Shown piece by piece: positions 1-64,000 of a stretch of 64,000 bases of DNA. Numbering within the stretch: position 1 is the first letter of the stretch; every line of letters begins with the position of its first letter. A program made the translations under genes and the position numbers. The notes beneath the pieces are model-generated. The model was not told where the DNA came from. It ran no database searches and worked only from the letters and a program-made list of their open reading frames with translations. The stretch is from positions 1,448,301 through 1,512,300 of the forward strand of contig NZ_MQWC01000004.1 of NCBI RefSeq assembly GCF_002954405.1, given 5' to 3'. Source of the DNA: Salinibacter sp. 10B. GTDB lineage: Bacteria; Bacteroidota; Rhodothermia; Rhodothermales; Salinibacteraceae.

Positions 1-1093
1 GTGCCAATACGGTCAGTTCGGCGGTCGTGTCGGTTCGGGTCGTATCCAGTGAGGACGCAAAGCGGAAAACCACCTGGTCCAATCCGTCGCTGATGGGGTG
101 CGACGAGAAGTTGGCGATTTGCGGAATGTACGGATATCGGATCTGATTTACGACGTTGAAGCCGCCACGCTGCTGTTGAACCCGCACTGCGGACGCGTTT
201 CGGTCCCGTACGAGATCCGCTCGGATCGGAAGGCCGTAGTCGTACAGAAGAGAGTCCAACCCCGTAGATTGAGGCCGCGCCCGCCCCAATCGCATGTTCG
301 GCCGTGCCCGGTTCAGCGCGACGATCATTCGTCCCCCTCGCATCACGTATTGGTCGAGGGCACGAACGGCCTGAGTAGAAAGCCGCTCCTGTGGTCGAGC
401 CACCAGAAGCACATCGACATTGGCCGGTACACCGGTGGAGTCAACGCCCGAAATCGTCTGTAGATTGTACCGGCCTTTTAAAGCGTCGCGGAGTTGTGTC
501 ATTTCACTGAGCGACGGCTCTCCATGTCCCTGGAGAATTCCGAGGACGTCGTTGTCCTTCGTTGTAAGCTTCCGTATCGTGCTCGCGATGGTATATTCCA
601 GTGCCGACCCCGGTTCGATAAAAGACAGGACCTCGCGCCGCTCCTGATATTGAAAGACCGCTCCCAGATATGCCCGCTTCTGCGTCATCTTGTTTCGCTG
701 GCGGACATCAATGGTGACCGGACGAATACCCGCCTGCCGGGCTGCACGTGCCTTTTCGTCGCTTTCGTTGGGGTTGACGAATCGAAACTCAACATTTCCG
801 TCCGACGCCGCCCGAAACTCCTGTAGCAGTGCCCGAAATTCCTCTTTCGTGCGCCCAAATCGAGAGGGAAGGTTTGCCGTGAAATACGCTGTTACCGTCA
901 CTGGATCAACCAACTCCCCCGCAATGTCGTGACTCGCACTTGCAAGCGTATAGCGGTTGTTCTCGGTAAGGTCAGCCCGCCAAACAAACTGATGGGCCGT
1001 ATAGGTGAGAGCAATGAGACTACCCGCAATGAGTAGTACCTGTAGCAGTGCTTCGCGCCGGTTCGCAAGAAAGCCTGCGAATGCGTTTGACAT
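1..1093 (-). CDS. gldG: GldG-like gliding ABC transporter auxiliary protein (partial, C-terminus off the left edge)
   Basis: The frame is open from an ATG at 1093 to the window edge, giving about 364 residues. It starts MSNAFAGFLANRREALLQVL, followed by one membrane segment (about residues 15-33). A long extracytoplasmic part follows with GldG/ABC_transp_aux features: 'LTENNRYTLA' after the membrane segment, then 'ILQGHGEPSL' and 'LDQYVMRGGRMIVALNRARP'. GldG is the periplasm-facing partner of the GldA/GldF ABC transporter needed for gliding in flavobacteria. It lies 60 bp downstream of the GldF-like permease on the same strand, so the three form one operon. The family normally has a second membrane helix near the C-terminus, which would lie outside the window. 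The family call is confident; the transported substrate is unknown even in model species. Confidence 0.85.
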   Translation of the reverse strand, partial: MSNAFAGFLANRREALLQVLLIAGSLIALTYTAHQFVWRADLTENNRYTLASASHDIAGELVDPVTVTAYFTANLPSRFGRTKEEFRALLQEFRAASDGNVEFRFVNPNESDEKARAARQAGIRPVTIDVRQRNKMTQKRAYLGAVFQYQERREVLSFIEPGSALEYTIASTIRKLTTKDNDVLGILQGHGEPSLSEMTQLRDALKGRYNLQTISGVDSTGVPANVDVLLVARPQERLSTQAVRALDQYVMRGGRMIVALNRARPNMRLGRARPQSTGLDSLLYDYGLPIRADLVRDRNASAVRVQQQRGGFNVVNQIRYPYIPQIANFSSHPISDGLDQVVFRFASSLDTTRTDTTAELTVLA

Positions 1094-1153
1094 GGAGCGA
1101 ACAGATCCGGTTTTCGTTTGGGTTTGAGCGTTGTGATCGTGAGAAGAGAATCG

Positions 1154-1879
1154 CTAGTGCCATCTCCGACTCTTGAGTGTGACGGTGGCCGCCAGCCCAG
1201 CACCGATGGTGATCGTTGCTATATAAAGCACGGAGGCCGCGTCAATCACACCTCGGGCCATCGTCTGAAAATGATGTTGCAAATCCAGAAACTCCGCGAT
1301 GTTGGCGACCCTCCCCGGAAGAATGCTCGCCATCTGCCCAAAAAGGAGATGGAGAAAGACGGCAATGAAGAGACTGAGCAAAAACGCTACGATCTGATTG
1401 CTCGTGAGGCTCGACGCAAAAATGCCGATGCTCACATAGACGGCACTCACGAGCAGGAGGCCAATATATCCGCTGAGGGTGGCGCCATGATCAATGGGGC
1501 CGAGTTGCGCAACGGTCACGTAGTAGGGGAGCGTAAATGCCAGGGCAATGGCCACAAGCCCCCAGGCAGCCAACCATTTCCCTGCTACGATCTGGAGGTC
1601 GTCCAGCGGCTTCGTCGCCAAAAGCTCAAGGGTCCCGCTGCGTCGCTCCTCGGCCACCATCCCCATCGTAACGGCCGGGATGAAGAAAAAAAGAGTCCAG
1701 AACGACACCTGGAAGAATGTGCTGAGCGAAGCCTCCCCTACGAAGAAGATGTCTCCTTGCCCGAACAGCCACGTAAACGTGCCGCTAAGGCCAAGAAAAA
1801 TAACGAGCAGTACGTATGCCGTGAGCGAGTCGAAGAACGCGTTGATTTCACGCTTGCAGATGGTCCATACGGCGTGCAT
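1154..1879 (-). CDS. gldF: GldF-like ABC transporter permease
   Basis: A 241-residue integral membrane protein of the ABC-2 type. It starts MHAVWTICKREINAFFDSLTAYVLL, with the usual amphipathic start and about six hydrophobic segments. 'MGMVAEERRSGTLELLATKPLDDLQIVAGKW', a stretch written here only as its key residues E-R-R-S-G-T-L-E-L-L, is the conserved cytoplasmic loop of this family (roughly residues 75-100). It sits between the ATPase gldA (80 bp upstream) and gldG (60 bp downstream), the gldA-F-G arrangement of the gliding-associated ABC transporter. Its length matches GldF of gliding Bacteroidota. A general ABC-2 permease cannot be excluded on sequence alone, but both neighbours support GldF. 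Confidence 0.87.
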   Translation of the reverse strand: MHAVWTICKREINAFFDSLTAYVLLVIFLGLSGTFTWLFGQGDIFFVGEASLSTFFQVSFWTLFFFIPAVTMGMVAEERRSGTLELLATKPLDDLQIVAGKWLAAWGLVAIALAFTLPYYVTVAQLGPIDHGATLSGYIGLLLVSAVYVSIGIFASSLTSNQIVAFLLSLFIAVFLHLLFGQMASILPGRVANIAEFLDLQHHFQTMARGVIDAASVLYIATITIGAGLAATVTLKSRRWH

Positions 1880-1959
1880 AATCGAAGAGACAATCTCTGG
1901 TCAGACGAATCGTCATGAACAGGGCATTGGCCCTTCGTGAACACACACTCGAACAAGAC

Positions 1960-2919
1960 TCAACCTGCCGGTGCTTTCTCCAATCCCCCAGGGGTCTCCG
2001 GCGTCTCTGTCAGTTCTCGGAAGACATCTTCCAAACTCGACTCAAGAGGAGTCAATTCGGTAAGGGTCCAGCCCCGATCGATACAAAGATGGAATACATC
2101 AGCAGCAAGATCGTCCTCCCTGTCGGCAACGAGCTCGTAGTAGCCGTCCGTGCGTTGAACAGAGCTAACCCCGTCCAGGCTCTCGAACGCTGCATACACA
2201 TCATCAGTATCGGGAACGTCAATTCGAACCCGAAGTCGGGCCCCCCCCATAAACTGTTTTCGCAACTCTTCTGTGGGTCCATCGGCCACAATCTGCCCCT
2301 GATCAATAATGAGAATACGGTCACACGTCATCTCCACTTCTTTCAGGATATGGGAGCTCAGCATGACCGTCTTTTCCTTGCCAATCTCTTTAATCAACTC
2401 CCGAATTTCGGCGATCTGGTTCGGGTCAAGACCGGTCGTAGGCTCATCCAGAATGAGGACCGGGGGATCGTGTAGCAGGGCCTGTGCGAGTCCTACGCGC
2501 TGTTGAAATCCCTTCGACAGTTCCCCAATGCGCTTGTGACGCTCCGGCCCAAGACCACACACATCCATCATCTCCTGAATCCGCTGAGTAGCCTTGTCCT
2601 GCGGTACTGCTTGCAGGTCGGCCGAGAGACGGAGATAATCGACCACCGGCATGTCGGTGTATAACGGGGTGTTCTCCGGTAGATATCCAATCCGACGTCG
2701 CACTTCTTGGGGATGCTCGTGGATGTCGTATCCATCAAGCGACGCTGTACCCGCAGTGGGGCTGAGGTAGCACGTGAGGATGCGCATTGTCGTGCTTTTG
2801 CCGGCCCCATTCGGGCCCAAAAACCCCAGTACCTCTCCCGTATTCATCTCAAAGCTGATGTCGTCTACGGCCTTCTGTGTGCCGTAGACCTTCGTGAGGT
2901 TCGTCGCAGTGATGCCCAT
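1960..2919 (-). CDS. gldA: GldA-like ABC transporter ATPase
   Basis: A 319-residue nucleotide-binding subunit. The Walker A motif is GPNGAGKSTT (about residues 35-44), the signature is 'LSKGFQQRVGLAQALL' (about 134-149), and the Walker B motif is 'VLILDEPTTGLDP'. It is followed by the switch-His region 'VMLSSHIL'. About 90 C-terminal residues after the ATPase core form a GldA-type extension. It would energise the GldF/GldG complex at the cytoplasmic membrane. It is the first gene of the minus-strand gldA-gldF-gldG operon. A TATAAT -10 element lies about 110 bp upstream. Confidence 0.88.
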   Translation of the reverse strand: MGITATNLTKVYGTQKAVDDISFEMNTGEVLGFLGPNGAGKSTTMRILTCYLSPTAGTASLDGYDIHEHPQEVRRRIGYLPENTPLYTDMPVVDYLRLSADLQAVPQDKATQRIQEMMDVCGLGPERHKRIGELSKGFQQRVGLAQALLHDPPVLILDEPTTGLDPNQIAEIRELIKEIGKEKTVMLSSHILKEVEMTCDRILIIDQGQIVADGPTEELRKQFMGGARLRVRIDVPDTDDVYAAFESLDGVSSVQRTDGYYELVADREDDLAADVFHLCIDRGWTLTELTPLESSLEDVFRELTETPETPGGLEKAPAG

Positions 2920-3027
2920 GAGGCAGAACGATCGCTCGTGGGAAATCGAATGCGTTGCGGTATGCTCGCCCTCGGAGTCGATTTTCCCTCAGCGGGAGGG
3001 CGAACTGAACGAGAGATCGTGCCCAAT

Positions 3028-3033
3028 ATTATA
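3028..3033 (-). promoter_or_regulatory. -10 element (TATAAT) upstream of gldA
   Basis: Read on the minus strand this is an exact TATAAT, placed to give a leader of roughly 105 nt before the gldA ATG. No good -35 hexamer is seen: the spacing-appropriate bases read TCACGT or TTCACG. The call therefore rests on the -10 alone. Confidence 0.4.
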
Positions 3034-3156
3034 GGGGTTCATCGGAGATCACGTGAAAACTCGTCTTGATGATCCACTTCTTCTCCCCCTGTGCTCATTG
3101 CTTCCCCTGCTTGCTATTCCCCATGGGTTTTCAAAAAACGGAGACTTCATTCCCCT

Positions 3157-4275
3157 CTATCCCTCGCCCACTCCGGATCTGATCAACTCGAGTACTTCTT
3201 CCCAGTGGGAAGGAGGATCCACTTCGAAATTCAATTGCTTGCCCGTCCTGGGGTGCGTAAACCCCAATCGATAGGCATGGAGTGCGGGATGGGGAAGAAT
3301 TTCGAAGATTTGATCGAAGCGAGCACGCCGCTCCGTCGACTGAGTCCCATAACGAATGGACTGCCCCCCATACTTCGGGTCTCCAAGAATCGGATGATTG
3401 CGATACTGAGAATGTACACGGATCTGATGTGTACGCCCAGTCTCCAACCAAAAGTCAACCACAGAGGTGTTTTCCAATCGCTCTATGGTCTGGTAGTGGG
3501 TGACAGCCCATTTCCCGTTCTCTTCTGACACCACGGCCATTCTCTGGCGATGGTGTGGATCCCGCCCAATTGCGCCTTCGATCCTCCCATTCGGTGGATC
3601 GAGGTGTCCCCACAGGATCGCGCGGTAGTGCCGATCTACGGTGTGTGCCTTGAACTGGTCAGCCAAGGCCGTGTGTGCCCGATCTCGTTTTGCAACCACC
3701 AGCAATCCGGACGTCCCTTTGTCGAGGCGGTGCACAATTCCAGGACGAACGACGGGGTGGTCTGGAGATTCCGGAAGAGCGTTCACCATCGATAGCCCTA
3801 CGTCTTCATCCCTTCCCGCCTCCTTCGAATCATCGGCAGATACCGTTCCACCGTCTACATGATGGAGTACGGCGTGGACCAGTGTCCCCGAGCGATGGCC
3901 GGGGGCTGGGTGCACGACCATCCCGGGTTGCTTATTGACCACCAGTAGATCCTCATCCTCATACACAACATCGAGGGGGAGATCTTCAGGCTCCGCTTCC
4001 ATTGGGGGCTTACGGATCAGGCGAAAAAGGATCCGGTCGCCCGGCTCAATGAGATAAGACTTTTGCACCTCTTCCCCATTTACAGCAATGTGTCCCTTCC
4101 GGATCGACCGTTGAATTTTCGTGCGGGAGGCATCCGGATAGAACCGGGTCAGATACTTATCAACTCGCTTCTGTCCGCTAAATGAGTTGGGAACGTTGAC
4201 TTCGACAACATTCTCCTTTCGAGTCACCTCGGCTTTGTAGTCATCCGGATGGAAGTGATCAGAGGAGGTTGACAT
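3157..4275 (-). CDS. rluD: RluA/RluD-family 23S rRNA pseudouridine synthase
   Basis: Converts uridines in 23S rRNA to pseudouridine. An N-terminal S4 RNA-binding domain ('RVDKYLTRFYPDASRTKIQR', about residues 30-90) is followed by the synthase domain. The catalytic motif is 'GIVHRLDKGTSGLLVVAK', whose Asp is the nucleophile. The C-terminal 'TGRTHQIRVH' element is also typical. About 372 residues are read from the ATG at 4275 (MSTSSDHF). A start ten codons further upstream (4305) is open, but it adds a non-conserved peptide and comes close to the tRNA terminator. An insertion of roughly 25 residues after 'HAVLHHVDGG' lengthens the protein relative to E. coli RluD. The exact target uridines cannot be read from sequence. 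Confidence 0.9.
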   Translation of the reverse strand: MSTSSDHFHPDDYKAEVTRKENVVEVNVPNSFSGQKRVDKYLTRFYPDASRTKIQRSIRKGHIAVNGEEVQKSYLIEPGDRILFRLIRKPPMEAEPEDLPLDVVYEDEDLLVVNKQPGMVVHPAPGHRSGTLVHAVLHHVDGGTVSADDSKEAGRDEDVGLSMVNALPESPDHPVVRPGIVHRLDKGTSGLLVVAKRDRAHTALADQFKAHTVDRHYRAILWGHLDPPNGRIEGAIGRDPHHRQRMAVVSEENGKWAVTHYQTIERLENTSVVDFWLETGRTHQIRVHSQYRNHPILGDPKYGGQSIRYGTQSTERRARFDQIFEILPHPALHAYRLGFTHPRTGKQLNFEVDPPSHWEEVLELIRSGVGEG

Positions 4276-4322
4276 GCCAGACGCCAAACAGGGAGAATCG
4301 AACAACGATCAGAAATAGGAAA

Positions 4323-4350
4323 TCCCCTTTCAGCTTGCACTGAAAGGGGA
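4323..4350 (-). terminator. Rho-independent terminator of tRNA-Ser
   Basis: An 11-bp perfect stem (TCCCCTTTCAG paired with CTGAAAGGGGA) has a 6-nt loop. On the minus strand it is followed by a T-rich run (TTTCCTATTTCT). It begins 13 nt beyond the tRNA 3' end, so it most likely ends the tRNA transcript before the pseudouridine synthase gene. Confidence 0.75.
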
Positions 4351-4363
4351 AGAGAATCCAAAG

Positions 4364-4453
4364 CGGTGGGGGAGGGATTCGAACCCCCGGGACCCATAGC
4401 GGGCCCTCCGGTTTTCGAGACCGGTGCATTCAACCAGGCTCTGCCACCCCACC
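4364..4453 (-). tRNA. tRNA-Ser (anticodon CGA)
   Basis: A 90-nt class II tRNA with a long variable arm. The acceptor GGTGGGG pairs with CCCCACC over 7 bp, and the discriminator base is G. The anticodon loop CTCGAAA sits on the ACCGG/CCGGT-type stem, and the T loop is TTCGAAT. The anticodon CGA reads UCG serine codons. CCA is not encoded. It is followed by a strong hairpin terminator. Confidence 0.93.
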
Positions 4454-4518
4454 TGAAGAAAGAGTATCAATCTCCTCGACGAAACGGAAAAACTCATCGA
4501 GGGAAGACGTTGGGAAGC

Positions 4519-5166
4519 CTACATCGATTCGTATGTCAGTCGCTGGATTTTTTGGACGAGTTGTCGCTTCTCCGTTTCGAATCCTTCTCGAACCGTCTCC
4601 CCGGCAATCTCAACAACCTGCCCACTTTTTGCCATCCGAGCAAATGAAAGCTGGTCACTAAACGTCTTCAGGGCTGCCTGGTTCGTCGTCAAAGTGGTTC
4701 CCTTGTTGCGGAGGATATTCTTCACCCAGGTCTCAGAGGCATCGACATAGAGCATTTCAATGTCTTCCCCGGTTCCACCAGTGGGGCGATAGATAAACCG
4801 GAAGCTCTCTATACTCTCCTCAAATCCCCTATTCCGGATTTCGAACCTGTAATCAATGAATATGCCGTTGGCGCTTGTTAGCCCAATGCCCGGTCCGTTA
4901 ATGAGTTGATCTCTCAGTTCCGAGATCTCGTACTCCTCCCCATCCGGCTTGCGGCTTACCTTGAGGCTATCGCTTCGTTTCAGAACCTGGGTAAGAGTGT
5001 CCAGGAGAACACGAGGCGGACTGTTGGACTCAAGCTCATTAACAAACAGCTGGGAGGTCTGCAGCCAGCGCTGCGCACTGGCTTCCTGAAACGGGAGGGC
5101 CAACACCATCCCGAAAAACACTATCGATAGCAGAACTCCTTGATTAGTCCTAATCATATTTTCCAC
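4519..5166 (-). CDS. gldN: GldN-like type IX secretion/gliding protein (short)
   Basis: A 215-residue protein with a cleavable signal peptide (hydrophobic segment at residues 12-26, cleavage after 'EASAQ'). The mature part resembles GldN/PorN. It opens by tying a lifestyle of short helices to 'RVLLDTLTQVLKRSD', and ends with 'GETVREGFETEKRQLVQKIQRLTYESM', where charged residues dominate. GldN/PorN is a periplasmic ring component that binds the lipoprotein GldK. The gene is last in the operon, after gldL and gldM, exactly where gldN sits in flavobacteria. It is clearly shorter than typical GldN (around 300 residues). The assignment therefore rests on synteny as much as similarity. Confidence 0.65.
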   Translation of the reverse strand: MENMIRTNQGVLLSIVFFGMVLALPFQEASAQRWLQTSQLFVNELESNSPPRVLLDTLTQVLKRSDSLKVSRKPDGEEYEISELRDQLINGPGIGLTSANGIFIDYRFEIRNRGFEESIESFRFIYRPTGGTGEDIEMLYVDASETWVKNILRNKGTTLTTNQAALKTFSDQLSFARMAKSGQVVEIAGETVREGFETEKRQLVQKIQRLTYESM

Positions 5167-5214
5167 CTCTATTCTATTGCATAAAATATTGCTCCGGAAT
5201 GCAGCCCTTCTAGT

Positions 5215-6270
5215 CTACGCCAATATGAAGCTATACGAGAGACTAGATTCATTCAGGTTCACCGGAATTGCTTGCCCGGCGTGATTAATCCGTACCACAT
5301 CTTGCAACTGAATGATCACCCGGTCCTTCGATTGAGCTCCAACCTGACTAAGCCCCCTGATCAATTCTGCCTTGAGAGTTGAATTCTGTCCGAGATTAAA
5401 TGTGCCAATCTCCTGACTCGCCTTCAGCCCCTTACGAATAGAGACCTTCGCTCGGCGAACCCGATAGTTCGCATCTTGCGGATAGCTCTTGGCAAACTCG
5501 GGATCGGCCTCAACCTGGAATTGCAATGTGGGACGTGCCCGAGAAATATTATCCCCATTTGCTAACTGTTCTCCCTGGGCATCAAGCACCCTCAACTGGG
5601 GACGGGGAGGGTCAATGACTGCAAACTCTTTCTCCCCCAGATACACATTTTCACCGTTCTCAGAGGGCAGGTACGCCCGAACCGTGACACTGTTCGAGGA
5701 AGGACTCAAGGTGAGCTGACGTCCATCTACACTGGACCCAGATGAGGATTCGAGTTGCAGCGGACGCCCTTCAAGTCCCGGAACGTCAATTCGGATCTGA
5801 TTGCGTGTTCGCCGATAGAGCGACTTCGTGGCAACACTTGTCGCCACAAGTTCCGGCCGACGGACAGTAAAGGACCCGTTTAGAGTCTTGCTTACGTCCC
5901 CCTTGAGCTGACTATACTGCATGGTCACAGAATAGTCAATCTTTTTCTCGTCCTCCCCTTCAGCAAGCAGTTCGGCCGTAGCAACTTGGATATTTTCATT
6001 TCCCTCAACCGTCACCTTCTTATCGTCGGTGCGCAGGGTAATCTCTCCTCCCTTCGCAAGTTGAGAAGCCTTCAGATAGGCGTTGGCCGTGTACTCTTGC
6101 CCAAGGACGACTGTACTCTGTCCCCCCACAAGGATGGGTTCCACCTTTTCTGCAGCAACACTCTGCTCCTTAAGGTCGAACGTGCTGAAGGAGTACAGAA
6201 GAATCGGAAGGTATAGAGCCAGCATCACCCTATACCGAAGCTGTTTTATGTCTCCACCACCTTGTGCCAT
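5215..6270 (-). CDS. gldM: GldM-like type IX secretion motor protein (short)
   Basis: A 351-residue protein with one N-terminal membrane helix (about residues 14-30) preceded by basic residues (K9, R12, R14). A long periplasmic part of predicted beta-rich domains follows. In T9SS, GldM pairs with GldL in the inner membrane as a proton-driven motor and spans the periplasm to the GldK/N ring. Similarity is weak but the layout (single helix, then beta domains) matches. The gene begins 2 bp after the gldL stop codon. Model GldM proteins have roughly 510-520 residues in four periplasmic domains. This one is about 160 shorter, so at least one domain appears to be missing. Confidence 0.7.
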   Translation of the reverse strand: MAQGGGDIKQLRYRVMLALYLPILLYSFSTFDLKEQSVAAEKVEPILVGGQSTVVLGQEYTANAYLKASQLAKGGEITLRTDDKKVTVEGNENIQVATAELLAEGEDEKKIDYSVTMQYSQLKGDVSKTLNGSFTVRRPELVATSVATKSLYRRTRNQIRIDVPGLEGRPLQLESSSGSSVDGRQLTLSPSSNSVTVRAYLPSENGENVYLGEKEFAVIDPPRPQLRVLDAQGEQLANGDNISRARPTLQFQVEADPEFAKSYPQDANYRVRRAKVSIRKGLKASQEIGTFNLGQNSTLKAELIRGLSQVGAQSKDRVIIQLQDVVRINHAGQAIPVNLNESSLSYSFILA

Positions 6271-6272
6271 GA

Positions 6273-6944
6273 CTAGCTAACGGTTTTGTTTGTGTCAGAG
6301 ACTCCGTTCGGGGTAACCTGCGGATCGTTGAACTTCTGAAACCGACGAAGCATCTCGTCAAGATCATTTCGCATTTCCTCCACAGCACTACCCGCATTTT
6401 CCATTTCTGCTCCCAGGGAGTTCATCCCCTGTCCCAGACGCTCCGCATCCTCGGCCAGATCTCCGGTCGCGACCTCGTCCAGTTTCGTTCTCATGTCCTG
6501 GACTGCAACGCGGGCCTGCTTCATCTCTCCGACCATTTCATGGATTTCCCCGCCGAACTGTTTAATCTCCTTGCCCAACGCCCCCATCATTACATTGAGG
6601 TCGTCATTCACCTTCTTCTGGATCATCTCACGAGCGGACGCCCGCACAGGCTTACCGACGTCGGTAGCCCCTTCGGCAGTCGCCGCGGAGGAGGCTTCTC
6701 CAACCGCTCCTTCGCCCTCTTCAGGAACGTCAATCAGGAAGGCCTGCCCCAGTTCAAGAGCCCCCATAATCACAAAGGTGGCTGCCTCCCCGACAAACCC
6801 AAGCTGCATGAACAGCTCCCAGTTGGGGTACTTTAGGATTTTGAAGAAGACCCCCAGGATTGCAAGGGCACCGAAGATGCCGATAAAGAACCCCAGCACC
6901 TTCTTGATTCTCTCTAGCACAGCTTTCTGCTTCGGTGTGGCCAT
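6273..6944 (-). CDS. gldL: GldL type IX secretion motor protein
   Basis: A 223-residue inner-membrane protein with two adjacent hydrophobic helices (about residues 15-35 and 45-65) separated by 'KILKYPNWE', a short periplasmic link typical of GldL. A Glu inside the second helix (E53, in 'GFVGEAATFVIMG') matches the conserved membrane Glu of Flavobacterium GldL, needed for the proton-motive-force motor. The remaining 150 residues form a cytoplasmic, heptad-rich coiled-coil region. The stop codon abuts the gldM start, so the two are translated together. This is the best-conserved member of the locus and anchors the identification of its neighbours. Confidence 0.88.
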   Translation of the reverse strand: MATPKQKAVLERIKKVLGFFIGIFGALAILGVFFKILKYPNWELFMQLGFVGEAATFVIMGALELGQAFLIDVPEEGEGAVGEASSAATAEGATDVGKPVRASAREMIQKKVNDDLNVMMGALGKEIKQFGGEIHEMVGEMKQARVAVQDMRTKLDEVATGDLAEDAERLGQGMNSLGAEMENAGSAVEEMRNDLDEMLRRFQKFNDPQVTPNGVSDTNKTVS

Positions 6945-7017
6945 AGCGTCTTAGAGTAGACTATACGAATTCAATATTGAGCGTGCGGAAGAGCCGAAGT
7001 GGGCGCCGAACTGAGGT

Positions 7018-8823
7018 CTAAAGCCCCCCTCCACTGTTTCCTCCCTGATTTCCGTTTCCTCCCTGCCCGCCGGTCTGAGGTGTGTCTGGGGCCCCCTGCT
7101 GCCCGCCACCGCCCTGAGTCGGCGTAGGCGTCTGAGGAGGTCCCCCCTGGCCTTGTTGTCCAGGCTGCTGGGCATTTCCACCATTCTGGTTTGCTCCCGG
7201 CTGGGGCTGATTCTGTGGAGGCGGCGTAGGCTGAGGCCCTAGGCTCTCTTGCTGTCCCTCAATGGAGCTAATATCCGCAGCACAGCGGAACCCAATTCGT
7301 GAGGAGGCTTCATCCTTCTGCTGAAAATTTCGCACGCCAACCCCAATTTGGAAGGCATTCGACGCCCAGGATCCCCCACGCACCACACGCCGGTCCTCCT
7401 CCGGATCCGTATACACCGGATCGAGGCCCGAGAGGGCGGAGTAACTGGGCGTGTATGCATCTTCAACCCATTCTGCTACGTTTCCTGCCACGTCGTGGAG
7501 CCCCCACTTATTGGGCGGATACGTACCCACAGGAGCAGTGAATGCGTACCCGTCGGCTGCCTGCCCCTGCCGACCAGGATTAAAGTTCGCGAGGTACCGT
7601 CCTTGAGGATCACGTGGAGAGAATCCTGCCCATGGGTATACTCCGCCAACTCGTCCGGCTCGTGCCGCATACTCCCATTCTGCCTCCGTCGGAAGGCGCT
7701 TCCCTTCCCACTTACAGTACTCTTTTGCATCCTTCCACGTCACAGCAACAACGGGATAGTCACTACGCTCGGATCCGTAGAAGTAGGTCTTCCAGTTGGC
7801 TCGGCTCACTGACTCGTCCCAGGCGGTGGAGTCGGGCAATCGCTGCTCCCGCTCCTCCCCAGAGAGATCGCTCACAAAATCCCGGTACTCTTTGTTCGTA
7901 ACCTCAAACCGGTCGATGTAGAACGAACTGACGGTAACCTTCTTCCGTCCGGCGTTTTGGATATCGAGCGGGTCTTCATCTGTCAGCCCCATAATGAAGG
8001 ATCCGTCCGGCAGGCGCACCATCGTTCCATCGTTCGAAAGCGTTGGGGATCCTGTAATCGGGGTCTGTCCGGGATCATCGAACGGGGCAGGTTGACCGCG
8101 CTGCACGATCAAGGGATCAGCCCTCTTCAGCGAGTCAAGAGTATAAGGAATGTCAAACTTCTGAATGGCCATCTGAGACCCGGACACCGGGTCCTCAAAG
8201 GGACTGTCGATCTCATTCTCGGCCGAACGGCCACCGAACTGGCCTTCATTTCCAGCAATCTCTCCAGCCTCTCCCTCTACAGGAGTGGGGGCGGGCCGCC
8301 GGTCGATCTTCTCCGGCTTGTATGTAATCCCGATACTTGGCAAGAAGGCAGACATCACGTTCAGATTGAGCCGCTGTCCATTCACGACCTCATTCACCCC
8401 AAATCGGCCGCTCATTTCGACATTGAGCGCAAGGTTTTTCGCAAACCCGTACTCAAGACCTAACCCCACAGGAATCACGCCACGTTCTCCTGAGCCGTTG
8501 ACAAAATACCCGTACCCGGCGGTGAGGTAGGGATTTACTGGTTCACTGTCCCCCAAGTAATGGATCTGCATCGCCCCCTCTACGGAGTAAATGTTCTGGT
8601 ACGTCCCCCCTAGTCGAAAGCGGAGATGCTCAGACGACTCAAACTGGATACCTCCCTGAATCGCCGGATTCGTTCCAGCAATCGAGCTCTGAATCGACTG
8701 GGAAGCAAGCTGTGCTCCACCACTCACATACAGGCGCTGCGCGAAGGCCTCTACTCCTCCCCAGCCTCCCCAGGCGATGAGAAAGAGAACCGCCAATGCT
8801 TTTGTCCACCTTCCAGCTTTCAT
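7018..8823 (-). CDS. gldK: GldK homologue with an N-terminal outer-membrane beta-barrel-like domain
   Basis: 601 residues in four parts. (1) A signal peptide, cleavage near 'VEAFA-QR'; no lipobox Cys. (2) About residues 30-170, a repeated pattern of alternating hydrophobic and aromatic strands with Gly/Asn turns, like a small outer-membrane barrel. (3) About 265-520, an FGE/SUMF1-like domain: 'VRLPDGSFIMG', 'FYIDRFEVTNKEYRDF', 'GKRLPTEAEWEYAARAG', 'DVAGNVAEWVED', 'RVVRGGSWASNAF'. This is the hallmark of GldK/PorK. (4) An 80-residue Gly/Gln/Pro-rich tail. The FGE catalytic cysteines after GGSW are absent, so it should not be an active sulfatase maturase. Model GldK is a lipoprotein with no barrel. 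The fusion may replace lipid anchoring or a separate barrel partner such as PorP/SprF (inference). Confidence 0.82.
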   Translation of the reverse strand: MKAGRWTKALAVLFLIAWGGWGGVEAFAQRLYVSGGAQLASQSIQSSIAGTNPAIQGGIQFESSEHLRFRLGGTYQNIYSVEGAMQIHYLGDSEPVNPYLTAGYGYFVNGSGERGVIPVGLGLEYGFAKNLALNVEMSGRFGVNEVVNGQRLNLNVMSAFLPSIGITYKPEKIDRRPAPTPVEGEAGEIAGNEGQFGGRSAENEIDSPFEDPVSGSQMAIQKFDIPYTLDSLKRADPLIVQRGQPAPFDDPGQTPITGSPTLSNDGTMVRLPDGSFIMGLTDEDPLDIQNAGRKKVTVSSFYIDRFEVTNKEYRDFVSDLSGEEREQRLPDSTAWDESVSRANWKTYFYGSERSDYPVVAVTWKDAKEYCKWEGKRLPTEAEWEYAARAGRVGGVYPWAGFSPRDPQGRYLANFNPGRQGQAADGYAFTAPVGTYPPNKWGLHDVAGNVAEWVEDAYTPSYSALSGLDPVYTDPEEDRRVVRGGSWASNAFQIGVGVRNFQQKDEASSRIGFRCAADISSIEGQQESLGPQPTPPPQNQPQPGANQNGGNAQQPGQQGQGGPPQTPTPTQGGGGQQGAPDTPQTGGQGGNGNQGGNSGGGL

Positions 8824-8875
8824 CTTAAAAAGAGGAATATTTCTTGGTACGCGACGAACCCCTCACCCTTCAACT

Positions 8876-9616
8876 TTAGTCAATATCAAATCTATAACTA
8901 AAGTTAACAAAGGATACGAAGTCCGGTACTCCGTTTGGATCGAACCCCTTGTACCCATCAATCAGATCAGAAGACGCAATCCGAGTTCCTACCCGAAACT
9001 TATCCAGAATCGTAACCCCAACCTTGAGCGATGCCGAGACTCTCGTGCCGAGCGGGTTGTAATTATTGTCCTCCGTCTCTTCAGGGAAGTTCTGATAGGA
9101 AGGGGAAATGATGAAGTTTGGACCGCCCCCTACGAACACCCTAAACAGCCCGGGTGCGATGTAAGGCAATTCATAGTCCCCATAGAAGTCGAGCGCGAGG
9201 GAATTCGCCTTGAATCCTGATCCTCCCGTTGTCTCTCCCGAAAGCCGATTGTACACCAAATCAGCCCCGACTCCATACTGGTCAAATCGCCCCAGCCTGT
9301 GATCGACTCCCGCCCGAAGGGAAAGCGCCCCACTTCCTGCGAGATACTTAACGAGGTTATGGTTTGGGTTTCGGCTAAAATCCCCCTGATAAACCGCAAG
9401 CCCAACCCCTATCGACACTCCGTGAATGAACGGCTCACTCTGCTGAGCTTGGGGTTGAGACTGCTGCCCTCCAGAACCTCTTTCTCCTCTGTTTTGGGGG
9501 TAACGTCCCTGGGGGGCTTGAGCCAGAACTTGCTGTCCTGCGAAAAGAGAGAGCAAGATTCCTACCAGGACCAGCGACTTCCCTCGAGGCGGCAGAGTGA
9601 TGAGCATAGGTCCCAC
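8876..9616 (-). CDS. Outer-membrane beta-barrel protein, first gene of the T9SS operon
   Basis: 246 residues: a signal peptide (cleavage near 'QQVLAQ'), a Gln/Arg/Gly-rich linker (about residues 35-62), then an eight-strand-like barrel. The barrel ends in 'FVSFVNFSYRFDID', with the aromatic C-terminal strand of outer-membrane proteins. 'GVSIGVGLAVYQGDFSRNPN' near the start of the barrel resembles Bacteroidota outer-membrane beta-barrel domains. The role is unknown. Its place, 52 bp before the gldK fusion and after a likely promoter, suggests a partner of the T9SS core. Translation from the first ATG or from the fourth codon (ATG at 9607) is equally possible. Confidence 0.7.
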   Translation of the reverse strand: MGPMLITLPPRGKSLVLVGILLSLFAGQQVLAQAPQGRYPQNRGERGSGGQQSQPQAQQSEPFIHGVSIGVGLAVYQGDFSRNPNHNLVKYLAGSGALSLRAGVDHRLGRFDQYGVGADLVYNRLSGETTGGSGFKANSLALDFYGDYELPYIAPGLFRVFVGGGPNFIISPSYQNFPEETEDNNYNPLGTRVSASLKVGVTILDKFRVGTRIASSDLIDGYKGFDPNGVPDFVSFVNFSYRFDID

Positions 9617-9680
9617 CTGAAAGTAACAAAGATAGATGAGTACGCTGCAGAGAACCGGGTTGCGGGGACAACACTACGTA

Positions 9681-9709
9681 ATGTTATTGAATGGATTGGT
9701 CAGTGGCAA
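9681..9709 (-). promoter_or_regulatory. Likely promoter of the T9SS (gldKLMN) operon
   Basis: On the minus strand, TTGCCA (9704-9709) and TAACAT (9681-9686) are separated by exactly 17 bp. They match TTGACA/TATAAT at five and four positions. The start would lie about 55-60 nt before the first gene of the operon. Confidence 0.45.
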
Positions 9710-9853
9710 ATGCATCCACCTATGCCAAGGATGAGTCGCCACCTCTCCACTGTAAGTTCAACGCTACCTGCTCCTGCACTTCTCCTTGATGTAAGGACAA
9801 ATACCCAACAGGTTTCAGCCTGGTTTCCGGAGCCTCCCCCGAATGGGGTGATG

Positions 9854-11398
9854 CTACCCATTCCACCAACTGCGGTCGAGAGAGCGGTACTGAATGGCCT
9901 CCGATACATGATCGGGTTGAATTTGCGATGCCTGTTCCAAATCTGCAACCGTTCGTGCCACCTTTAATATGCGCGTGTATCCCCGTGCACTCAGCCCGAG
10001 CCGATCGGTCGCTGTACGGAGCAAATTCGTCCCAGCCTCGTCGAGTTCGCAATGGGATTGTACTGCCTGTGCCCCCATCTGGGCATTACAATGAACATTT
10101 CCATCGCAAAACCGCTCTTCTTGTTGCGAACGGGCCTCCACCACCCGTTTTCGAATCGATTCCGATGATGCCCCGGACCGATCAGCACTCATATCGTCGA
10201 AATCAACGGGCGTCACTTCAACATGAAGATCAATCCGGTCCATCAGAGGACCGCTGATTTTCCCCAAATATCGCTGAACTTGAGAGGGCGTACACACGCA
10301 TTCTCGGTTCGGGTCGTTTAGGTGCCCGCAGGGGCACGGGTTCATGGAGGCTATCAGCATAAACTGTGCCGGATAGGTCACTGTCGACTGTGCTCGGCTA
10401 ATCGTAATGTTTCCTTCTTCCATCGGCTGCCGGAGCACCTCCAAAACCCGTCGCTGAAACTCCGGCAACTCGTCCAAAAAGAGCACTCCGTTGTGTGCAA
10501 GGGATATTTCCCCCGGAGAGGGATGTGCCCCTCCGCCACACAACCCGGCATCGGAAATCGTGTGGTGGGGAGCCCGAAATGGACGAGTAGCCAAGAGCCC
10601 ATGCTCGCTCTGAAGCTCTCCACTCACCGAGTGAATCTTCGTCGTCTCCAGGGCCTCATCCGACGAGAGGGGAGGCAGAATCGTTGGGACTCGTCGGGCA
10701 AGCATTGTTTTTCCCGACCCCGGGGGCCCTACCATCAGTGCATTGTGTCCACCGGCGGCTGCCACCTCCAGGGCTCGTTTCACATTTTCCTGTCCCCGAA
10801 CATCCCTCATGTCTCGTGTGTACTGGCGTGCTCGTTCGTACAGAGCGGCCATGTCGTTGGTGTACGGCTCTGGCCCTGCCTCTCCCCTCGACTCCAGCAC
10901 CTCAAACGCTTCGGGGACGCTTGCAATCGGGAATACGGTCAGCCCCTCCACAACTGCCGCCTCTGCTGCATTTTCCGCCGGAACCAATACGCCCTCGCAT
11001 CCCTCCTCTCGTGCCTTCATTGCCATTGGCAGCACGCCGTTCACCGGACGCACAGTGCCGTCGAGTGCCAACTCACCGGTCAGCCAATACCGGTCCAGCA
11101 TGGCCTCGTCCACGAGATCGGTGCTAGCTGCTACCCACCCCACGGCCATTGGAAGATCAAAAGCCGCACTTTCTTTCGGGACATCGGCCGGCGCGAGATT
11201 AATGGTGATCCGTCCCCACTCTACCGGAATGCCGTTATTTTCGAGAGCGGCCCGTACGCGATCGAAGCTCTCCCGAACAGCCGCCCTCGGCAGCCCAACG
11301 ACCGACAAGCCCCGCATTCCAGATGCGACGTTGGTTTCAATTTCGACGGGAAGTGCCTCGACGCCGTGTGTGGCACTGCTCCAAACTTGACTGAGCAT
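9854..11398 (-). CDS. comM: ComM/YifB-family Mg-chelatase-like AAA+ ATPase
   Basis: About 514 residues from the ATG at 11398 (MLSQVWSSATHGVEALPVEI), the start conserved in YifB/ComM. A longer reading from 11458 adds an unlikely 20 residues. It has an N-terminal Lon-protease-like fold ('VVGLPRAAVRESFDRVRAAL'), then the AAA+ core with Walker A 'MVGPPGSGKTMLARR' and Walker B 'GVLFLDELPEF'. A Mg-chelatase C-terminal domain follows ('RGYTRILKVARTVADLE'). A zinc-finger-like 'NPCPCGHLNDPNRECVC' lies between them. ComM is a helicase that drives branch migration in natural transformation. It is divergent from the phosphomutase-like gene, with about 180 bp between start codons. Confidence 0.92.
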   Translation of the reverse strand: MLSQVWSSATHGVEALPVEIETNVASGMRGLSVVGLPRAAVRESFDRVRAALENNGIPVEWGRITINLAPADVPKESAAFDLPMAVGWVAASTDLVDEAMLDRYWLTGELALDGTVRPVNGVLPMAMKAREEGCEGVLVPAENAAEAAVVEGLTVFPIASVPEAFEVLESRGEAGPEPYTNDMAALYERARQYTRDMRDVRGQENVKRALEVAAAGGHNALMVGPPGSGKTMLARRVPTILPPLSSDEALETTKIHSVSGELQSEHGLLATRPFRAPHHTISDAGLCGGGAHPSPGEISLAHNGVLFLDELPEFQRRVLEVLRQPMEEGNITISRAQSTVTYPAQFMLIASMNPCPCGHLNDPNRECVCTPSQVQRYLGKISGPLMDRIDLHVEVTPVDFDDMSADRSGASSESIRKRVVEARSQQEERFCDGNVHCNAQMGAQAVQSHCELDEAGTNLLRTATDRLGLSARGYTRILKVARTVADLEQASQIQPDHVSEAIQYRSLDRSWWNG

Positions 11399-11577
11399 GA
11401 AGGGTGAGTTGACTTCAGGAACACCAATGACCAATCCGCCCCGACCCGGTAGACACACGGTCCTCCGGAATCATAACGTATTGGACTGGCCCGACTGCCC
11501 CTGCCCCGGCTCGTCAACGGCGAACGTCTATTTCTCCAAGGCGTACGGAAGGCTTGGATCCACAACCTTTCAGCCTT

Positions 11578-12492
11578 ATGCAGCGACTTCTCTTCCTCTT
11601 TCTCGACGGCGTTGGTCTGGCCCCTCCCAGCACAGACAACCCGTTTTCCGATTCCGGACACAAAACACTTCACCACCTTGCCCACAACCAAGACTGGTGT
11701 CGGCCCTTTGTCCCTCACTCTTCCGCACTACACCTCGTTCGTTCCCTAGATGCCACCCTCGGGGTGGAGGGCCTCCCACAGAGCGGTACGGGTCAGGCAA
11801 GTCTCTTCACAGGAGTAAATTGTGCCGAACAAGTCGGTCGTCACTTCGGCCCCTTCCCCCACTCCGACACCCACTCTGCCCTCGACACCCGGAACGTATT
11901 TCGGCAGATTCAAGACCTCCAGTCGTCTTCCCCCCTTCCTGCAGCCTTTGCCAACGCGTTTCCTCCGCAGTACTTCGACGCTTCCCGGCGGCGCTCCACC
12001 GTTACGACGTACTGCTGCTCGGCTGCCTCCGTCCCCCTTCGCGACATTTCCGACCTCCGAGAGGGACGGGCCCTGCCCGCCGACCTAACCGGGACGATCT
12101 GGCGCGAGCACCTGAACCTTGATATCTCCGAGCAGTCTTTAGAAACTGCTGCTCACACCCTTGGATCGATCGGGCAAAAACACGTCTGTACGCTGTTTGA
12201 GTACTTCCTGACCGACAAGGTCGGCCACCGCCGGATCGACACTCCTCCTGCCAACCTCCTCACCGTTTTGGATACGTTTCTGTCTGCCCTGCTCGACGTG
12301 CTGACGCCCGCCCACGACACCCTCCTCATCACCAGCGATCACGGCAATCTCGAGGACACGTCGCACACGCAACATACCCGAAATCCGGTGCCGCTGATCG
12401 TGTACGGTTGGGCTGCCCCCTTCTTTGCCGATGCCACCGACCTCACCGACGTCACCCCTAGCATTGTTCGGGCGCTGCGGTCCGTCCTTTAG
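11578..12492 (+). CDS. Alkaline-phosphatase-superfamily metalloenzyme (phosphoglycerate/phosphopentomutase-like)
   Basis: About 304 residues starting MQRLLFLFLDGVGLAPPSTD. An upstream ATG at 11554 is in frame, but the conserved metal-binding 'FLDGVGLA' lies right at the shorter start. 'SGTGQASLFTG' is the likely nucleophile region. Near the C-terminus, 'TSDHGNLEDTSHTQHTRNPVP' carries the paired Asp-His and His of the metalloenzyme signature shared by cofactor-independent phosphoglycerate mutase and phosphopentomutase. It is much shorter than iPGM (about 510 residues) and lacks the large inserted phosphotransferase domain. It is therefore probably a hydrolase or mutase of unknown substrate. 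It is the only plus-strand gene between 1 and 43.5 kb. Confidence 0.75.
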   Translation: MQRLLFLFLDGVGLAPPSTDNPFSDSGHKTLHHLAHNQDWCRPFVPHSSALHLVRSLDATLGVEGLPQSGTGQASLFTGVNCAEQVGRHFGPFPHSDTHSALDTRNVFRQIQDLQSSSPLPAAFANAFPPQYFDASRRRSTVTTYCCSAASVPLRDISDLREGRALPADLTGTIWREHLNLDISEQSLETAAHTLGSIGQKHVCTLFEYFLTDKVGHRRIDTPPANLLTVLDTFLSALLDVLTPAHDTLLITSDHGNLEDTSHTQHTRNPVPLIVYGWAAPFFADATDLTDVTPSIVRALRSVL

Positions 12493-12534
12493 AACAGGGC
12501 CTATCCGCGCATCTGTCCCTCCGCCCCGTTGCCG

Positions 12535-14772
12535 TCACTCCGGCCTCGCCACCCCAGCGGACGCGTCCGCTTCGCTTGTCGTCGTAATCTCGTCCACGAG
12601 GCGCGTGGCCCCATACAGGTTGCGCAGGGCCTCCACAATTCCACGCACGTCGACCGAGATGGCTCGTGCCGACTGCGTCCGATACAGGTACTCGTTCGGC
12701 AGGGCCTCCATGTTGCTGTCAAAAATGACACCGACGACTTCAAGGTCAGCGTTTAGGAGGGGCGATCCCGAGTTTCCTCCCGAGATGTCATTGGTGGAAA
12801 CCATGTTGAGTGGCGTTCCGAGATCGAATGAATCTGGAGGACTCACCCACCGCTCTGGCAGTTGCCAGTCCTCCTGAGCGTGGGAATAGTAGCGATCATA
12901 CATCCCATAGAAATTGGTGAACGGCGGGGCCGTGGACCCATTGTATCGATATCCTTTTACGCGCCCATCCGAAATGCGGAGTGTGAAGGAAGCATCCGGA
13001 GGGACCGTGTCTCCATAGATGGCTCGACGAGCTTTGGACAGCCGTCCGTTCATGTTCTCTTCGGTACTACGAATATCCTCCATCTGCCGGTTCGTATTCA
13101 GAAAAAGAGGCGCGATTGCCTCAATAATGGACACCGACGGATCCTTACTCTTCAAGTAGCCCTCGTCGAGAAGCTTAACGAACGACGTGGAATCCATCAG
13201 GGCACTGTTCTCCACGAGCCGGGCGGCAAGGGAGTCCGGCGTGCCGTCTCGGAGGAGACGCTGAAGGGTCGGGTGATCCGGCCCGAACGCGGTCCGAAGC
13301 TCCTTGAGTTGGGCGGTGAGGATGGATTGCTCGAGCTCGGAAGGCCAGTTTTCAATCCGCAGCGCCTCGTTGCGAATGTCCTCCACGCGGTCCGGACGGG
13401 CCCCTCGGGTGCGCAAAAAATCGTAGTAGTACCCATGTACGGCACGCGTCAGAATTCGAGAGCCGAGCTGAATATTTGCAAACGTGAGGAAGGCCTTCTG
13501 CTTGTCGGCAAGGATCCGCTTCGACTGCTGGAGACGCTTCACTTCTCCCACTACCCGGCTGTACTGCTGGAGCGAATCAACCGTGGCCATCGAGTCGAGT
13601 AGGGCCTGAACGGCGGTCCCTCGCCGCGCCAGCAGGTAGGGATCCTGCAATCCGCGGAGCTGGCCTTCAATGCTCTTGATGGTATTGCCGACCGAGAAGA
13701 ATGTATTTTGCAGTCCGTACTCGGCAGCTGTTTCCGGGTTGTTCGCGATGTAGGACTGAAGCAAATCCCGTCGCTTCTGGAAAACATCGAGACGGTTGGG
13801 CAGGCTATAGTCCCGTTCGTACTCCAGTTGCGATACCATCTTGAGGCGACTGGTAGAGCCCGGATTCCCCACGGCAAAGACCGTCTCCCCGGCCTCCGCC
13901 CCGCCAAGGTCCCACGAAAAGTGGTGCGGAGACTGAAGCGGGGTGCCATCGTCCGCGTAGGCCCGGAGAAAGGCAACGTCGAAGGAATGGCGGGGATACG
14001 TAAAGTTGTCGGCCTCGCCCCCAAAATACCCGGCCCGCAGTTCGGGCGCCATCACGAGCCGAATGTCGTTGTACCGTCGGTACGTGTACGCTGAATACTG
14101 CGCCCCATTGTACAGGGGCACCACCTCCACCCGAAGATGCTCATTTCTTTTCTGCACCTCCTCCGTCATGATATCCTCGAGAACCCCAATGCGCTGCTGT
14201 TCTGTGCTCCCGCGCGTATCGCCCCCCGCCATCGTTCCCTGCTTAATCCGAGCCGTCACATCTTGAATTTCCACCAACTGATCCACGTGCAAGTCCGGCA
14301 CTCGTCGCTCCCCCGCAAGGGAATCCGCCAGGAAGCCTTTTTCCAACAGGCGCTCGTTCCTGCGGCTTACCTTTTCAATCGCGTCGCGCGCGCAATGGTG
14401 GTTCGTCATGATGAGTCCCTGCCCCGACACGAACGACGCCGAGCAGCCGTTGCCAAACCGGAGGGCCGCCTGCCGTGCCGTCGACAACCACTGCGAGTCC
14501 GGCCGCACCCCATAGGCCGATGCGAAATAGTCGACCGGCACCTGATCGAAGGTCCATAGCTTCCCCCGGTCGAACCGCCCCACCTGTACCGTATCATACC
14601 CCGAAGGAATGGAAACGACATTGGACGTCCGATCAACAGCAACCGAAACCGTATCGTTGGAGGCAGGCGGCCGCTCCGCAACCGTCACGGTTTGCCTCGG
14701 CGTGCCGCACCCAGCCACCAAAAGTAGCCCGGCCAGAACGACCCCGGACACCCAAACGAAAAATGATCGCAT
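12535..14772 (-). CDS. S46 family serine peptidase (DPP7/DPP11-like), lipoprotein
   Basis: A dipeptidyl-peptidase of the S46 family (clan PA), which removes dipeptides from the N-terminus of peptides in the periplasm. About 745 residues are read from the ATG at 14772 (MRSFFVWVSG); an ATG at 14787 is also open. The lipobox 'LLLVAGC' indicates lipid attachment. The triad is intact: His in 'IMTNHHCARD' (about residue 126), Asp in 'YPRHSFDVAFLR' (about 265) and Ser in 'GGNSGSPLLN' (about 668). The C-terminal 'RAISVDVRGIVEAL' is diagnostic of S46. A helical cap domain occupies the middle. It lies 45 bp downstream of a paralogue without catalytic residues, probably in one transcript. The P1 preference (acidic or hydrophobic) was not assigned. 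Confidence 0.92.
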   Translation of the reverse strand: MRSFFVWVSGVVLAGLLLVAGCGTPRQTVTVAERPPASNDTVSVAVDRTSNVVSIPSGYDTVQVGRFDRGKLWTFDQVPVDYFASAYGVRPDSQWLSTARQAALRFGNGCSASFVSGQGLIMTNHHCARDAIEKVSRRNERLLEKGFLADSLAGERRVPDLHVDQLVEIQDVTARIKQGTMAGGDTRGSTEQQRIGVLEDIMTEEVQKRNEHLRVEVVPLYNGAQYSAYTYRRYNDIRLVMAPELRAGYFGGEADNFTYPRHSFDVAFLRAYADDGTPLQSPHHFSWDLGGAEAGETVFAVGNPGSTSRLKMVSQLEYERDYSLPNRLDVFQKRRDLLQSYIANNPETAAEYGLQNTFFSVGNTIKSIEGQLRGLQDPYLLARRGTAVQALLDSMATVDSLQQYSRVVGEVKRLQQSKRILADKQKAFLTFANIQLGSRILTRAVHGYYYDFLRTRGARPDRVEDIRNEALRIENWPSELEQSILTAQLKELRTAFGPDHPTLQRLLRDGTPDSLAARLVENSALMDSTSFVKLLDEGYLKSKDPSVSIIEAIAPLFLNTNRQMEDIRSTEENMNGRLSKARRAIYGDTVPPDASFTLRISDGRVKGYRYNGSTAPPFTNFYGMYDRYYSHAQEDWQLPERWVSPPDSFDLGTPLNMVSTNDISGGNSGSPLLNADLEVVGVIFDSNMEALPNEYLYRTQSARAISVDVRGIVEALRNLYGATRLVDEITTTSEADASAGVARPE

Positions 14773-14817
14773 AGCAATGGGAAGCACAAATTCAAAAGGG
14801 TCGTGGTCGCGCAGGCG

Positions 14818-16890
14818 CTACCGCCGCGAGACGGAGTCCGTCGTCATCTCCTGCACCAGCGCCTCCGCCTCGTACACGTCGGAGAGCCCCTCCAGTACGC
14901 CTCGTATGTCGATGGACACGGATCGCATTCGGCGCGGCAAAAATAGGAACGTCCCGGCCGCACTCTGCACGTTTCCGTCCACAACAATTCCCACGAGTTG
15001 AAGAGAGGAGTTGAGGAGTGGCCCTCCGTACTCACCGGCCCCAAGATCGGTACTCGCCACGGTGGTGAGCGGCGTCGATCGATCAAAGGCGTTTGCTGGA
15101 GCCTGCCAGCGCTCTGGAAGTGCCTGCGCCTCTCCCGGAGTGGAATGATGCCCGTAGAGCCCGTAGAAGGTGGTAAAGGGCGGGGCAAGAGTTCCATTGT
15201 ACGAATATCCTTGGATCCGGCCGTCCGCAAGGCGGAGTGCGCGCGACCGCGGAAGACGGACGGGACGCCGCAGGCTCCGGTGACGAATCGCCGAGAGACG
15301 GTCGGTCAGCCGCTGCTCTCGTGATTGCAACTCGGTCCAGTCGTCCCGAAATGCCGCATATTCCTCGTGGACGGCCGTCATCAGTGCAATCGCTGGATCG
15401 TCCCTGGGTATCTCTCGGTTTCGAAGCGCCGTTTGCGCTGCCTCCGGTTCGGACAAGACGGAGTTCTCTACAATCTCGCCAGCATTGAATTGCGCCAGCC
15501 GTTGCGCGAGCACACTGTCGACCGCAAGGTGTGTTTGCAGGCGGTGCAGATGATCCGCCAGCAGCGCCTTATCGAGCGCTGGGGGCTGAGCAGACACGGC
15601 CTGAAGAGGAGATCCCGACGCCTCTGAACGAGACCGTGCGTCGTTCATCGCCTGGTAGGCGTGCAATGCTCGCTGGAGGGTTGCGGAGCTGTACTCGGGA
15701 TGGAGCAAGAATGAGAAGGCCTGGTACCGATCTACGTACTCCCGTTTCTCCGCCTGAAGGGTTTCCAGTTCTTCCATCACCTGTGACGCGCGTGCCCCCT
15801 CCTCCCGTCGCAACGCCTCGTCTCGACGCTGCAGCCGAGTCATCACGTATCGGTTTTGGAGACTTTCGAGCTGGGCTCTCGTGCGCTTGAGTTCCCCCTG
15901 TCCCTCCCGGAAACGCTGCCTCCACAACGACCGGGTCGCCGTAGTGTCCATCACGTGCTGGACATGCGTCGTCCAGTTGTCCAGCCGCGCCACGTGGTCT
16001 GGATGCGTCACGTCGCGCCGGAACGCAAGCTGTTGGTACGTTTCTGCACGATAGGTGTCTCCCGGAAAGCCAACAGCAAAGACAGCATCTCCCGGACGTG
16101 CGCCTTGGGGCCGGAGCTCAAAATGAGTGTCGGAGGAAAGAGGGGTGCCATCCTCATAGATGCGAAGTATGGCCACCCCCCAGGTGTGCTGAGGATAAGT
16201 GAGCATCTCCTGCACTCCGGCCTGCACCTGTGGTTCGGGCCGAAAAACAAGCCGGACATCATCGTATCGCCGGTAATAGTAGGCCACGTATCGCTCCCCT
16301 CCGGCTTCGGGTACCACGTCCACCGACTGCTGATCCGGGACCTCTGCCTGCAACCGACGTTGCAACTGGACAGCCGCCGACCCGACAGACGTATCTTGTT
16401 CTGCAGATCCCTCCTCTGCGACCAGAGAATCCACTTGTCCCGTGACGTCCCGAACCTCCACCACACGCTCCGCAAAGAGTGTTTCCAGGGGCTGTTCATC
16501 CTGCTGGTCCTCGGCGTAGAAGGCCGCCCCCTGCTGCTGCTCGTCTCGCCCGGCCCCTGCCGGCACACATCGAGCCGCCGTAAGAACCAGTCCTTGTGGC
16601 GACACGAGCGCCCCTGAGCAGTCCGGCAGTCGCACCGTCCCGAGACGAGCATGCTGGATCCCTCGCGCCCCCCCCGACACGCGGTACTGCTTCTCGACAT
16701 AATCTACGGGAGGGTGTGCAAACGACCAGAGACGCCCGAAGTCAAACGGTCCGGTCTGAACCGTATCCGGCGACACAAGCGGCCCGAAGCGGGGCACACT
16801 CCGATCCTGTGCCTGCGCCGACAGGACGAGCGGGGGACCTGCAAGCAAAAGCAGGAGCAGAACCCAAAAGACGTGAGCAGATCGATTCAT
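14818..16890 (-). CDS. S46-like pseudopeptidase (catalytic triad lost)
   Basis: About 690 residues from the ATG at 16890 (MNRSAHVFWVLLLLLLAG), which opens a clear signal peptide cleaved near 'LSAQAQ'. An ATG at 17010 would place 40 odd residues in front of it. It is collinear with the S46 peptidase downstream: 'FGRLWSFAHPPVDYVEKQY', 'YYYRRYDDVRLVF' and 'RSVSIDIRGVLEGL' all match. Every catalytic element is replaced. TNHHC has become TAARC (His lost), the Asp motif reads 'YPQHTWGVAILR' (Asp to Gly), and GGNSGSP has become GAGEYGGP (Ser lost). The frame is uninterrupted over 690 codons, so this is not a decaying pseudogene. A binding, chaperone or regulatory role beside the active enzyme is inferred. 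Confidence 0.85.
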   Translation of the reverse strand: MNRSAHVFWVLLLLLLAGPPLVLSAQAQDRSVPRFGPLVSPDTVQTGPFDFGRLWSFAHPPVDYVEKQYRVSGGARGIQHARLGTVRLPDCSGALVSPQGLVLTAARCVPAGAGRDEQQQGAAFYAEDQQDEQPLETLFAERVVEVRDVTGQVDSLVAEEGSAEQDTSVGSAAVQLQRRLQAEVPDQQSVDVVPEAGGERYVAYYYRRYDDVRLVFRPEPQVQAGVQEMLTYPQHTWGVAILRIYEDGTPLSSDTHFELRPQGARPGDAVFAVGFPGDTYRAETYQQLAFRRDVTHPDHVARLDNWTTHVQHVMDTTATRSLWRQRFREGQGELKRTRAQLESLQNRYVMTRLQRRDEALRREEGARASQVMEELETLQAEKREYVDRYQAFSFLLHPEYSSATLQRALHAYQAMNDARSRSEASGSPLQAVSAQPPALDKALLADHLHRLQTHLAVDSVLAQRLAQFNAGEIVENSVLSEPEAAQTALRNREIPRDDPAIALMTAVHEEYAAFRDDWTELQSREQRLTDRLSAIRHRSLRRPVRLPRSRALRLADGRIQGYSYNGTLAPPFTTFYGLYGHHSTPGEAQALPERWQAPANAFDRSTPLTTVASTDLGAGEYGGPLLNSSLQLVGIVVDGNVQSAAGTFLFLPRRMRSVSIDIRGVLEGLSDVYEAEALVQEMTTDSVSRR

Positions 16891-17244
16891 GCGAACATCC
16901 CGCTCTCTCCGGGCACGCAGACCGTGGTCCACGCAAGCAGAAACGACCGTCACAGACATGCCTGCAGATCGATCGGGAGGAGAAAATAGCATCTGTACGA
17001 GCGGTGGCACCGGATCGAAGAGACGGAAAGAAGACTCAAAGGTTGCTGTACTGTCGGCGCGGGATCGGGATCCCTTCTCCGCCTGCGCTCTCCTTGCGTT
17101 TTAATTCCGTGCAGGCCCTTTTGTAGAAAAGACCGTAAACCCTTTCTAGAGAAGACGAACGTTGCTTCTTTTGAGTTGAGTCCCTGCGCATTACGTTCAT
17201 CCTTCTGGGGACCGGTCCGAAAGCGCCCGCTCTTTCCCCACCTC

Positions 17245-19116
17245 TTACGGGGCTGGTACCGGTTCTTCCTTCAAAACCGCCCGACACCACCCCCGAACGG
17301 CGTTGCAACAATACAGAGCATCAGCCCCCTTCACTTCGTCAAGCGTCAGCACCCGTTCCTTGGCCTGTTCTTCTGTCTGCAACACATACTCCCGGTATAC
17401 CCCGGCCAGAAGACCGCACTCCACGGGGGGCGTCCAAAGGGTATCTCCCTTCCGAACAAACAGATTGCTGTGTGTCCCCTCCGTGACCTGCCCCTCTTCG
17501 TTAAGGAGCAGCGCCTCGTCGCAGTTCTGCTCCTGGGCCGCCTGGAGCACATGGTCGTACACCCGGCGATGGGTAGTCTTGTGGTAGAAGAGAGGATCCG
17601 AACGGTCGACCCGCTCCTCTGCAATCGTCAACGTCCAAGGCTCGTCGCGTCCCGCTCCAATCGGACTGGCCTCCACCGCTATCCGCCCCCATCGGTCGAG
17701 CGTCGCCCGAACCTTGAGCACCGCCTCCCCAACCCTGTCCGAGACGGCCCGGTCAACCCGCCGCCGAAAGCGCGCCTCGTCGAACGGATAGCCGAAGTAC
17801 TGCGCCGATCGTGACAGACGATCCACGTGACGGTCAAGCATTGGCACCTGCAACTCGTCGAACCGCATCGTTTCGATCAGCCGCAGGTCGTCGTCTTCTG
17901 TGTTCATCTGCGTGCTTTGCTTGGACGGCGTCAAGAATCGAGTTTTCAGCGCACATTCCTGATACTCCGAAGCAGGGTCCGAGTCCCACACAATCCCACT
18001 TCCAACCCCCATCGTTCCCTGGTCCTCCTCTAGCACGACGGTCCGAATGGCAACATTGAAGACAGCGGTGTCGTCCGGCCCAACCATTCCAATGGCCCCA
18101 CAGTACACTCCGCGCGGCTCCGTCTCCAGATTTCGGATGAGCTGCATCGCCCGTCGCTTTGGGGCTCCCGTGACCGACCCGCACGGAAAGAGGGCCCGCA
18201 GTATGTCGGCCGTGCCCTCCCCCGTACGAAGGCGTCCCTGCACCGTAGAGGTCATCTGGGTCACTGAGTCGTAGGGCTCGGTGGTGTAGAGGTCGGGCAC
18301 CTCCACCGATCCGAGCTCGCAGCACACCGAGAGATCGTTGCGCAGGAGATCAACGATCATCAAGTTCTCCGCCCGGTTCTTCGGATCGGTCGCAAGTTCC
18401 TCCCGAAGGGACCGATCCTCCTCCAGTGTGCGCCCTCGTCGGATGGTCCCCTTCATTGGGCGCGTGCAAATTCGATCGCCGACCCGACGAAAGAACAGCT
18501 CCGGAGAACACGATAGAATCTGACGGCGTCCGAGGTTCAGATAGGCACCGTACGGAACGTGTTGCTGCCGCCGGAGCCGCCGATACAACATTCGCGGATC
18601 GCCTTTTATCCGAAAATGCACCGGTGCCGTGTAATTGACCTGGTACACGTCGCCCTGCCGGATGTGGTGGCGCACCCGATCAACGGCGTTGACATAGGCC
18701 GTACGGGAAATGGAAAGCTCCGGATCGCTAATGCTCACGTCGGCCTCCATGTTCGCAAGGCCGAGCGTCACCTCGGGGGGAGCAACGGGATGCGGGCGAT
18801 CATAGACCCCAAACCATCCGACGGGGGCCGCATGGGTCTCGCCCCCCTCAAGATCGACAAACGAAGATCCGGCTTCGTACGAGAGATACCCCGCTACGTA
18901 CTGTCCACGACTCGTGGCAGCCTCGATGTCAGCAAGCAAAGACGGAACGTCCTCGGGCTCAGAGGCCGTGAGGATGCGGGACGGATGTGCAAAGCACCAG
19001 CTCCACCGGTTTGACGAAGACGGTCGTGCCGTATCAAGGAGAATGGTCCCCGGCTGGGCCAGGACGGTAGGATCAAACACAGGGCAGGTGCGCAGAACAA
19101 CAGAGCTGATTGACAA
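17245..19116 (-). CDS. pabBC: PabB-PabC fusion: aminodeoxychorismate synthase component I + aminodeoxychorismate lyase
   Basis: 623 residues in two enzymes. Residues 1-390 are a chorismate-binding domain ('RPMKGTIRRGRTLEED', 'NLMIVDLLRNDLS', 'PCGSVTGAPKRRAM', 'GVGSGIVWDSDP'). Residues 395-623 are a class IV PLP aminotransferase fold ('ETMRFDELQVPMLDRHV', PLP lysine in 'YHKTTHRRVYDHV', 'EGTHSNLFVRKGD'). Together they convert chorismate to 4-aminobenzoate for folate. The glutamine amidotransferase PabA is not in the window. PabB-PabC fusions are known in several bacterial phyla. No neighbour is functionally linked. Confidence 0.93.
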   Translation of the reverse strand: MSISSVVLRTCPVFDPTVLAQPGTILLDTARPSSSNRWSWCFAHPSRILTASEPEDVPSLLADIEAATSRGQYVAGYLSYEAGSSFVDLEGGETHAAPVGWFGVYDRPHPVAPPEVTLGLANMEADVSISDPELSISRTAYVNAVDRVRHHIRQGDVYQVNYTAPVHFRIKGDPRMLYRRLRRQQHVPYGAYLNLGRRQILSCSPELFFRRVGDRICTRPMKGTIRRGRTLEEDRSLREELATDPKNRAENLMIVDLLRNDLSVCCELGSVEVPDLYTTEPYDSVTQMTSTVQGRLRTGEGTADILRALFPCGSVTGAPKRRAMQLIRNLETEPRGVYCGAIGMVGPDDTAVFNVAIRTVVLEEDQGTMGVGSGIVWDSDPASEYQECALKTRFLTPSKQSTQMNTEDDDLRLIETMRFDELQVPMLDRHVDRLSRSAQYFGYPFDEARFRRRVDRAVSDRVGEAVLKVRATLDRWGRIAVEASPIGAGRDEPWTLTIAEERVDRSDPLFYHKTTHRRVYDHVLQAAQEQNCDEALLLNEEGQVTEGTHSNLFVRKGDTLWTPPVECGLLAGVYREYVLQTEEQAKERVLTLDEVKGADALYCCNAVRGWCRAVLKEEPVPAP

Positions 19117-19230
19117 CTCCCAACAATTCCTTTACGCGCACACAGGAAAAGAGTTGACAGAAGGATCGGATGCGCTCCTACCTGCGACACCCGGTCCAAT
19201 GGGACACAACTAACACGCCCGACTGCTTCC

Positions 19231-19590
19231 TCAGTTCAGGCAGAGAGAGCACCGTCGCTGCTTCGGTTCTGATGCCTCGGCAGAGACGGACACAGAGGCC
19301 TCTGCGTACGGGGCGAGGAGCATGACCTCATGGGACGACTCCCGAACCTGCGCCTGAACGTATTCTTCGGGTCCTCCCCACCCTTCGTGCCGCCATCCCT
19401 GCGTTCGGGCGTCGTAGTCGAGCTGGGCAATATCAACCCGGAGTCCCTTCATCGAAGTGCTCATCGATGACGTGTCCCCGGCAGAACTCGAATCAGAACG
19501 AATGCCGTACACGACAGCGATGATGGAAGCCGGAACGACCCAACAGGCGGCTAGGAGCAGAGGAACGATCGGGGAAATGGACATGGGCAT
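19231..19590 (-). CDS. Small membrane-anchored hypothetical protein
   Basis: 119 residues. One hydrophobic segment (about residues 7-29) carries a signal-anchor-like start, followed by a Ser-rich stretch and a soluble part ending 'KQRRCSLCLN' with a CxxC. No family was recognised. It lies 114 bp downstream of the pabBC start on the same strand and 290 bp from the DUF6174-like gene. The membrane segment and an open frame with an ordinary composition favour a real gene, but coding status is not certain. Confidence 0.45.
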   Translation of the reverse strand: MPMSISPIVPLLLAACWVVPASIIAVVYGIRSDSSSAGDTSSMSTSMKGLRVDIAQLDYDARTQGWRHEGWGGPEEYVQAQVRESSHEVMLLAPYAEASVSVSAEASEPKQRRCSLCLN

Positions 19591-19882
19591 ACAAAAGTAG
19601 TCGGGAGTCGCGTCAACTCGTTCCTATATAGCAACAAACCGCGTGCCTGTGTTGAACGGGGTCGTATTCTTCCCCAAAAGAAAGGAATTGTCGACCGACT
19701 CGTAAAGGACTGTTCCATTTCTACCCATTCCCTTGAAGCTGCAGGGATATTTTCATTCGCATCTCCAGGCACGGCTGAAATCTTCTCACGGTGCCCTCCG
19801 GAACGGAGACAAAAGAAAAGAGAACTGCCCATTCCTCTCCTCCATTCCCCCGAACGCGTCTCGTGAATCGGGGCGTCCCCCT

Positions 19883-20356
19883 TTAACTCGGGTCGTTCGT
19901 AACCGAGAAACTCGTCACAACGACTCCACGTCCTTCTGTCTGTTCTCCCGGTCCCACACGGTACCGCTCTGGATACGAGAATTCTTTATCGAACTCAACC
20001 TGGAATTTTCCCCGATCAGATCGCTCGAAGCTACTGACGATCTCGTCGTACAGACGATCAATCGTCAAAAACGAACCCGACTCTGCAGCACTTCCTCCCT
20101 CCCCGTCAACCGATACACTATCAATTTGACCTTCCCGAACAACCACAAACACGTTGTTTTTTTCGACCCCTCCTACAGATTTGTTGTACGTAAACCGATA
20201 CGACTCAATTCCGGACTGCTCCCACTCCTCCATATTTTTTTCGATAAGGTCGCCCACCTGTTCAGAGTTCTCATCCAACGAAAGCAGACCACACCGGCCG
20301 AACAAAAGAATTACCCCAAAAGCAAGTACAGCACGCGCCACTAGCCTGTAACCCAT
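19883..20356 (-). CDS. DUF6174-like lipoprotein
   Basis: About 157 residues from the ATG at 20356 (MGYRLVARAVLAFGVILLF). A longer reading from 20431 would overlap the upstream gene. A hydrophobic signal runs to 'LLFGRC', a plausible lipobox Cys. The body 'EEWEQSGIESYRFTYNKSV...REGQIDSVSVDG' follows the DUF6174 layout: a helix with W and 'Y.F.Y', then a short beta sheet, then 'TIDRLYDEIVSSF'. The function of the family is unknown. It starts 13 bp after the GWxTD-like gene, so the two form an operon. A second DUF6174-like lipoprotein is at 27801-28256, inside the same SusCD island. Confidence 0.7.
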   Translation of the reverse strand: MGYRLVARAVLAFGVILLFGRCGLLSLDENSEQVGDLIEKNMEEWEQSGIESYRFTYNKSVGGVEKNNVFVVVREGQIDSVSVDGEGGSAAESGSFLTIDRLYDEIVSSFERSDRGKFQVEFDKEFSYPERYRVGPGEQTEGRGVVVTSFSVTNDPS

Positions 20357-20369
20357 ATCTACCTCTACC

Positions 20370-22226
20370 TTAGTCCTTAGAAGAGAGCTCAAACTCCACC
20401 GTTCGCGACACCCGGTTCCCCGTTCGGTCATCCGTGACTTCTACAGCGATGCGCACCTCTTGAGTCTCGTCCGTCATCCAGTCGCTCGGACTCAAAACAA
20501 CATACTCTTCGGTACGCTCATTCCGGCCCTGAAACTCGCTCTCCACAGCCGTCTGTTCCTGATCGTCTCCACGAAAGAGTTGCGCAAACCCCTTTCGATC
20601 CGTCGTTCGACGCACCTCGTACGTAACAGTGTAGCGCGTCCGACCGTCGGGGCCAGTCGCCAGGTGATACAATTCAAAACGGAGCGCAAGAGGCGACTGC
20701 CCAGACAACTCCCGAAACGGATATACGGGCGCTTCTTCAATGGAGGTTGTGTCCGTCTTCAAAAGAACCGGCTCCAGATCACTCATCTCTAGATCAGAGG
20801 GATCGTTGCGAAGCGCCGTAAGGGAGTCGGCCCGGCTGGTTCCGACTTTCAGCCTTGCCTGCGGTCGAAGTGATTTCGGCTCTCCGCGAATCGACGCCCA
20901 GGAGACATCGACTTGTAGGGCCGCATGCGACGTGTCCTCGATGAAAAACGTCTCCCGCCGCGGCTTGGGTACCCCCTGTGCCTCCTCGGCGTGAGACACG
21001 AAGAAATGCCGGCGCTCCATCTCCTCTCGTTCATAGGATTCCGCAAAGCGTATGAGCGACGAGGTCAAAAGATAGCCCCCCTCCGCGTCGATGCTCTCCT
21101 TCACTGCTTCCAGCTGTTCTTGAGACGGCCGGAGGGACGATCGCAAAACGCTCCAGTAGAGCGCCACTTCGGTCGTACCATCCGTGCCGAGCGACCGTAC
21201 CCAACGAGCCGCGACGGGGACATTGCCAAACTCCCGTCCAACATTCGAACGCGTTTGAGGAACCACTGTCTCCCGTCGTCGCCGAGCCGCTACCTCCTCT
21301 TGCTTGATCTCCCCGATCTTTTGATGCAAAAACGAATGCGGACGAACGCTCATCGGCGCATTCATTCCGCTCAGGCGCTGGCGAACCAACTCGTTGTACA
21401 TCGACAGGTCCGTGAACGTAATCCCATATCGGGCTCGCTGATACGAAAGCTGCTTGTAAATGGACTCAAGTGCCGACAAGCTTTTCAGGGCCTTCCGCAT
21501 TCCACGCTCAGTGGGACCTCCCCCGTAGCGAAGTCGCGGGGGAATGAGCTCAATCGGCTGCCCGAGTTCACACCCATCCCCCCGCTCACACACAAAGAGG
21601 AACTCTGCTTCGGTCTGAAAGCCATAGGTCCAAAATTCTCCGCCCCCGACCTCGCGCGACCGATTGGGCGGCCCGTAGCGCACGTATACCCGTCCTCGAC
21701 CATCCAGGCGATCGTCATCGTCCTTCCGATGATAGTACCGAAATGCATGAGCCACGCGCTTCAGATGCTCCTGAAGCCGCTCATTTGCCTCCGTAGCGGG
21801 ATACGGATCCCGTCGCCCCCACCATCTTTTGAGCGTGCGTCCCGTTCCGGGCACAAGGGCCTCCGGTTGCCCCGTCTCTGCTGCCGTCTGAATCTTCAAC
21901 TGCTTAACGGTCGCTTCCGACAAAACGGCCTGAAGGGCATCCAATTGACGCCGGACCACCGATTTCGAAAAGGTGCGATCGACCGATGTCGAATCATCTA
22001 GAAATCGCAGAAAGGCATAGTACGTGCCCGGAGTTCGAATTTTCTCTTTTGGATCGATCTCTGGCCCTCCAGTCCAAACCTCTCCTACCGGTCGCTCCTC
22101 TCCTCCCGTGGTTTCCACAAGAAGCGCTACTGTCCCTGATCGAACCGACGTCTCGTGAATCGCGGACTGTCCGTACCGGCCGCTCATCAGGAGGACGAGA
22201 ACAACGGCGTACACAACTCTCATCAT
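20370..22226 (-). CDS. GWxTD-like domain protein, exported
   Basis: 618 residues with a signal peptide (hydrophobic residues 3-20). The recognisable stretch is about residues 165-230: 'AFRYYHRKDDDDRLDGRGRV' then 'YVRYGPPNRS' and 'GEFWTYGFQTEAEFLFV'. This matches the 'D.RGRVYIRYGPPD' core of GWxTD-domain proteins of Bacteroidota, although the GWxTD residues themselves are not conserved here. The C-terminal 250 residues look like beta-rich domains ('LRFELYHLATGPDGRTRYTV', 'EVRIAVEVTDDRTGN'). The role is unknown. It precedes a DUF6174-like lipoprotein by 13 bp and lies just downstream of the susD1 terminator. Confidence 0.6.
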   Translation of the reverse strand: MMRVVYAVVLVLLMSGRYGQSAIHETSVRSGTVALLVETTGGEERPVGEVWTGGPEIDPKEKIRTPGTYYAFLRFLDDSTSVDRTFSKSVVRRQLDALQAVLSEATVKQLKIQTAAETGQPEALVPGTGRTLKRWWGRRDPYPATEANERLQEHLKRVAHAFRYYHRKDDDDRLDGRGRVYVRYGPPNRSREVGGGEFWTYGFQTEAEFLFVCERGDGCELGQPIELIPPRLRYGGGPTERGMRKALKSLSALESIYKQLSYQRARYGITFTDLSMYNELVRQRLSGMNAPMSVRPHSFLHQKIGEIKQEEVAARRRRETVVPQTRSNVGREFGNVPVAARWVRSLGTDGTTEVALYWSVLRSSLRPSQEQLEAVKESIDAEGGYLLTSSLIRFAESYEREEMERRHFFVSHAEEAQGVPKPRRETFFIEDTSHAALQVDVSWASIRGEPKSLRPQARLKVGTSRADSLTALRNDPSDLEMSDLEPVLLKTDTTSIEEAPVYPFRELSGQSPLALRFELYHLATGPDGRTRYTVTYEVRRTTDRKGFAQLFRGDDQEQTAVESEFQGRNERTEEYVVLSPSDWMTDETQEVRIAVEVTDDRTGNRVSRTVEFELSSKD

Positions 22227-22321
22227 GGTCAGAGACTCGCTTGCGAGGAGTTCGCAGGGAGTATTCTAACGCGTGTCCCGGGCGGAATATCCAATATTCA
22301 TAATAAAAACTAGGCTTAAAC

Positions 22322-22357
22322 AAAAAAGGGAGCCCAGGCGACGCCCGGGCTCCCTTT
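22322..22357 (-). terminator. Rho-independent terminator after susD1
   Basis: A GC-rich stem (GGGAGCCC/GGGCTCCC, extendable to 12 of 13 pairs) is followed on the minus strand by six U residues (A-tract at 22322-22327). It lies 48 bp beyond the SusD1 stop codon and ends the first SusC/SusD operon. Confidence 0.85.
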
Positions 22358-22404
22358 CGACGATGTCTATTTTCGGAACGCTCTTCGCGAAGACAAGAGC
22401 CGTC

Positions 22405-23850
22405 TTACTGAAGGAACGGAGAAACCTGAGCCCGGTTGTTCGCCAGCACGCGGTTCATGTTCACGTCGATGGTCGCCTGATTCGCCGCCTCGTCGTACGT
22501 GAACGAGTCGAGGGTTTCGCCCGACCCGAGCGCGTTGGTGATGTACTCCGGAACGATGCCTTCCGTGGCAGGACTTCCCGGGGCAATATTCTCGTTAATC
22601 TGTGCCTCATTGAACGGCACCGGCGCCTTAAAGCCCATCGTCGCGAACCGACGACCTTCGGCTATGAAGATCTCTTGTCGGAGCAAATAATACAGTTCCC
22701 AGGCCTCCTGCGCGTTCGACACGTCGTCGACCATCGCATCAGTAACCGACGTGTTGGAGATCGCAGCAACTTCTGTGTTCGCCGTCCGGTCCAACACGAG
22801 TCCACTTCGATAGGGATCGTCGGCACTGGCCCGGACCTCAACATCCGACGAGTTGGGACGAGACCCCGGGTCGGACTGCGTCCGGTCCTCCGTCGTTTCA
22901 TCAACGGTCCGCTCGGTACGCGTATCCTGCACGAGCGTGATCAACTCCTTCATCTCCGCCTGCGCTCCCGAGAGATCGTTCTCAGCAAGATCGGCCTCGA
23001 TCAAAATGAGGTGGGCCTCTTCCGCCTTCAAGAACGGAAAGGGAGTTTCGCTAGATCCAGCAATTCCAAACTTCGGATCCAGGAAGTCGAGACGTGGCAG
23101 AGGTTGAAAGTCGTCAAAGCTCTGCCGGTCATAGAGCGCATCCTGCATGGTGTTCGTCGGGCCGTTCTGGTTATCAAACTCCCGGAGACGAACGTAGTCG
23201 GCGTCCTGATTGAGAACCTCCTGGGCCCGACTCCGAGCGTCACTGAGGTTCCCATTGTTGTAGTATGCTCGCGCCTGGGCAAGCTTGTATCCCACCTGAT
23301 CTCCGTTCCCACTATCGATGGCATTCTGGAGGGTATCAATTGCCGCCTGAAAGTGCGCAGATGGGTCCGCAGGCGGCCCGCCCCCGGTCAGTGGCGCCGA
23401 GTGGAAGGTTTCCCCCAGCAGGATGTGACTCATGCCCTCGTAGAAATCAAGCTCCGCAATATTATCGGGACTGGGATTGTCGTCTCGCGGTACGACCGTA
23501 TTTCGGCCGAAAATGGCTGATTCCCGAAGGTCGTTGATTGTAAAAAACGAGTCGTCGATGTCCTGCTGCTGATTATTCAAATCGAGACCATCGACCGACT
23601 GGTTAAAGAAGGTTTCCGTATTTACGTAATTGTCGGTCGTAATTGAGGTCCAAATCACCGTGTTGTTGAGTGCAATGGCCATCTGCCGGTCCAGCCCGGC
23701 CATCCATCGCTGCAACGGATTCGGATTGCTCAGACCCTGGTCTTCCGTAAGCTGCGGGTTCCTCACGTTTTGGGAGTTCAGCAGATCACACCCCGATAGC
23801 CCAACGGCCCCGAGAAGAAGAAAAGTAAAGACTGTGACAACCTTTCGCAT
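22405..23850 (-). CDS. SusD/RagB-like lipoprotein 1
   Basis: 481 residues with a lipoprotein signal ('LLLGAVGLSGC', Cys about residue 21). It is predicted to be a surface-exposed, helix-rich TPR-type substrate binder that caps the SusC pore. The N-terminal 'NVRNPQLTEDQGLSNPNPLQ' resembles the SusD start. 'AQARAYYNNGNLSDARSRAQ' is a TPR-like helix pair, and 'FLKAEEAHLILIEADLAEND' matches the conserved 'E..LI.AEA' segment of SusD. 'EGRRFATMGFK' replaces the usual 'EG.R..DL.R'. It lies 108 bp downstream of susC1, with a hairpin between them and a strong terminator behind it. The ligand cannot be predicted. Confidence 0.85.
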   Translation of the reverse strand: MRKVVTVFTFLLLGAVGLSGCDLLNSQNVRNPQLTEDQGLSNPNPLQRWMAGLDRQMAIALNNTVIWTSITTDNYVNTETFFNQSVDGLDLNNQQQDIDDSFFTINDLRESAIFGRNTVVPRDDNPSPDNIAELDFYEGMSHILLGETFHSAPLTGGGPPADPSAHFQAAIDTLQNAIDSGNGDQVGYKLAQARAYYNNGNLSDARSRAQEVLNQDADYVRLREFDNQNGPTNTMQDALYDRQSFDDFQPLPRLDFLDPKFGIAGSSETPFPFLKAEEAHLILIEADLAENDLSGAQAEMKELITLVQDTRTERTVDETTEDRTQSDPGSRPNSSDVEVRASADDPYRSGLVLDRTANTEVAAISNTSVTDAMVDDVSNAQEAWELYYLLRQEIFIAEGRRFATMGFKAPVPFNEAQINENIAPGSPATEGIVPEYITNALGSGETLDSFTYDEAANQATIDVNMNRVLANNRAQVSPFLQ

Positions 23851-23907
23851 AGGTCAAAAATGTGGGTTGCAAAATAGAACAGAGGGGGCTCAGAAATGAC
23901 GAGAACG

Positions 23908-23941
23908 ACTGAGGCCTGGCCGGCACGACACAGGCCCCAGT
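23908..23941 (-). promoter_or_regulatory. Intercistronic hairpin between susC1 and susD1
   Basis: Arms ACTGAGGCCTG (23908-23918) and CAGGCCCCAGT (23931-23941) pair at 10 of 11 positions around a 12-nt loop. No U-tract follows on the minus strand, so it is more likely an mRNA-stability or attenuation element than a full terminator. Equivalent hairpins occur in the other two susC-susD gaps. Confidence 0.5.
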
Positions 23942-23958
23942 GTTCTCCTCATTCGTCG

Positions 23959-26877
23959 TTAGAACCCAACATTGAGAGTGAAGGTGTACTGCCGGGGCGG
24001 AGAGATCGTCCCAAAGCCAAAGGCCCCAGCTACCGTCCCCTGCGCGTTCTCCGATCCATTTACTTCTGGGTCAAAGTTCGACGTCGTGAAGTTGAACGGA
24101 TTTCGTACGCTGGCTCCCAGTCGAACAGACCGGACCGTGGACGGAAGAATGCCGTCCGGAATCTGATAGTCGAGGGCAATATTCCGCACCTTCAGATAGT
24201 CAGTATCCTCCACAAATACCCCCGCAAGCGTGGTGAAGCTGATGCTTGGGTCACTCACAGCCTGCACGACAGCCGGCGGGAACTGCTCGTTATTCGGGTT
24301 CGGGAAGCGTCCTTCATCCAATGCATTGATTCCCTGGAAGGCCTTGAAGAAGCGAAGCACTTCATTGGTATTCACGCCCTGAGCACCCGTTTGGTAGTCG
24401 GCCGTCGCTCGAAGGGTCAGCCCTTGATATCGGGCCGTAAGCCCCAGACTTCCAAACTTATCAGGGTTCGGGTTCCCAAGCACTGCATCGGTCTGTACAC
24501 TATCGAGCCGTCCGGTCTCCGGGTTAAAGAAGGGCTTGTCTCCTTCCAGGTATCCAATCGGCTGTCCCTCGTCGACGAAGGTGCCGAGAAAGAGAAACCC
24601 CCCGTTGTTAAACTTCGAGGCCTGTCCGTTGTCGACGACCTCGTTCGTGTTGGTATTCAGGGACGCATTCACCGAAAGACTGTAGTCCGGCGTCTGCAGG
24701 AGCGAGAACTGTCCCGCAAACTCCCAGCCCTTGTTTGACACCTCTCCGATGTTGCGAACCTGATCGGCCTGCGCGGTCGACGGAGCGAACGGCGCTTCAA
24801 ACAGCGCATCTTCCGTGGTCTCGTCGTAGCGCGTGATCTGGAAGTTGGCCCGCCCATTGAACAGCGAGAGATCGGCCCCCGCTTCGTAGGTCTTCACCCG
24901 CTCCGGTCCCAACGTCGGCTCGCCGGGCGTGTCGAACGTGTAGCTCGTCTGACCGAGAAACGCATTCACGCTGAGCAGGCGGTCCCGGGAGAACGGTTCG
25001 GGAAAGTTTCCGGTCTCCCCGTAGCTTCCTCGCAGCTTCAGGCTGCTGATAATGTCGGACGGAAGCACGTCCTCAAGGAAGGGCTCGTCCGTGACTGTGT
25101 AGGCAAACCCGACCGCCGGATACCACTGGGGCTCGGTATCATCTCCAAATGCCGAGTTCTCGTCCACCCGAAGTCCGAGGTCAATGAAGAAGCGATCCCC
25201 GAAGCCGATGTTCTCCTTGAGGTATGCACCACGCTGAGCAACGGTCGACAAGTCATCCGACGCCGTCGACTGAGACCCGGACTCGACGGTCTGCGACCCG
25301 TCCGGCACGCCGTCAGCATCCAGACGTGCAATGCGGCTCTCATCCCGGAAGACATCGCCTCCGAGGTTCGACTGCAGACTCAGGAACCGCCACTCATACG
25401 TGTGACTAACGTTGGCGCTCAAAGTGAGGCCAAGGAATGTCCGGTTAAAGTCCGCAAGGGAACTCGAGCTGGAACCCGATCCGACAGACCGCAAGAATTG
25501 GTTGGTGACGATTTCCTTGTTCTGTGCCTGCCGGAAGTCGAGGCCAGCCGTAAATTTCATCGAGATCGACTCGATGGGATTGTACCGGAGCTGCGACGAG
25601 CCAACAAGACGATCAATGTTCGTTCTGTTGTTGTAAAGCCGCACCGAATTGCGAAGGGAGTCTTTTACTCCTGCGTACAGATCCCTTGACAGACTATCGA
25701 TGACAACTGGATTTCCTTGCTCATTCTGAAAGAGTTGGGCTCCCTCCAGGTTGCCAAACTGGGAAAAGCTCGTGTTTGCATTGAGGGCTCGGCCGTAGTT
25801 GTTGTGCACATAGTTGGCCGACATGGTCACGTCAAGGTTTTGCAGCGGATTTGCCCCCAGCGTCGCATTGACGTCGTACCGAATGTTGTCGTCGGCCCCA
25901 AGTCGGGTGGTGTTATTCTCAAACATCTTGCCCGAGAAACTATAGTGGTACCCCCCCTCGGTGCTCCCATTTCCGGAGAGCTTATAACTGTGGACGAGAG
26001 CGGGATCCTGAAAGATGAGATCCCCCGTCCGATCATACTTCAGGAAGTCCTTCGTCCCGTATTCGGCCCCAATCCGAGTTTCGAAATTCAACTGGTCGGG
26101 CGTTCCTGCTCCGTCTTTGGTAAAGATCTGAAGCACGCCGTTCGCAGCGTCGGAACCATATATTGTGGTTGCAGCCCCTCCACTCAAAAACTCCACACGC
26201 TCGATATTTTCCAGGGGAATATCGGCGATCGAGCTGCTACGAGCTCCTCCTGTGCTGATAAACTCGTTGGAGCCCGTGCTCTGGTTGTCAACACGCACCC
26301 CGTCTACGTAGATAACGGGAGTCGTGACTCCCGTAGCAGACACTGGGCCCCGGTTTTTAATTAGAGAGGTCGTCCCCGGCTGTCCGGAGTTGAGACGAAT
26401 CTGTGTGCTCTTGAGCTGGGACTGGAGGGCTTGGTCGATGCGACCGGTCGAAACTGACGCCACCTCTTCTGCAGAAACCGTCGTGGCCGAGGTTGGCAGA
26501 CGCTTGGTTTGAATCGCTGATCCCTGCCCCGTAACGACAACCTCTCCAAGCTCCTGCGTTTGCGGTTGCAGTTGGAAGTTGACCGTAGCGGTCTCCCCTT
26601 CCGAAACTGTCACCGTTCGCTGCCGGGCATTGTACCCCACGAACGACGCCTCAACGGTGTACTCTCCCACCGGAACGCCGGTGATCCGAAAGGATCCCTC
26701 GGCGTTCGTAGCAGCCCCCATCCCTTCTTCTAGGATCTGAACGGTCGCTCCCGGAAGAGACGCTCCGGTTTCTTGGTCCGTGATGGTTCCCGTAATCGTA
26801 CCTTGTTGTGCCCATGCAAGATTGGGCAATAAGAGGAGAGCCGACCCCGTTATAAGTGTGATTAGCAGTTTTCTCAT
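23959..26877 (-). CDS. SusC/RagA-type TonB-dependent outer-membrane transporter 1
   Basis: About 972 residues from the ATG at 26877 (MRKLLITLITGSALLLLPNL); an upstream ATG at 26937 would bury the signal peptide. It has a signal peptide (to 'LAWAQ'), a carboxypeptidase-regulatory-like domain (about residues 25-105) and the TonB-box-like 'GEVVVTGQG'. The plug follows ('NRGPVSATGVTTPVIYVDGV'), then a 22-strand-type barrel ending 'RQYTFTLNVGF'. It would import a ligand captured by SusD1 using energy from TonB. The first ~116 residues are almost the same as in SusC2 (8 differences), after which the two proteins differ strongly. Confidence 0.93.
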   Translation of the reverse strand: MRKLLITLITGSALLLLPNLAWAQQGTITGTITDQETGASLPGATVQILEEGMGAATNAEGSFRITGVPVGEYTVEASFVGYNARQRTVTVSEGETATVNFQLQPQTQELGEVVVTGQGSAIQTKRLPTSATTVSAEEVASVSTGRIDQALQSQLKSTQIRLNSGQPGTTSLIKNRGPVSATGVTTPVIYVDGVRVDNQSTGSNEFISTGGARSSSIADIPLENIERVEFLSGGAATTIYGSDAANGVLQIFTKDGAGTPDQLNFETRIGAEYGTKDFLKYDRTGDLIFQDPALVHSYKLSGNGSTEGGYHYSFSGKMFENNTTRLGADDNIRYDVNATLGANPLQNLDVTMSANYVHNNYGRALNANTSFSQFGNLEGAQLFQNEQGNPVVIDSLSRDLYAGVKDSLRNSVRLYNNRTNIDRLVGSSQLRYNPIESISMKFTAGLDFRQAQNKEIVTNQFLRSVGSGSSSSSLADFNRTFLGLTLSANVSHTYEWRFLSLQSNLGGDVFRDESRIARLDADGVPDGSQTVESGSQSTASDDLSTVAQRGAYLKENIGFGDRFFIDLGLRVDENSAFGDDTEPQWYPAVGFAYTVTDEPFLEDVLPSDIISSLKLRGSYGETGNFPEPFSRDRLLSVNAFLGQTSYTFDTPGEPTLGPERVKTYEAGADLSLFNGRANFQITRYDETTEDALFEAPFAPSTAQADQVRNIGEVSNKGWEFAGQFSLLQTPDYSLSVNASLNTNTNEVVDNGQASKFNNGGFLFLGTFVDEGQPIGYLEGDKPFFNPETGRLDSVQTDAVLGNPNPDKFGSLGLTARYQGLTLRATADYQTGAQGVNTNEVLRFFKAFQGINALDEGRFPNPNNEQFPPAVVQAVSDPSISFTTLAGVFVEDTDYLKVRNIALDYQIPDGILPSTVRSVRLGASVRNPFNFTTSNFDPEVNGSENAQGTVAGAFGFGTISPPRQYTFTLNVGF

Positions 26878-27194
26878 GACGACAAGTCTACAGTGAATCT
26901 GGTAGCGACGAAAACAGAAAAGGGAGGGTGAATCCACTCGATCATCTCTCGAACCAGTTCGCCTACGGTCACCAATAGCTTTTCAGACAAAACCCGTCGA
27001 CCCAGCAACGTCCGGCTCCACGATCAGCATGGGGGTGCTCAATCAAGACGATGCTCCCGAGTGATACACTCTCTCAATGACACCTCCCCTCTGATATCCG
27101 CTCTCACCTCTCGATAAATGACGTAAGTATCAGACGCCCGAAGCATACCCAACCATCGGGCTTGGACGAGGCTTTTTCCTTTTCCGCAGTTTTA
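26878..27194 (-). promoter_or_regulatory. Long 5' leader of susC1
   Basis: About 310 nt between the predicted start of transcription and the susC1 ATG. The 20 bp just before the ATG are almost identical to those in front of susC2. No gene or known riboswitch was recognised in it. Confidence 0.4.
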
Positions 27195-27223
27195 AATATC
27201 CCGATAAATGAAGTGGAAGTCAA
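27195..27223 (-). promoter_or_regulatory. Promoter of the susC1-susD1 operon
   Basis: On the minus strand, TTGACT (27218-27223) and GATATT (27195-27200) are 17 bp apart. The same TTGACTTCCA start and 17-bp spacing recur before susC2, which makes chance unlikely. Confidence 0.65.
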
Positions 27224-27314
27224 GACAACCACTATTGCTGAATCCCCCGCGATGGCCATCCTGCTATTTAGAAGGAGGGTCACGTGAAGATTTTCACGCC
27301 TCAGCCCCTCTCCC

Positions 27315-27326
27315 GGAAGCGGTTCC
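27315..27326. promoter_or_regulatory. LacI-type operator-like palindrome upstream of susC1
   Basis: GGAAGCGGTTCC is a near-perfect palindrome with a central CG, the form bound by LacI-family regulators. It lies about 92 bp upstream of the susC1 -35 box. It differs by one base from the core of the perfect 18-bp palindrome upstream of susC3. Confidence 0.35.
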
Positions 27327-27340
27327 AAAAAAGTAACCGC

Positions 27341-27800
27341 TAACTTTACAGTATTTAAATTTTTTATTCACACTTGAAAGCGTGTACTTTTCGCTTTCGT
27401 TGCATTATTCAGCAGTCATCTCCTCTCTTTCTCCAGCCGCCCGCCGGTTCAATGATGCTGTGTGCCTGCAGAGTTTGCCATGTGCCTCTAATGCGTCTCG
27501 CCCCCTCCTCTCAGAGAATTACACATCATCGGTATTGCTCCCTCATGTGCCCTGTCCCCCAGACACTAAGGGCATTCCCAATCCCAGGACCGCGTACGGG
27601 ATCACCTTCTGCCACAGAGGGAGGCTCCCCCTCTGTGGCCGGTGAGGGGAAATGATCTCGGCCATGCTGGCGTTTTCACGACTGTCCCTCCCCCGTGCAC
27701 TTGTCTTTTGATTGCATGCAGTGATACGCCTTTCTGATCTCACCACAAGGCTACTCCCCCGCCTGGAAGCACGCAGACAAGAAAAGGGGAATGCTCCTTT
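27341..27800. other. Intergenic region upstream of susC1, no gene supported
   Basis: It holds an AT-rich block (TAACTTTA at 27341 and AATTTTTTATTCA at 27358-27370, the latter repeated exactly before susC2) and an isolated 11-bp perfect hairpin (arms 27611-27621 and 27629-27639, 7-nt loop, no U-tract). Short open frames here have no recognisable domain. Confidence 0.4.
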
Positions 27801-28256
27801 TCACTGTTGGTTGTTTCCGTCCGACTCCAAAAGAGTAATGGTAATGATATCCTGGTCACGGCGCTCGTCCTCAAAGGTGGCGTCATAGCTTGTCGGAAAG
27901 CCTTGATCAGTGTCGAAGTTTGCTCCAAACTGGCTTTCCTCCTCTCCAATGCGAGACTCAATGAGGGCAAAGAACGACTCCACCGTGCCGACGAGAAGCT
28001 CGTCGTCCGGAATGTCGTCCGGCGAGGTCGAGATCGAATCCGCGGCTCCCGACCGCACAAAGACCCGAGCGGTGTCGACAATAGTCTCGCCCCGCTGCTG
28101 GGCGTACACGAGTTGATAGTCCTGGAGATTTTGCTCCTGCCACCGCTGCCGGGCATCTTCGAGCTGATCGCGGACCTGATCCTGAATACCTCCTCCAAAA
28201 TCACATCCGCCGACGAGACCGACCGCAAGTATGAGGCTCAATAGGAAAAAACGCAT
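27801..28256 (-). CDS. DUF6174-like lipoprotein (second copy)
   Basis: About 151 residues from the ATG at 28256 (MRFFLLSLILAVGLVGGC). An ATG seven codons upstream is also open. The lipobox is 'GLVGGC'. The body follows the same plan as the 19883-20356 lipoprotein: 'ARQRWQEQNLQDYQLVYAQQ', then short beta strands ('DTARVFVRSGAADSIST'), 'TVESFFALIES' and a C-terminal 'FPTSYDATFEDERRDQD'. The two have diverged widely, so they are not a recent duplication. It lies just past the susD2 terminator, and its own promoter was not identified. Function unknown. Confidence 0.7.
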   Translation of the reverse strand: MRFFLLSLILAVGLVGGCDFGGGIQDQVRDQLEDARQRWQEQNLQDYQLVYAQQRGETIVDTARVFVRSGAADSISTSPDDIPDDELLVGTVESFFALIESRIGEEESQFGANFDTDQGFPTSYDATFEDERRDQDIITITLLESDGNNQQ

Positions 28257-28312
28257 AGAAAGTGACGGTTGCTTCAAAAGGGCGTTCTCAACGAGAGACG
28301 GGAATACAAAAA

Positions 28313-28342
28313 AGGGTTGCCCCCGATGAAAGGGGCAACCCT
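28313..28342 (-). terminator. Rho-independent terminator after susD2
   Basis: An 11-bp stem (AGGGTTGCCCC with its complement, 28313-28342) is followed on the minus strand by a U-tract made by the A-run just left of the stem. It starts 38 bp beyond the susD2 stop codon. Confidence 0.85.
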
Positions 28343-28379
28343 GAAGCCGAACTCGGCACGTACGTGCAGGAAACGGTAG

Positions 28380-29915
28380 TTAGAAGTTCGGGTTGGGCTC
28401 CGTCTCAGCACGCGTAAGCTGCAGCCACTGCGCCGTCGTCTGGCCGTTCACCTGATCCTTCAGGTGCCACTCGACCACATCCATGCGGCGCTGGTCCGGA
28501 AGGCGACTGCCCGTCGCGAACAGCGTTCGGTCGCGCTCGACGGCGAGACGGTCCAGGTCGATGCTGCTGAGGTCACTGAGACCGTAGCTCGAGCGAACGG
28601 TATTCACCAGTTCGAGAGCAGACTCGTTGCCGGCATCGTAGCCGCGCAGTTCAAGCTCCGCACGGATCAGGAAGAGCTCCTGCCAGCTGATGAAGGGCAT
28701 GTTCGTGCGCTGCTCCCACTTGCCCTGGCCCCACTCAATGATCTCTCCGGCTCCTGCAGGGAGTTCATTTGCCTCTCCATCGGGCGACCAGGCGTTGTAC
28801 GCGTCCGAGAAGGTGATGTCACTAAAGGCGATGCCCTGCAGGTTCGTCGGAAGGGCACCGAATCCGCCGACGGTCGACCCGCCGCCGTTAATAACGGTGA
28901 GCGGAATCCGGTTCAGCTCCTGCGGGTTGTTCGCCACCGTCTCGATGTGGCTACGCGCGACCAGCTCTCCGGTCTGCTCGTCCGCCACCTTGTAGCTCTG
29001 AGACGGATTGGGGGAGCGTGTGGCCAGCTGATTGGCATTTCCATCCTGAACGGCCAACTGCAGTCGCCCCACGCCTGCGCTGAAGTGATACCCGTTGGTG
29101 GTGTTCAGGTCGTACCGCACGTCCCAGGACTCGCCCTGCTGCAGTCCCTCCGATGCGTAGTCGGCGGCGGCCTGAAGGGCCTCCTGCCCCTGAAATCCTT
29201 CCGAGGTTTCGAAGTCATGTGTGCCGGCATAGAGAGCGGCACGAGCGCGCGCGGACTGGATTTGTCGCTGTCTCAGTCCATTTTCGAGCGCCTCGGCCTG
29301 CGCGAGCGCGGCGGCGTACTTGTCTTCCGCCTGCTGGTACAGGACGGGCGACGGGATGAACGCGGACGTGTCGATCGTCGCTCCCCCGCGACGCGGATCG
29401 TCCGGGTGCCCGAAGTACGTGGCGAGATAGTACCGGGCGTTCGCACCGTGGAGGTTGGCCGCAAGGCGCACCTCTTCCTCAGACGCCGACGCAGAAGGAT
29501 CGGAGAGATCGAACCCATCTCCCTCCACGCGCCGGAAAAGATCGTCTGCCAGGTATCGGTACTCCTGGAGATCGGCCAGCGAGCCGGTGATGCTATTGTT
29601 ATCGTCCGCTATGATTCCGGCGTCGAGCTGGGCAAACGTCGGGAACGTCGCGTCGCCGTTGATCCCGAAGCGGAACTCATCGGACAGGCCGTCGGCCAGG
29701 TCCGTCACGCCGGTGTGCGTTTCGGCCCACTGTGCCTGGATTCCCGTGATCAGGAATTCAGCCTCGGCCGGATTGTTAAACTGCTCACTTCCCGCGGCGT
29801 CCCGGGGCTGATCGACGTTCGAGACGAACGTATCACAGGCCGCAAACGTCACGGCAAGGGCCAACACGGCACTGAGTGCCGTAAATCTCTTCAGTGTAGT
29901 CTGGTAGCTACTCAT
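28380..29915 (-). CDS. SusD/RagB-like lipoprotein 2
   Basis: 511 residues. The signal ends at 'ALAVTFAAC' (Cys about residue 27), so it is lipid-anchored and expected on the cell surface. Features of SusD: 'FNNPAEAEFLITGIQAQWAE' near the start, the TPR-like middle 'AEDKYAAALAQAEALENG', 'PFISWQELFLIRAELELRGY' as the 'E..LI.AE' segment, and 'RDRTLFATGSRLPDQRRMD' as the 'R...L..EG.R..D..R' segment. It lies 94 bp downstream of susC2, with a hairpin between. An internal 'ALEYTR'-like carbohydrate motif was not seen, and the ligand is unknown. Confidence 0.88.
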   Translation of the reverse strand: MSSYQTTLKRFTALSAVLALAVTFAACDTFVSNVDQPRDAAGSEQFNNPAEAEFLITGIQAQWAETHTGVTDLADGLSDEFRFGINGDATFPTFAQLDAGIIADDNNSITGSLADLQEYRYLADDLFRRVEGDGFDLSDPSASASEEEVRLAANLHGANARYYLATYFGHPDDPRRGGATIDTSAFIPSPVLYQQAEDKYAAALAQAEALENGLRQRQIQSARARAALYAGTHDFETSEGFQGQEALQAAADYASEGLQQGESWDVRYDLNTTNGYHFSAGVGRLQLAVQDGNANQLATRSPNPSQSYKVADEQTGELVARSHIETVANNPQELNRIPLTVINGGGSTVGGFGALPTNLQGIAFSDITFSDAYNAWSPDGEANELPAGAGEIIEWGQGKWEQRTNMPFISWQELFLIRAELELRGYDAGNESALELVNTVRSSYGLSDLSSIDLDRLAVERDRTLFATGSRLPDQRRMDVVEWHLKDQVNGQTTAQWLQLTRAETEPNPNF

Positions 29916-29970
29916 AGTTCAACTATAGCTGTGCAGTAAGAATGTGGAAGCACGTTGTGGGTCAGAAGAA

Positions 29971-29999
29971 TGGGGAGTGGTCTGTATCCCCACTCCCCA
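29971..29999 (-). promoter_or_regulatory. Intercistronic hairpin between susC2 and susD2
   Basis: TGGGGAGTGG (29971-29980) pairs perfectly with CCACTCCCCA (29990-29999) around a 9-nt loop. It begins 10 nt after the susC2 stop codon and has no U-tract behind it, as in the other two SusC/SusD pairs. Confidence 0.55.
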
Positions 30000-30009
30000 T
30001 GGGGTTCAG

Positions 30010-32904
30010 TTAGAAGCCCACCTCGAGACTGAACGTATACTCCCTCGGGTTCTGCAGGGTGAGGAAGTCCTGCCCACGCGTCACACCTCGCGATCCACTG
30101 AAGTTGACCTCCGGATCGGGCCCGAGATCATAGGGCGTGAACGTCAGGAGGTTCGACGCCGAGAAGCCGAGCGTGAAGGTTCTCAGCACGTTCGTGCCGG
30201 AAACCGACCCAAGCAGGTCGGAGGCATCGTACTGGATACCCACCGAGCGAAGCTTCAGGAAGTCGGCATCCTGAAGGAAGTTGTCAATCTCGCCGGTTCC
30301 GGCTCCCGGGTTCGTCCGGGCCAGGTCGTTGGCCACCTGTCGGTACTGATCCGTTCCCGGCTCAAGCTCGGCAAGCTGATCCGACAGCTCGTTCCGGCGC
30401 TCGTTGGCCCCGATCAGGGTGAGGAAGCGCACCGTGTTCGAGTAGGCCTGGTGACCGAGCTGGTACTCTGCCTGGGCATTGACCCTCAGGTCGTTGAAGA
30501 AGGTGGCCGAGAAGCCAAATCCACCAAAGTGATCCGGCACCGGGTTTCCGAGGGCAACGGACTCCTCGCTCAGCTTAGGACCGAGGTACGTACCGTCGTC
30601 GGCAAATTGGGCGCCTTCCACTTTCGGCCCAACGAAGGTGTACGGTGCATATCCTTCCTGAATCACGTTTCGCTGGAAGTCTCCAAAGATGCTCTGTCCA
30701 CCGAGCTCATCTACGTTCTGCTTCCGGTAGCTGTAATTGGCATTGACGCTTACCGAGTGCTGCTCGGTGCGGAGAGCCGTCACGCTTAGGGACGTCTCGA
30801 TGCCCCAGGCGGAAATCTGTCCGACGTTCCGCGGAATCTCCGCGTTACCGAATCCGGTAGAGAGCGCCGGCTCGAAGTCCACGATCGAATCCTCCGTGTT
30901 CTGCCGGTAGTACGTCGCGGAGAAGGAATACCGGTTGGCAATCCCCAGGTCGAATCCACCTTCGATCTCACTCACTCGCTCCAGGTTGAGGTCCGGATTC
31001 CCCACGGCGCCAATGGTGGCTCCGGTGCCGAACCCACTGGACTGTCCCGAGAAGCGAACGGCCTCGCCGTCCACTAGGTCGGGAAGTGCGCCCGTTTGTC
31101 CCCAGGACACGCGCAAGTTGAGGCGGTCAACCAGTGACGGAAGGTAGTCGCCAACCTGGGCAGACGCCCGGGCAGACGGGTACCACTCCTTGAACGAACC
31201 GGTTTCTCCCGCCACGAGCCGGGTCGACCAGTCTCGCCGGATCGCAAACTCTGCGGAGTACCGATCGAAGAACTGGATCTGCTGCCGACCGATGATGCCT
31301 GCACTTCGCTCGTTGGTGACCGACTCATCGATGTCGTCCAACTGCGTGCCGGCCCCGATACTGGTAATCAGGTCCGTTCCGATCCGGGACGACGTCGCAC
31401 TGACCCATCGGTCCGACTCCGTGAAGAGCTGCGCGCCAGCGGTCGTCGTTGCACTAATGTCCGACGTGACGTCGTAATCGTAGGTCGCCGTCAGGTCCGC
31501 ATTGAACCGACGCCGGTCACTGTCGAGCGCGTTTCGCTCTCCACCGGTCGAGAGATAAATGTCCTGGTACTGGTTCGGCCAGGTCTGGTCGTTGCGCCGA
31601 GCACTGATGTCCGCCCCACCCTGAGCGCGCAGGCTCAGTCCCGGAAGGGCCTCAGGCTCATACGAAAGCTCAACGGACTGCTGGAACCGGCGGACGCGCT
31701 GCTGGTCGTCAATCGCGAAGAATGCAGAACTGTCCCGCTCCGTAAAGGCACCAAACGGTGCATCAAGCGCAAGAGCGCCCAGCACACCGAAGATGTTGTT
31801 ATCTGCCTGCGGCCGGGAGTAGTAGTTAAACGCCAGCGTGGAGCGACTGCTAATCGTGAACGACTCCGTGGGACGCGTCTCCACATTCGCACTCAGGTTG
31901 TTTCGTTCTCCCTCACCCGTCGGGAAAATGCTTTCGGTACTGCGGTGCGAATACCCGAGTCGATAGTTGGCTTGCTCAAACGACCCCGACACGGACACCC
32001 GATGTCCCTGGATACTGCCCTGCCGGTGAATGGCGTTGAGCCGCTCGGCCGTCGGGTAGATGTCTTTGTTGTACCCGTTCTGCTTCTCGGTGGCGCCCAG
32101 GGTTCCCTGATAGGTCACCTCAAGATCCTGGCCTTGCTGCCCGCTTTTCGTCTCAATCAGCACAACGCCGTCGGTCCCATCGGTCCCGTACAGGGAGGTT
32201 GCCGACGGTCCCTTCAGAACGTTGATCGACTCGATATTGCTCGGGTCGAGATCGGCCAACGGAGAGCCTGTAGGCTGCCCTCCGACGTTGAACCCCGTCG
32301 CCGGCTCCTGATTGATGCGCGTGCCGTCGATGAAGATGAGCGGCTGGCCGTCACTGTTGAGGCTTACTCCACCCCGCACGTCGAATCGCAAGCCGGCTCC
32401 CACGTTACCGGAGGAGCGTCGGACCGTGACTCCCGGGGTCCGTCCCTGCAGGAGATCAGAGACGTTCTCGTATTCCGTCGTTTCAGTCAGTTCTCCCGCG
32501 TCAATATTCGAGACTGAAACGCTCGCTTCGCCTCGCGTCTGTTCCCGCCCGAAGCCCGTCACGACAACCTCCTCGAGCTCCTGTGTTCGCGGTTGCAGCT
32601 GGAAATTGACCGTGGCGGTCTCTCCCTCCGAAACGGTCACTGTTCGCTGCCGGGCGTTGTACCCCACGAACGATGCCTCAACGGTGTACTCTCCCGTCGG
32701 TACGCCGGTGATCCGAAAGGATCCCTCGGCATCCGTGGCTGCTCCCATTCCTTCTTCTAGCACACGAACCGTTGCTCCCGGAAGAGACTCTCCGGTTTCT
32801 TGGTCCGTGATGGTTCCCGCAATCGTGCCTTGTTGTGCCCATGCGAGATTAGGCAATAACAGGAGAGCCGACCCCGTTATGAGTGTGATTAGCAGTTTTC
32901 TCAT
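30010..32904 (-). CDS. SusC/RagA-type TonB-dependent outer-membrane transporter 2
   Basis: 964 residues. The signal peptide and carboxypeptidase-like domain are nearly identical to SusC1 up to 'EEVVVTG' (about residue 116). The sequence then changes completely to a different plug ('GGVSLNSDGQPLIFIDGTRI', 'NVLKGPSATSLYGTDGTDGV') and barrel ending 'REYTFSLEVGF'. The plug has the 'YG..G..GVV.I.TK' motif of SusC proteins. It works with SusD2, encoded 94 bp downstream. The high identity extends about 20 bp into the untranslated leader, which points to recent duplication or gene conversion of the 5' end only. Confidence 0.94.
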   Translation of the reverse strand: MRKLLITLITGSALLLLPNLAWAQQGTIAGTITDQETGESLPGATVRVLEEGMGAATDAEGSFRITGVPTGEYTVEASFVGYNARQRTVTVSEGETATVNFQLQPRTQELEEVVVTGFGREQTRGEASVSVSNIDAGELTETTEYENVSDLLQGRTPGVTVRRSSGNVGAGLRFDVRGGVSLNSDGQPLIFIDGTRINQEPATGFNVGGQPTGSPLADLDPSNIESINVLKGPSATSLYGTDGTDGVVLIETKSGQQGQDLEVTYQGTLGATEKQNGYNKDIYPTAERLNAIHRQGSIQGHRVSVSGSFEQANYRLGYSHRSTESIFPTGEGERNNLSANVETRPTESFTISSRSTLAFNYYSRPQADNNIFGVLGALALDAPFGAFTERDSSAFFAIDDQQRVRRFQQSVELSYEPEALPGLSLRAQGGADISARRNDQTWPNQYQDIYLSTGGERNALDSDRRRFNADLTATYDYDVTSDISATTTAGAQLFTESDRWVSATSSRIGTDLITSIGAGTQLDDIDESVTNERSAGIIGRQQIQFFDRYSAEFAIRRDWSTRLVAGETGSFKEWYPSARASAQVGDYLPSLVDRLNLRVSWGQTGALPDLVDGEAVRFSGQSSGFGTGATIGAVGNPDLNLERVSEIEGGFDLGIANRYSFSATYYRQNTEDSIVDFEPALSTGFGNAEIPRNVGQISAWGIETSLSVTALRTEQHSVSVNANYSYRKQNVDELGGQSIFGDFQRNVIQEGYAPYTFVGPKVEGAQFADDGTYLGPKLSEESVALGNPVPDHFGGFGFSATFFNDLRVNAQAEYQLGHQAYSNTVRFLTLIGANERRNELSDQLAELEPGTDQYRQVANDLARTNPGAGTGEIDNFLQDADFLKLRSVGIQYDASDLLGSVSGTNVLRTFTLGFSASNLLTFTPYDLGPDPEVNFSGSRGVTRGQDFLTLQNPREYTFSLEVGF

Positions 32905-33248
32905 GACGACAAGTCTCAGTGAATCTAGTTACTGCGAATAACGTCGGAAACAGACGGTGAGTGTACACCACAGGTAGATTTCGCTCACCCTCCCCGCCAC
33001 CAACGCCAGTCAGGTAAACGGGAATCGCCCAACGCCAGTGTTCAAAATGAGAACCGCTCGCTCGGTACGTCCAACAGCGTGGGGGCACGCTGTATCGACA
33101 CGGTTCCTGTCAATTGCCCCCCCTCAGAGAAGAGATTCCCACCAGCCATACATTCCGGATGGAGGGCTTTCAAACGCATATCAAACCAAAACCGAGGGGC
33201 TTCAGACGTTGCACTCGAGGATGAGCTGTCCTTGTTTCCGCGACATTA
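32905..33248 (-). promoter_or_regulatory. Long 5' leader of susC2
   Basis: About 335 nt between the predicted transcription start and the susC2 ATG, comparable in length to the susC1 leader. No gene or known riboswitch was recognised. Confidence 0.4.
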
Positions 33249-33277
33249 ATTATCTCGGTGAGTGGGTTGGAAGTCAA
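33249..33277 (-). promoter_or_regulatory. Promoter of the susC2-susD2 operon
   Basis: TTGACT (33272-33277) and GATAAT (33249-33254) on the minus strand are separated by 17 bp. The first ten bases (TTGACTTCCA) match the susC1 promoter exactly. Confidence 0.7.
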
Positions 33278-33758
33278 CACACAAACAGTGCTCTTGCGAT
33301 CCCAGTCTGTCGCGTAGAGGCGTCAAATGCCTCTTTCGTTACGGGATGGTCTTCTTATATGCTGTTTTGTGGCTATATTTACTAACTCTAAACTTCTACT
33401 CAATTTTTTATTCAATTTAAGCCTATAGGAGATGCCTGCCTTCATTAGATCTTGCTCGTATCGTCCCTGTTTTTTGATTCCCCGTAGTCTTTTCAGCGTC
33501 GCTCACTTTGGGACATTCTATCAAGTGAGGCTCCTCGTTCTATGAGCACTCAGCGGGAGCCTCCATCCTGGATTGTTGTTCCCTACGGGACGCCCCTTCC
33601 GGATTCTAGGAGGGGAGCTCCTCGTTGACCAAACGATCCGAAGATCCCGAAAGCCTGTTGAAGTCAGCAGTTGACTCACTGCGACTCCGAAATGCTATTC
33701 TCCGAATGCGAGAACCTGCTCTGCCCCCAGGATGAACGTTTGGAGCACTGTGCTCGAC
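33278..33758. other. Intergenic region upstream of susC2, no gene supported
   Basis: It contains TAACTCTA (33383-33390) and AATTTTTTATTCA (33402-33414), in the same order and nearly the same spacing as upstream of susC1. A GAGGCTCC/GGAGCCTC inverted pair lies near 33525-33562. Nothing here looks like a gene. Confidence 0.4.
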
Positions 33759-34697
33759 TTAAAAAAGGTGCCCATCGCCGTGTCTCGGTTCAATTGTTTT
33801 CGGCACGGTAGCGTTGGACTGAGCCCCAATTTCAAGCGTATCCGAGGTATCCACGTGGACGGCAATCCGTCCACGCGCAAGGGCTCCCAAAAACCCCTGT
33901 CCCCCCTGAATTTGAGTGTTTTGGACGTACTCTTCGAAATTGCCGGGATCGGTGGTATTTACGTCAAACTCGTGCCAATTCGAACTGGCATATACGTACC
34001 GAACCCGAAGCGAGTCCTTATCCAAATCCAGGCAACGAGGCGGAAGTAGCGTGGGCCCAAACGGGACGAAGATCCGTTCATTTCCGGGAATTCGCGGCTG
34101 GAGGAGGTCGTACTCAGGCACAAACTCAAAGAATGGCGTTCCGCCTGATGGGGTGACGATCTCTGTGTTGATCTGTACCTGGTGCGTTCGTCCATCATAC
34201 GCGAATTCGCCCTGTAAAAACACCGGTGCCCGTTCGGACTTCTCGAATCGCACACGAAACGACGTCAGACAATTCCCATCCCTTGGGGCAACTGTCGGTC
34301 GGGCCTCCGTAGGTGTCTTTGTTTCCGCCGACGTGATCAGCTCTCCATCCTCTTTTACCTCCAACCGATACGTCGTCTTCGGCTGAACATCAGCATCTGT
34401 CCAGAAATTATGCGTCACGAGACTGTCCCCATCGTCCAGAAAGGCAATGACCGAGTCCTGAAGGACATGGGTTGTGCCATTATCCATGTTTTTCAGAGTG
34501 ACTGTGGCATCTATCCTGCGATTGGCGTCCGCCTGGAGGGGCGTGTCCAGCGGCTTTACCCGTATAAATTGGCTATCGGCCTGGGAGGACAAATACCCAT
34601 ATATGGAATAGGTCTCCTTTCGCACCGGGTCGATACTGGTATCACATCCAACGAGAAACAGCACTCCTAGAAGGACTACACGGATAAGGCGATACAT
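33759..34697 (-). CDS. DUF4249-like lipoprotein
   Basis: 312 residues with a lipoprotein signal ('LLGVLFLVGC', Cys about residue 18). The start 'CDTSIDPVRKETYSIYGYLS' and the beta-rich body with 'DATVTLKNMDNGTTHVLQD' and 'TYRLEVKEDGELITSAETKT' (written here by key parts) resemble the Ig-like DUF4249 lipoproteins. In Bacteroidota these accompany TonB-dependent receptors. Here it lies about 240 bp downstream of such a receptor on the same strand, which supports that pairing. It probably acts at the outer membrane as an accessory of the receptor. Substrate unknown. Confidence 0.65.
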   Translation of the reverse strand: MYRLIRVVLLGVLFLVGCDTSIDPVRKETYSIYGYLSSQADSQFIRVKPLDTPLQADANRRIDATVTLKNMDNGTTHVLQDSVIAFLDDGDSLVTHNFWTDADVQPKTTYRLEVKEDGELITSAETKTPTEARPTVAPRDGNCLTSFRVRFEKSERAPVFLQGEFAYDGRTHQVQINTEIVTPSGGTPFFEFVPEYDLLQPRIPGNERIFVPFGPTLLPPRCLDLDKDSLRVRYVYASSNWHEFDVNTTDPGNFEEYVQNTQIQGGQGFLGALARGRIAVHVDTSDTLEIGAQSNATVPKTIEPRHGDGHLF

Positions 34698-34936
34698 TAG
34701 AAGAGGTACCTGATTCGAGATTCATGCTGAACACCGGTCGGTCGAGCACGCCGGAAGACTCGTCTGGGACTCCCTGCTACAGGGGTCCAAGCGCAGGGGA
34801 CGGTGACCCGCTAATCTGTTCCAGCGTCGCTCCGAACGCCCCTGTCTGCTCCTCACGTCACCTCCCTATAGCTGATTGAAGACGACAGGGCTTCTTCCCT
34901 CCACCAAATAAACACGGATTCCCCCTCAATGCACAA

Positions 34937-37207
34937 CTAGTTGATACGTACCGTTGCCGAGACATATGGGTAAACAGGTATTTTGCTTACAACATTATCT
35001 CTACTTATGTCATAGTAGAATATGTTTTTCCGATCATAGGCATTTATCGCTCCCGCCTCCGCTTCAAGAGTCACTCCAGGTGCAACGTCGAAGGGCCGGC
35101 TCACGGACACATCGAGACGGTGTGAGGGCGGAAGACGCCCTCCGTATGGTTCATTGAAGAGCACGAGGGCTCGCCCGGACTCTTCTTCAGGCGTTACAAA
35201 TTGGTTTATAATATTCGGCGCCAGATCAAATCCATACGCTTGCGTATAGGGTCGGCCTGAGCCGTACATCCAGCTGAGGCGTGCGGAAACTTTCCCGATC
35301 TCCACTCCCCCAACGACATTGAATTGGTGACGCTGATCGTGTGAAGGGAAGTACTCGAAAACCGTCCCATCAAGCCAAGCCCCCAAATCTTCCTGCGCAG
35401 CTTCGTACTGCACCTTCGACCAGCCGTATCCCGCGTAGAGGTAAAACGGGTCGGTTTTCAACTCCAGTCGAGCATCGAGACCATAGGAGAATCCATCCGC
35501 CAGTGCAAAATTCGTCTCGAAGCGATCAACAGGACTCCACTGTTGCACCGATAGATTTGCCATGTCTTTCGCGTACCCTTCCACACTCAACTCAATCGCG
35601 TCGACAATCTCTTGCCGATACCCCAAAATGCTGTGTAGCGCACGGGGCGGGCGTTCGGTCAGGGGCTCGGGCGTCCAGACCGTAAATTCTGTCCCTGCAT
35701 CCTGTGCATCCGTAATTCCCTGCGAGACCTGGTTATACTTTCCTAGAGATAGGCTGACTTCTTGCTGGTCGGTCCCATCCGGGCGATACGAAAGACGCAG
35801 TCGAGGCTCGTATGTGGGAGGAGAAATACGCGAGTGAATCTGAAAGCCAATGCTCGGATGCACGGTCAGATAATCCCCAACCCTTTTCTTAAGAGACCCA
35901 AACGTGTAGATGACGCCTCCAAAGGGACGTCCTGTGTTTGAAAGCGTAAACTTCTGGTCGAGGGAAAACTGATAAGAGGTGATCTTCGTGCGAACCCCGA
36001 GACGAAGGGTGCCCCAGGCAGTCTCTTGTTCTTGTTCAATATCAAAAAATCCTCTTCGCAGCCCTGCCGAGCGCTCCGGGTCGCCAATCGTTCCCGCCGA
36101 GTTCGTAAACTGGGAATACCCGCCACTGACCTCCAAGGCGTAGTTGAGTCCAGTCCCGAACAACAAACAGTTGCCTCCAATTGCGGAGTTGGCCCACGTC
36201 ATCGCAGTGTTCTGCTCGTTACTGAGCCGCCCCTCGTCGTACGTGCGCATGCCTGTGATGGAGCAGGACGCGCTTTCGTGCTGCAGGGAATATCGCCCGG
36301 TCATATCATAAAAGGTGAGGGGAACCTCTTGCCCCAACAAAGGATCGGCTGTTTTCCTCACCGTTGAGTGCCGGACCACCGCCAAAAAGGACTGGCTTCC
36401 TTTTTCAAGAGGTCCTTCAACGCGCGCAGAGCTGATAAACGGACTGACCGACGCACTTCCGGCATACTTCTTCATGTTTCCCTTTCGAAGCGTGACGTCA
36501 ACCACGGCGGAGAGCTTTCCCATGTACTTTGCCCCGAACCCGCCGGCATATACATCTGCGCTTTTTACGGCCTCTTTTGGAAACGCCGAGTAGAAGTTTG
36601 AGATGTGTAAGGGCTTCACGATCGGGATATCATCCACGAGGAAGAGATTCTGACTCACCTTTCCTCCTCGAATATTGAGCCCTCCCCCTCTACTTCCAGC
36701 AGACACAACACCGGGAAGCGTTTGGAGGTAGGACGCCAGATCCCCACTTGGTCCGGGCGTAGGTATGCGCTCCAGATCCGCTACCCCAACCGTCTGAAGA
36801 CCTGCCTGACGACGCGTGGCTCCTTTCTCGACCTCCACGCGCACTTCCTCCAGGCGCTTGGCCTGGGACGTGAGCTCTATACTGTACGCCCGCTCCTGTC
36901 CATCAAGCCGGAGCGTGTCGCGGTAGGTCTCAAACCCAATAAAGCTCACCCGGAGAATATAGGACGCAGGGGGAATCCCTCGAAGTTCGTAGTAGCCGTC
37001 TTGCCCGGACGAGGTCGCCTTCCGTACGTCCGACTCTCGCCCCCGCAGCACGACGTTTGCACCGGGAAGCGTCCGCCCATCCTCGGCGGACGTAATCACG
37101 CCTCGGAGGACGGAATCGGACTGGCCGATTGCCGACGCGGGGATGAGGAATGCGAGTACGGTGCATGCCACCACGCCCTTCAGCGTTTCCTTTAGGGTCC
37201 AGTTCAT
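34937..37207 (-). CDS. TonB-dependent receptor with N-terminal carboxypeptidase-like domain (non-SusC)
   Basis: About 756 residues from the ATG at 37207 (MNWTLKETLKGVVACTVLAF); an ATG at 37219 is four codons upstream. After the signal peptide come a CarboxypepD_reg-like domain ('RGVITSAEDGRTLPGANVVL', about residues 30-110) and a plug ('DLASYLQTLPGVVSAGSRGG', 'LNIRGGKVSQNLFLVDDIPI'). A 22-strand-type barrel ends 'SKIPVYPYVSATVRIN'. It is shorter than SusC proteins and has no SusD partner. A DUF4249-like lipoprotein follows. The ligand is unknown. Its start lies about 97 bp after the susD3 terminator, and no clear promoter was seen there. Confidence 0.88.
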   Translation of the reverse strand: MNWTLKETLKGVVACTVLAFLIPASAIGQSDSVLRGVITSAEDGRTLPGANVVLRGRESDVRKATSSGQDGYYELRGIPPASYILRVSFIGFETYRDTLRLDGQERAYSIELTSQAKRLEEVRVEVEKGATRRQAGLQTVGVADLERIPTPGPSGDLASYLQTLPGVVSAGSRGGGLNIRGGKVSQNLFLVDDIPIVKPLHISNFYSAFPKEAVKSADVYAGGFGAKYMGKLSAVVDVTLRKGNMKKYAGSASVSPFISSARVEGPLEKGSQSFLAVVRHSTVRKTADPLLGQEVPLTFYDMTGRYSLQHESASCSITGMRTYDEGRLSNEQNTAMTWANSAIGGNCLLFGTGLNYALEVSGGYSQFTNSAGTIGDPERSAGLRRGFFDIEQEQETAWGTLRLGVRTKITSYQFSLDQKFTLSNTGRPFGGVIYTFGSLKKRVGDYLTVHPSIGFQIHSRISPPTYEPRLRLSYRPDGTDQQEVSLSLGKYNQVSQGITDAQDAGTEFTVWTPEPLTERPPRALHSILGYRQEIVDAIELSVEGYAKDMANLSVQQWSPVDRFETNFALADGFSYGLDARLELKTDPFYLYAGYGWSKVQYEAAQEDLGAWLDGTVFEYFPSHDQRHQFNVVGGVEIGKVSARLSWMYGSGRPYTQAYGFDLAPNIINQFVTPEEESGRALVLFNEPYGGRLPPSHRLDVSVSRPFDVAPGVTLEAEAGAINAYDRKNIFYYDISRDNVVSKIPVYPYVSATVRIN

Positions 37208-37303
37208 GATTGATGACAATCAGTCTGTAGCACGACGACGAACATCTGCAGTAGCTCCTACGTCCCCGTTTGATCCCTCTCGTAGAACGAGGATACGCCC
37301 AAC

Positions 37304-37338
37304 AGAAAAAGGGCCGAGGGCTTTCTCGCCCTCGGCCC
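37304..37338 (-). terminator. Rho-independent terminator after susD3
   Basis: An 11-bp perfect stem (GGGCCGAGGGC/GCCCTCGGCCC, 37311-37338) with a 6-nt loop is followed on the minus strand by five U residues. It lies about 45 bp beyond the susD3 stop codon. Confidence 0.88.
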
Positions 37339-37382
37339 CTGAAATATTCGTCCAACGCTCGGACAACATCCAGAATGGTGCC

Positions 37383-39182
37383 CTACTGAATGGAAGCACG
37401 CTGAGGCGTCGGTCCGCTAGCGGACGTCTGCGCGCTCGGCGCGGTGCCCGAAGGGGCAGTGTAGGGACCGTCACATCCATTGGGCGAGACATTCCCCGTA
37501 GACGTGACGTTGCCATTCACAGGCTTACACCAGGCCTGATCGCCACTGGCCGTTCCCTCTTCAGACGTGAAGCTGGTGCCTCCGAAGGTATACACGGACG
37601 CCTGGACAGTCTGAAGCTCACTGGCCGGGACCGGCAGATGCAACGGCGTACCGGCCTGCATGGCACTGCGACGCCGCAGGTCGAAGTAGGACTGGCCGTG
37701 AACCATCCGATAGAGCTCCAGGTCTCGCTCGTAGAAGATGGCATTCAGGACCTCCTCCTGACCCGCACTCGAAGACAGAGGATCAAGCCCACCGTTCTCC
37801 ACTCGGGTGCCGTTGTTGATGATCGAGCGAGCACCGCTCACGTCACCGTTTGCACGGATGAGTGCCTCAGCCTGCATGGTGTTGTTCTCCACCGCCAGGA
37901 AGAAGGGACGCGGACCGGCTCCGAAGGGAGTCGTGGAACCAGTCGCCTGCGGAATGGCGAAAGGACGCGCCCACCAGTAGTTGCTGTAAAGCCGGGGCCC
38001 ACGCGAAACCGTGAAGAAGCTCAGGTCCGTAACGTAGGCAAAGTAGCAGCCTTCCGGCTTATAGCTGGCATCCGCGGGAGGCGCTCCCGTCCCCGTCGTC
38101 GTCGACGTACACAGTCGCTGGTCCTCCGATTCGGCCTTGGGCAGCAGATTTCCGTTCTGTGCCTCGCTGGTGGGATACTTCACCGGGTAGCTAGAGTCCA
38201 TGAGGTTGAGCAGCCGATTGTCCACCCGATAGTACCATTTCACCACCACGCTAAGGTACTGATAGGAGTCAACCCAATCTCCGGCGAATCCATCCAGCGT
38301 GAGGGACACGGTATTCTTGACGCCGTTCTGCGTGAACGTCAGCACGTCGCCCCACGAGTAGCCGTCCACACTGCTCAGGTCCGAGTTCTCGGACGCGGTA
38401 CGGCTGTTGCTTACCGCCACCCGGGCCGAAAGCGTGTTCGCGATCGCTGCGAACTTCGAGCTGCTCACGTCCGTCGACCACGGCAGGAAGCGAGAGAGCG
38501 TGAAGCCATTGTTGCTGGCAATTGTGGCCGCCTTCTGCAGATCTTTGACGGCCTGACCGGCCACTGCCGGGTACGGCTGAAACTCAAGCTCCGCCACATT
38601 CGCGTCCTTCGTCAGAATGTAGGCTTTGTCGAAGATATTGGCCAGCCGACCGTGCGCCCATCCTCGAAGAAGATAAGCAGCTGCCCGCACCTTCTGTGTT
38701 TGATCCGAACCGTCAATGACAATGTCCAGATTCTCATTCTCAATCTGGATGATCACGTCATTGGCAGTCGAGAGGGACGAGTTCAGCGGTCCCCACACCG
38801 GCTCCGAGATGTTGCTCGGAATATTGCTGGAGATCGAATTCTGAAATCGCACCTTCGGTTCCTTATTGGGCGTCCAGAGGCTCGCAAACGCATTCGTCAT
38901 GGTCTGCGAATCCGCCCAGCCATCAAGGTGAGGTCCCGGAGCGTAAAAGGAGGCTCCCCCACCGGATCCTCCGTAAATGGCCTGATAGAACGTCCGGTAC
39001 CCTCCGGAAAGCAGCGAGACAACGTCTTGAGGACGGTTCAGGGCCTCCGATCGGTTCGGCGCGTTCTTGTTGTCAACATTCAGGTCAGCAAGGCCATCGC
39101 AGCCTGGAAGGGTAAAGGCAAGCGCAAGGACCAGAAGGGGCGCCGCCCACCGGATCTTTCCCTGTGTAACTGAAAGACTCAT
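37383..39182 (-). CDS. SusD/RagB-like lipoprotein 3
   Basis: 599 residues with a lipoprotein signal ('LALAFTLPGC', Cys about residue 28), followed by 'DGLADLNVDNKNAPNRSEAL', a good match to the SusD N-terminus. 'RAAAYLLRGWAHGRLANIFD' is the conserved TPR helix region ('A..LRAw.y..L...FG'). 'FYERDLELYRMVHGQSYFDL' followed by 'RRRSAM' is the 'ER..EL..EG.R..DL.R' segment. It is longer than the other two SusD proteins and carries a disordered Gly/Ser/Thr-rich C-terminus. It lies 105 bp downstream of susC3. Confidence 0.9.
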   Translation of the reverse strand: MSLSVTQGKIRWAAPLLVLALAFTLPGCDGLADLNVDNKNAPNRSEALNRPQDVVSLLSGGYRTFYQAIYGGSGGGASFYAPGPHLDGWADSQTMTNAFASLWTPNKEPKVRFQNSISSNIPSNISEPVWGPLNSSLSTANDVIIQIENENLDIVIDGSDQTQKVRAAAYLLRGWAHGRLANIFDKAYILTKDANVAELEFQPYPAVAGQAVKDLQKAATIASNNGFTLSRFLPWSTDVSSSKFAAIANTLSARVAVSNSRTASENSDLSSVDGYSWGDVLTFTQNGVKNTVSLTLDGFAGDWVDSYQYLSVVVKWYYRVDNRLLNLMDSSYPVKYPTSEAQNGNLLPKAESEDQRLCTSTTTGTGAPPADASYKPEGCYFAYVTDLSFFTVSRGPRLYSNYWWARPFAIPQATGSTTPFGAGPRPFFLAVENNTMQAEALIRANGDVSGARSIINNGTRVENGGLDPLSSSAGQEEVLNAIFYERDLELYRMVHGQSYFDLRRRSAMQAGTPLHLPVPASELQTVQASVYTFGGTSFTSEEGTASGDQAWCKPVNGNVTSTGNVSPNGCDGPYTAPSGTAPSAQTSASGPTPQRASIQ

Positions 39183-39236
39183 AATTTCGGTGTCGTTAAT
39201 CGAGTATCGCGTAGATAGAGCGGAGAAAAGGCCTGT

Positions 39237-39267
39237 GCTGCACGCAGCGTTCTCCGCTGCGTGCAGC
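39237..39267 (-). promoter_or_regulatory. Intercistronic hairpin between susC3 and susD3
   Basis: A 13-bp perfect stem (GCTGCACGCAGCG at 39237-39249 with 39255-39267) has a 5-nt loop. It is the strongest of the three susC-susD hairpins. On the minus strand only a short CCTTTTCTCC follows, so partial termination or 3'-end protection of susC mRNA is plausible. Confidence 0.6.
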
Positions 39268-39287
39268 CGGCCGTGGAGTGGAGGGCG

Positions 39288-42200
39288 TTAGAACAACAGC
39301 TCAAGCGAGAAGGTGTAGCTCCGGAAGTTGGGATATCCGAAGTCATCCACCTTGAAGTTGGTGGGCTGCGTGTCACCATCTCCGCTCTGCACCGACACCT
39401 CAGGGTCGTACCCACTGTACGGCGTGATGGTGAAGAGATTTCGCCCCGACACGCTGAGCTCCGCTTGCCGCAGCTGGTCGCCAATTCCGACGCCCTGCAG
39501 CAGATCCTGGGAAATGGTGTACCCGAGCGACACCTCTCGGAGCTTCAGGTACGAACCATTCTCCACAAAGTAGCTGGAGGGGTCGGACTGGTTGTACGGC
39601 CCACTCAGATAATAGCTCATGTTGTGGCGTTGGCCTTCCGGCTCATCGGCCTGATCCACAACTCCAGCCCGCTCGTTAAAGATGAGGAGCTGCTTCGTGT
39701 AGTTGTACACGTCGGCCCCCTTCTCCCAGTCCGCCACGGCGTGCACCGTGAAGTTGTTGTAGTTGAGGGTCGTGTTGAAGCCCACCGCAAAGTCCGGAAT
39801 GGTGTTGCCGATCTGCTGCGTCACCTTCTGACCATTCGCGTCCGTCACGTAGAAGGCTTGCTCGTTCTGCGTGTACTGCGTTCCCTCCTCAATCACGAAG
39901 CCCTCGTCGTTGACCGTGAGGTCGTCGCGGGTAAGCGCATCGTCCGTATCGTTCCGAGACGACGAGTAGCCGTACAGCTCGCCATTGTCGTTGAACCGAA
40001 GCTGGTCAATCGAGGTGGCAAGCTTGTTTCCGTAAATCGCCCCGTACGGCACGTTCTCACCGACGCGGAAGAGGGAAACAGCGGACCCTACGTTCCGGGT
40101 GTAAGCTGGCCGATCAAGCTCGGTCACCTCCTGCGTGACCTTGCTGAACGTGACGCCTGCACTCCAGGACAGGTTGTCCTGGTCGATCGGCGTCCCTCGA
40201 AGCGACAACTCGATACTGCTGTTCTCCATCGTTCCGGCATTCCGCCACTGCGAGTTGAAGCCAGCCGCAGCGGAGAGGGGCACGTTCAGCACCTGATTGT
40301 CGGCGACTGAGCTGGCGTACGTCCCGGAGAAGAAGAACCGTTCGAGGAAGGCGATGTCGGTCCCCACGGTCCACTCCGTGAGGTTCACCGGCTCAATCTC
40401 GTCGTTCCCGAGCGTCTGCTTCGAGATGCCCGACGGGGACACCGCAAAGGTTTCGTACTGCGCGACGAAGGGCGGTCGATCTCCCGCCGTTCCGTACGTA
40501 CCGCGCAGCTTGAGCTGGCCCACGTTGGGGATGTCGAAGTCTTGGGTCAGACGATACGTCCCGGAGAGGCGGTAGTACGTCTGATACCGAACCTCGGGCC
40601 CGAAGAGGGAGAGGCCATCTCGGCGCACCACCGCGTCGAGGATGTAGGTATCCCGATAGTCCAGCACGAGGTTTCCGCTAATGTTCTCAGCGAGAATCGT
40701 GGACGAGAACGAACTGGCATTCAGGTTATCCGAGATCGTATTGTCGAACTGGGGAACGTCCGCCGCGAGAAATTCGCTCCCGCTTGTGTTAAACCCTTCC
40801 TGTTCTCGCTCCTCGTAGGTGTACGTGCCCGTAAAGTCCGTCGACAACTCCCCAAAGTCCTGACTGAGAAGAATTCGTCCCGTCCCAATCGTGAGGGTCT
40901 GGACGGACGAGGACTCGAACAATTCTCCCTGGCTCGGAGAACCGGTCGGACTCGCCGGGAGAGTGCCCCGCCTCACATAGTTCGAAAACTGGTTTTCCTC
41001 TCGGTCATACGAGAAGCGCCCGTCAAAGGAAAGCCAGTCGGTCAGGTCGAACGTGGCCTTGAAGTTCCCCAGGAGACGTTCGTCCTGGAAGCTTTCATTA
41101 TTCGTGGCCAGCGTGTACACCGGGTTCGATGCGTTCCCCGAATTGGAAAAGGGGTTCACTGGAGCATCGATGCTATCGGGCGCCGGCGCATCCAGATCGA
41201 GGTCCGGTGCAGCAAGCAGGGTGCCGTAGAATACATTATCGCCCTGGCCCTGCTCATCAATGTCCACACCGCCCTGTCGACTGTACAGGGTCGATACGTC
41301 AAGCTTCATCCAGTCCGTCACCTGGTTTCCCACGTTTACCCGGAAGTTTCGCCGACGATACCCCTCGGCCTGCTGAATGACTCCGCCCTGATGCAGATTT
41401 TCGAACGAGACGAGGTAATTCAGGTCGCCTCGGTTCGTCGCAAAGGAGATGTAATTCGTGAAGAAGGGCTGGGGAGTGTACAGCTCTTCCTGCTGGTCAA
41501 AGGTCCGACTAAAGTCATTATCAATGACGTTCAGCGAGCCGGGCAGCGGAGAGTACGGAGTACAGGGTGCTCCTTTACAACTCGACGACTCGCTAGGAGA
41601 CGGACGGTACTGATTGACGACATTTCCGTTTTCAATCTTGCCGCGATTGTGGTGCGTGGCAAGATCAATCTTGTTCGCAAGCTGGGAGAATCCAACCTCA
41701 TTGCGAACTCGGACAGCCGTTTCTCCTTCTGCCTGCTCAGCACCCGTTTTGGTGATAATCTGAACCACACCGTTAGCACCGAGAGAGCCATACAGTGAGG
41801 CCGCCGCGGCTCCCTTCACGACCTCAATCGACTTCACGTTCTGCATGTCGATGTCTTCCAGAGACCCCTGAGTGATCGCACCGTCGACCACAATGAGCGG
41901 GTCCTGACTTCCCGTAATCGACACCGTGCCTCGAAGACGAACGCGGGGAGTGGCTCCGGGCTCACCCGACGGGCGAACCACCCGCGCCCCCGAAACGCTT
42001 GCCCGCAGTGCATCCGCAGGGTTCTCGGCCGGCACATTTTCCAACTGATCGCTGCCGACCTTGTCAACGGAGTATCCAATCTTGCTCGTCTCGGTCCCCC
42101 TCGACACTCCGGTCACCACAACCTCTCCAATCTCAGCTTGGGCGGGCTGCAGTTCAAAACGCACCTGTGTGGAGGATCCGGACTCTACAGTGATCGTGCG

Positions 42201-42449
42201 ACTCTTGTCTTGATACCCGACGAAGGACGCCTGGATCGTGTAGTCTCCAGAGGGAACCCGAAAAGAGAAGTTTCCTTCAGCGTCCGTTGCGGCCCCGATT
42301 CCCTCTGCTGGGATCTGAACGGACGCGCCCGGTAAACTCTCTCCCGTGCTCGCATCAAGAACAGTTCCTCTTACAGTCCCCTGCTGGGCAAAGACAAGCC
42401 CTGGCACCAGCAGTAGGCCTGCAAGAATTGGCAGTAGCTTTGTATTCAT
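39288..42449 (-). CDS. SusC/RagA-type TonB-dependent outer-membrane transporter 3
   Basis: About 1053 residues from the ATG at 42449 (MNTKLLPILAGLLLVPGLVF), where the signal peptide begins. The open frame continues 69 codons upstream without any signal-like start. It has a carboxypeptidase-like domain ('QGTVRGTVLDASTGESLPGA'), the TonB-box-like 'IGEVVVTGVS', and a plug with 'SQDPLIVVDGAITQGSLEDI' and 'VVKGAAAASLYGSLGANGVV'. The barrel ends 'NFRSYTFSLELLF'. The N-terminal domain is related to, but clearly different from, those of SusC1 and SusC2. It pairs with SusD3. Confidence 0.94.
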   Translation of the reverse strand: MNTKLLPILAGLLLVPGLVFAQQGTVRGTVLDASTGESLPGASVQIPAEGIGAATDAEGNFSFRVPSGDYTIQASFVGYQDKSRTITVESGSSTQVRFELQPAQAEIGEVVVTGVSRGTETSKIGYSVDKVGSDQLENVPAENPADALRASVSGARVVRPSGEPGATPRVRLRGTVSITGSQDPLIVVDGAITQGSLEDIDMQNVKSIEVVKGAAAASLYGSLGANGVVQIITKTGAEQAEGETAVRVRNEVGFSQLANKIDLATHHNRGKIENGNVVNQYRPSPSESSSCKGAPCTPYSPLPGSLNVIDNDFSRTFDQQEELYTPQPFFTNYISFATNRGDLNYLVSFENLHQGGVIQQAEGYRRRNFRVNVGNQVTDWMKLDVSTLYSRQGGVDIDEQGQGDNVFYGTLLAAPDLDLDAPAPDSIDAPVNPFSNSGNASNPVYTLATNNESFQDERLLGNFKATFDLTDWLSFDGRFSYDREENQFSNYVRRGTLPASPTGSPSQGELFESSSVQTLTIGTGRILLSQDFGELSTDFTGTYTYEEREQEGFNTSGSEFLAADVPQFDNTISDNLNASSFSSTILAENISGNLVLDYRDTYILDAVVRRDGLSLFGPEVRYQTYYRLSGTYRLTQDFDIPNVGQLKLRGTYGTAGDRPPFVAQYETFAVSPSGISKQTLGNDEIEPVNLTEWTVGTDIAFLERFFFSGTYASSVADNQVLNVPLSAAAGFNSQWRNAGTMENSSIELSLRGTPIDQDNLSWSAGVTFSKVTQEVTELDRPAYTRNVGSAVSLFRVGENVPYGAIYGNKLATSIDQLRFNDNGELYGYSSSRNDTDDALTRDDLTVNDEGFVIEEGTQYTQNEQAFYVTDANGQKVTQQIGNTIPDFAVGFNTTLNYNNFTVHAVADWEKGADVYNYTKQLLIFNERAGVVDQADEPEGQRHNMSYYLSGPYNQSDPSSYFVENGSYLKLREVSLGYTISQDLLQGVGIGDQLRQAELSVSGRNLFTITPYSGYDPEVSVQSGDGDTQPTNFKVDDFGYPNFRSYTFSLELLF

Positions 42450-42939
42450 ACTTAAGCTGTGTGGATATTCGAAGAGCGATGGTGTGGTTGACACCAAGGG
42501 TGAAACCCCGTGCTTCCGTCTGCTGAAATTCTCCGCAATCCGTGCTGAGCACATGCACGCACTCGTCTGTGCCCCGTTGTTTTCCACGTGCTTGTAAGCA
42601 CAAGGGCTCAAATACTCGTCAAAGACCGACGCGCTGGCATGTCCGTGTGCATCCATCGGCGATCTCCGTTTTCAGACCGTCCCTCCCACTGGTGGATTCG
42701 TCGTGTCCACCCGGCCTGTGAACGCCTCCGGATTCAAACCGATGAAAGTGAAGCCACTACATAAAGACGCCACGTGCTAACATCGGCGACTCCGACAGTG
42801 ATCAACCGCAACGGGCATGTCAACCGCAGCGCCCAACAGACCTCGGCGCTGATGATGTCGACCTCCTTCATGTGCCCTTTATCGAGACAACTCCAAGAGC
42901 GCTTTCCTCTCGGGTTTCTTCATGATTGCGTGCGAATTT
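42450..42939 (-). promoter_or_regulatory. Long 5' leader of susC3
   Basis: About 480 nt from the predicted start of transcription to the susC3 ATG. The frame upstream of the ATG is open but its composition is not coding-like. No known riboswitch was recognised. Confidence 0.35.
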
Positions 42940-42968
42940 GATAACGTGCAGTGAACCAATTGTCAAAG
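42940..42968 (-). promoter_or_regulatory. Promoter of the susC3-susD3 operon
   Basis: On the minus strand, TTGACA (42963-42968) and TATCAA (42940-42945) are separated by 17 bp: a perfect -35 with a four-of-six -10. Its position upstream of the leader matches the other two susC genes. Confidence 0.55.
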
Positions 42969-43563
42969 AATGCCCAAGTCCCCGACGCATCTCTTCTTGA
43001 GTCTATTCTCGGTTCAATCTCCATCTTGAGAACGATTATAAGCAAATTTTTTGTTATTAGTAATATAATATTTTTTTAACTTTAGATACTCAATTCTGGC
43101 ATGCCTCCTCAATACTTCGGCCCTGCACAGGACATAGCTTAGCATCACCTAACAGATTTGGAAGCGCTTCCAAACTGAGAGAACAAACAAATATTACAAA
43201 TATCTTATATTAAGGGAGTATAAAGCATTGGTAACACGAATACGAAGTGTACTCGGCCCCTTTCGATCTTTTTTATAACTTCATCTGACACGTAGAATAA
43301 TTTTCCTCTCGTCGTCTCTCAGCCGCGCATCTCCACCCGTTTTGCTTTTCATTATCTGTGTTTTCACTTCTCCTCCGCACTTTTCCATAACGCCCGAGTG
43401 GTCCGCCCATCCAATCGGGGGCCTGTTTGACACGATTTCCGAGTGGACAATCTCGGAGTGAACAAACGCCCGCTCTGCCAAGACACAATATCTATTTCCC
43501 AAACATAGGACGTCGGCTCGCTTATACACCTGCAACTCCCCGTCTATCATCAATCACCCTCAT
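42969..43563. other. AT-rich intergenic region between susC3 and murB
   Basis: This stretch of about 600 bp is much richer in A+T than its surroundings, especially 43030-43090 and 43190-43215. It carries a TAACTTTA element (43077) like those before susC1 and susC2, and the perfect palindrome at 43157-43174. No gene is supported. A murB promoter must also lie here, but none was identified with confidence. Confidence 0.45.
43157..43174. promoter_or_regulatory. Perfect 18-bp palindrome, LacI-family operator type
   Basis: TTTGGAAGCGCTTCCAAA is a perfect inverted repeat centred on CG, the typical form of LacI/GalR-family operators. It lies about 190 bp upstream of the susC3 -35 box and 390 bp before murB, so it is more likely to belong to susC3. 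No LacI-family gene is in the window. Confidence 0.6.
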
Positions 43564-44601
43564 ATGCCTTTCTCCCTTTCCTCCTCCGCCCGCGACGATC
43601 TTCGCGCTGCCTTTGGCGACTCCGTTCAACAGAACGTTGTTCTGGCCCCGTACACGACCTTCAAGATTGGCGGTGCCGCCGATTGGTACGTGGCGGCTCA
43701 GTCGGCCGATGAGCTTGAAACCGCAATACGGACGGCGCGGGCGCACGAGATTCCGTTCTTCCTGCTCGGAACGGGCGCCAACGTCATCGTGGGAGATCGG
43801 GGCGTGCGCGGGCTCGTGATTCACAACCGGGCCCGCCACACAATCGTGGACCCGGACACGGCGCAGCTCCGGGCCGAAAGTGGGGCCATTATATACCCCG
43901 ACCTCATTGAGGAGGCGGTGTCCGCCGGCCTCTCGGGACTGGAGCACTACGTCGGCATCCCGTCTACGGTCGGCGGCGCCCTCTGGCAAAACCTTCACTT
44001 CCTCTCTCCCCCACCCGAACGAGAACGCACGATGTTTCTGGAGGAGGTCGTAACCCAGGCCGACATTCTAACGGAAGAGGGCGAACGAAAAACGGTGGAC
44101 GCCGAGTACTTCAATTTCGGATACGACTATTCCATCCTTCACGACCGGGACGATGTCGTGCTCTCGGCCACCTTCCAGCTCGATCCGGGCGACGAAGAGC
44201 GGATGCGGGCCATCATGGACGCAAATCTCCAGTGGCGTGCTGAGCGCCATCCCCCCCTCGACACGGAGCCGAGCGTGGGCTCTATTTTCAAAAAAATTGA
44301 GGGCATCGGGGCGGGGCGCCTCATCGACGAGTGTGGCCTCAAGGGCACACGGATTGGTGGGGCCATGGTGACGCATCGCCACGCCAACATTTTCGTGAAT
44401 GCCGATCAGGCAACTGCAGCGGACGTGTGCGCCCTCATCGAGCACGTGCGGGACACGGTGGAACGGGAGAAGGGCTACCGACTAGAAACGGAGATCGACT
44501 TTGTCGGGGAGTTTGCCCCGCCCTCCAATGCGGAGCCCACCATTGTGCCAAAGGATCCGGAATTGGTGTCCGCCGAAGAACGAGCCCGACAGCGCGCCTA
44601 A
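43564..44601 (+). CDS. murB: UDP-N-acetylenolpyruvoylglucosamine reductase
   Basis: A flavoenzyme that reduces UDP-GlcNAc-enolpyruvate to UDP-MurNAc in peptidoglycan synthesis. 345 residues. The FAD-binding part shows 'YTTFKIGGAADWYV' (about residues 29-42) and 'LLGTGANVIVGDRGVRGLVI'. The substrate domain has 'GIPSTVGGALWQN', 'PSVGSIFKKIEGIGAGRLID' with the catalytic Ser, and 'GGAMVTHRHANIFVN'. The acid 'E' near the C-terminus ('YRLETEIDFVG') completes the active site. It stands alone, not with other mur genes. Confidence 0.95.
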   Translation: MPFSLSSSARDDLRAAFGDSVQQNVVLAPYTTFKIGGAADWYVAAQSADELETAIRTARAHEIPFFLLGTGANVIVGDRGVRGLVIHNRARHTIVDPDTAQLRAESGAIIYPDLIEEAVSAGLSGLEHYVGIPSTVGGALWQNLHFLSPPPERERTMFLEEVVTQADILTEEGERKTVDAEYFNFGYDYSILHDRDDVVLSATFQLDPGDEERMRAIMDANLQWRAERHPPLDTEPSVGSIFKKIEGIGAGRLIDECGLKGTRIGGAMVTHRHANIFVNADQATAADVCALIEHVRDTVEREKGYRLETEIDFVGEFAPPSNAEPTIVPKDPELVSAEERARQRA

Positions 44602-44700
44602 CGGCGAACACCCTCTGCATTTCCCCTTGGGGAGCCTTGCCCTCTCGTCGTTCGCCCCCCAGCATGCAAAACGATGGGGGCTCGCCTTGTCGGACGCTTC

Positions 44701-45672
44701 TTACCCGAGGAGACGGCCTGCAAACGCCTCTGCCTCTTGTTGCAGCCGATCCGCGGCTTCCAGTCCGTCGTGCCACTCGTCCGGAAACGACGACCATCCA
44801 TGGAGGGCCCCCAGCATGGCGCCCATCATGGCCCCCGTGGTATCGGCGTCCCCGCCTACGTTGATCCCGGAGAGAAGGGTGTTTTCGAGAAGTCCGGGTC
44901 GGCGCGCGACCATCGCGCAGGCAAACGGCCAGGCCTCATCCGCCCGTACCCCCACCCCGTCACAGGCATCGCGCAGATCGAGCGGGAACGAGTCGATGAT
45001 TCCCTCCAGGTCGCGAAGCCGATCCGACACGCGGGCATCGGCCCCGAGCCGATCCTCGGCCCACGTCGTGGCCTCAACGAGGTCCCCCCAAAACGCCGTG
45101 CGATCAAACGCGTCGACGTCGTCGAGTTGAAGCAGAGTGCGCACAGCAAACGCCTGTCCCCATCCGGCCGCAAGGGCCGATGGGTGACGGTGGGTGATCG
45201 AAAGCACGGGCCGTAGCGCCGCGAATGCCTCCTCCCGACCGGCCTCCGTTGCCGCCCACCAGCTTCCGAGCGGGGCGGCCCGCATGGCGGCTCCGTCGCT
45301 ATCGCGGTCGGGCGTCCCGGCCTTCTCCGGCGAGGTGCCATTCGCCAATCGGTCAATGGCGGCGGTCGAGGTGGGCCCCCAGCGTCGTGCATCGGCGCGC
45401 AGGGTCACGTATTCCTCGGCAACCATCTCAGGCCACGCCGTTGGATCGGACTCGCGACTCAGTGCCCGCACAATCGCAAAAGTCATCTGCGTGTCGTCCG
45501 TCCACTGCCCCGCGTCGAAATCGCCTCGCTGATCGTCGTCGCGGTACTCCTTGATGCCTTTATAGTACGTGCGCACGTTCTGGTGGCTCAGACCTTCGAT
45601 GGGCATGCCGAGGGCATCGCCCACAGCAGTGCCCAGAAGCGACCCGAGAACGCGGTCAGCAGAAATGGTCAT
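44701..45672 (-). CDS. ADP-ribosylglycohydrolase family protein (DraG-like)
   Basis: About 323 residues from the ATG at 45672 (MTISADRVLGSLLGTAVGDA); a start at 45729 lies inside the divergent promoter region. All-helical DraG fold with 'GDALGMPIEG', 'QWTDDTQMTFAIVRAL' (metal-binding T-D-D) and 'INVGGDADTTGAMMGAMLGA' (second metal site D-x-D-T). Such enzymes remove ADP-ribose from proteins or small molecules; the substrate here is unknown. It is transcribed divergently from ccmB across a 103-bp gap that holds a 9+9 bp palindrome. Confidence 0.9.
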   Translation of the reverse strand: MTISADRVLGSLLGTAVGDALGMPIEGLSHQNVRTYYKGIKEYRDDDQRGDFDAGQWTDDTQMTFAIVRALSRESDPTAWPEMVAEEYVTLRADARRWGPTSTAAIDRLANGTSPEKAGTPDRDSDGAAMRAAPLGSWWAATEAGREEAFAALRPVLSITHRHPSALAAGWGQAFAVRTLLQLDDVDAFDRTAFWGDLVEATTWAEDRLGADARVSDRLRDLEGIIDSFPLDLRDACDGVGVRADEAWPFACAMVARRPGLLENTLLSGINVGGDADTTGAMMGAMLGALHGWSSFPDEWHDGLEAADRLQQEAEAFAGRLLG

Positions 45673-45709
45673 AACACTCGTTGAATGACGGGAGGTGCAC
45701 GGGTTGAGA

Positions 45710-45736
45710 ATAGCGAATCGGCACTCCATTCGCTAT
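45710..45736. promoter_or_regulatory. Inverted repeat in the divergent ARH/ccmB promoter region
   Basis: ATAGCGAAT (45710-45718) and ATTCGCTAT (45728-45736) form perfect 9-bp arms with a 9-bp spacer, a typical dimeric regulator site. It sits between the start codons of the ADP-ribosylglycohydrolase and ccmB, so it could control both. Confidence 0.45.
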
Positions 45737-45775
45737 GTTCGTATCGAATGGTTTCTTCAATCACCGTCTCTGTCT

Positions 45776-46444
45776 ATGGACTGGCTCGCCGGGGCTTGGG
45801 CCGTCTTTCGAAAGGATCTCCGTATTGAACTGCGGACGCGGTACGCCCTTAATTCCCTTCTGCTGTTCGTGCTGGGCGCCTTGTTGCTCGTGCTCTTTGC
45901 GGTCGGGCCGCGCCCGCTAAGCGCACGGGTGCAATCGGCCCTTCTCTGGATCGTGATGCTGTTTGCCGCCTCGATCGGCCTTGGGCGCTCATTCGTCGCC
46001 GAACAGGAGCGCGGCACGGTGCTCTTGCTTCAACTCCATACTCACCCCAGCATGGTCTTCGCCGGAAAATGGCTCTTCAACCTTCTGATGGTGGGTGTAC
46101 TCACTGTCGTGGCGGCCGGGCCGTTTCTTTTTCTTCTCGATATTTCGGTGCCCGCTCCCGGCCTGTTTGCAACCATCCTGGGGCTGGGCGCGGTCGGGCT
46201 TGCCAGCGCAACCACCCTGCTCGCCGCCCTCGTGGCCCGGGCCGCCCGGCAGGGCCCTTTGCTCCCGGTCCTCCTCCTTCCCCTGCTGGTGCCCCTTCTC
46301 GTGTCCGGCACCAGCGCAACCCGCAAAGCCATCGCGGGCCTCCCGTGGGTGCAGGCCCAAGACGAGCTCCTGACCCTCATCGGCTTTGCCGGGGCCACGC
46401 TCTCCGCTTCCGTCGTGCTCTTCGATTTCGTCTGGAAGGAGTAG
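45776..46444 (+). CDS. ccmB: Haem exporter permease CcmB
   Basis: About 222 residues from the ATG at 45776 (MDWLAGAWAVFRKDLRIELR); the in-frame ATG at 45695 would run into the divergent promoter. Six membrane helices, with the conserved 'FRKDLRIELRTRYALNSLLL' start and 'SFVAEQERGTVLLLQLHTHP' loop. CcmB with CcmA and CcmC releases haem-CcmE during cytochrome c maturation (system I). ccmA is not adjacent; ccmC follows after 318 bp. Confidence 0.9.
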   Translation: MDWLAGAWAVFRKDLRIELRTRYALNSLLLFVLGALLLVLFAVGPRPLSARVQSALLWIVMLFAASIGLGRSFVAEQERGTVLLLQLHTHPSMVFAGKWLFNLLMVGVLTVVAAGPFLFLLDISVPAPGLFATILGLGAVGLASATTLLAALVARAARQGPLLPVLLLPLLVPLLVSGTSATRKAIAGLPWVQAQDELLTLIGFAGATLSASVVLFDFVWKE

Positions 46445-46762
46445 CGCCTCGGGGTCCCATGAGGACGGCCTTGAACCTTGAGCGAATTCATTTCCCCGCG
46501 GGAAAGCCCAAACTCCAAACGGCGTTAGTATCGACCCGACCGGATAGGCTTTCCTCGATGAATGGCCATGATGTCGGAGAACAGCGAAGCGTCCTCCCAT
46601 CTCAGGATGACGAACGTGAAGCGCTCTCTGGACGGAGGACTTGGGCATCCGCCCCCCGATACAATGCGCGCGCTCGAAACGCCCCCGCTGCGATGACTTG
46701 TAACGCAGTCGCACTGGGTCCCTTGTTTGCTTCTGCGTACCGCCAACCGTGACGTCCCCATC
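46445..46762 (+). other. ccmB-ccmC gap, no gene supported
   Basis: A 318-bp gap, unusually long for this operon. It contains a short TTTCCC/GGGAAA hairpin (about 46492-46506) and an ATG-initiated frame of some 65 codons from 46558 that has no recognisable feature. Nothing here is convincing as a gene. Confidence 0.3.
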
Positions 46763-47476
46763 ATGCCTGCCTCTTCCTCCATCGTCGACCTCCGAGTGTA
46801 TCGACTCGTGCGAGGAGCCGTGATTCTCGTACTTACGAGCATCGTGGTAGCAGGATTTCTTGGCTCCATCCCTCAACTCGACATCCTGGAGCAGTCGGCC
46901 CGCAACCTCTACTTCCACGTACCGATGTGGTTTACTCTGATGGGCGCTACGATCCTGTCGGCGTACCACTCGGTCCGCTATCTACAGACCGGAGAGCCGT
47001 TGCGAGATATTCGGGCCCGAGAAGCGGCCTGGCTGGCCCTCATCTTTGGCCTGCTCGGCATTGTAACAGGAATGGTATGGGCCCGCTTCACCTGGTATGT
47101 GGGCACGGGAAAATGGTGGAACTTCGACCCCAAGCAATCAATGGCGGCCGTGCTGCTGCTCATCTACGGCGCGTACTTCGTGCTTCGAGACAGCATCGAG
47201 GAGCGAGAGACACGCGGCCGGATCGCGGCGGTGTACAATCTCTTCGCGGTGGTTACGATGCCATTCCTCCTCTACATCATCCCCCGCCAGCTTCCGAGCC
47301 TGCACCCGGGCGGCGAGGGCAGCCCCGCCTTTAGCCAAACAGATCTCGCCCCGGCCATGCGGTGGGTCTTCTATCCGTCGGTGTTGGGCTTCCTCGGCCT
47401 CTTCTGGCTCTTGTACACGCAGCGTGTACGCCTTGCCTGGATCCGGGACCAGCTTCGTGATGAACCCGACCTGTGA
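46763..47476 (+). CDS. ccmC: Cytochrome c maturation protein CcmC
   Basis: About 237 residues from the ATG at 46763 (MPASSSIVDLRVYRLVRGAV). A six-helix membrane protein that holds haem and delivers it to CcmE. 'NLYFHVPMWFTLMGATILSA' carries the first haem-ligand His. The WWD-like periplasmic segment is 'GTGKWWNFDPKQSMAAVLLL'. The second His region is less clear. The WWxxD form here is like that of Bacteroidota and Thermus CcmC rather than E. coli. The ccmD-like gene follows. Confidence 0.9.
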   Translation: MPASSSIVDLRVYRLVRGAVILVLTSIVVAGFLGSIPQLDILEQSARNLYFHVPMWFTLMGATILSAYHSVRYLQTGEPLRDIRAREAAWLALIFGLLGIVTGMVWARFTWYVGTGKWWNFDPKQSMAAVLLLIYGAYFVLRDSIEERETRGRIAAVYNLFAVVTMPFLLYIIPRQLPSLHPGGEGSPAFSQTDLAPAMRWVFYPSVLGFLGLFWLLYTQRVRLAWIRDQLRDEPDL

Positions 47477-47666
47477 CCCCTGCCCCCACCCAGCCCCGCC
47501 GCTCCGAAACTGCTTCTGTGCCCCCGAACGCTCTCTCCCACTGCCCTGAGCACATTCAAACGCTGATCACAATCGCACTGGGGCAGGCGGACTCGTGCCG
47601 ATGACCGCGGCCCCTGAGATCGACACTTTGGAACAGAGACGCAGGCCCTCCTGTCCCTTGCTTCCC

Positions 47667-47948
47667 ATGACCATTCATCCCGTCCGTCCCAACACTGCCC
47701 TTCCTTCGTCCCAGGAACGGCCCGACACGACCGCCGCCTACGACAGCACGTGGACGGAGCAGCCGACCACGCAGCCGCCCGACGCCCTGGAGCGTATGAT
47801 GCTACCAAACGGCAAAATCTACGTCGTCCTGGCCGTCGTGCTGATTATCTGGGTGGGACTCATCACCCTGCTGGTGCGGACGGACCGCAAGATTGACCGT
47901 CTGGAACGGCGTCTCGACGATACCGGTTCAGAGAACGAACGAGAGTGA
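47667..47948 (+). CDS. ccmD: CcmD-like small membrane protein
   Basis: About 93 residues, with start uncertain. The conserved core is 'MMLPNGKIYVVLAVVLIIWV', one membrane helix, then a charged 'RTDRKIDRLERRL' coiled segment. This matches CcmD of Bacteroidota, which begins at or near that MM (47793). The 42 residues before it are Thr/Pro/Gln-rich and disordered. They may be untranslated, giving a protein of about 51 residues. CcmD stabilises CcmC-CcmE. The order ccmC-ccmD-ccmE supports the call. Confidence 0.65.
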   Translation: MTIHPVRPNTALPSSQERPDTTAAYDSTWTEQPTTQPPDALERMMLPNGKIYVVLAVVLIIWVGLITLLVRTDRKIDRLERRLDDTGSENERE

Positions 47949-48003
47949 CGAAAAGTACAACGGCGCCCGTTCCGCTCCCCTTCCATTTGGTTCTTAGTCC
48001 CTT

Positions 48004-48438
48004 ATGAAGTGGAAATCGATTATCGGACTTATCGCTATGGCCGGATTTGCGGGCCTCCTCCTGCTCAACTTTGGAAGTCAGGTGGGCGGATACATGGGGT
48101 TTGAAGAGGCCGCTCAATCTGGCAACCAGGCCCATGTGGTGGGCACCTGGGTCGAGGACCGGCCCACCCACTACGACCGCACGGCCAACGTCTTCACGTT
48201 CTACATGCGCGACCAGAACGGCACGGTCCGCAAGGTGCGATACCCAAACCCGAAGCCGGCCAACTTTGAGCAGGCCGAGCAGGTCGTCGTCGAAGGACAA
48301 ATGAATGGACAGGCCTTTGCGGCCAAGCACATTCTGGTCAAATGCCCGTCGAAGTACAACGAGGCAAAGGGCCTGAAGCAGAACGCAAGCCAGTCGGGCC
48401 GCCCCTCCTCCTCACAGCCGAACACCGTCCGGCAGTAA
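48004..48438 (+). CDS. ccmE: Haem chaperone CcmE, CxxxY type
   Basis: 144 residues: one N-terminal membrane helix (about 5-24) and an OB-fold beta-barrel ('VVGTWVEDRPTHYDRTANVF', 'YMRDQNGTVRKVRYPNPKPA', 'AEQVVVEGQMNGQAFAAKHI'). It then carries 'LVKCPSKYNE'. In E. coli the haem is bound covalently by His in HxxxY. Here a Cys (C114) stands in that place with Y118, giving CxxxY. CxxxY forms are known from system I* organisms (some Deltaproteobacteria, Archaea and others), so this is a real variant and not an error. The Ser/Gln-rich tail is poorly conserved. Confidence 0.92.
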   Translation: MKWKSIIGLIAMAGFAGLLLLNFGSQVGGYMGFEEAAQSGNQAHVVGTWVEDRPTHYDRTANVFTFYMRDQNGTVRKVRYPNPKPANFEQAEQVVVEGQMNGQAFAAKHILVKCPSKYNEAKGLKQNASQSGRPSSSQPNTVRQ

Positions 48439-48472
48439 GCCTTGCCCTTCGCTCCCACCCCACGTTTGCTTC

Positions 48473-48901
48473 GTGTCCACTCCGCTCCCCCTTCTGTTGC
48501 TCTCCCTGAGCGTCGTGCTCCTGCTCGGCGGCTGTTCCTCTTCCGACCCGCTGCCGTCGGCCCATTCAAGCAACCCGCTCCCCGAGTGCCCGGATAGTCC
48601 CAATTGCGAGCGTCTCTCGACGGACTATCCAGTCGCCCCCGACACACTCTTTACCGCCGCCCGAACGGCACTGGACGCCCTCGGCCCAACGCGGATCGAG
48701 CTCCAACCGGACACGATGCAGGCTTCTGCTGTGTACCGCGTGGCACTGGTCTTTAAGGATGACGTTCGGATTGCCGTGGACTCGACGACAACCGGTAGCA
48801 CGCTCCACGTCCGCAGCGCCAGCCGCGTGGGCCACAGCGACCTCGGGGTGAACCGACGTCGCGTGCGGCGTCTCTTACAACGCGTGGAGGCCGCCCTGTA
48901 G
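48473..48901 (+). CDS. DUF1499 lipoprotein
   Basis: 142 residues read from a GTG at 48473. The signal ends at 'VLLLGGC' (Cys about residue 21), so it is lipid-anchored. 'PECPDSPNCERLSTDYPVAP' (C-P-D-S-P-N-C) is the diagnostic start of DUF1499, followed by 'RIELQPDTMQASAVYRVALV' and the 'DSTTTGSTLHVRSASRVGHSDLG...RRRVRRLL' end. Function unknown. It follows ccmE after 34 bp, so it is probably co-transcribed with the ccm genes although no link is known. Confidence 0.88.
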   Translation: MSTPLPLLLLSLSVVLLLGGCSSSDPLPSAHSSNPLPECPDSPNCERLSTDYPVAPDTLFTAARTALDALGPTRIELQPDTMQASAVYRVALVFKDDVRIAVDSTTTGSTLHVRSASRVGHSDLGVNRRRVRRLLQRVEAAL

Positions 48902-48973
48902 CTCCGACACTCTCCCTCCTCCTCTCACTGTCTCCCAAGACGGACCTCCTGGCTCGATAGCCCCCTCCCGGCC

Positions 48974-49327
48974 TCAAATCTGCCGGAGCACCTCAACGCG
49001 AAGAAACCGGAGGGCCATTCGCGCCTGTTCTCGCTTCTCCGGCGTCCCGCCCGGCTGGCCGGAAAGGTACGCAAGAAAGGTGCGCACATGTGCTCGGCCG
49101 AGGGTGCCCACTGGATCGGTCGGAAAAAAACGGAGGAATCGCTCGATCCAGTCGACAAAAACCGGCTCAAGCTGGGGCTTGCGGTGCTGAGCTCGGTAAA
49201 CGGAACGTACTGCCTTCAAAAGCCGGTGGATGCCCCGACCACGAGCGGTGAGATGCCGGAAGGCAGCGGGAGTTGTAGACTTGATCGGGGCAGGGGAAAC
49301 GGAAGGAGACATAACGCAAGGGGTCAT
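48974..49327 (-). CDS. Orphan integrase-type SAM-like DNA-binding domain
   Basis: 117 residues. The body 'LLKAVRSVYRAQHRKPQLEP' then 'VFVDWIERFLRFF' and 'MALRFLRVEVLRQI' matches the N-terminal SAM-like domain of tyrosine recombinases, closest in style to integron integrases ('H.S..TE..YV.WI.RFI..H'). The frame ends where the catalytic domain would begin. No tyrosine-recombinase catalytic residues (R...H..R...Y) were found on either side. It is a stand-alone domain or the remnant of an integrase. Confidence 0.6.
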   Translation of the reverse strand: MTPCVMSPSVSPAPIKSTTPAAFRHLTARGRGIHRLLKAVRSVYRAQHRKPQLEPVFVDWIERFLRFFPTDPVGTLGRAHVRTFLAYLSGQPGGTPEKREQARMALRFLRVEVLRQI

Positions 49328-49524
49328 GGGTTGGAAAGATCATCGCCCCTTCACAATACGACAGATTTTCTTGTTGGGCCTGGACGACTGACGCACCCTT
49401 CTATGCGCCGTGGCATACGGGCATCCAAGCGGTTTGGCTCGTCTCAACACGGAGCTTTGACCGCCCGTAGGCCCACCTATTCGCTACACGCTTCCTCCCG
49501 AGCAAACGGTTTCTGTGGGTCGGG

Positions 49525-50931
49525 TCAGAGGTACAGGGCCGTCGCGATAAGGAAGTAGATGGCAAGCCCGATAATATCGTTCAGGGTCGTCACGAAAGGC
49601 CCCATAGCACTGGCCGGGTCGATGCCAACCCACGTGAGCATAAAGGGGATCAGAGCCCCATTCGTCGTGGCTACCAAACTCACGCACAGCATGGTGAGGC
49701 CGAGCGTGGCGACAAGCGTCGCGACATCCCCCAATCCCAGTGCCGCTACGGTCCCACACAGCAGCGCTGCCACCACAACGCCGTTGAGCAACGCCACCAG
49801 CATCTCTTTGCCGAGTCGCCGAAAGGCATCGGTGAGCCAGAGCTCGCCGGACCCAAGCCCCTGCACCGCGATGGCCGCACTCTGCACGGCCGCGTTCCCG
49901 CCCATAGCCGTCACGACGGGGATGAACGTCGCCAGCACCACGGCCTGCTGCAACGTGCCCTCGAAACTGCCGATCACGACTCCGGAGAGCCCCGATCCCA
50001 CGAGCCCGATAATGAGCCAGGGCAGACGCCCCCGGCTCACCTCAAAGGCCGTGTCGATGGTTTCCTCCTCACCCGTAAGCCCACTCATGAGCTGAATGTC
50101 CTCGGCCGCCTCGTCCCGAATCACATCCACCACGTCGTCGATCGTGATGCGCCCAAGCATGCACCCATCGGAGTCTACGACCGGGACCGAAAGCAGGTCG
50201 TAGCGCTGCACAATCTGCCCAATCTCTTCTTGGTCCACGTCCACCGCTACGGAAATAAAGTCGGTATTCATAATGTCCCGCACAAGAACGGACGCGGAGG
50301 AAAGCAGCAACTGCTTCAGCGACACTACGCCGACCAGCACGCCCTCGTCGTCAATCACGTAGGCGGTATAGATCTCATCTACGTCGTCGGCGTGGCGTCG
50401 AACTTCCTCAGTGGCCTCCTGGAGGGTCGAGTCCGGCGTTACCGCCACGTACTCGCGGGCCATGATTCCTCCGGCCGTCTCCTCCCCATACTCCAGCAGC
50501 TCTGCCAAATCCTCGGTATCCTCCAGGTCCGGCAGCAGCTGAAGCGCCACCTCGTCCGGAAGGTCGGCCAGCACGTCAACCGCGTCGTCCGTATCGAGCG
50601 CGTCGAGCAGGTCGGTGAGCACCGCCTGAGAGAGCCCCTCTAGCAGCGACGCCCGAAACGCATCGTCCATCTCTGCGAGGGTATCGCTGGCCACCTCGGG
50701 CGGCAACCAGCGAAACAGCCGCTTGGCCTCTTCGGCGGGAAGGTGGCGGAGAAGCAGCGCCACGTCGGCCGGATAGAGATCGGCAACGAGATTGAGCACC
50801 ATGCCGCGCTGCCCCTCTGCCAGCAGCGTCACGATGTCGTCCACGACGGACTCGTCGAGCTCCAGGAGTCCACTGGACCGGCTTCCGTCGTGAGAAACCG
50901 ACGGTGCAGGATCGGACGGAGACGTAGCCAT
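49525..50931 (-). CDS. mgtE: Magnesium transporter MgtE
   Basis: About 468 residues from the ATG at 50931 (MATSPSDPAPS). It has the MgtE N-domain (superhelical repeats, about residues 30-150: 'LLRHLPAEEAKRLFRWLPPE', 'LDALDTDDAVDVLADLPDEV') and two CBS domains (about 150-280: 'GIMAREYVAVTPDSTLQEAT', 'DLLSVPVVDSDGCMLGRITI'). Five membrane helices follow, with the selectivity region 'FIPVVTAMGGNAAVQSAAIA'. Mg2+-gated influx channel. It follows rsmA on the same strand with a gap of about 118 bp. Confidence 0.95.
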   Translation of the reverse strand: MATSPSDPAPSVSHDGSRSSGLLELDESVVDDIVTLLAEGQRGMVLNLVADLYPADVALLLRHLPAEEAKRLFRWLPPEVASDTLAEMDDAFRASLLEGLSQAVLTDLLDALDTDDAVDVLADLPDEVALQLLPDLEDTEDLAELLEYGEETAGGIMAREYVAVTPDSTLQEATEEVRRHADDVDEIYTAYVIDDEGVLVGVVSLKQLLLSSASVLVRDIMNTDFISVAVDVDQEEIGQIVQRYDLLSVPVVDSDGCMLGRITIDDVVDVIRDEAAEDIQLMSGLTGEEETIDTAFEVSRGRLPWLIIGLVGSGLSGVVIGSFEGTLQQAVVLATFIPVVTAMGGNAAVQSAAIAVQGLGSGELWLTDAFRRLGKEMLVALLNGVVVAALLCGTVAALGLGDVATLVATLGLTMLCVSLVATTNGALIPFMLTWVGIDPASAMGPFVTTLNDIIGLAIYFLIATALYL

Positions 50932-51048
50932 ACCGACTTCGAGTGATGACGTAAGAAGCAAGATGCACCCGTTCCTCCCCGAGAGCAGGACCCATCATTC
51001 CGCAACCGCACTCACACACGAGCACCGGTCCCCGATGTCGCCAACGTA

Positions 51049-51858
51049 CTACCGCCCCTCGACGGGGTCAGCCTCTGCATTCAGAAATCGGGCGAGTTCC
51101 GCAAAATCGTCGGGCATAAGCGCCTCGGCCCGCTTTCGCCCCCAGTCGTTCGGCAGGGTCACGTCCTGGTCCTTCGCCCAGGCACTCAGGCTATTCCGAA
51201 GCATCTTGCGTCGCTGATTGAAGGCCGCTCGGACGTACGGCCGTACGTCATCGAGCGTCAGATCCTCCGGTGCCTCCTCGTCGCCGAAGGTGATGCGAAC
51301 CACGGCACTGGACACATCGGGCTGGGGGGTAAAAACCTGCGGTGGCACCCCGTAACACAGCTTCGGGTCGGAAAAAAGCTGAAGCAGCACACTGAGAATG
51401 CCGTATGCCTTCGTCTTCGGCTCGGCCACCAGCCGCTCGGCCACCGCCTTTTGCATCGTAAGCACCGCCTCCGCTACGTGCGATCGGTGCTCCAGCAACG
51501 CAAAGAGCAACTCACTCGTCAGGTAGTACGGCATGTTGCTGATGACGTACAGCGGTCCCTCCTTCTCAGCGGCAAGGGCCGGCCAGTTTGTCTCCAGCAC
51601 ATCTGCCTGCCGAACATCGAGGGCCGGCATTTTTTCTCGCAGAACAGCCACCGCCCGCTCGTCGATCTCGATGGCCGTCAGGTGTTCGTAGCGATCCGCC
51701 AGCAGCGTCGTCAACTCTCCTGTGCCTGCCCCCACCTCCACGACGTGTGCTTCTGGTGGGGCCTGGAGGGTGTCGACAATCTTCTCGGCCATGTTCGGGT
51801 CGTGCAGAAAATTCTGACCGAGGCTCTGCTTGGGACGAAAGGGAAAACGGCTGGACAT
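51049..51858 (-). CDS. rsmA: 16S rRNA dimethyladenosine transferase
   Basis: 269 residues. Dimethylates two adjacent adenosines near the 3' end of 16S rRNA. SAM-binding 'VVEVGAGTGELTTLLADRYE' (about residues 38-57), 'AIEIDERAV', and the catalytic 'VISNMPYYLTSELLF' (N-x-P-Y motif). The C-terminal helical domain ends 'ALMPDDFAELARFLN'. 'PKQSLGQNFLHD' near the start is typical. Length matches the family. Confidence 0.96.
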   Translation of the reverse strand: MSSRFPFRPKQSLGQNFLHDPNMAEKIVDTLQAPPEAHVVEVGAGTGELTTLLADRYEHLTAIEIDERAVAVLREKMPALDVRQADVLETNWPALAAEKEGPLYVISNMPYYLTSELLFALLEHRSHVAEAVLTMQKAVAERLVAEPKTKAYGILSVLLQLFSDPKLCYGVPPQVFTPQPDVSSAVVRITFGDEEAPEDLTLDDVRPYVRAAFNQRRKMLRNSLSAWAKDQDVTLPNDWGRKRAEALMPDDFAELARFLNAEADPVEGR

Positions 51859-51959
51859 CCGGTGGAACGAGACGTATATGAAAAAGGAGCGGTCCTCTCA
51901 CGCTCGGAGGACTCGCCAGGCGCACGTCGACGTACAAAACGAGGGCTGCAGATCCACTG

Positions 51960-52811
51960 TCAAGGACCGAACAGGGCGCCGAAGGCACTGAACGTACTCG
52001 TGATGAGCCCCTGCTTGCTTGGCTCCCGAGGCGTCTGCATGCGCTCGGCCTCATCTACATCCGCAGGGGGGCCCTCCTTGATTTGGACGGTGGCCCCCGC
52101 CTCTGTCTGGCGGTGCGTCATGGTTACAGCTTCCGTCCAAAGGGCATCGTCGGGCGTAACGTAGAGGGACAAATGGGGGGCAGGTAGTTGAACACGCTCC
52201 AGCGCCAGGGGCTCCGCAGTGGTGTTCCGCACCTTGAGCGGCGTGAGGGCCCGATGCAGCCGACGCGGCAAACGGTCAAGGTGAAGCCGACCCGCCGTAC
52301 GGGTGGCGTAGCAAAGGGTGCCGTCGCGGGTCGACGCCCCAAACCAGGTATCCGACATTTGAAGCGACGGCACCTCCGCCAGCCGCCGGTCCGACTCGAC
52401 CAGCTCAATGCGGATCCACAGGGGCGTACTCAAATAAAGCGTCACCGCCTCGTCCGGCAATACCGAGAGCGAATGCTCGGGCCGGGCCACCACGGGCCGG
52501 TCGGCAAGAGCAGGCCGTAGCGCAACCGATCCCCTCGTACGCCGAACGCTGTACCGGCGCGTCGTCAGGGTCTCCTCCTCAGCATCGAGCACTGCCGCCA
52601 TGGCATCGTCGGGGAGCGGCACCGTGACATCGCTGCGCTGCGCCATCGGGTCGGCCGTTCCCGAATCGGTCGACGGACGGTGCACGACGCGCCAGTCGCG
52701 GGATGCACGATACACCCATAGGGTCGACGGACCGATGTGCCACTCTCCCCCTGTATACTCCTCTATCGAAACAGTCCCCCACCAGGGCGTAGGTTCCGAC
52801 GACTCAGTCAT
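51960..52811 (-). CDS. Hypothetical protein, DUF432-like
   Basis: 283 residues, soluble, without signal peptide. It appears beta-rich: 'RPEHSLSVLPDEAVTLYLST', 'PLWIRIELVESDRRLAEVPS', 'MSDTWFGASTRDGTLCYATR' (D-T-W-F-G) and 'LPAPHLSLYVTPDDALWTEA'. This pattern recalls DUF432 proteins, which in other genomes lie next to MscS-type channels; no channel is here. The family call is from memory of the motif and is tentative. The 'W' rich start ('PTPWWGTVSIEEY') and Gly/Phe end are unusual. Confidence 0.5.
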   Translation of the reverse strand: MTESSEPTPWWGTVSIEEYTGGEWHIGPSTLWVYRASRDWRVVHRPSTDSGTADPMAQRSDVTVPLPDDAMAAVLDAEEETLTTRRYSVRRTRGSVALRPALADRPVVARPEHSLSVLPDEAVTLYLSTPLWIRIELVESDRRLAEVPSLQMSDTWFGASTRDGTLCYATRTAGRLHLDRLPRRLHRALTPLKVRNTTAEPLALERVQLPAPHLSLYVTPDDALWTEAVTMTHRQTEAGATVQIKEGPPADVDEAERMQTPREPSKQGLITSTFSAFGALFGP

Positions 52812-52849
52812 GCAGCGTTGGCGAAACGGATCCGGGAAAGCACGAACGG

Positions 52850-53092
52850 TTACTCCTCATCGTCCTCGTCAAACTGGTCGTCACTGTCGCTGCCCTCCCC
52901 ATAAAAGTCGTCGTCCTCGTAGTGGTCCTCTTCCGTTTTATAAAAGGCATCTTCGTCCTCCCAGTCGACCCAGTCGTCCTCTTCTTCTTCAAATTCCGCT
53001 TCCTCTTCTTCGTCGTCGATATCCCAGTTGTCGTCATAGTCGAGTTCCTCCTCATCCTCCGAGTCTCCCTGTAACTGAAATGGATCTGTCAT
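52850..53092 (-). CDS. Extremely acidic small protein
   Basis: 80 residues from the ATG at 53092 (MTDPFQLQGDSEDEEELDYD). An ATG at 53116 adds eight residues. By direct count 46 of 80 residues are Asp or Glu, with one Lys and no Arg. Trp, Tyr and Phe are spaced among the acidic runs. No known domain. It is probably intrinsically disordered. It could act as a polyanionic mimic of nucleic acid or as a chaperone for basic proteins (inference). It is flanked by an unlinked DUF432-like gene and a sulfatase. Confidence 0.6.
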   Translation of the reverse strand: MTDPFQLQGDSEDEEELDYDDNWDIDDEEEEAEFEEEEDDWVDWEDEDAFYKTEEDHYEDDDFYGEGSDSDDQFDEDDEE

Positions 53093-53202
53093 CGTGTAGT
53101 CGTTGTGGTAGTTCAAGAGGAAGATGGAAGGGACGACGATGCGTACAGCAACATAGGAGGTAGCCAGACGCCCTACAAGCCCCCCTCCCAGGACGGTCGA
53201 CC

Positions 53203-54732
53203 CTAGCGGTACGGTGTCAGCGTGCTGTCGCCTGGCCAGGACGGAATGCCGCCAAAGTACGGGGGGCGATCCAAGGTGGGGTTTGTCCCAATCGCCCGGG
53301 GATCATCACGGCGGCGAAGAAGCGTGGGGAGCCGCTCGCCCAGACGCTTCCGGACCTCCGCGTAGTCTGGATCGGTCGCTACGTTGTGAAGTTGATGCGG
53401 GTCGCTTCTTAGATCATAAAGCTCCACGGCCGGTCGTTTTGCAAACGACTGCTCGTACAGCTCCTGCAGCCGGGATCGCCCCGAGCGGTGCGCCCAGAGA
53501 TAAAATTTAGTGGGCCCGTTGTCTGTGTCGCCCAGCCAGCCGTTGTTCGTGGCGGCCCTTCGGTAGTGCGGGGTACCCGCCGGCCACCGATCAGGATAAT
53601 AGTTGCGAATGTACAAGTAGTCGTCTGTACGAAGGGCCCGAACCGGATATCCGCCGTCGTTGGGACTCTCCTGGGCCGGAGTATGCCGTTCGCGTCCCAT
53701 GACCACGTAGTCGCGTCCCCTCTCCGGGCGATCGTGCTCGGACGGAACCAGTAGGTCCATCAGAGACTGACCGGTCATCTCCTCGGGCACAGGTACCCCT
53801 CCCACTTCGAGAAAGGTCGGCGCAAGATCTGTAAGGTTTACAAATTCGGAGATCGTTCGTCCCGCCTCCACCCGGTCCGGCCACCAAATGGCAAGGGGCA
53901 CACGCGTGCCAGCGTCGTACAGATTCGCCTTGCCTCGCGGAAAGGGCCAGCCGTGATCGCCACTCATCACGACGATTGTATTCTTCAGTTCGCCGCGCTC
54001 GGCCAATGTCTGAAGCAGGCGCCCCACCTCGCGGTCAAATCGCTGCACCTCAGCATAGTAGTTGGCAATGTCCCGTCGAACAGCGGGCACGTCGGGCAGC
54101 ATGGGAGGCACCTCAACCGTAGCGGGATCGATGCCCATGGCCCGTCGAAGGCTGTCCGAATAGGTACGATGCGGATCGTGACTCCCGAACCAAAACGCAA
54201 AGGGCTGGTCCCCCGATCGCTGATCAAGGAACTGCGTAAAGCGGTCAAACGCGGGCCCGGCCGGATTGTGAGACCGATCCCCAATCCGACCCGGCCCCCA
54301 GCCCTTCCGGGTATGACCTACCGCGTAGCCGGATCGCTCGGCCAGGAGGGACGGATAGACCTCCACGTCCTCCGGGAACGTCGACCAGAGGTTTGCCGCC
54401 GCTCCCAACCGCCAAAAGTCTTGCCCAGCAAGCACCGCCCCTCGTGAGGGAGTACAAGACGGCGAAGACACAAAGGCTCGGGTAAAGAGCACGCCCTCCG
54501 CCGCCAGCCGATCAAAGGTTGGGGTGTTAACGGTCGGATCGCCGTAGGCTCCGGCATGGGGATACCCCCAGTCGTCGGCAAAAGCAAAGAGAATGTTCGG
54601 GCGCTCCTGGACGTCTTGACGCTCCTGGACGTCTTGACGCTCCTGGACGTCTTGACGCTCCTGGGCGTGGAGTCCGCCGGGCCCAAGATACAGTGCTATG
54701 CAAACAAAAAGCAGCGCCCATAGACGTTTCAT
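53203..54732 (-). CDS. Sulfatase (arylsulfatase family, Cys-type), exported
   Basis: About 509 residues from the ATG at 54732 (MKRLWALLFVCIALYLGPGG), the start of a signal peptide that ends near 'LHAQ'. Directly after it lies a 6-residue repeat, QERQDV three times. 'PNILFAFADDWGYPHAGAYG' provides the metal-binding acids. 'SPSCTPSRGAVLAGQ' is the formylglycine motif (C-x-P-S-R, Cys about residue 93). 'TIVVMSGDHGWPFPRGKANL' is the second metal region. A dedicated FGE maturase is not in the window. It hydrolyses sulfate esters, substrate unknown. No SusCD genes are next to it. Confidence 0.92.
   Translation of the reverse strand: MKRLWALLFVCIALYLGPGGLHAQERQDVQERQDVQERQDVQERPNILFAFADDWGYPHAGAYGDPTVNTPTFDRLAAEGVLFTRAFVSSPSCTPSRGAVLAGQDFWRLGAAANLWSTFPEDVEVYPSLLAERSGYAVGHTRKGWGPGRIGDRSHNPAGPAFDRFTQFLDQRSGDQPFAFWFGSHDPHRTYSDSLRRAMGIDPATVEVPPMLPDVPAVRRDIANYYAEVQRFDREVGRLLQTLAERGELKNTIVVMSGDHGWPFPRGKANLYDAGTRVPLAIWWPDRVEAGRTISEFVNLTDLAPTFLEVGGVPVPEEMTGQSLMDLLVPSEHDRPERGRDYVVMGRERHTPAQESPNDGGYPVRALRTDDYLYIRNYYPDRWPAGTPHYRRAATNNGWLGDTDNGPTKFYLWAHRSGRSRLQELYEQSFAKRPAVELYDLRSDPHQLHNVATDPDYAEVRKRLGERLPTLLRRRDDPRAIGTNPTLDRPPYFGGIPSWPGDSTLTPYR
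54603..54664. repeat. 18-bp tandem repeat inside the sulfatase gene
   Basis: Three exact copies of GCTCCTGGACGTCTTGAC (54603-54620, 54621-54638, 54639-54656), plus a partial fourth. The unit is 18 bp, so copy-number change adds or removes QERQDV without shifting the frame. It encodes the linker between the signal peptide and the enzyme. Confidence 0.9.
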
Positions 54733-57253
<2,521 letters not shown>

Positions 57254-57258
57254 CTCCC

Positions 57259-57321
57259 ATTTCGAATTGCGAATGTCGAGGGCCGAATCGCTCCCACGAC
57301 TCGCAATTCGCAACTCGAAAT
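57259..57321. repeat. Inverted repeat between atpD and atpC
   Basis: Two 16-nt arms (57259-57274 and 57306-57321) match as inverted repeats at 15 of 16 positions around a 31-nt centre. They give a long AT/CG hairpin (arm ATTTCGAATTGCGAAT). It nearly fills the 81-bp atpD-atpC gap. It may be an intergenic repeat element or a processing/stability hairpin. Confidence 0.6.
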
Positions 57322-57334
57322 TTGACATTGACCT

Positions 57335-57781
57335 ATGGCAGACGAACTTGACGTCGACATTGTCACGCCGGACGGACAGACGTTCCAGGGCTCGGCGAAC
57401 GGGGTGCGCGCCCCCGGCGTGGAAGGGTCCTTCGAGGTGCGCAACGCCCATGCCCCGATGATCGCCGCCTTCGGGATCGGACCGCTCATCGTCAAAACCG
57501 ACTCGGCCCACGAGTACGCCGACGTACACGACAACCGCATCGTGTTTGCCACGAGCGGGGGCTTTCTGGAGGTCGTGGAGAATCAGGTAACGGTTCTCGG
57601 GGAAACGGTGGAGCCGGCATCGGAAATTGACGTCGAGCGTGCCGAAAATGCGGAGGAGCGTGCCCTGCAACGCCTGGAAGATGGCGTGCAGGGCGAGGAG
57701 CGGGAAACGTACGAGGCCGCCCTCGAGCGCGCCCGCAATCGTCTTCGCGTCGGGATGGGTCAGGTCGGCACGAAGTCGTAA
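57335..57781 (+). CDS. atpC: F1 ATP synthase subunit epsilon
   Basis: 148 residues. 'LDVDIVTPDGQTFQGSANGV' and 'GVEGSFEVRNAHAPMIAAFG' (key parts) form the N-terminal beta sandwich. 'RIVFATSGGFLEVVENQVTV' follows, then a helical hairpin 'AERALQRLEDGVQGEE...ERARNRLRVG'. It links the rotor to F1 and inhibits ATP hydrolysis. It is the second and last gene of the atpDC pair and ends with a slightly longer C-terminal helix than the E. coli protein. Confidence 0.94.
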   Translation: MADELDVDIVTPDGQTFQGSANGVRAPGVEGSFEVRNAHAPMIAAFGIGPLIVKTDSAHEYADVHDNRIVFATSGGFLEVVENQVTVLGETVEPASEIDVERAENAEERALQRLEDGVQGEERETYEAALERARNRLRVGMGQVGTKS

Positions 57782-58115
57782 TCGTCCCGGCTGCCTCCAG
57801 CCGACAACTCGTGCGCCGTCTCCTCCTACGACCATGGAGCACTGCGGCACGACGGTCTTGGCGGACGCCCCCCACGTGTCGCAGTCCGTCACGGGTGGTC
57901 CCCTCGTAGAGCACAGGCGCCCGTCGAATCCCATTGATACCAACTTCGGGAGCTCTATTCCGACAAGACGCAGACTTTCGTAGCACCGTTGGAGTCCAAC
58001 GGCGCTTCTGGTGCCCTCCTTGACGGCACCGACGATCCGAGAGGCTTTTGCGTATTGCACCGCTGGACCTCCTACCTGAAGTCTTCAGCAGGATGCGGTG
58101 TGAGTCTTCAGGAAG
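57782..58115. other. atpC-kinase convergent intergenic region
   Basis: A 334-bp gap between two convergent genes. A perfect CCGTTGG/CCAACGG hairpin (57986-58002, 3-nt loop) lies in the middle, but without a U-tract on either side. No gene is supported. Confidence 0.35.
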
Positions 58116-61100
58116 CTACCCGGCCCGTCCGTCCGTTTCGGGGGACTCCTTCGTTTCCCGGGGCTCCTCTCCTCCAAACTCGGCGACGACTGTCCGCAAC
58201 GCCTCGATGCTCACCGGTTTCGCGAGGTAATCGTCCATTCCGGCGCGCAGGCACTCGTTCCGGTCTTCCTTGCTCGCCCGGGCAGTGAGGGCAATAATCG
58301 GTACGGGGTCCCCCTCTTCCATCGACCGTATTTCACGGGTTGCCGCAACGCCATTCACCTCCGGCATTTGCACGTCCATCAGCACAAGGTCGAAGTCCTC
58401 CTGCTTCCATTTCGTCACGGCCGCCCGTCCTGTGGTCGCCACTGTCACCGCATGCCCCTGTCTCTCTAGCAGCCGAACAATCAGTTGCTGACTGGTCTGG
58501 TCGTCCTCGGCCAAAAGCACGCGAAGGGGATGTGTCTCCCCGTCGGTCTGTGCCCCCTCGCTCTTTTCCGCCGTTGCCGATGATCGCGAGGAACCTGCTT
58601 CGCCGGTCGTCCCTCTCCTTACACGGTCAAGACAAGTCCGCAACTGGGGTCGTGTAAACGGCTTCAACAGTCGCTCATCGACCGCGGCCCCTGATTCCAC
58701 GCCGATGTCGGCTTCGGTCATGGCACTAAAGAGAACAATGTTTTCCTGGCCGTCCCTCTTCTCTTCTCGTACCTGCGCCGCCAGCACCCGTCCATCGACC
58801 TTCCCGATCGTATCGTCGATCAACACGAGGGCGTACGCCTCTTCGTCTCCGTCCGCTGCTGCTCGTTTCCGAGCTCGGGCCTTCTCTGGTGCGTCTACTA
58901 GCGTAGGGTCCACCCCCCACTCCTCCAGCACACGTCCCAGAAGCTGACGAGCCGCATCGTTCTCCATTGCAACGAGTGCCCGCGCTCCGTCCCATTCCTG
59001 GAGCGACGGTCGTTCGTCAGTCTGAGACTCTTCTGGGGCCTCTCCGTCTTGCTGACCGGCTTCTCCGAGCTTCACTGTAACATGAAAGGTGCTGCCCTCG
59101 CCTACGGTGCTGTCGAGCCAGATCTCCCCCTCCATCAACTCCACAAGTTGGGCCGCAATGACCAGCCCCAGGCCCGTCCCTCCGTACTTTCGGGTGGTGG
59201 ACATGTCCGCCTGTTCGAAGGCCTCAAAGATGCGTCCCTGCTTTTCAGGAGGGATGCCCGTCCCGGTATCCCGCACCCAGAGGTGTAGCCGAACCGGTGC
59301 TCTGGTCTCTCCTGAGTCGGCCGTTCCTTCGGAAGGGGCCGCTGCCTCGCGCTCAATGCCCACCTCGACCTCTCCGGTCTCCGTAAATTTGATTGCATTA
59401 TCGACGAGGTTCACCAACACCTGCGTTAGACGGGTCGGATCTCCCACGACGCGGTCGGGGACAGCCGGATCTATATCCACGATGAGCTCCAACCCCTTTC
59501 GGTGCGCCCGTCGCGCAAGGGTTCGCAGCGTGGGAATTACCTGCTCTCGAAGCGAAAACGTCGTCGTCTCCAGCGTAAGCTTGCCGGCCTCGTTCTTTGA
59601 GAAGTCCAGGATGTCGTTGATAATCGACATCAGAGAGCGTGCGGACGACTTCGCCATCGAGAGGTACTGCCGTTGTTCGGTCGTGAGGTCGGTGTCCAGC
59701 ACGAGCTCAACCATCCCGATCACGCCATTCATCGGCGTCCGGATCTCATGACTCATGTTCGCGAGAAACTCGCTCTTGGCTCGACTGGCTGCTTCCGCCT
59801 GTTTTTTGAGCTGCTTCTCCGCATCCAGCTTTTCCCGAATCACCTCGGTCTGCTCCTGCACGGTCCGGCGAAGAGCAATTCCCCAGGACACCGCTCCAAG
59901 CCCCAGAACTACCAGCACCACGACGAGCCCCGTCGTATGGCGCCAATCCCACCACGGCGCCGGCTCAACGACCCTAACGTCCGTGGCGTCGCGAAGGGTC
60001 AACTCAAACGACTGCGGCGATACTCCCCGGCTCGTCTGATCAACGCGAACATTGTAGATCCCCGTCGCCTGCACCCGACTGCCCGTGCGAATGGACGCTA
60101 ACGAATCGGCCCCGTTCTCCCCTTGAAGGGTTGCCTCGTACACGTGAGGTCCAGTCCGCAGGGTAAGCACGTGCTGATCGTCGAGCCGAAGGTGATCCAG
60201 CAGGGTGGCCTCCAACTGGACCAGATGCCCATCATAGGATGCTCGCAGCGCATTTTTCCCCTGCAGCAAAAACGGAGAGGGGGCCGCCCCCTCCCCACGG
60301 ACCCGGTACCAGGCATTCTCAAGGATGGGATCGTGCATTCCAGGCGCTTCAAACCCGACGACCGACACCCGATCGCCCACCTCCACAGGACGGTGCTTGC
60401 GGGCCTGTACAAAGACTGCCCCCGTGGCGTCCTGTACGTACAGATCCCCACCCGGCGTCTGGTGGGTCACAATTCCTTTCACCCGTGCCATCGACTGGGG
60501 ACCTTCCTCGGAATCGAAGTTCAGTAGGCGACGAATCGAGTCCGCCGGGAGAGCAAAAGGGGTGTCGGGACCGCGCTCTCGGACGCTGATTGCCGACCAG
60601 CCCGGAACGAACATCTTCACCCCAACAAACTGCTCCCGCTCGTTGAACCGAGCACTACACACGCCCCGCACTCGAATGCGAGCGCCGATCAGGTTCTTCG
60701 GGGCCCCCTGATCGGAAAACCGGGGTGGAATGTGCAAATCAATCTGCTCCGGTCCCGTATCGAGCGTCACAAACGTGTGCCCCATTCGGTCCTTTTGCAG
60801 GGCCTGCACTGTCCCGCTGACAGAACGCCACTGTGCGTCTTCTTCCCCCGTGAGAATCCGCGCGAGGGGAACCGACGGGGCCTTCGGAAGAGGTCCCTTT
60901 CCCTGTAAGTGGACCCGCGCCTCTTGAATGACGGGCGCGAAACTTCCCGGTCCACTCACTCCACGAATGGTCACGCGCTGACCGGCGGTCGCACGCGCCC
61001 ATGAAACCGAATCGGCCGACACGTAAATGCCTCCCGTGTCCCCCTCCACGAACATAATGTCCCATGCCGGATCCACGTAGGTGAGAACTCCCTCAACATG

Positions 61101-62159
61101 AACGGGATGGCGCCGTTCAGCCTCGGTCTCCGTCATCTGTAATACCGACTCCACGCGCCGGAGTACGGAGGGATCCTCCACTAACGAGGCGGACTGCGGG
61201 GACGAATCAGTCCCCAACCGGCGTACCTTTGCCCCTCGTAGATACACCCGATTGGTGCTTCGGGACCGGAACCCAATGACCTCCACCGAATCGCCCTGCT
61301 CCACCGTCACGTCACTGGCAGACTGAACCTGAATGGTCCCCGTCTTGTCCCGGAGCCGAAAGAGTAAGCCTCCGGTCCGCCGTGCAACCGTTCCTCGCAT
61401 CCGAAGGCCGGGCATATCGGCCTGAAACGCAGGATTCTGAACGTGCCGTACGTTGTACGTCGGCGCATCGGAGGCCGGACGCATCACCTGTACTTGCTGC
61501 AAGGACGGCACGTACAGTTGGAGCTTGTTGGGGCCATCCGTCACTCGTTCCAAACGAGCAACTGTCCCACGCACCTGGACCTTCGCCCCAACGAGGGTCC
61601 GTTCCCCACGCTCCGGAAACCGAAGCACTCGCGTTACAAGCCGCTCCTCCTGACCAACGAGCGTAATTACAAGCCGTCGGGCCTCCGTCTGCACATCGCG
61701 AACCACCCCTTCCACCTGAACCCAGTCGGCCGCATGCCGCTCAAGCTTTAGGGACCGGAGGGTTCGCTGGTCGGGACGAGGCAATGACGCCTCGCCAAGC
61801 GTCTGGACCTGTACAGAATCGACCCCGATGCTCGGAGACGCGACCACTCCTGTGAGCCGAATACGCTCTCCCACGGACGGCCGGGTCTCCAAGCCGTCGG
61901 TGTTCACGTAGAGCCCTCCCGTACGGTCCTGCACAAACAAAAGTCCCCAGCTCGGATCGATATAGGTCACAACTCCCTCCATCCGCACCGGACGTCCGTG
62001 TAACGTCTCGTCGATGCTCGCCTGCTCGATCGCGTCGGCAGTGGTATACACCTCGGGGGCCCGCTCGGACTCGCATCCTACCCATAGCATTCCTCCAAGC
62101 AAAAGGAGCGCCCCCCAATGCCAGCAAGAACATGCCTTCACGAGCATACCTGTATTCAT
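58116..62159 (-). CDS. Hybrid sensor histidine kinase with tandem OB-like sensor domains and two receivers
   Basis: 1347 residues. A hydrophobic N-terminus ends in 'MLWVGC', a possible lipobox. About 55-720 is a periplasmic region of roughly seven OB-like domains. Domains 1 and 4 are clear copies ('[18 protein letters not shown]' and '[18 protein letters not shown]'). '[20 protein letters not shown]' and '[20 protein letters not shown]' mark others. A membrane helix (about 740-760) and coiled coil lead to HisKA ('[15 protein letters not shown]', His about 803) and HATPase (N, G1, G2 boxes: '[13 protein letters not shown]', '[15 protein letters not shown]', 'GGTGLGL'). The first receiver is degenerate: its acidic pair is lost though '[11 protein letters not shown]' and K remain. 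The second receiver is canonical ('LLAEDDQ', '[13 protein letters not shown]'). No output regulator is adjacent. Confidence 0.9.
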
Positions 62160-62677
62160 TCCGGAAAGCTAGAACTGGAAATCATCTCCGCACGACTCCT
62201 CTGCTCTTCGATGCCATCGCTCATGCCCGAAATTCTCTTTTTGTGCGTGTCTTCTGCAGTAATAGGGCAAATATCATGCGAAATAAATTACCTCAGTTAA
62301 ACATTTCCTATCATTTTCTTTCCTCCCCCTTTCTATCTACGCGCATTGCAGCCCTCGCCAGATTCCCCCAGGAAGCCGTCTGCCCGGACACTCATGCTCC
62401 TCGATTCGCGACAGGTTTCGTCCGACCGCTGGGCCACTGGACGGAAGAACCACTGCGAACAATCGCCGACCCTCTTTTCGTTCTGATCCGTCCCAATTAC
62501 ATGCCTACCAATCCTCGGGATTTGGAATACGGCCGTCTCCCAATAGACGGGAGGAGCTAATTGATGGGCCTCCCCTCCTTTCAATGCCGAACTCCTCGCC
62601 AAGACCGGCGTGGACAGAAGCACTCCAACGGAATATGCGTCCGTCTCATTGCTCTCTTCCTTGAACACTCCGTTCTC
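62160..62677. other. Divergent promoter region between the hybrid kinase and the HEAT-repeat gene
   Basis: 518 bp with an AT-rich core around 62260-62335. No gene is supported and no -35/-10 pair with a good spacer was found, although TTAACT and GATATT hexamers lie on the minus strand with a 19-bp gap. Confidence 0.35.
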
Positions 62678-64000
62678 ATGCGATTTGGGCTTCTCCTTCT
62701 GGCCTGTTGTGTCCTCGCGTTCTCTTCTCAGGCCCAGCCTGATCCGGAGCGCCCGCGGGACCAGTTGCTTTCGCGTCCGGCTCTTCAGTCAATCGTGGAG
62801 GCCCAAATCGACCGGGACACGGAAACTCTTGTCACAGCACTCAACGCTGACGACCCGGGCGTACGAGCGCGTGCGGCCTTTGCATTGGCATCCGTTCAGG
62901 ACACGAGTGCTGTCCCCGCCCTTCTGGACCGCCTGCAAGATGGTGTGCCCATCGTTCGTACGGACGCCGCTTTTGCACTCACGCACATGCCCAAGGGGGT
63001 GCCTGACGAACGGTTGATGGACGTTCTGCGCTACGAACGGGACCCCGCCATGCAACGCCGCCTGATCGCCGCCCTCGGCCATACGGGAAGTGCCACGTCT
63101 CAGCAAGCCCTCCTCGATCTGGGCCTTCCCGACCGGCGAGATCCGGACGTGGCTCTTGCGCTCGCTCGCTACGCCATGCGCGACCTCACGGATGCTCGTG
63201 CCACCAACTGGCTCGTCGAGCATCTTACCGCCGACGCTGCCAAGACGCGCCTGCACGCCGCTTACGCGTTTGGGCGAGTCGACTCTCTGGCCACGGGCCG
63301 GACCGACACGTTACGCCATGCCCTCGATGCGTACGCTACGAATGATCCGGCGGCCATGTACCTCGTGCGTGCTCTCGGCCGACAGAATGCCCATGCCGAC
63401 ACAGACCGACTCACCCGTTGGCTCCGCGAGGGGGCCGACTGGCGAACGCGCGTAGAGGCTGCACGAGCGCTGGCAGGACTCGACACGACAACCCACCCCG
63501 CCCTCATTCGTGCCCTGGACGATCCCCATCCGCTCGTGGCCCGCACCGCTGCTGAGACTCTGGCCGGGGCCGACTGGACGACCGACTCGAACACAGCCAT
63601 CGGCGTCTGGATCAGTGCCCATCCGGATCGATGGCGAATAATCGCTCCGCTGCTGCGAGGACTGGCCCGGAATGGTCGTCCGGGACGGGTTCTGAAGATT
63701 ATAAAGCAGTGGCGCAACAATGCCTCTCCCTTCGCCTACGCCGCGGCAATACCAGCCCTGCCCCCCCTCGACCGTCCGGTGGCCGACTCCCTCCTCGTCG
63801 CTGCCACGCAACACGACGATTCGCGCATCGCTGCAGCGGCCGTACAGGGAATGTCGACTCGATGGAACCGCGTTCGTCCCGACAACGCCGACCTCTACTT
63901 TGATGCCCTTTCCAGCGCCGTGCGCCGCGGCGATCCGGCCCTTCTCTACCACGGGGCCTCTGCTCTCACCGATTCGCTCTTCGTGGCCCGCGGCAGTGCC
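62678..64000 (+). CDS. HEAT-repeat protein, exported (partial, C-terminus off the right edge)
   Basis: The frame is open from the ATG at 62678 to the window edge, giving 441 residues. A signal peptide (MRFGLLLLACCVLAFSSQAQ) is followed by helical HEAT repeats with the pattern 'VRARAAFALASVQDTSAVPA', 'VRTDAAFALTHM', 'RVEAARALAGLD' and 'VARTAAETLAGAD'. HEAT repeats bind proteins. In related Bacteroidota/Rhodothermota, secreted HEAT-repeat proteins of this type are often fused to a C-terminal cyclophilin-type peptidyl-prolyl isomerase, but that part would be outside the window. The neighbour on the left is a divergent histidine kinase. Confidence 0.85.
   Translation, partial: MRFGLLLLACCVLAFSSQAQPDPERPRDQLLSRPALQSIVEAQIDRDTETLVTALNADDPGVRARAAFALASVQDTSAVPALLDRLQDGVPIVRTDAAFALTHMPKGVPDERLMDVLRYERDPAMQRRLIAALGHTGSATSQQALLDLGLPDRRDPDVALALARYAMRDLTDARATNWLVEHLTADAAKTRLHAAYAFGRVDSLATGRTDTLRHALDAYATNDPAAMYLVRALGRQNAHADTDRLTRWLREGADWRTRVEAARALAGLDTTTHPALIRALDDPHPLVARTAAETLAGADWTTDSNTAIGVWISAHPDRWRIIAPLLRGLARNGRPGRVLKIIKQWRNNASPFAYAAAIPALPPLDRPVADSLLVAATQHDDSRIAAAAVQGMSTRWNRVRPDNADLYFDALSSAVRRGDPALLYHGASALTDSLFVARGSA

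Follow-up and report, generated by a model that had tools for sequence, protein, structure and literature searches.

We found that a single gene in the genome of Salinibacter sp. 10B joins a GldK/PorK-type domain to an N-terminal domain that, judged from profile searches, is very likely a small outer-membrane barrel. The gene, here called K, lies in a 64,000-nucleotide stretch of DNA (the window) at positions 7018-8823 of the minus strand, and encodes 601 residues in a single intact frame. We think it rather likely that K is a GldK/PorK subunit of the type IX secretion system (T9SS), in which a fused, probably PorG-like barrel replaces both the lipid anchor and the disulfide to PorG. The two replacements differ in standing. 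Provided that the domain is a barrel, the absence of a lipobox implies that it replaces the lipid anchor, whereas replacement of the PorG disulfide is our best reading and has not been shown. According to a 2025 report, GldK is a lipoprotein and PorG is disulfide-bonded to it in the Bacteroidota studied, and this disulfide is the hold of the T9SS motor on the outer membrane (PMC12635249). The first-pass annotation had proposed a barrel-GldK fusion and, with it, an altered anchoring to the outer membrane. Both proposals stand as far as sequence can carry them.

All features described here are on the minus strand. K begins with a putative signal peptide (residues 1-28, 8740..8823), whose cut before QRLYVSGG we placed from the sequence and from homologues, in which an A-x-x-Q junction recurs, without a cleavage predictor. 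It is followed by the barrel-like domain (residues 29-172, 8308..8739), predicted to be of the 8-stranded outer-membrane type, and by a presumptive periplasmic linker (residues 173-266, 8026..8307) that varies in length among homologues, has no amphipathic signal, and has pLDDT below 50 at residues 190-259 of an AF2 model. The GldK/PorK FGE-like ring domain (residues 267-517, 7273..8025) comes next. The Q/G/P-rich C-terminal tail, read from the sequence alone (residues 518-601, with the stop codon 7018..7272), is the fastest-evolving portion of the mature protein and is short or absent in several relatives.

Relatives of K align over nearly the full length at 86, 73, and 59% identity. In the window's family, each of the 15 K proteins aligned, the one in the window among them, has a long domain ahead of the FGE domain; 12 of these carry a barrel that we call N-type and three (L036, L037, and L039) carry another, F-type, domain. 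Directly upstream of K lies upB (8876..9616; 246 residues), a PorG-like outer-membrane barrel gene identified by hhalign and motifs, and upB holds the same position in 15 other loci, each with an N-type K. The complete order upB-K-L-M-N is present in 11 of these 15; in the other four (L029, L030, L033, and L045), a contig end truncates the cluster or M is split. Because the upB-K arrangement recurs in 15 further genomes, 11 of them with the complete cluster, the fusion is confirmed as real and is not a sequencing artefact. The first-pass annotation had named a frameshift or the joining of two genes as grounds for rejecting the fusion, and had pointed to related genomes as the place to search for others. 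Such fusions were found there: in the 12 aligned proteins, and in three more genomes from another family of the same order, an N-type barrel is followed by the FGE domain in one chain. pN/pS is low on both sides of the join (0.095/0.733 for the barrel against the genome G263, with dS saturated). The conserved join refutes a sequencing or assembly error that fused two genes, for which we saw no evidence, and we give that explanation practically no weight.

The assignment of K to GldK/PorK rests on several searches. Residues 267-515 match FGE-sulfatase (PF03781, E 5.1e-63), and the best NCBIfam match of K is GldK (TIGR03525, E 6.4e-68), at 229.9 bits and under the 350-bit cut-off. With a family profile, PorK is the best solved structure (E 6.8e-60; FGE, 5.5e-51), whereas in a single-sequence search with K the FGE enzymes rank just above PorK. 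An AF2 model of residues 190-525, built from 26 sequences (pTM 0.70, mean pLDDT 66), does not separate the two: VIA-align places PorK first (Z 23.3, rmsd 3.4, 246 residues aligned) with FGE enzymes at up to 22.2, a tie, and the Foldseek list by E-value is headed by FGE enzymes, with PorK 26th. K shares with GldK/PorK the FGE-like domain without catalytic cysteines, a PDSTAW-type insertion, the LANFNPG motif, and the K-L-M-N gene order. It differs in lacking a lipobox, in its N-terminal barrel and linker, in having Arg409 in place of the reactive cysteine, and in scoring below the TIGR03525 cut-off. Roughly 140 residues of PorK that lie between two aligned stretches (InsH in PMC12421860) also have no counterpart in K.

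The only cysteines of K are C370 and C514, and the lipobox is absent, there being no cysteine among the first 369 residues. When K was aligned with human FGE (2aft, in which catalytic Cys336 is mutated), the stretch MSHRSYC of the catalytic site stood opposite a cysteine-less, WASNAFQ-type sequence of K; the catalytic residues of FGE are those named in PDB entry titles. The first-pass annotation was thus right that K lacks both the lipobox and the FGE catalytic cysteines, and the structural role that it had suggested is supported to the extent that sequence can support it.

Genes downstream of K complete a K-L-M-N cluster, the last member assigned by position and a weak profile match. GldL, the motor stator (6273..6944), matches GldL_N at E 7.8e-4 (20 bits against a cut-off of 24), and the profile of its family aligns with canonical genes preceding GldM at hhalign probability 98.0 over 50 columns (58 loci among the matches listed). 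GldM (5215..6270) is a short form without the D1 region; its match to TIGR03517 (E 1.1e-15) is below the cut-off and covers only profile positions 228-513, and the family profile aligns with canonical GldM at probability 99.5 (58 loci among the matches listed). The protein encoded at 4519..5166 follows GldM in the position of GldN. Its family aligns only weakly with canonical genes behind GldM (probability 15.9, E 0.0016, 149 columns; 51 among the matches listed), against a probability of 0.2 for canonical GldL and GldM, and the Pfam GldN profile does not match it. Elsewhere in the genome we observed 30 CTD matches and, in a frame of 2619 residues, an SprA_N match (E 4.7e-84); PF19573 (PorG) had no match in this genome at E 1e-5. 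The shortfall of K against TIGR03525 and the parity of FGE enzymes with PorK in single-sequence searches leave room for an FGE-like protein functionally unrelated to the T9SS. However, the order of K and its neighbors (GldL, GldM, and the GldN-like protein), PorK as the nearest solved structure by profile, and the SprA and CTD proteins of the genome all speak for a T9SS component, and we consider an unrelated function very improbable.

The barrel-like nature of the N-terminal domain is observed in profiles, each weak on its own. OMP_b-brl (PF13505) matches at E 0.0074 within full-length K and at E 1.1e-4 for the isolated domain (residues 29-178; 22.9 bits, under the Pfam cut-off of 28.7), and 14 of the 15 homologous N-terminal domains match it at E 0.05 or better. 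Other Pfam families, each matched by one or two of the homologous domains, are mostly outer-membrane or anchor barrels. When a profile of the 15 domains was searched against 177,635 distinct PDB sequences, the three best matches were 6x9z (E 6e-4), OprF (4rlc, 0.009), and 6x1k (0.064), the first and last being designed transmembrane barrels and OprF a natural one; we take all three to be 8-stranded. Amphipathic alternation over the 150-residue profile was reached by none of 5000 shuffles on a first measure and by 0.04% on a second, and the same shuffle test gave no such signal in the linker or FGE parts of K. This test alone is no proof of a barrel and gives only weak support, because GldM is positive as well (z of 2.9 and 3.1, against 4.4 and 3.8 for the K domain; GldN is negative). 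AF2 on residues 29-189 without homologues returned a pLDDT of 33 and says nothing of the fold. The uninformative model, the weak per-sequence E-values, and the scores under the Pfam cut-off are what a soluble periplasmic beta domain packed on the ring could point to, and the first-pass annotation had stated that a soluble domain would overturn its reading. That alternative finds no support in the barrel-type profiles, namely the near-universal OMP_b-brl matches, the designed or natural outer-membrane barrels at the head of the PDB search, and a PorG profile match described below, and we regard it as improbable. PorP/SprF was separately considered as the source of the fused barrel and rejected, as none of the ten proteins scanned had an NCBIfam PorP match up to E 1.

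Among barrel families, PorG is likely the nearest to the fused domain on profile comparison, although this kinship does not rule out generic small barrels. With signal peptides trimmed off first, hhalign gave a probability of 97.1 (score 73.7) for PorG, 94.3 (53.7) for generic OMP_b-brl, and 1.2 (18.5) for OMP_b-brl_2; a direct Pfam search with PF19573 (DUF6089, PorG) found no match to the fused barrel up to E 1. Beyond the profile, the fused barrel would resemble PorG in that its C-terminal end would face GldK from the periplasm and in being tied covalently to GldK. The tie, however, is a peptide linker and not a cysteine-tail disulfide: the fused barrel has no cysteine-bearing C-tail, the corresponding stretch being the cysteine-free linker to the FGE domain. 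Of the two, upB matches PorG better by score and motif (probability 97.3, score 79.2; control profiles, 71.9 and 43.4%), with YQGDF and SDLIDG aligning to YxGDL and TDYLDD of PorG, though PF19573 itself did not match upB up to E 1. Because upB is a second PorG-like barrel, the fused one should not be called PorG outright. upB has no long C-tail; its translation lacks cysteine, as does the trimmed part of all 16 upB proteins. PF19573 proteins from other genomes carry a cysteine within the last 20 residues in 19 of 27 cases (for example, KPCYCAE and IPCPKN) and lack one in the other eight, so the tail cysteine is not universal in PorG-family barrels.

These results raise the question of which barrel does the work of PorG. 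OmpA and OprF consist of an N-terminal small barrel, a linker, and a periplasmic domain. K has the same layout, and OprF is the second PDB match of its barrel, but the periplasmic domain of K is a T9SS ring subunit and not a peptidoglycan-binding OmpA domain. The fused barrel might be only an OmpA-like anchor in place of the lipid, with upB in the role of PorG and touching the ring non-covalently. In favor of this are the higher PorG score and the motifs of upB, its location directly upstream of K in all 16 loci where it was found, the window included, as well as in L286, and disulfide-independent interactions of Flavobacterium johnsoniae PorG, reported in PMC12635249. Against it, PorG is the best profile match of the fused N-type barrel itself, and neither an upB-like nor a PorG-like gene was detected in the three F-type and six Balneolia-type loci (described below). 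That search was weak, since it also missed the fused F-type barrels, and one locus, L162, starts inside K. We hold a purely OmpA-like anchor to be possible, if unlikely, and prefer the reading in which the fused barrel takes over both functions.

The preferred reading draws on a contrast in the reactive cysteine. According to PMC12635249, Cys356 of PorK lies in a GRGCF loop on the membrane side and forms the disulfide to PorG, and Cys343 of F. johnsoniae GldK binds PorG and SprF. A profile alignment places Arg409 of K (7597..7599) at this site, with GRYLANF in K opposite GCFLGNF. The first-pass annotation had noted that the known barrel partners are separate from GldK, which is correct; the relevant partner is PorG, however, and not PorP/SprF or PorV as it had named. 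We compared 81 K genes with GldM nearby, 58 outside the window's class (among the matches listed) and 23 inside it. Outside the class, among the matches listed, the reactive cysteine is present in 58 of 58 (57 parsed, and L097 by its motif KGCLLANF) and a long N-terminal domain in none, the extension being 33-97 residues. Inside the class, the cysteine is present in none of the 23 and the extension is 180 residues or more in 21, the exceptions being L162, which a contig end truncates, and the second of two tandem copies in L032. Long N-terminal domains are thus class-wide on GldM-linked K in this sample. The cysteine is also absent from all 13 GldM-unlinked K-like genes of the class, two of which, in L029 and L030, are fused K genes from short contigs. 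Since unlinked or barrel-less members lack it too, cysteine loss and the barrel are not coupled within the class. In addition, similarity to K was the criterion for collecting the loci, and the class cases belong to a single clade, so that the 81 genes amount to one contrast and not to 81 independent ones; cysteine loss and fusion may reflect a single event.

The other orders of the class have GldM-linked K proteins of 660-701 residues with a different, larger, beta-rich N-terminal domain, which we call Balneolia-type; five are complete (L160, L165, L167, L168, and L169). These domains show barrel-like alternation in the amphipathicity test, but had no PorG match by hhalign and no PDB match up to E 10 in a profile search. 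L160, L165, and L167 have the gene order K-L-M, but in L168 and L169 K comes after L, M, and a frame of 309 or 311 residues. The signal region of K in L165 contains a lipobox-like LSAC. For the F-type domain, a profile search of the PDB gave OmpW as the best match (E 0.18), followed by nitrogenases (0.27).

Across the phylum, the K profile at E 1e-45 matched in 86 of 394 genomes (three candidates scored per listed genome), and 78 of the 79 outside the class were in frames of 512 residues or fewer, the exception being a 964-residue frame in G120. At E 1e-60, it matched in 21 of the 195 genomes of the class. The window's genome had one match at this threshold (7 of 35 candidates scored), and its three other FGE-type matches, at 34-38% identity, were much weaker than K. 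The barrel profile at E 1e-4 matched in 19 of the 195 class genomes, 11 strongly (down to E 5.5e-32) and eight weakly. Of the 11 strong matches, ten fall in K frames 529-637 residues long, and the remaining one, directly behind an upB gene, is cut off by the end of its contig; the eight weak ones are in other frames, that in L290 being an OmpA-like protein. A wider contig scan, which supplied the outgroup and a Balneolales paralogue (L046), returned mainly canonical GldK and other FGE-domain proteins and no GldM-linked fused K among the matches listed; this negative leaves aside the unlinked long frames L096, L120, and L121. A profile scan of viral contigs found nothing. Frames of 587 residues in G199 and G257, which match K at about E 1e-30, were set aside as a different FGE-type protein, whose N-terminal domains are not those of K and beside which no GldM was detected.

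We propose that K is a ring (or track) subunit of the type IX secretion system in Salinibacter sp. 10B. Its N-terminal domain would be an 8-stranded, probably PorG-like barrel of the outer membrane whose two ends both face the periplasm; insertion into the membrane is an inference. The chain would continue through the periplasmic linker to the FGE-like domain, which we infer to assemble with GldN into a ring driven by GldLM. One peptide chain would thereby serve as both anchor and barrel tie, so neither a lipobox nor a reactive cysteine would be needed; that the fusion substitutes for the disulfide is likewise inferred. Because we found no second GldK in the genome, no ring subunit would be without a barrel, and the motor, as it moves, would pull these barrels directly through the outer membrane. 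According to PMC12635249, the ring of Porphyromonas gingivalis has 31-35 subunits, and by inference an all-K ring would hold some 30 barrels. Only tentatively do we extend this to a membrane-embedded corral, in which every GldK has a peptide-tethered barrel and the motor turns a closed belt of barrels, the fusion having replaced the disulfide and at least one later exchange or strong remodelling of the barrel having given the F-type within the N-type clade, with a different domain again in the Balneolia type.

The fusion predicts a 1:1 stoichiometry of barrel to ring subunit, unlike the large excess of GldK given in PMC12635249. It also predicts that a PorG-GldK fusion would bypass the cysteines in a model organism, and may offer a natural test of how the T9SS motor pulls on the outer membrane. 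A class-wide, cysteine-less, GldM-linked GldK with a barrel-type domain would be independent evolutionary support for the importance of a covalent barrel-ring tie. Moreover, GldK is not always a lipoprotein, and annotation based on the lipobox or on profile cut-offs therefore misses the window's branch. A search of the open-access literature, mostly at the level of titles and abstract openings, found no GldK-barrel fusion or T9SS ring of the window's class, and neither Rhodotherm- nor Salinibacter occurs in the main text of PMC4793230, to which that statement is limited; a report may exist elsewhere, as subscription literature was mostly outside the search.

We built a midpoint-rooted tree of 50 FGE-domain rows, with L168 and L169 shortened and the canonical L056, L080, and L095 left untrimmed. 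The 35 rows of the class separate from the 15 canonical rows with support of 100/100. The Balneolia-type fusions form one group (100/99), as do the F-type fusions (100/97), whose sister is the N-type fusion L038 (97/97); on the plain reading of the tree, the F-type barrel appears to have been exchanged or remodelled. The window's family is represented by six barrel-less copies, of which five share a group with four N-type fusions (96/94) and the sixth, L032, is placed less surely (94/82). Read in the same way, the fusion would be old in the window's family, and some copies would have lost the barrel. L046, from a Balneolales contig, groups with the barrel-less paralogues from genomes of the class's other orders, so the class holds Balneolales. 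The barrel-less L042-L044 have a lipobox-like signal.

The window's GldM (5215-6270) matches its model, TIGR03517, only across positions 228-513 of 524. Domains D2-D4 seem to follow directly after the transmembrane helix, with D1 absent. Nine genomes of the window's class have a GldM match, and in the other eight as well the earliest match start is at least position 225.

We found K paralogues without a barrel, each with a lipobox-like signal, at three loci from relatives: L042 (273-1667), L043 (5724-6941), and L044 (4898-6145). In the tree, all three fall within the K proteins that are fused to a barrel. Taken together, the signal and the nesting suggest that the lipid anchor was regained once the barrel was lost.

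SprA_N and T9SS CTD proteins were found in six genomes of the window's genus (G147, G195, G199, G257, G258, and G259) and in two others of its order (G003 and G030). Searches of these eight genomes with the GldM model TIGR03517 (E 1e-3) and for K (E 1e-60) returned no match. The known GldLM motor is apparently absent from them despite the T9SS translocon, unless a divergent motor was overlooked.

Two loci with Balneolia-type fused K (L168, 7290-12136; L169, 8832-13661) have the order GldL, GldM, a further frame, and K, with the fused K last rather than first. At L039, which carries an F-type fused K, two frames (6020-7588 and 5365-6735) overlap: the mechanically called GldL frame begins within the K frame, an overlap of more than 700 bases that probably reflects the choice of an upstream start. 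In the draft genome of the N-type locus L033, a split GldM is shared by two overlapping frames (8434-8748 and 8643-9305); whether a frameshift or an assembly error is responsible remains unresolved.

ABC genes of the gliding type adjoin the T9SS motor genes in the window. Near the K-N genes lie a GldF-like permease (1154-1879; 219 bits, cut-off 288.5) and a GldA-like ATPase (1960-2919; 379 bits, cut-off 402.6); next after them, a 529-residue frame that resembles GldG spans the window's left end (L170, 7805-9394). A Dpp7-like dipeptidyl peptidase near the cluster (12535-14787; 219.9 bits, cut-off 1200) has a possible lipobox, VAGC.
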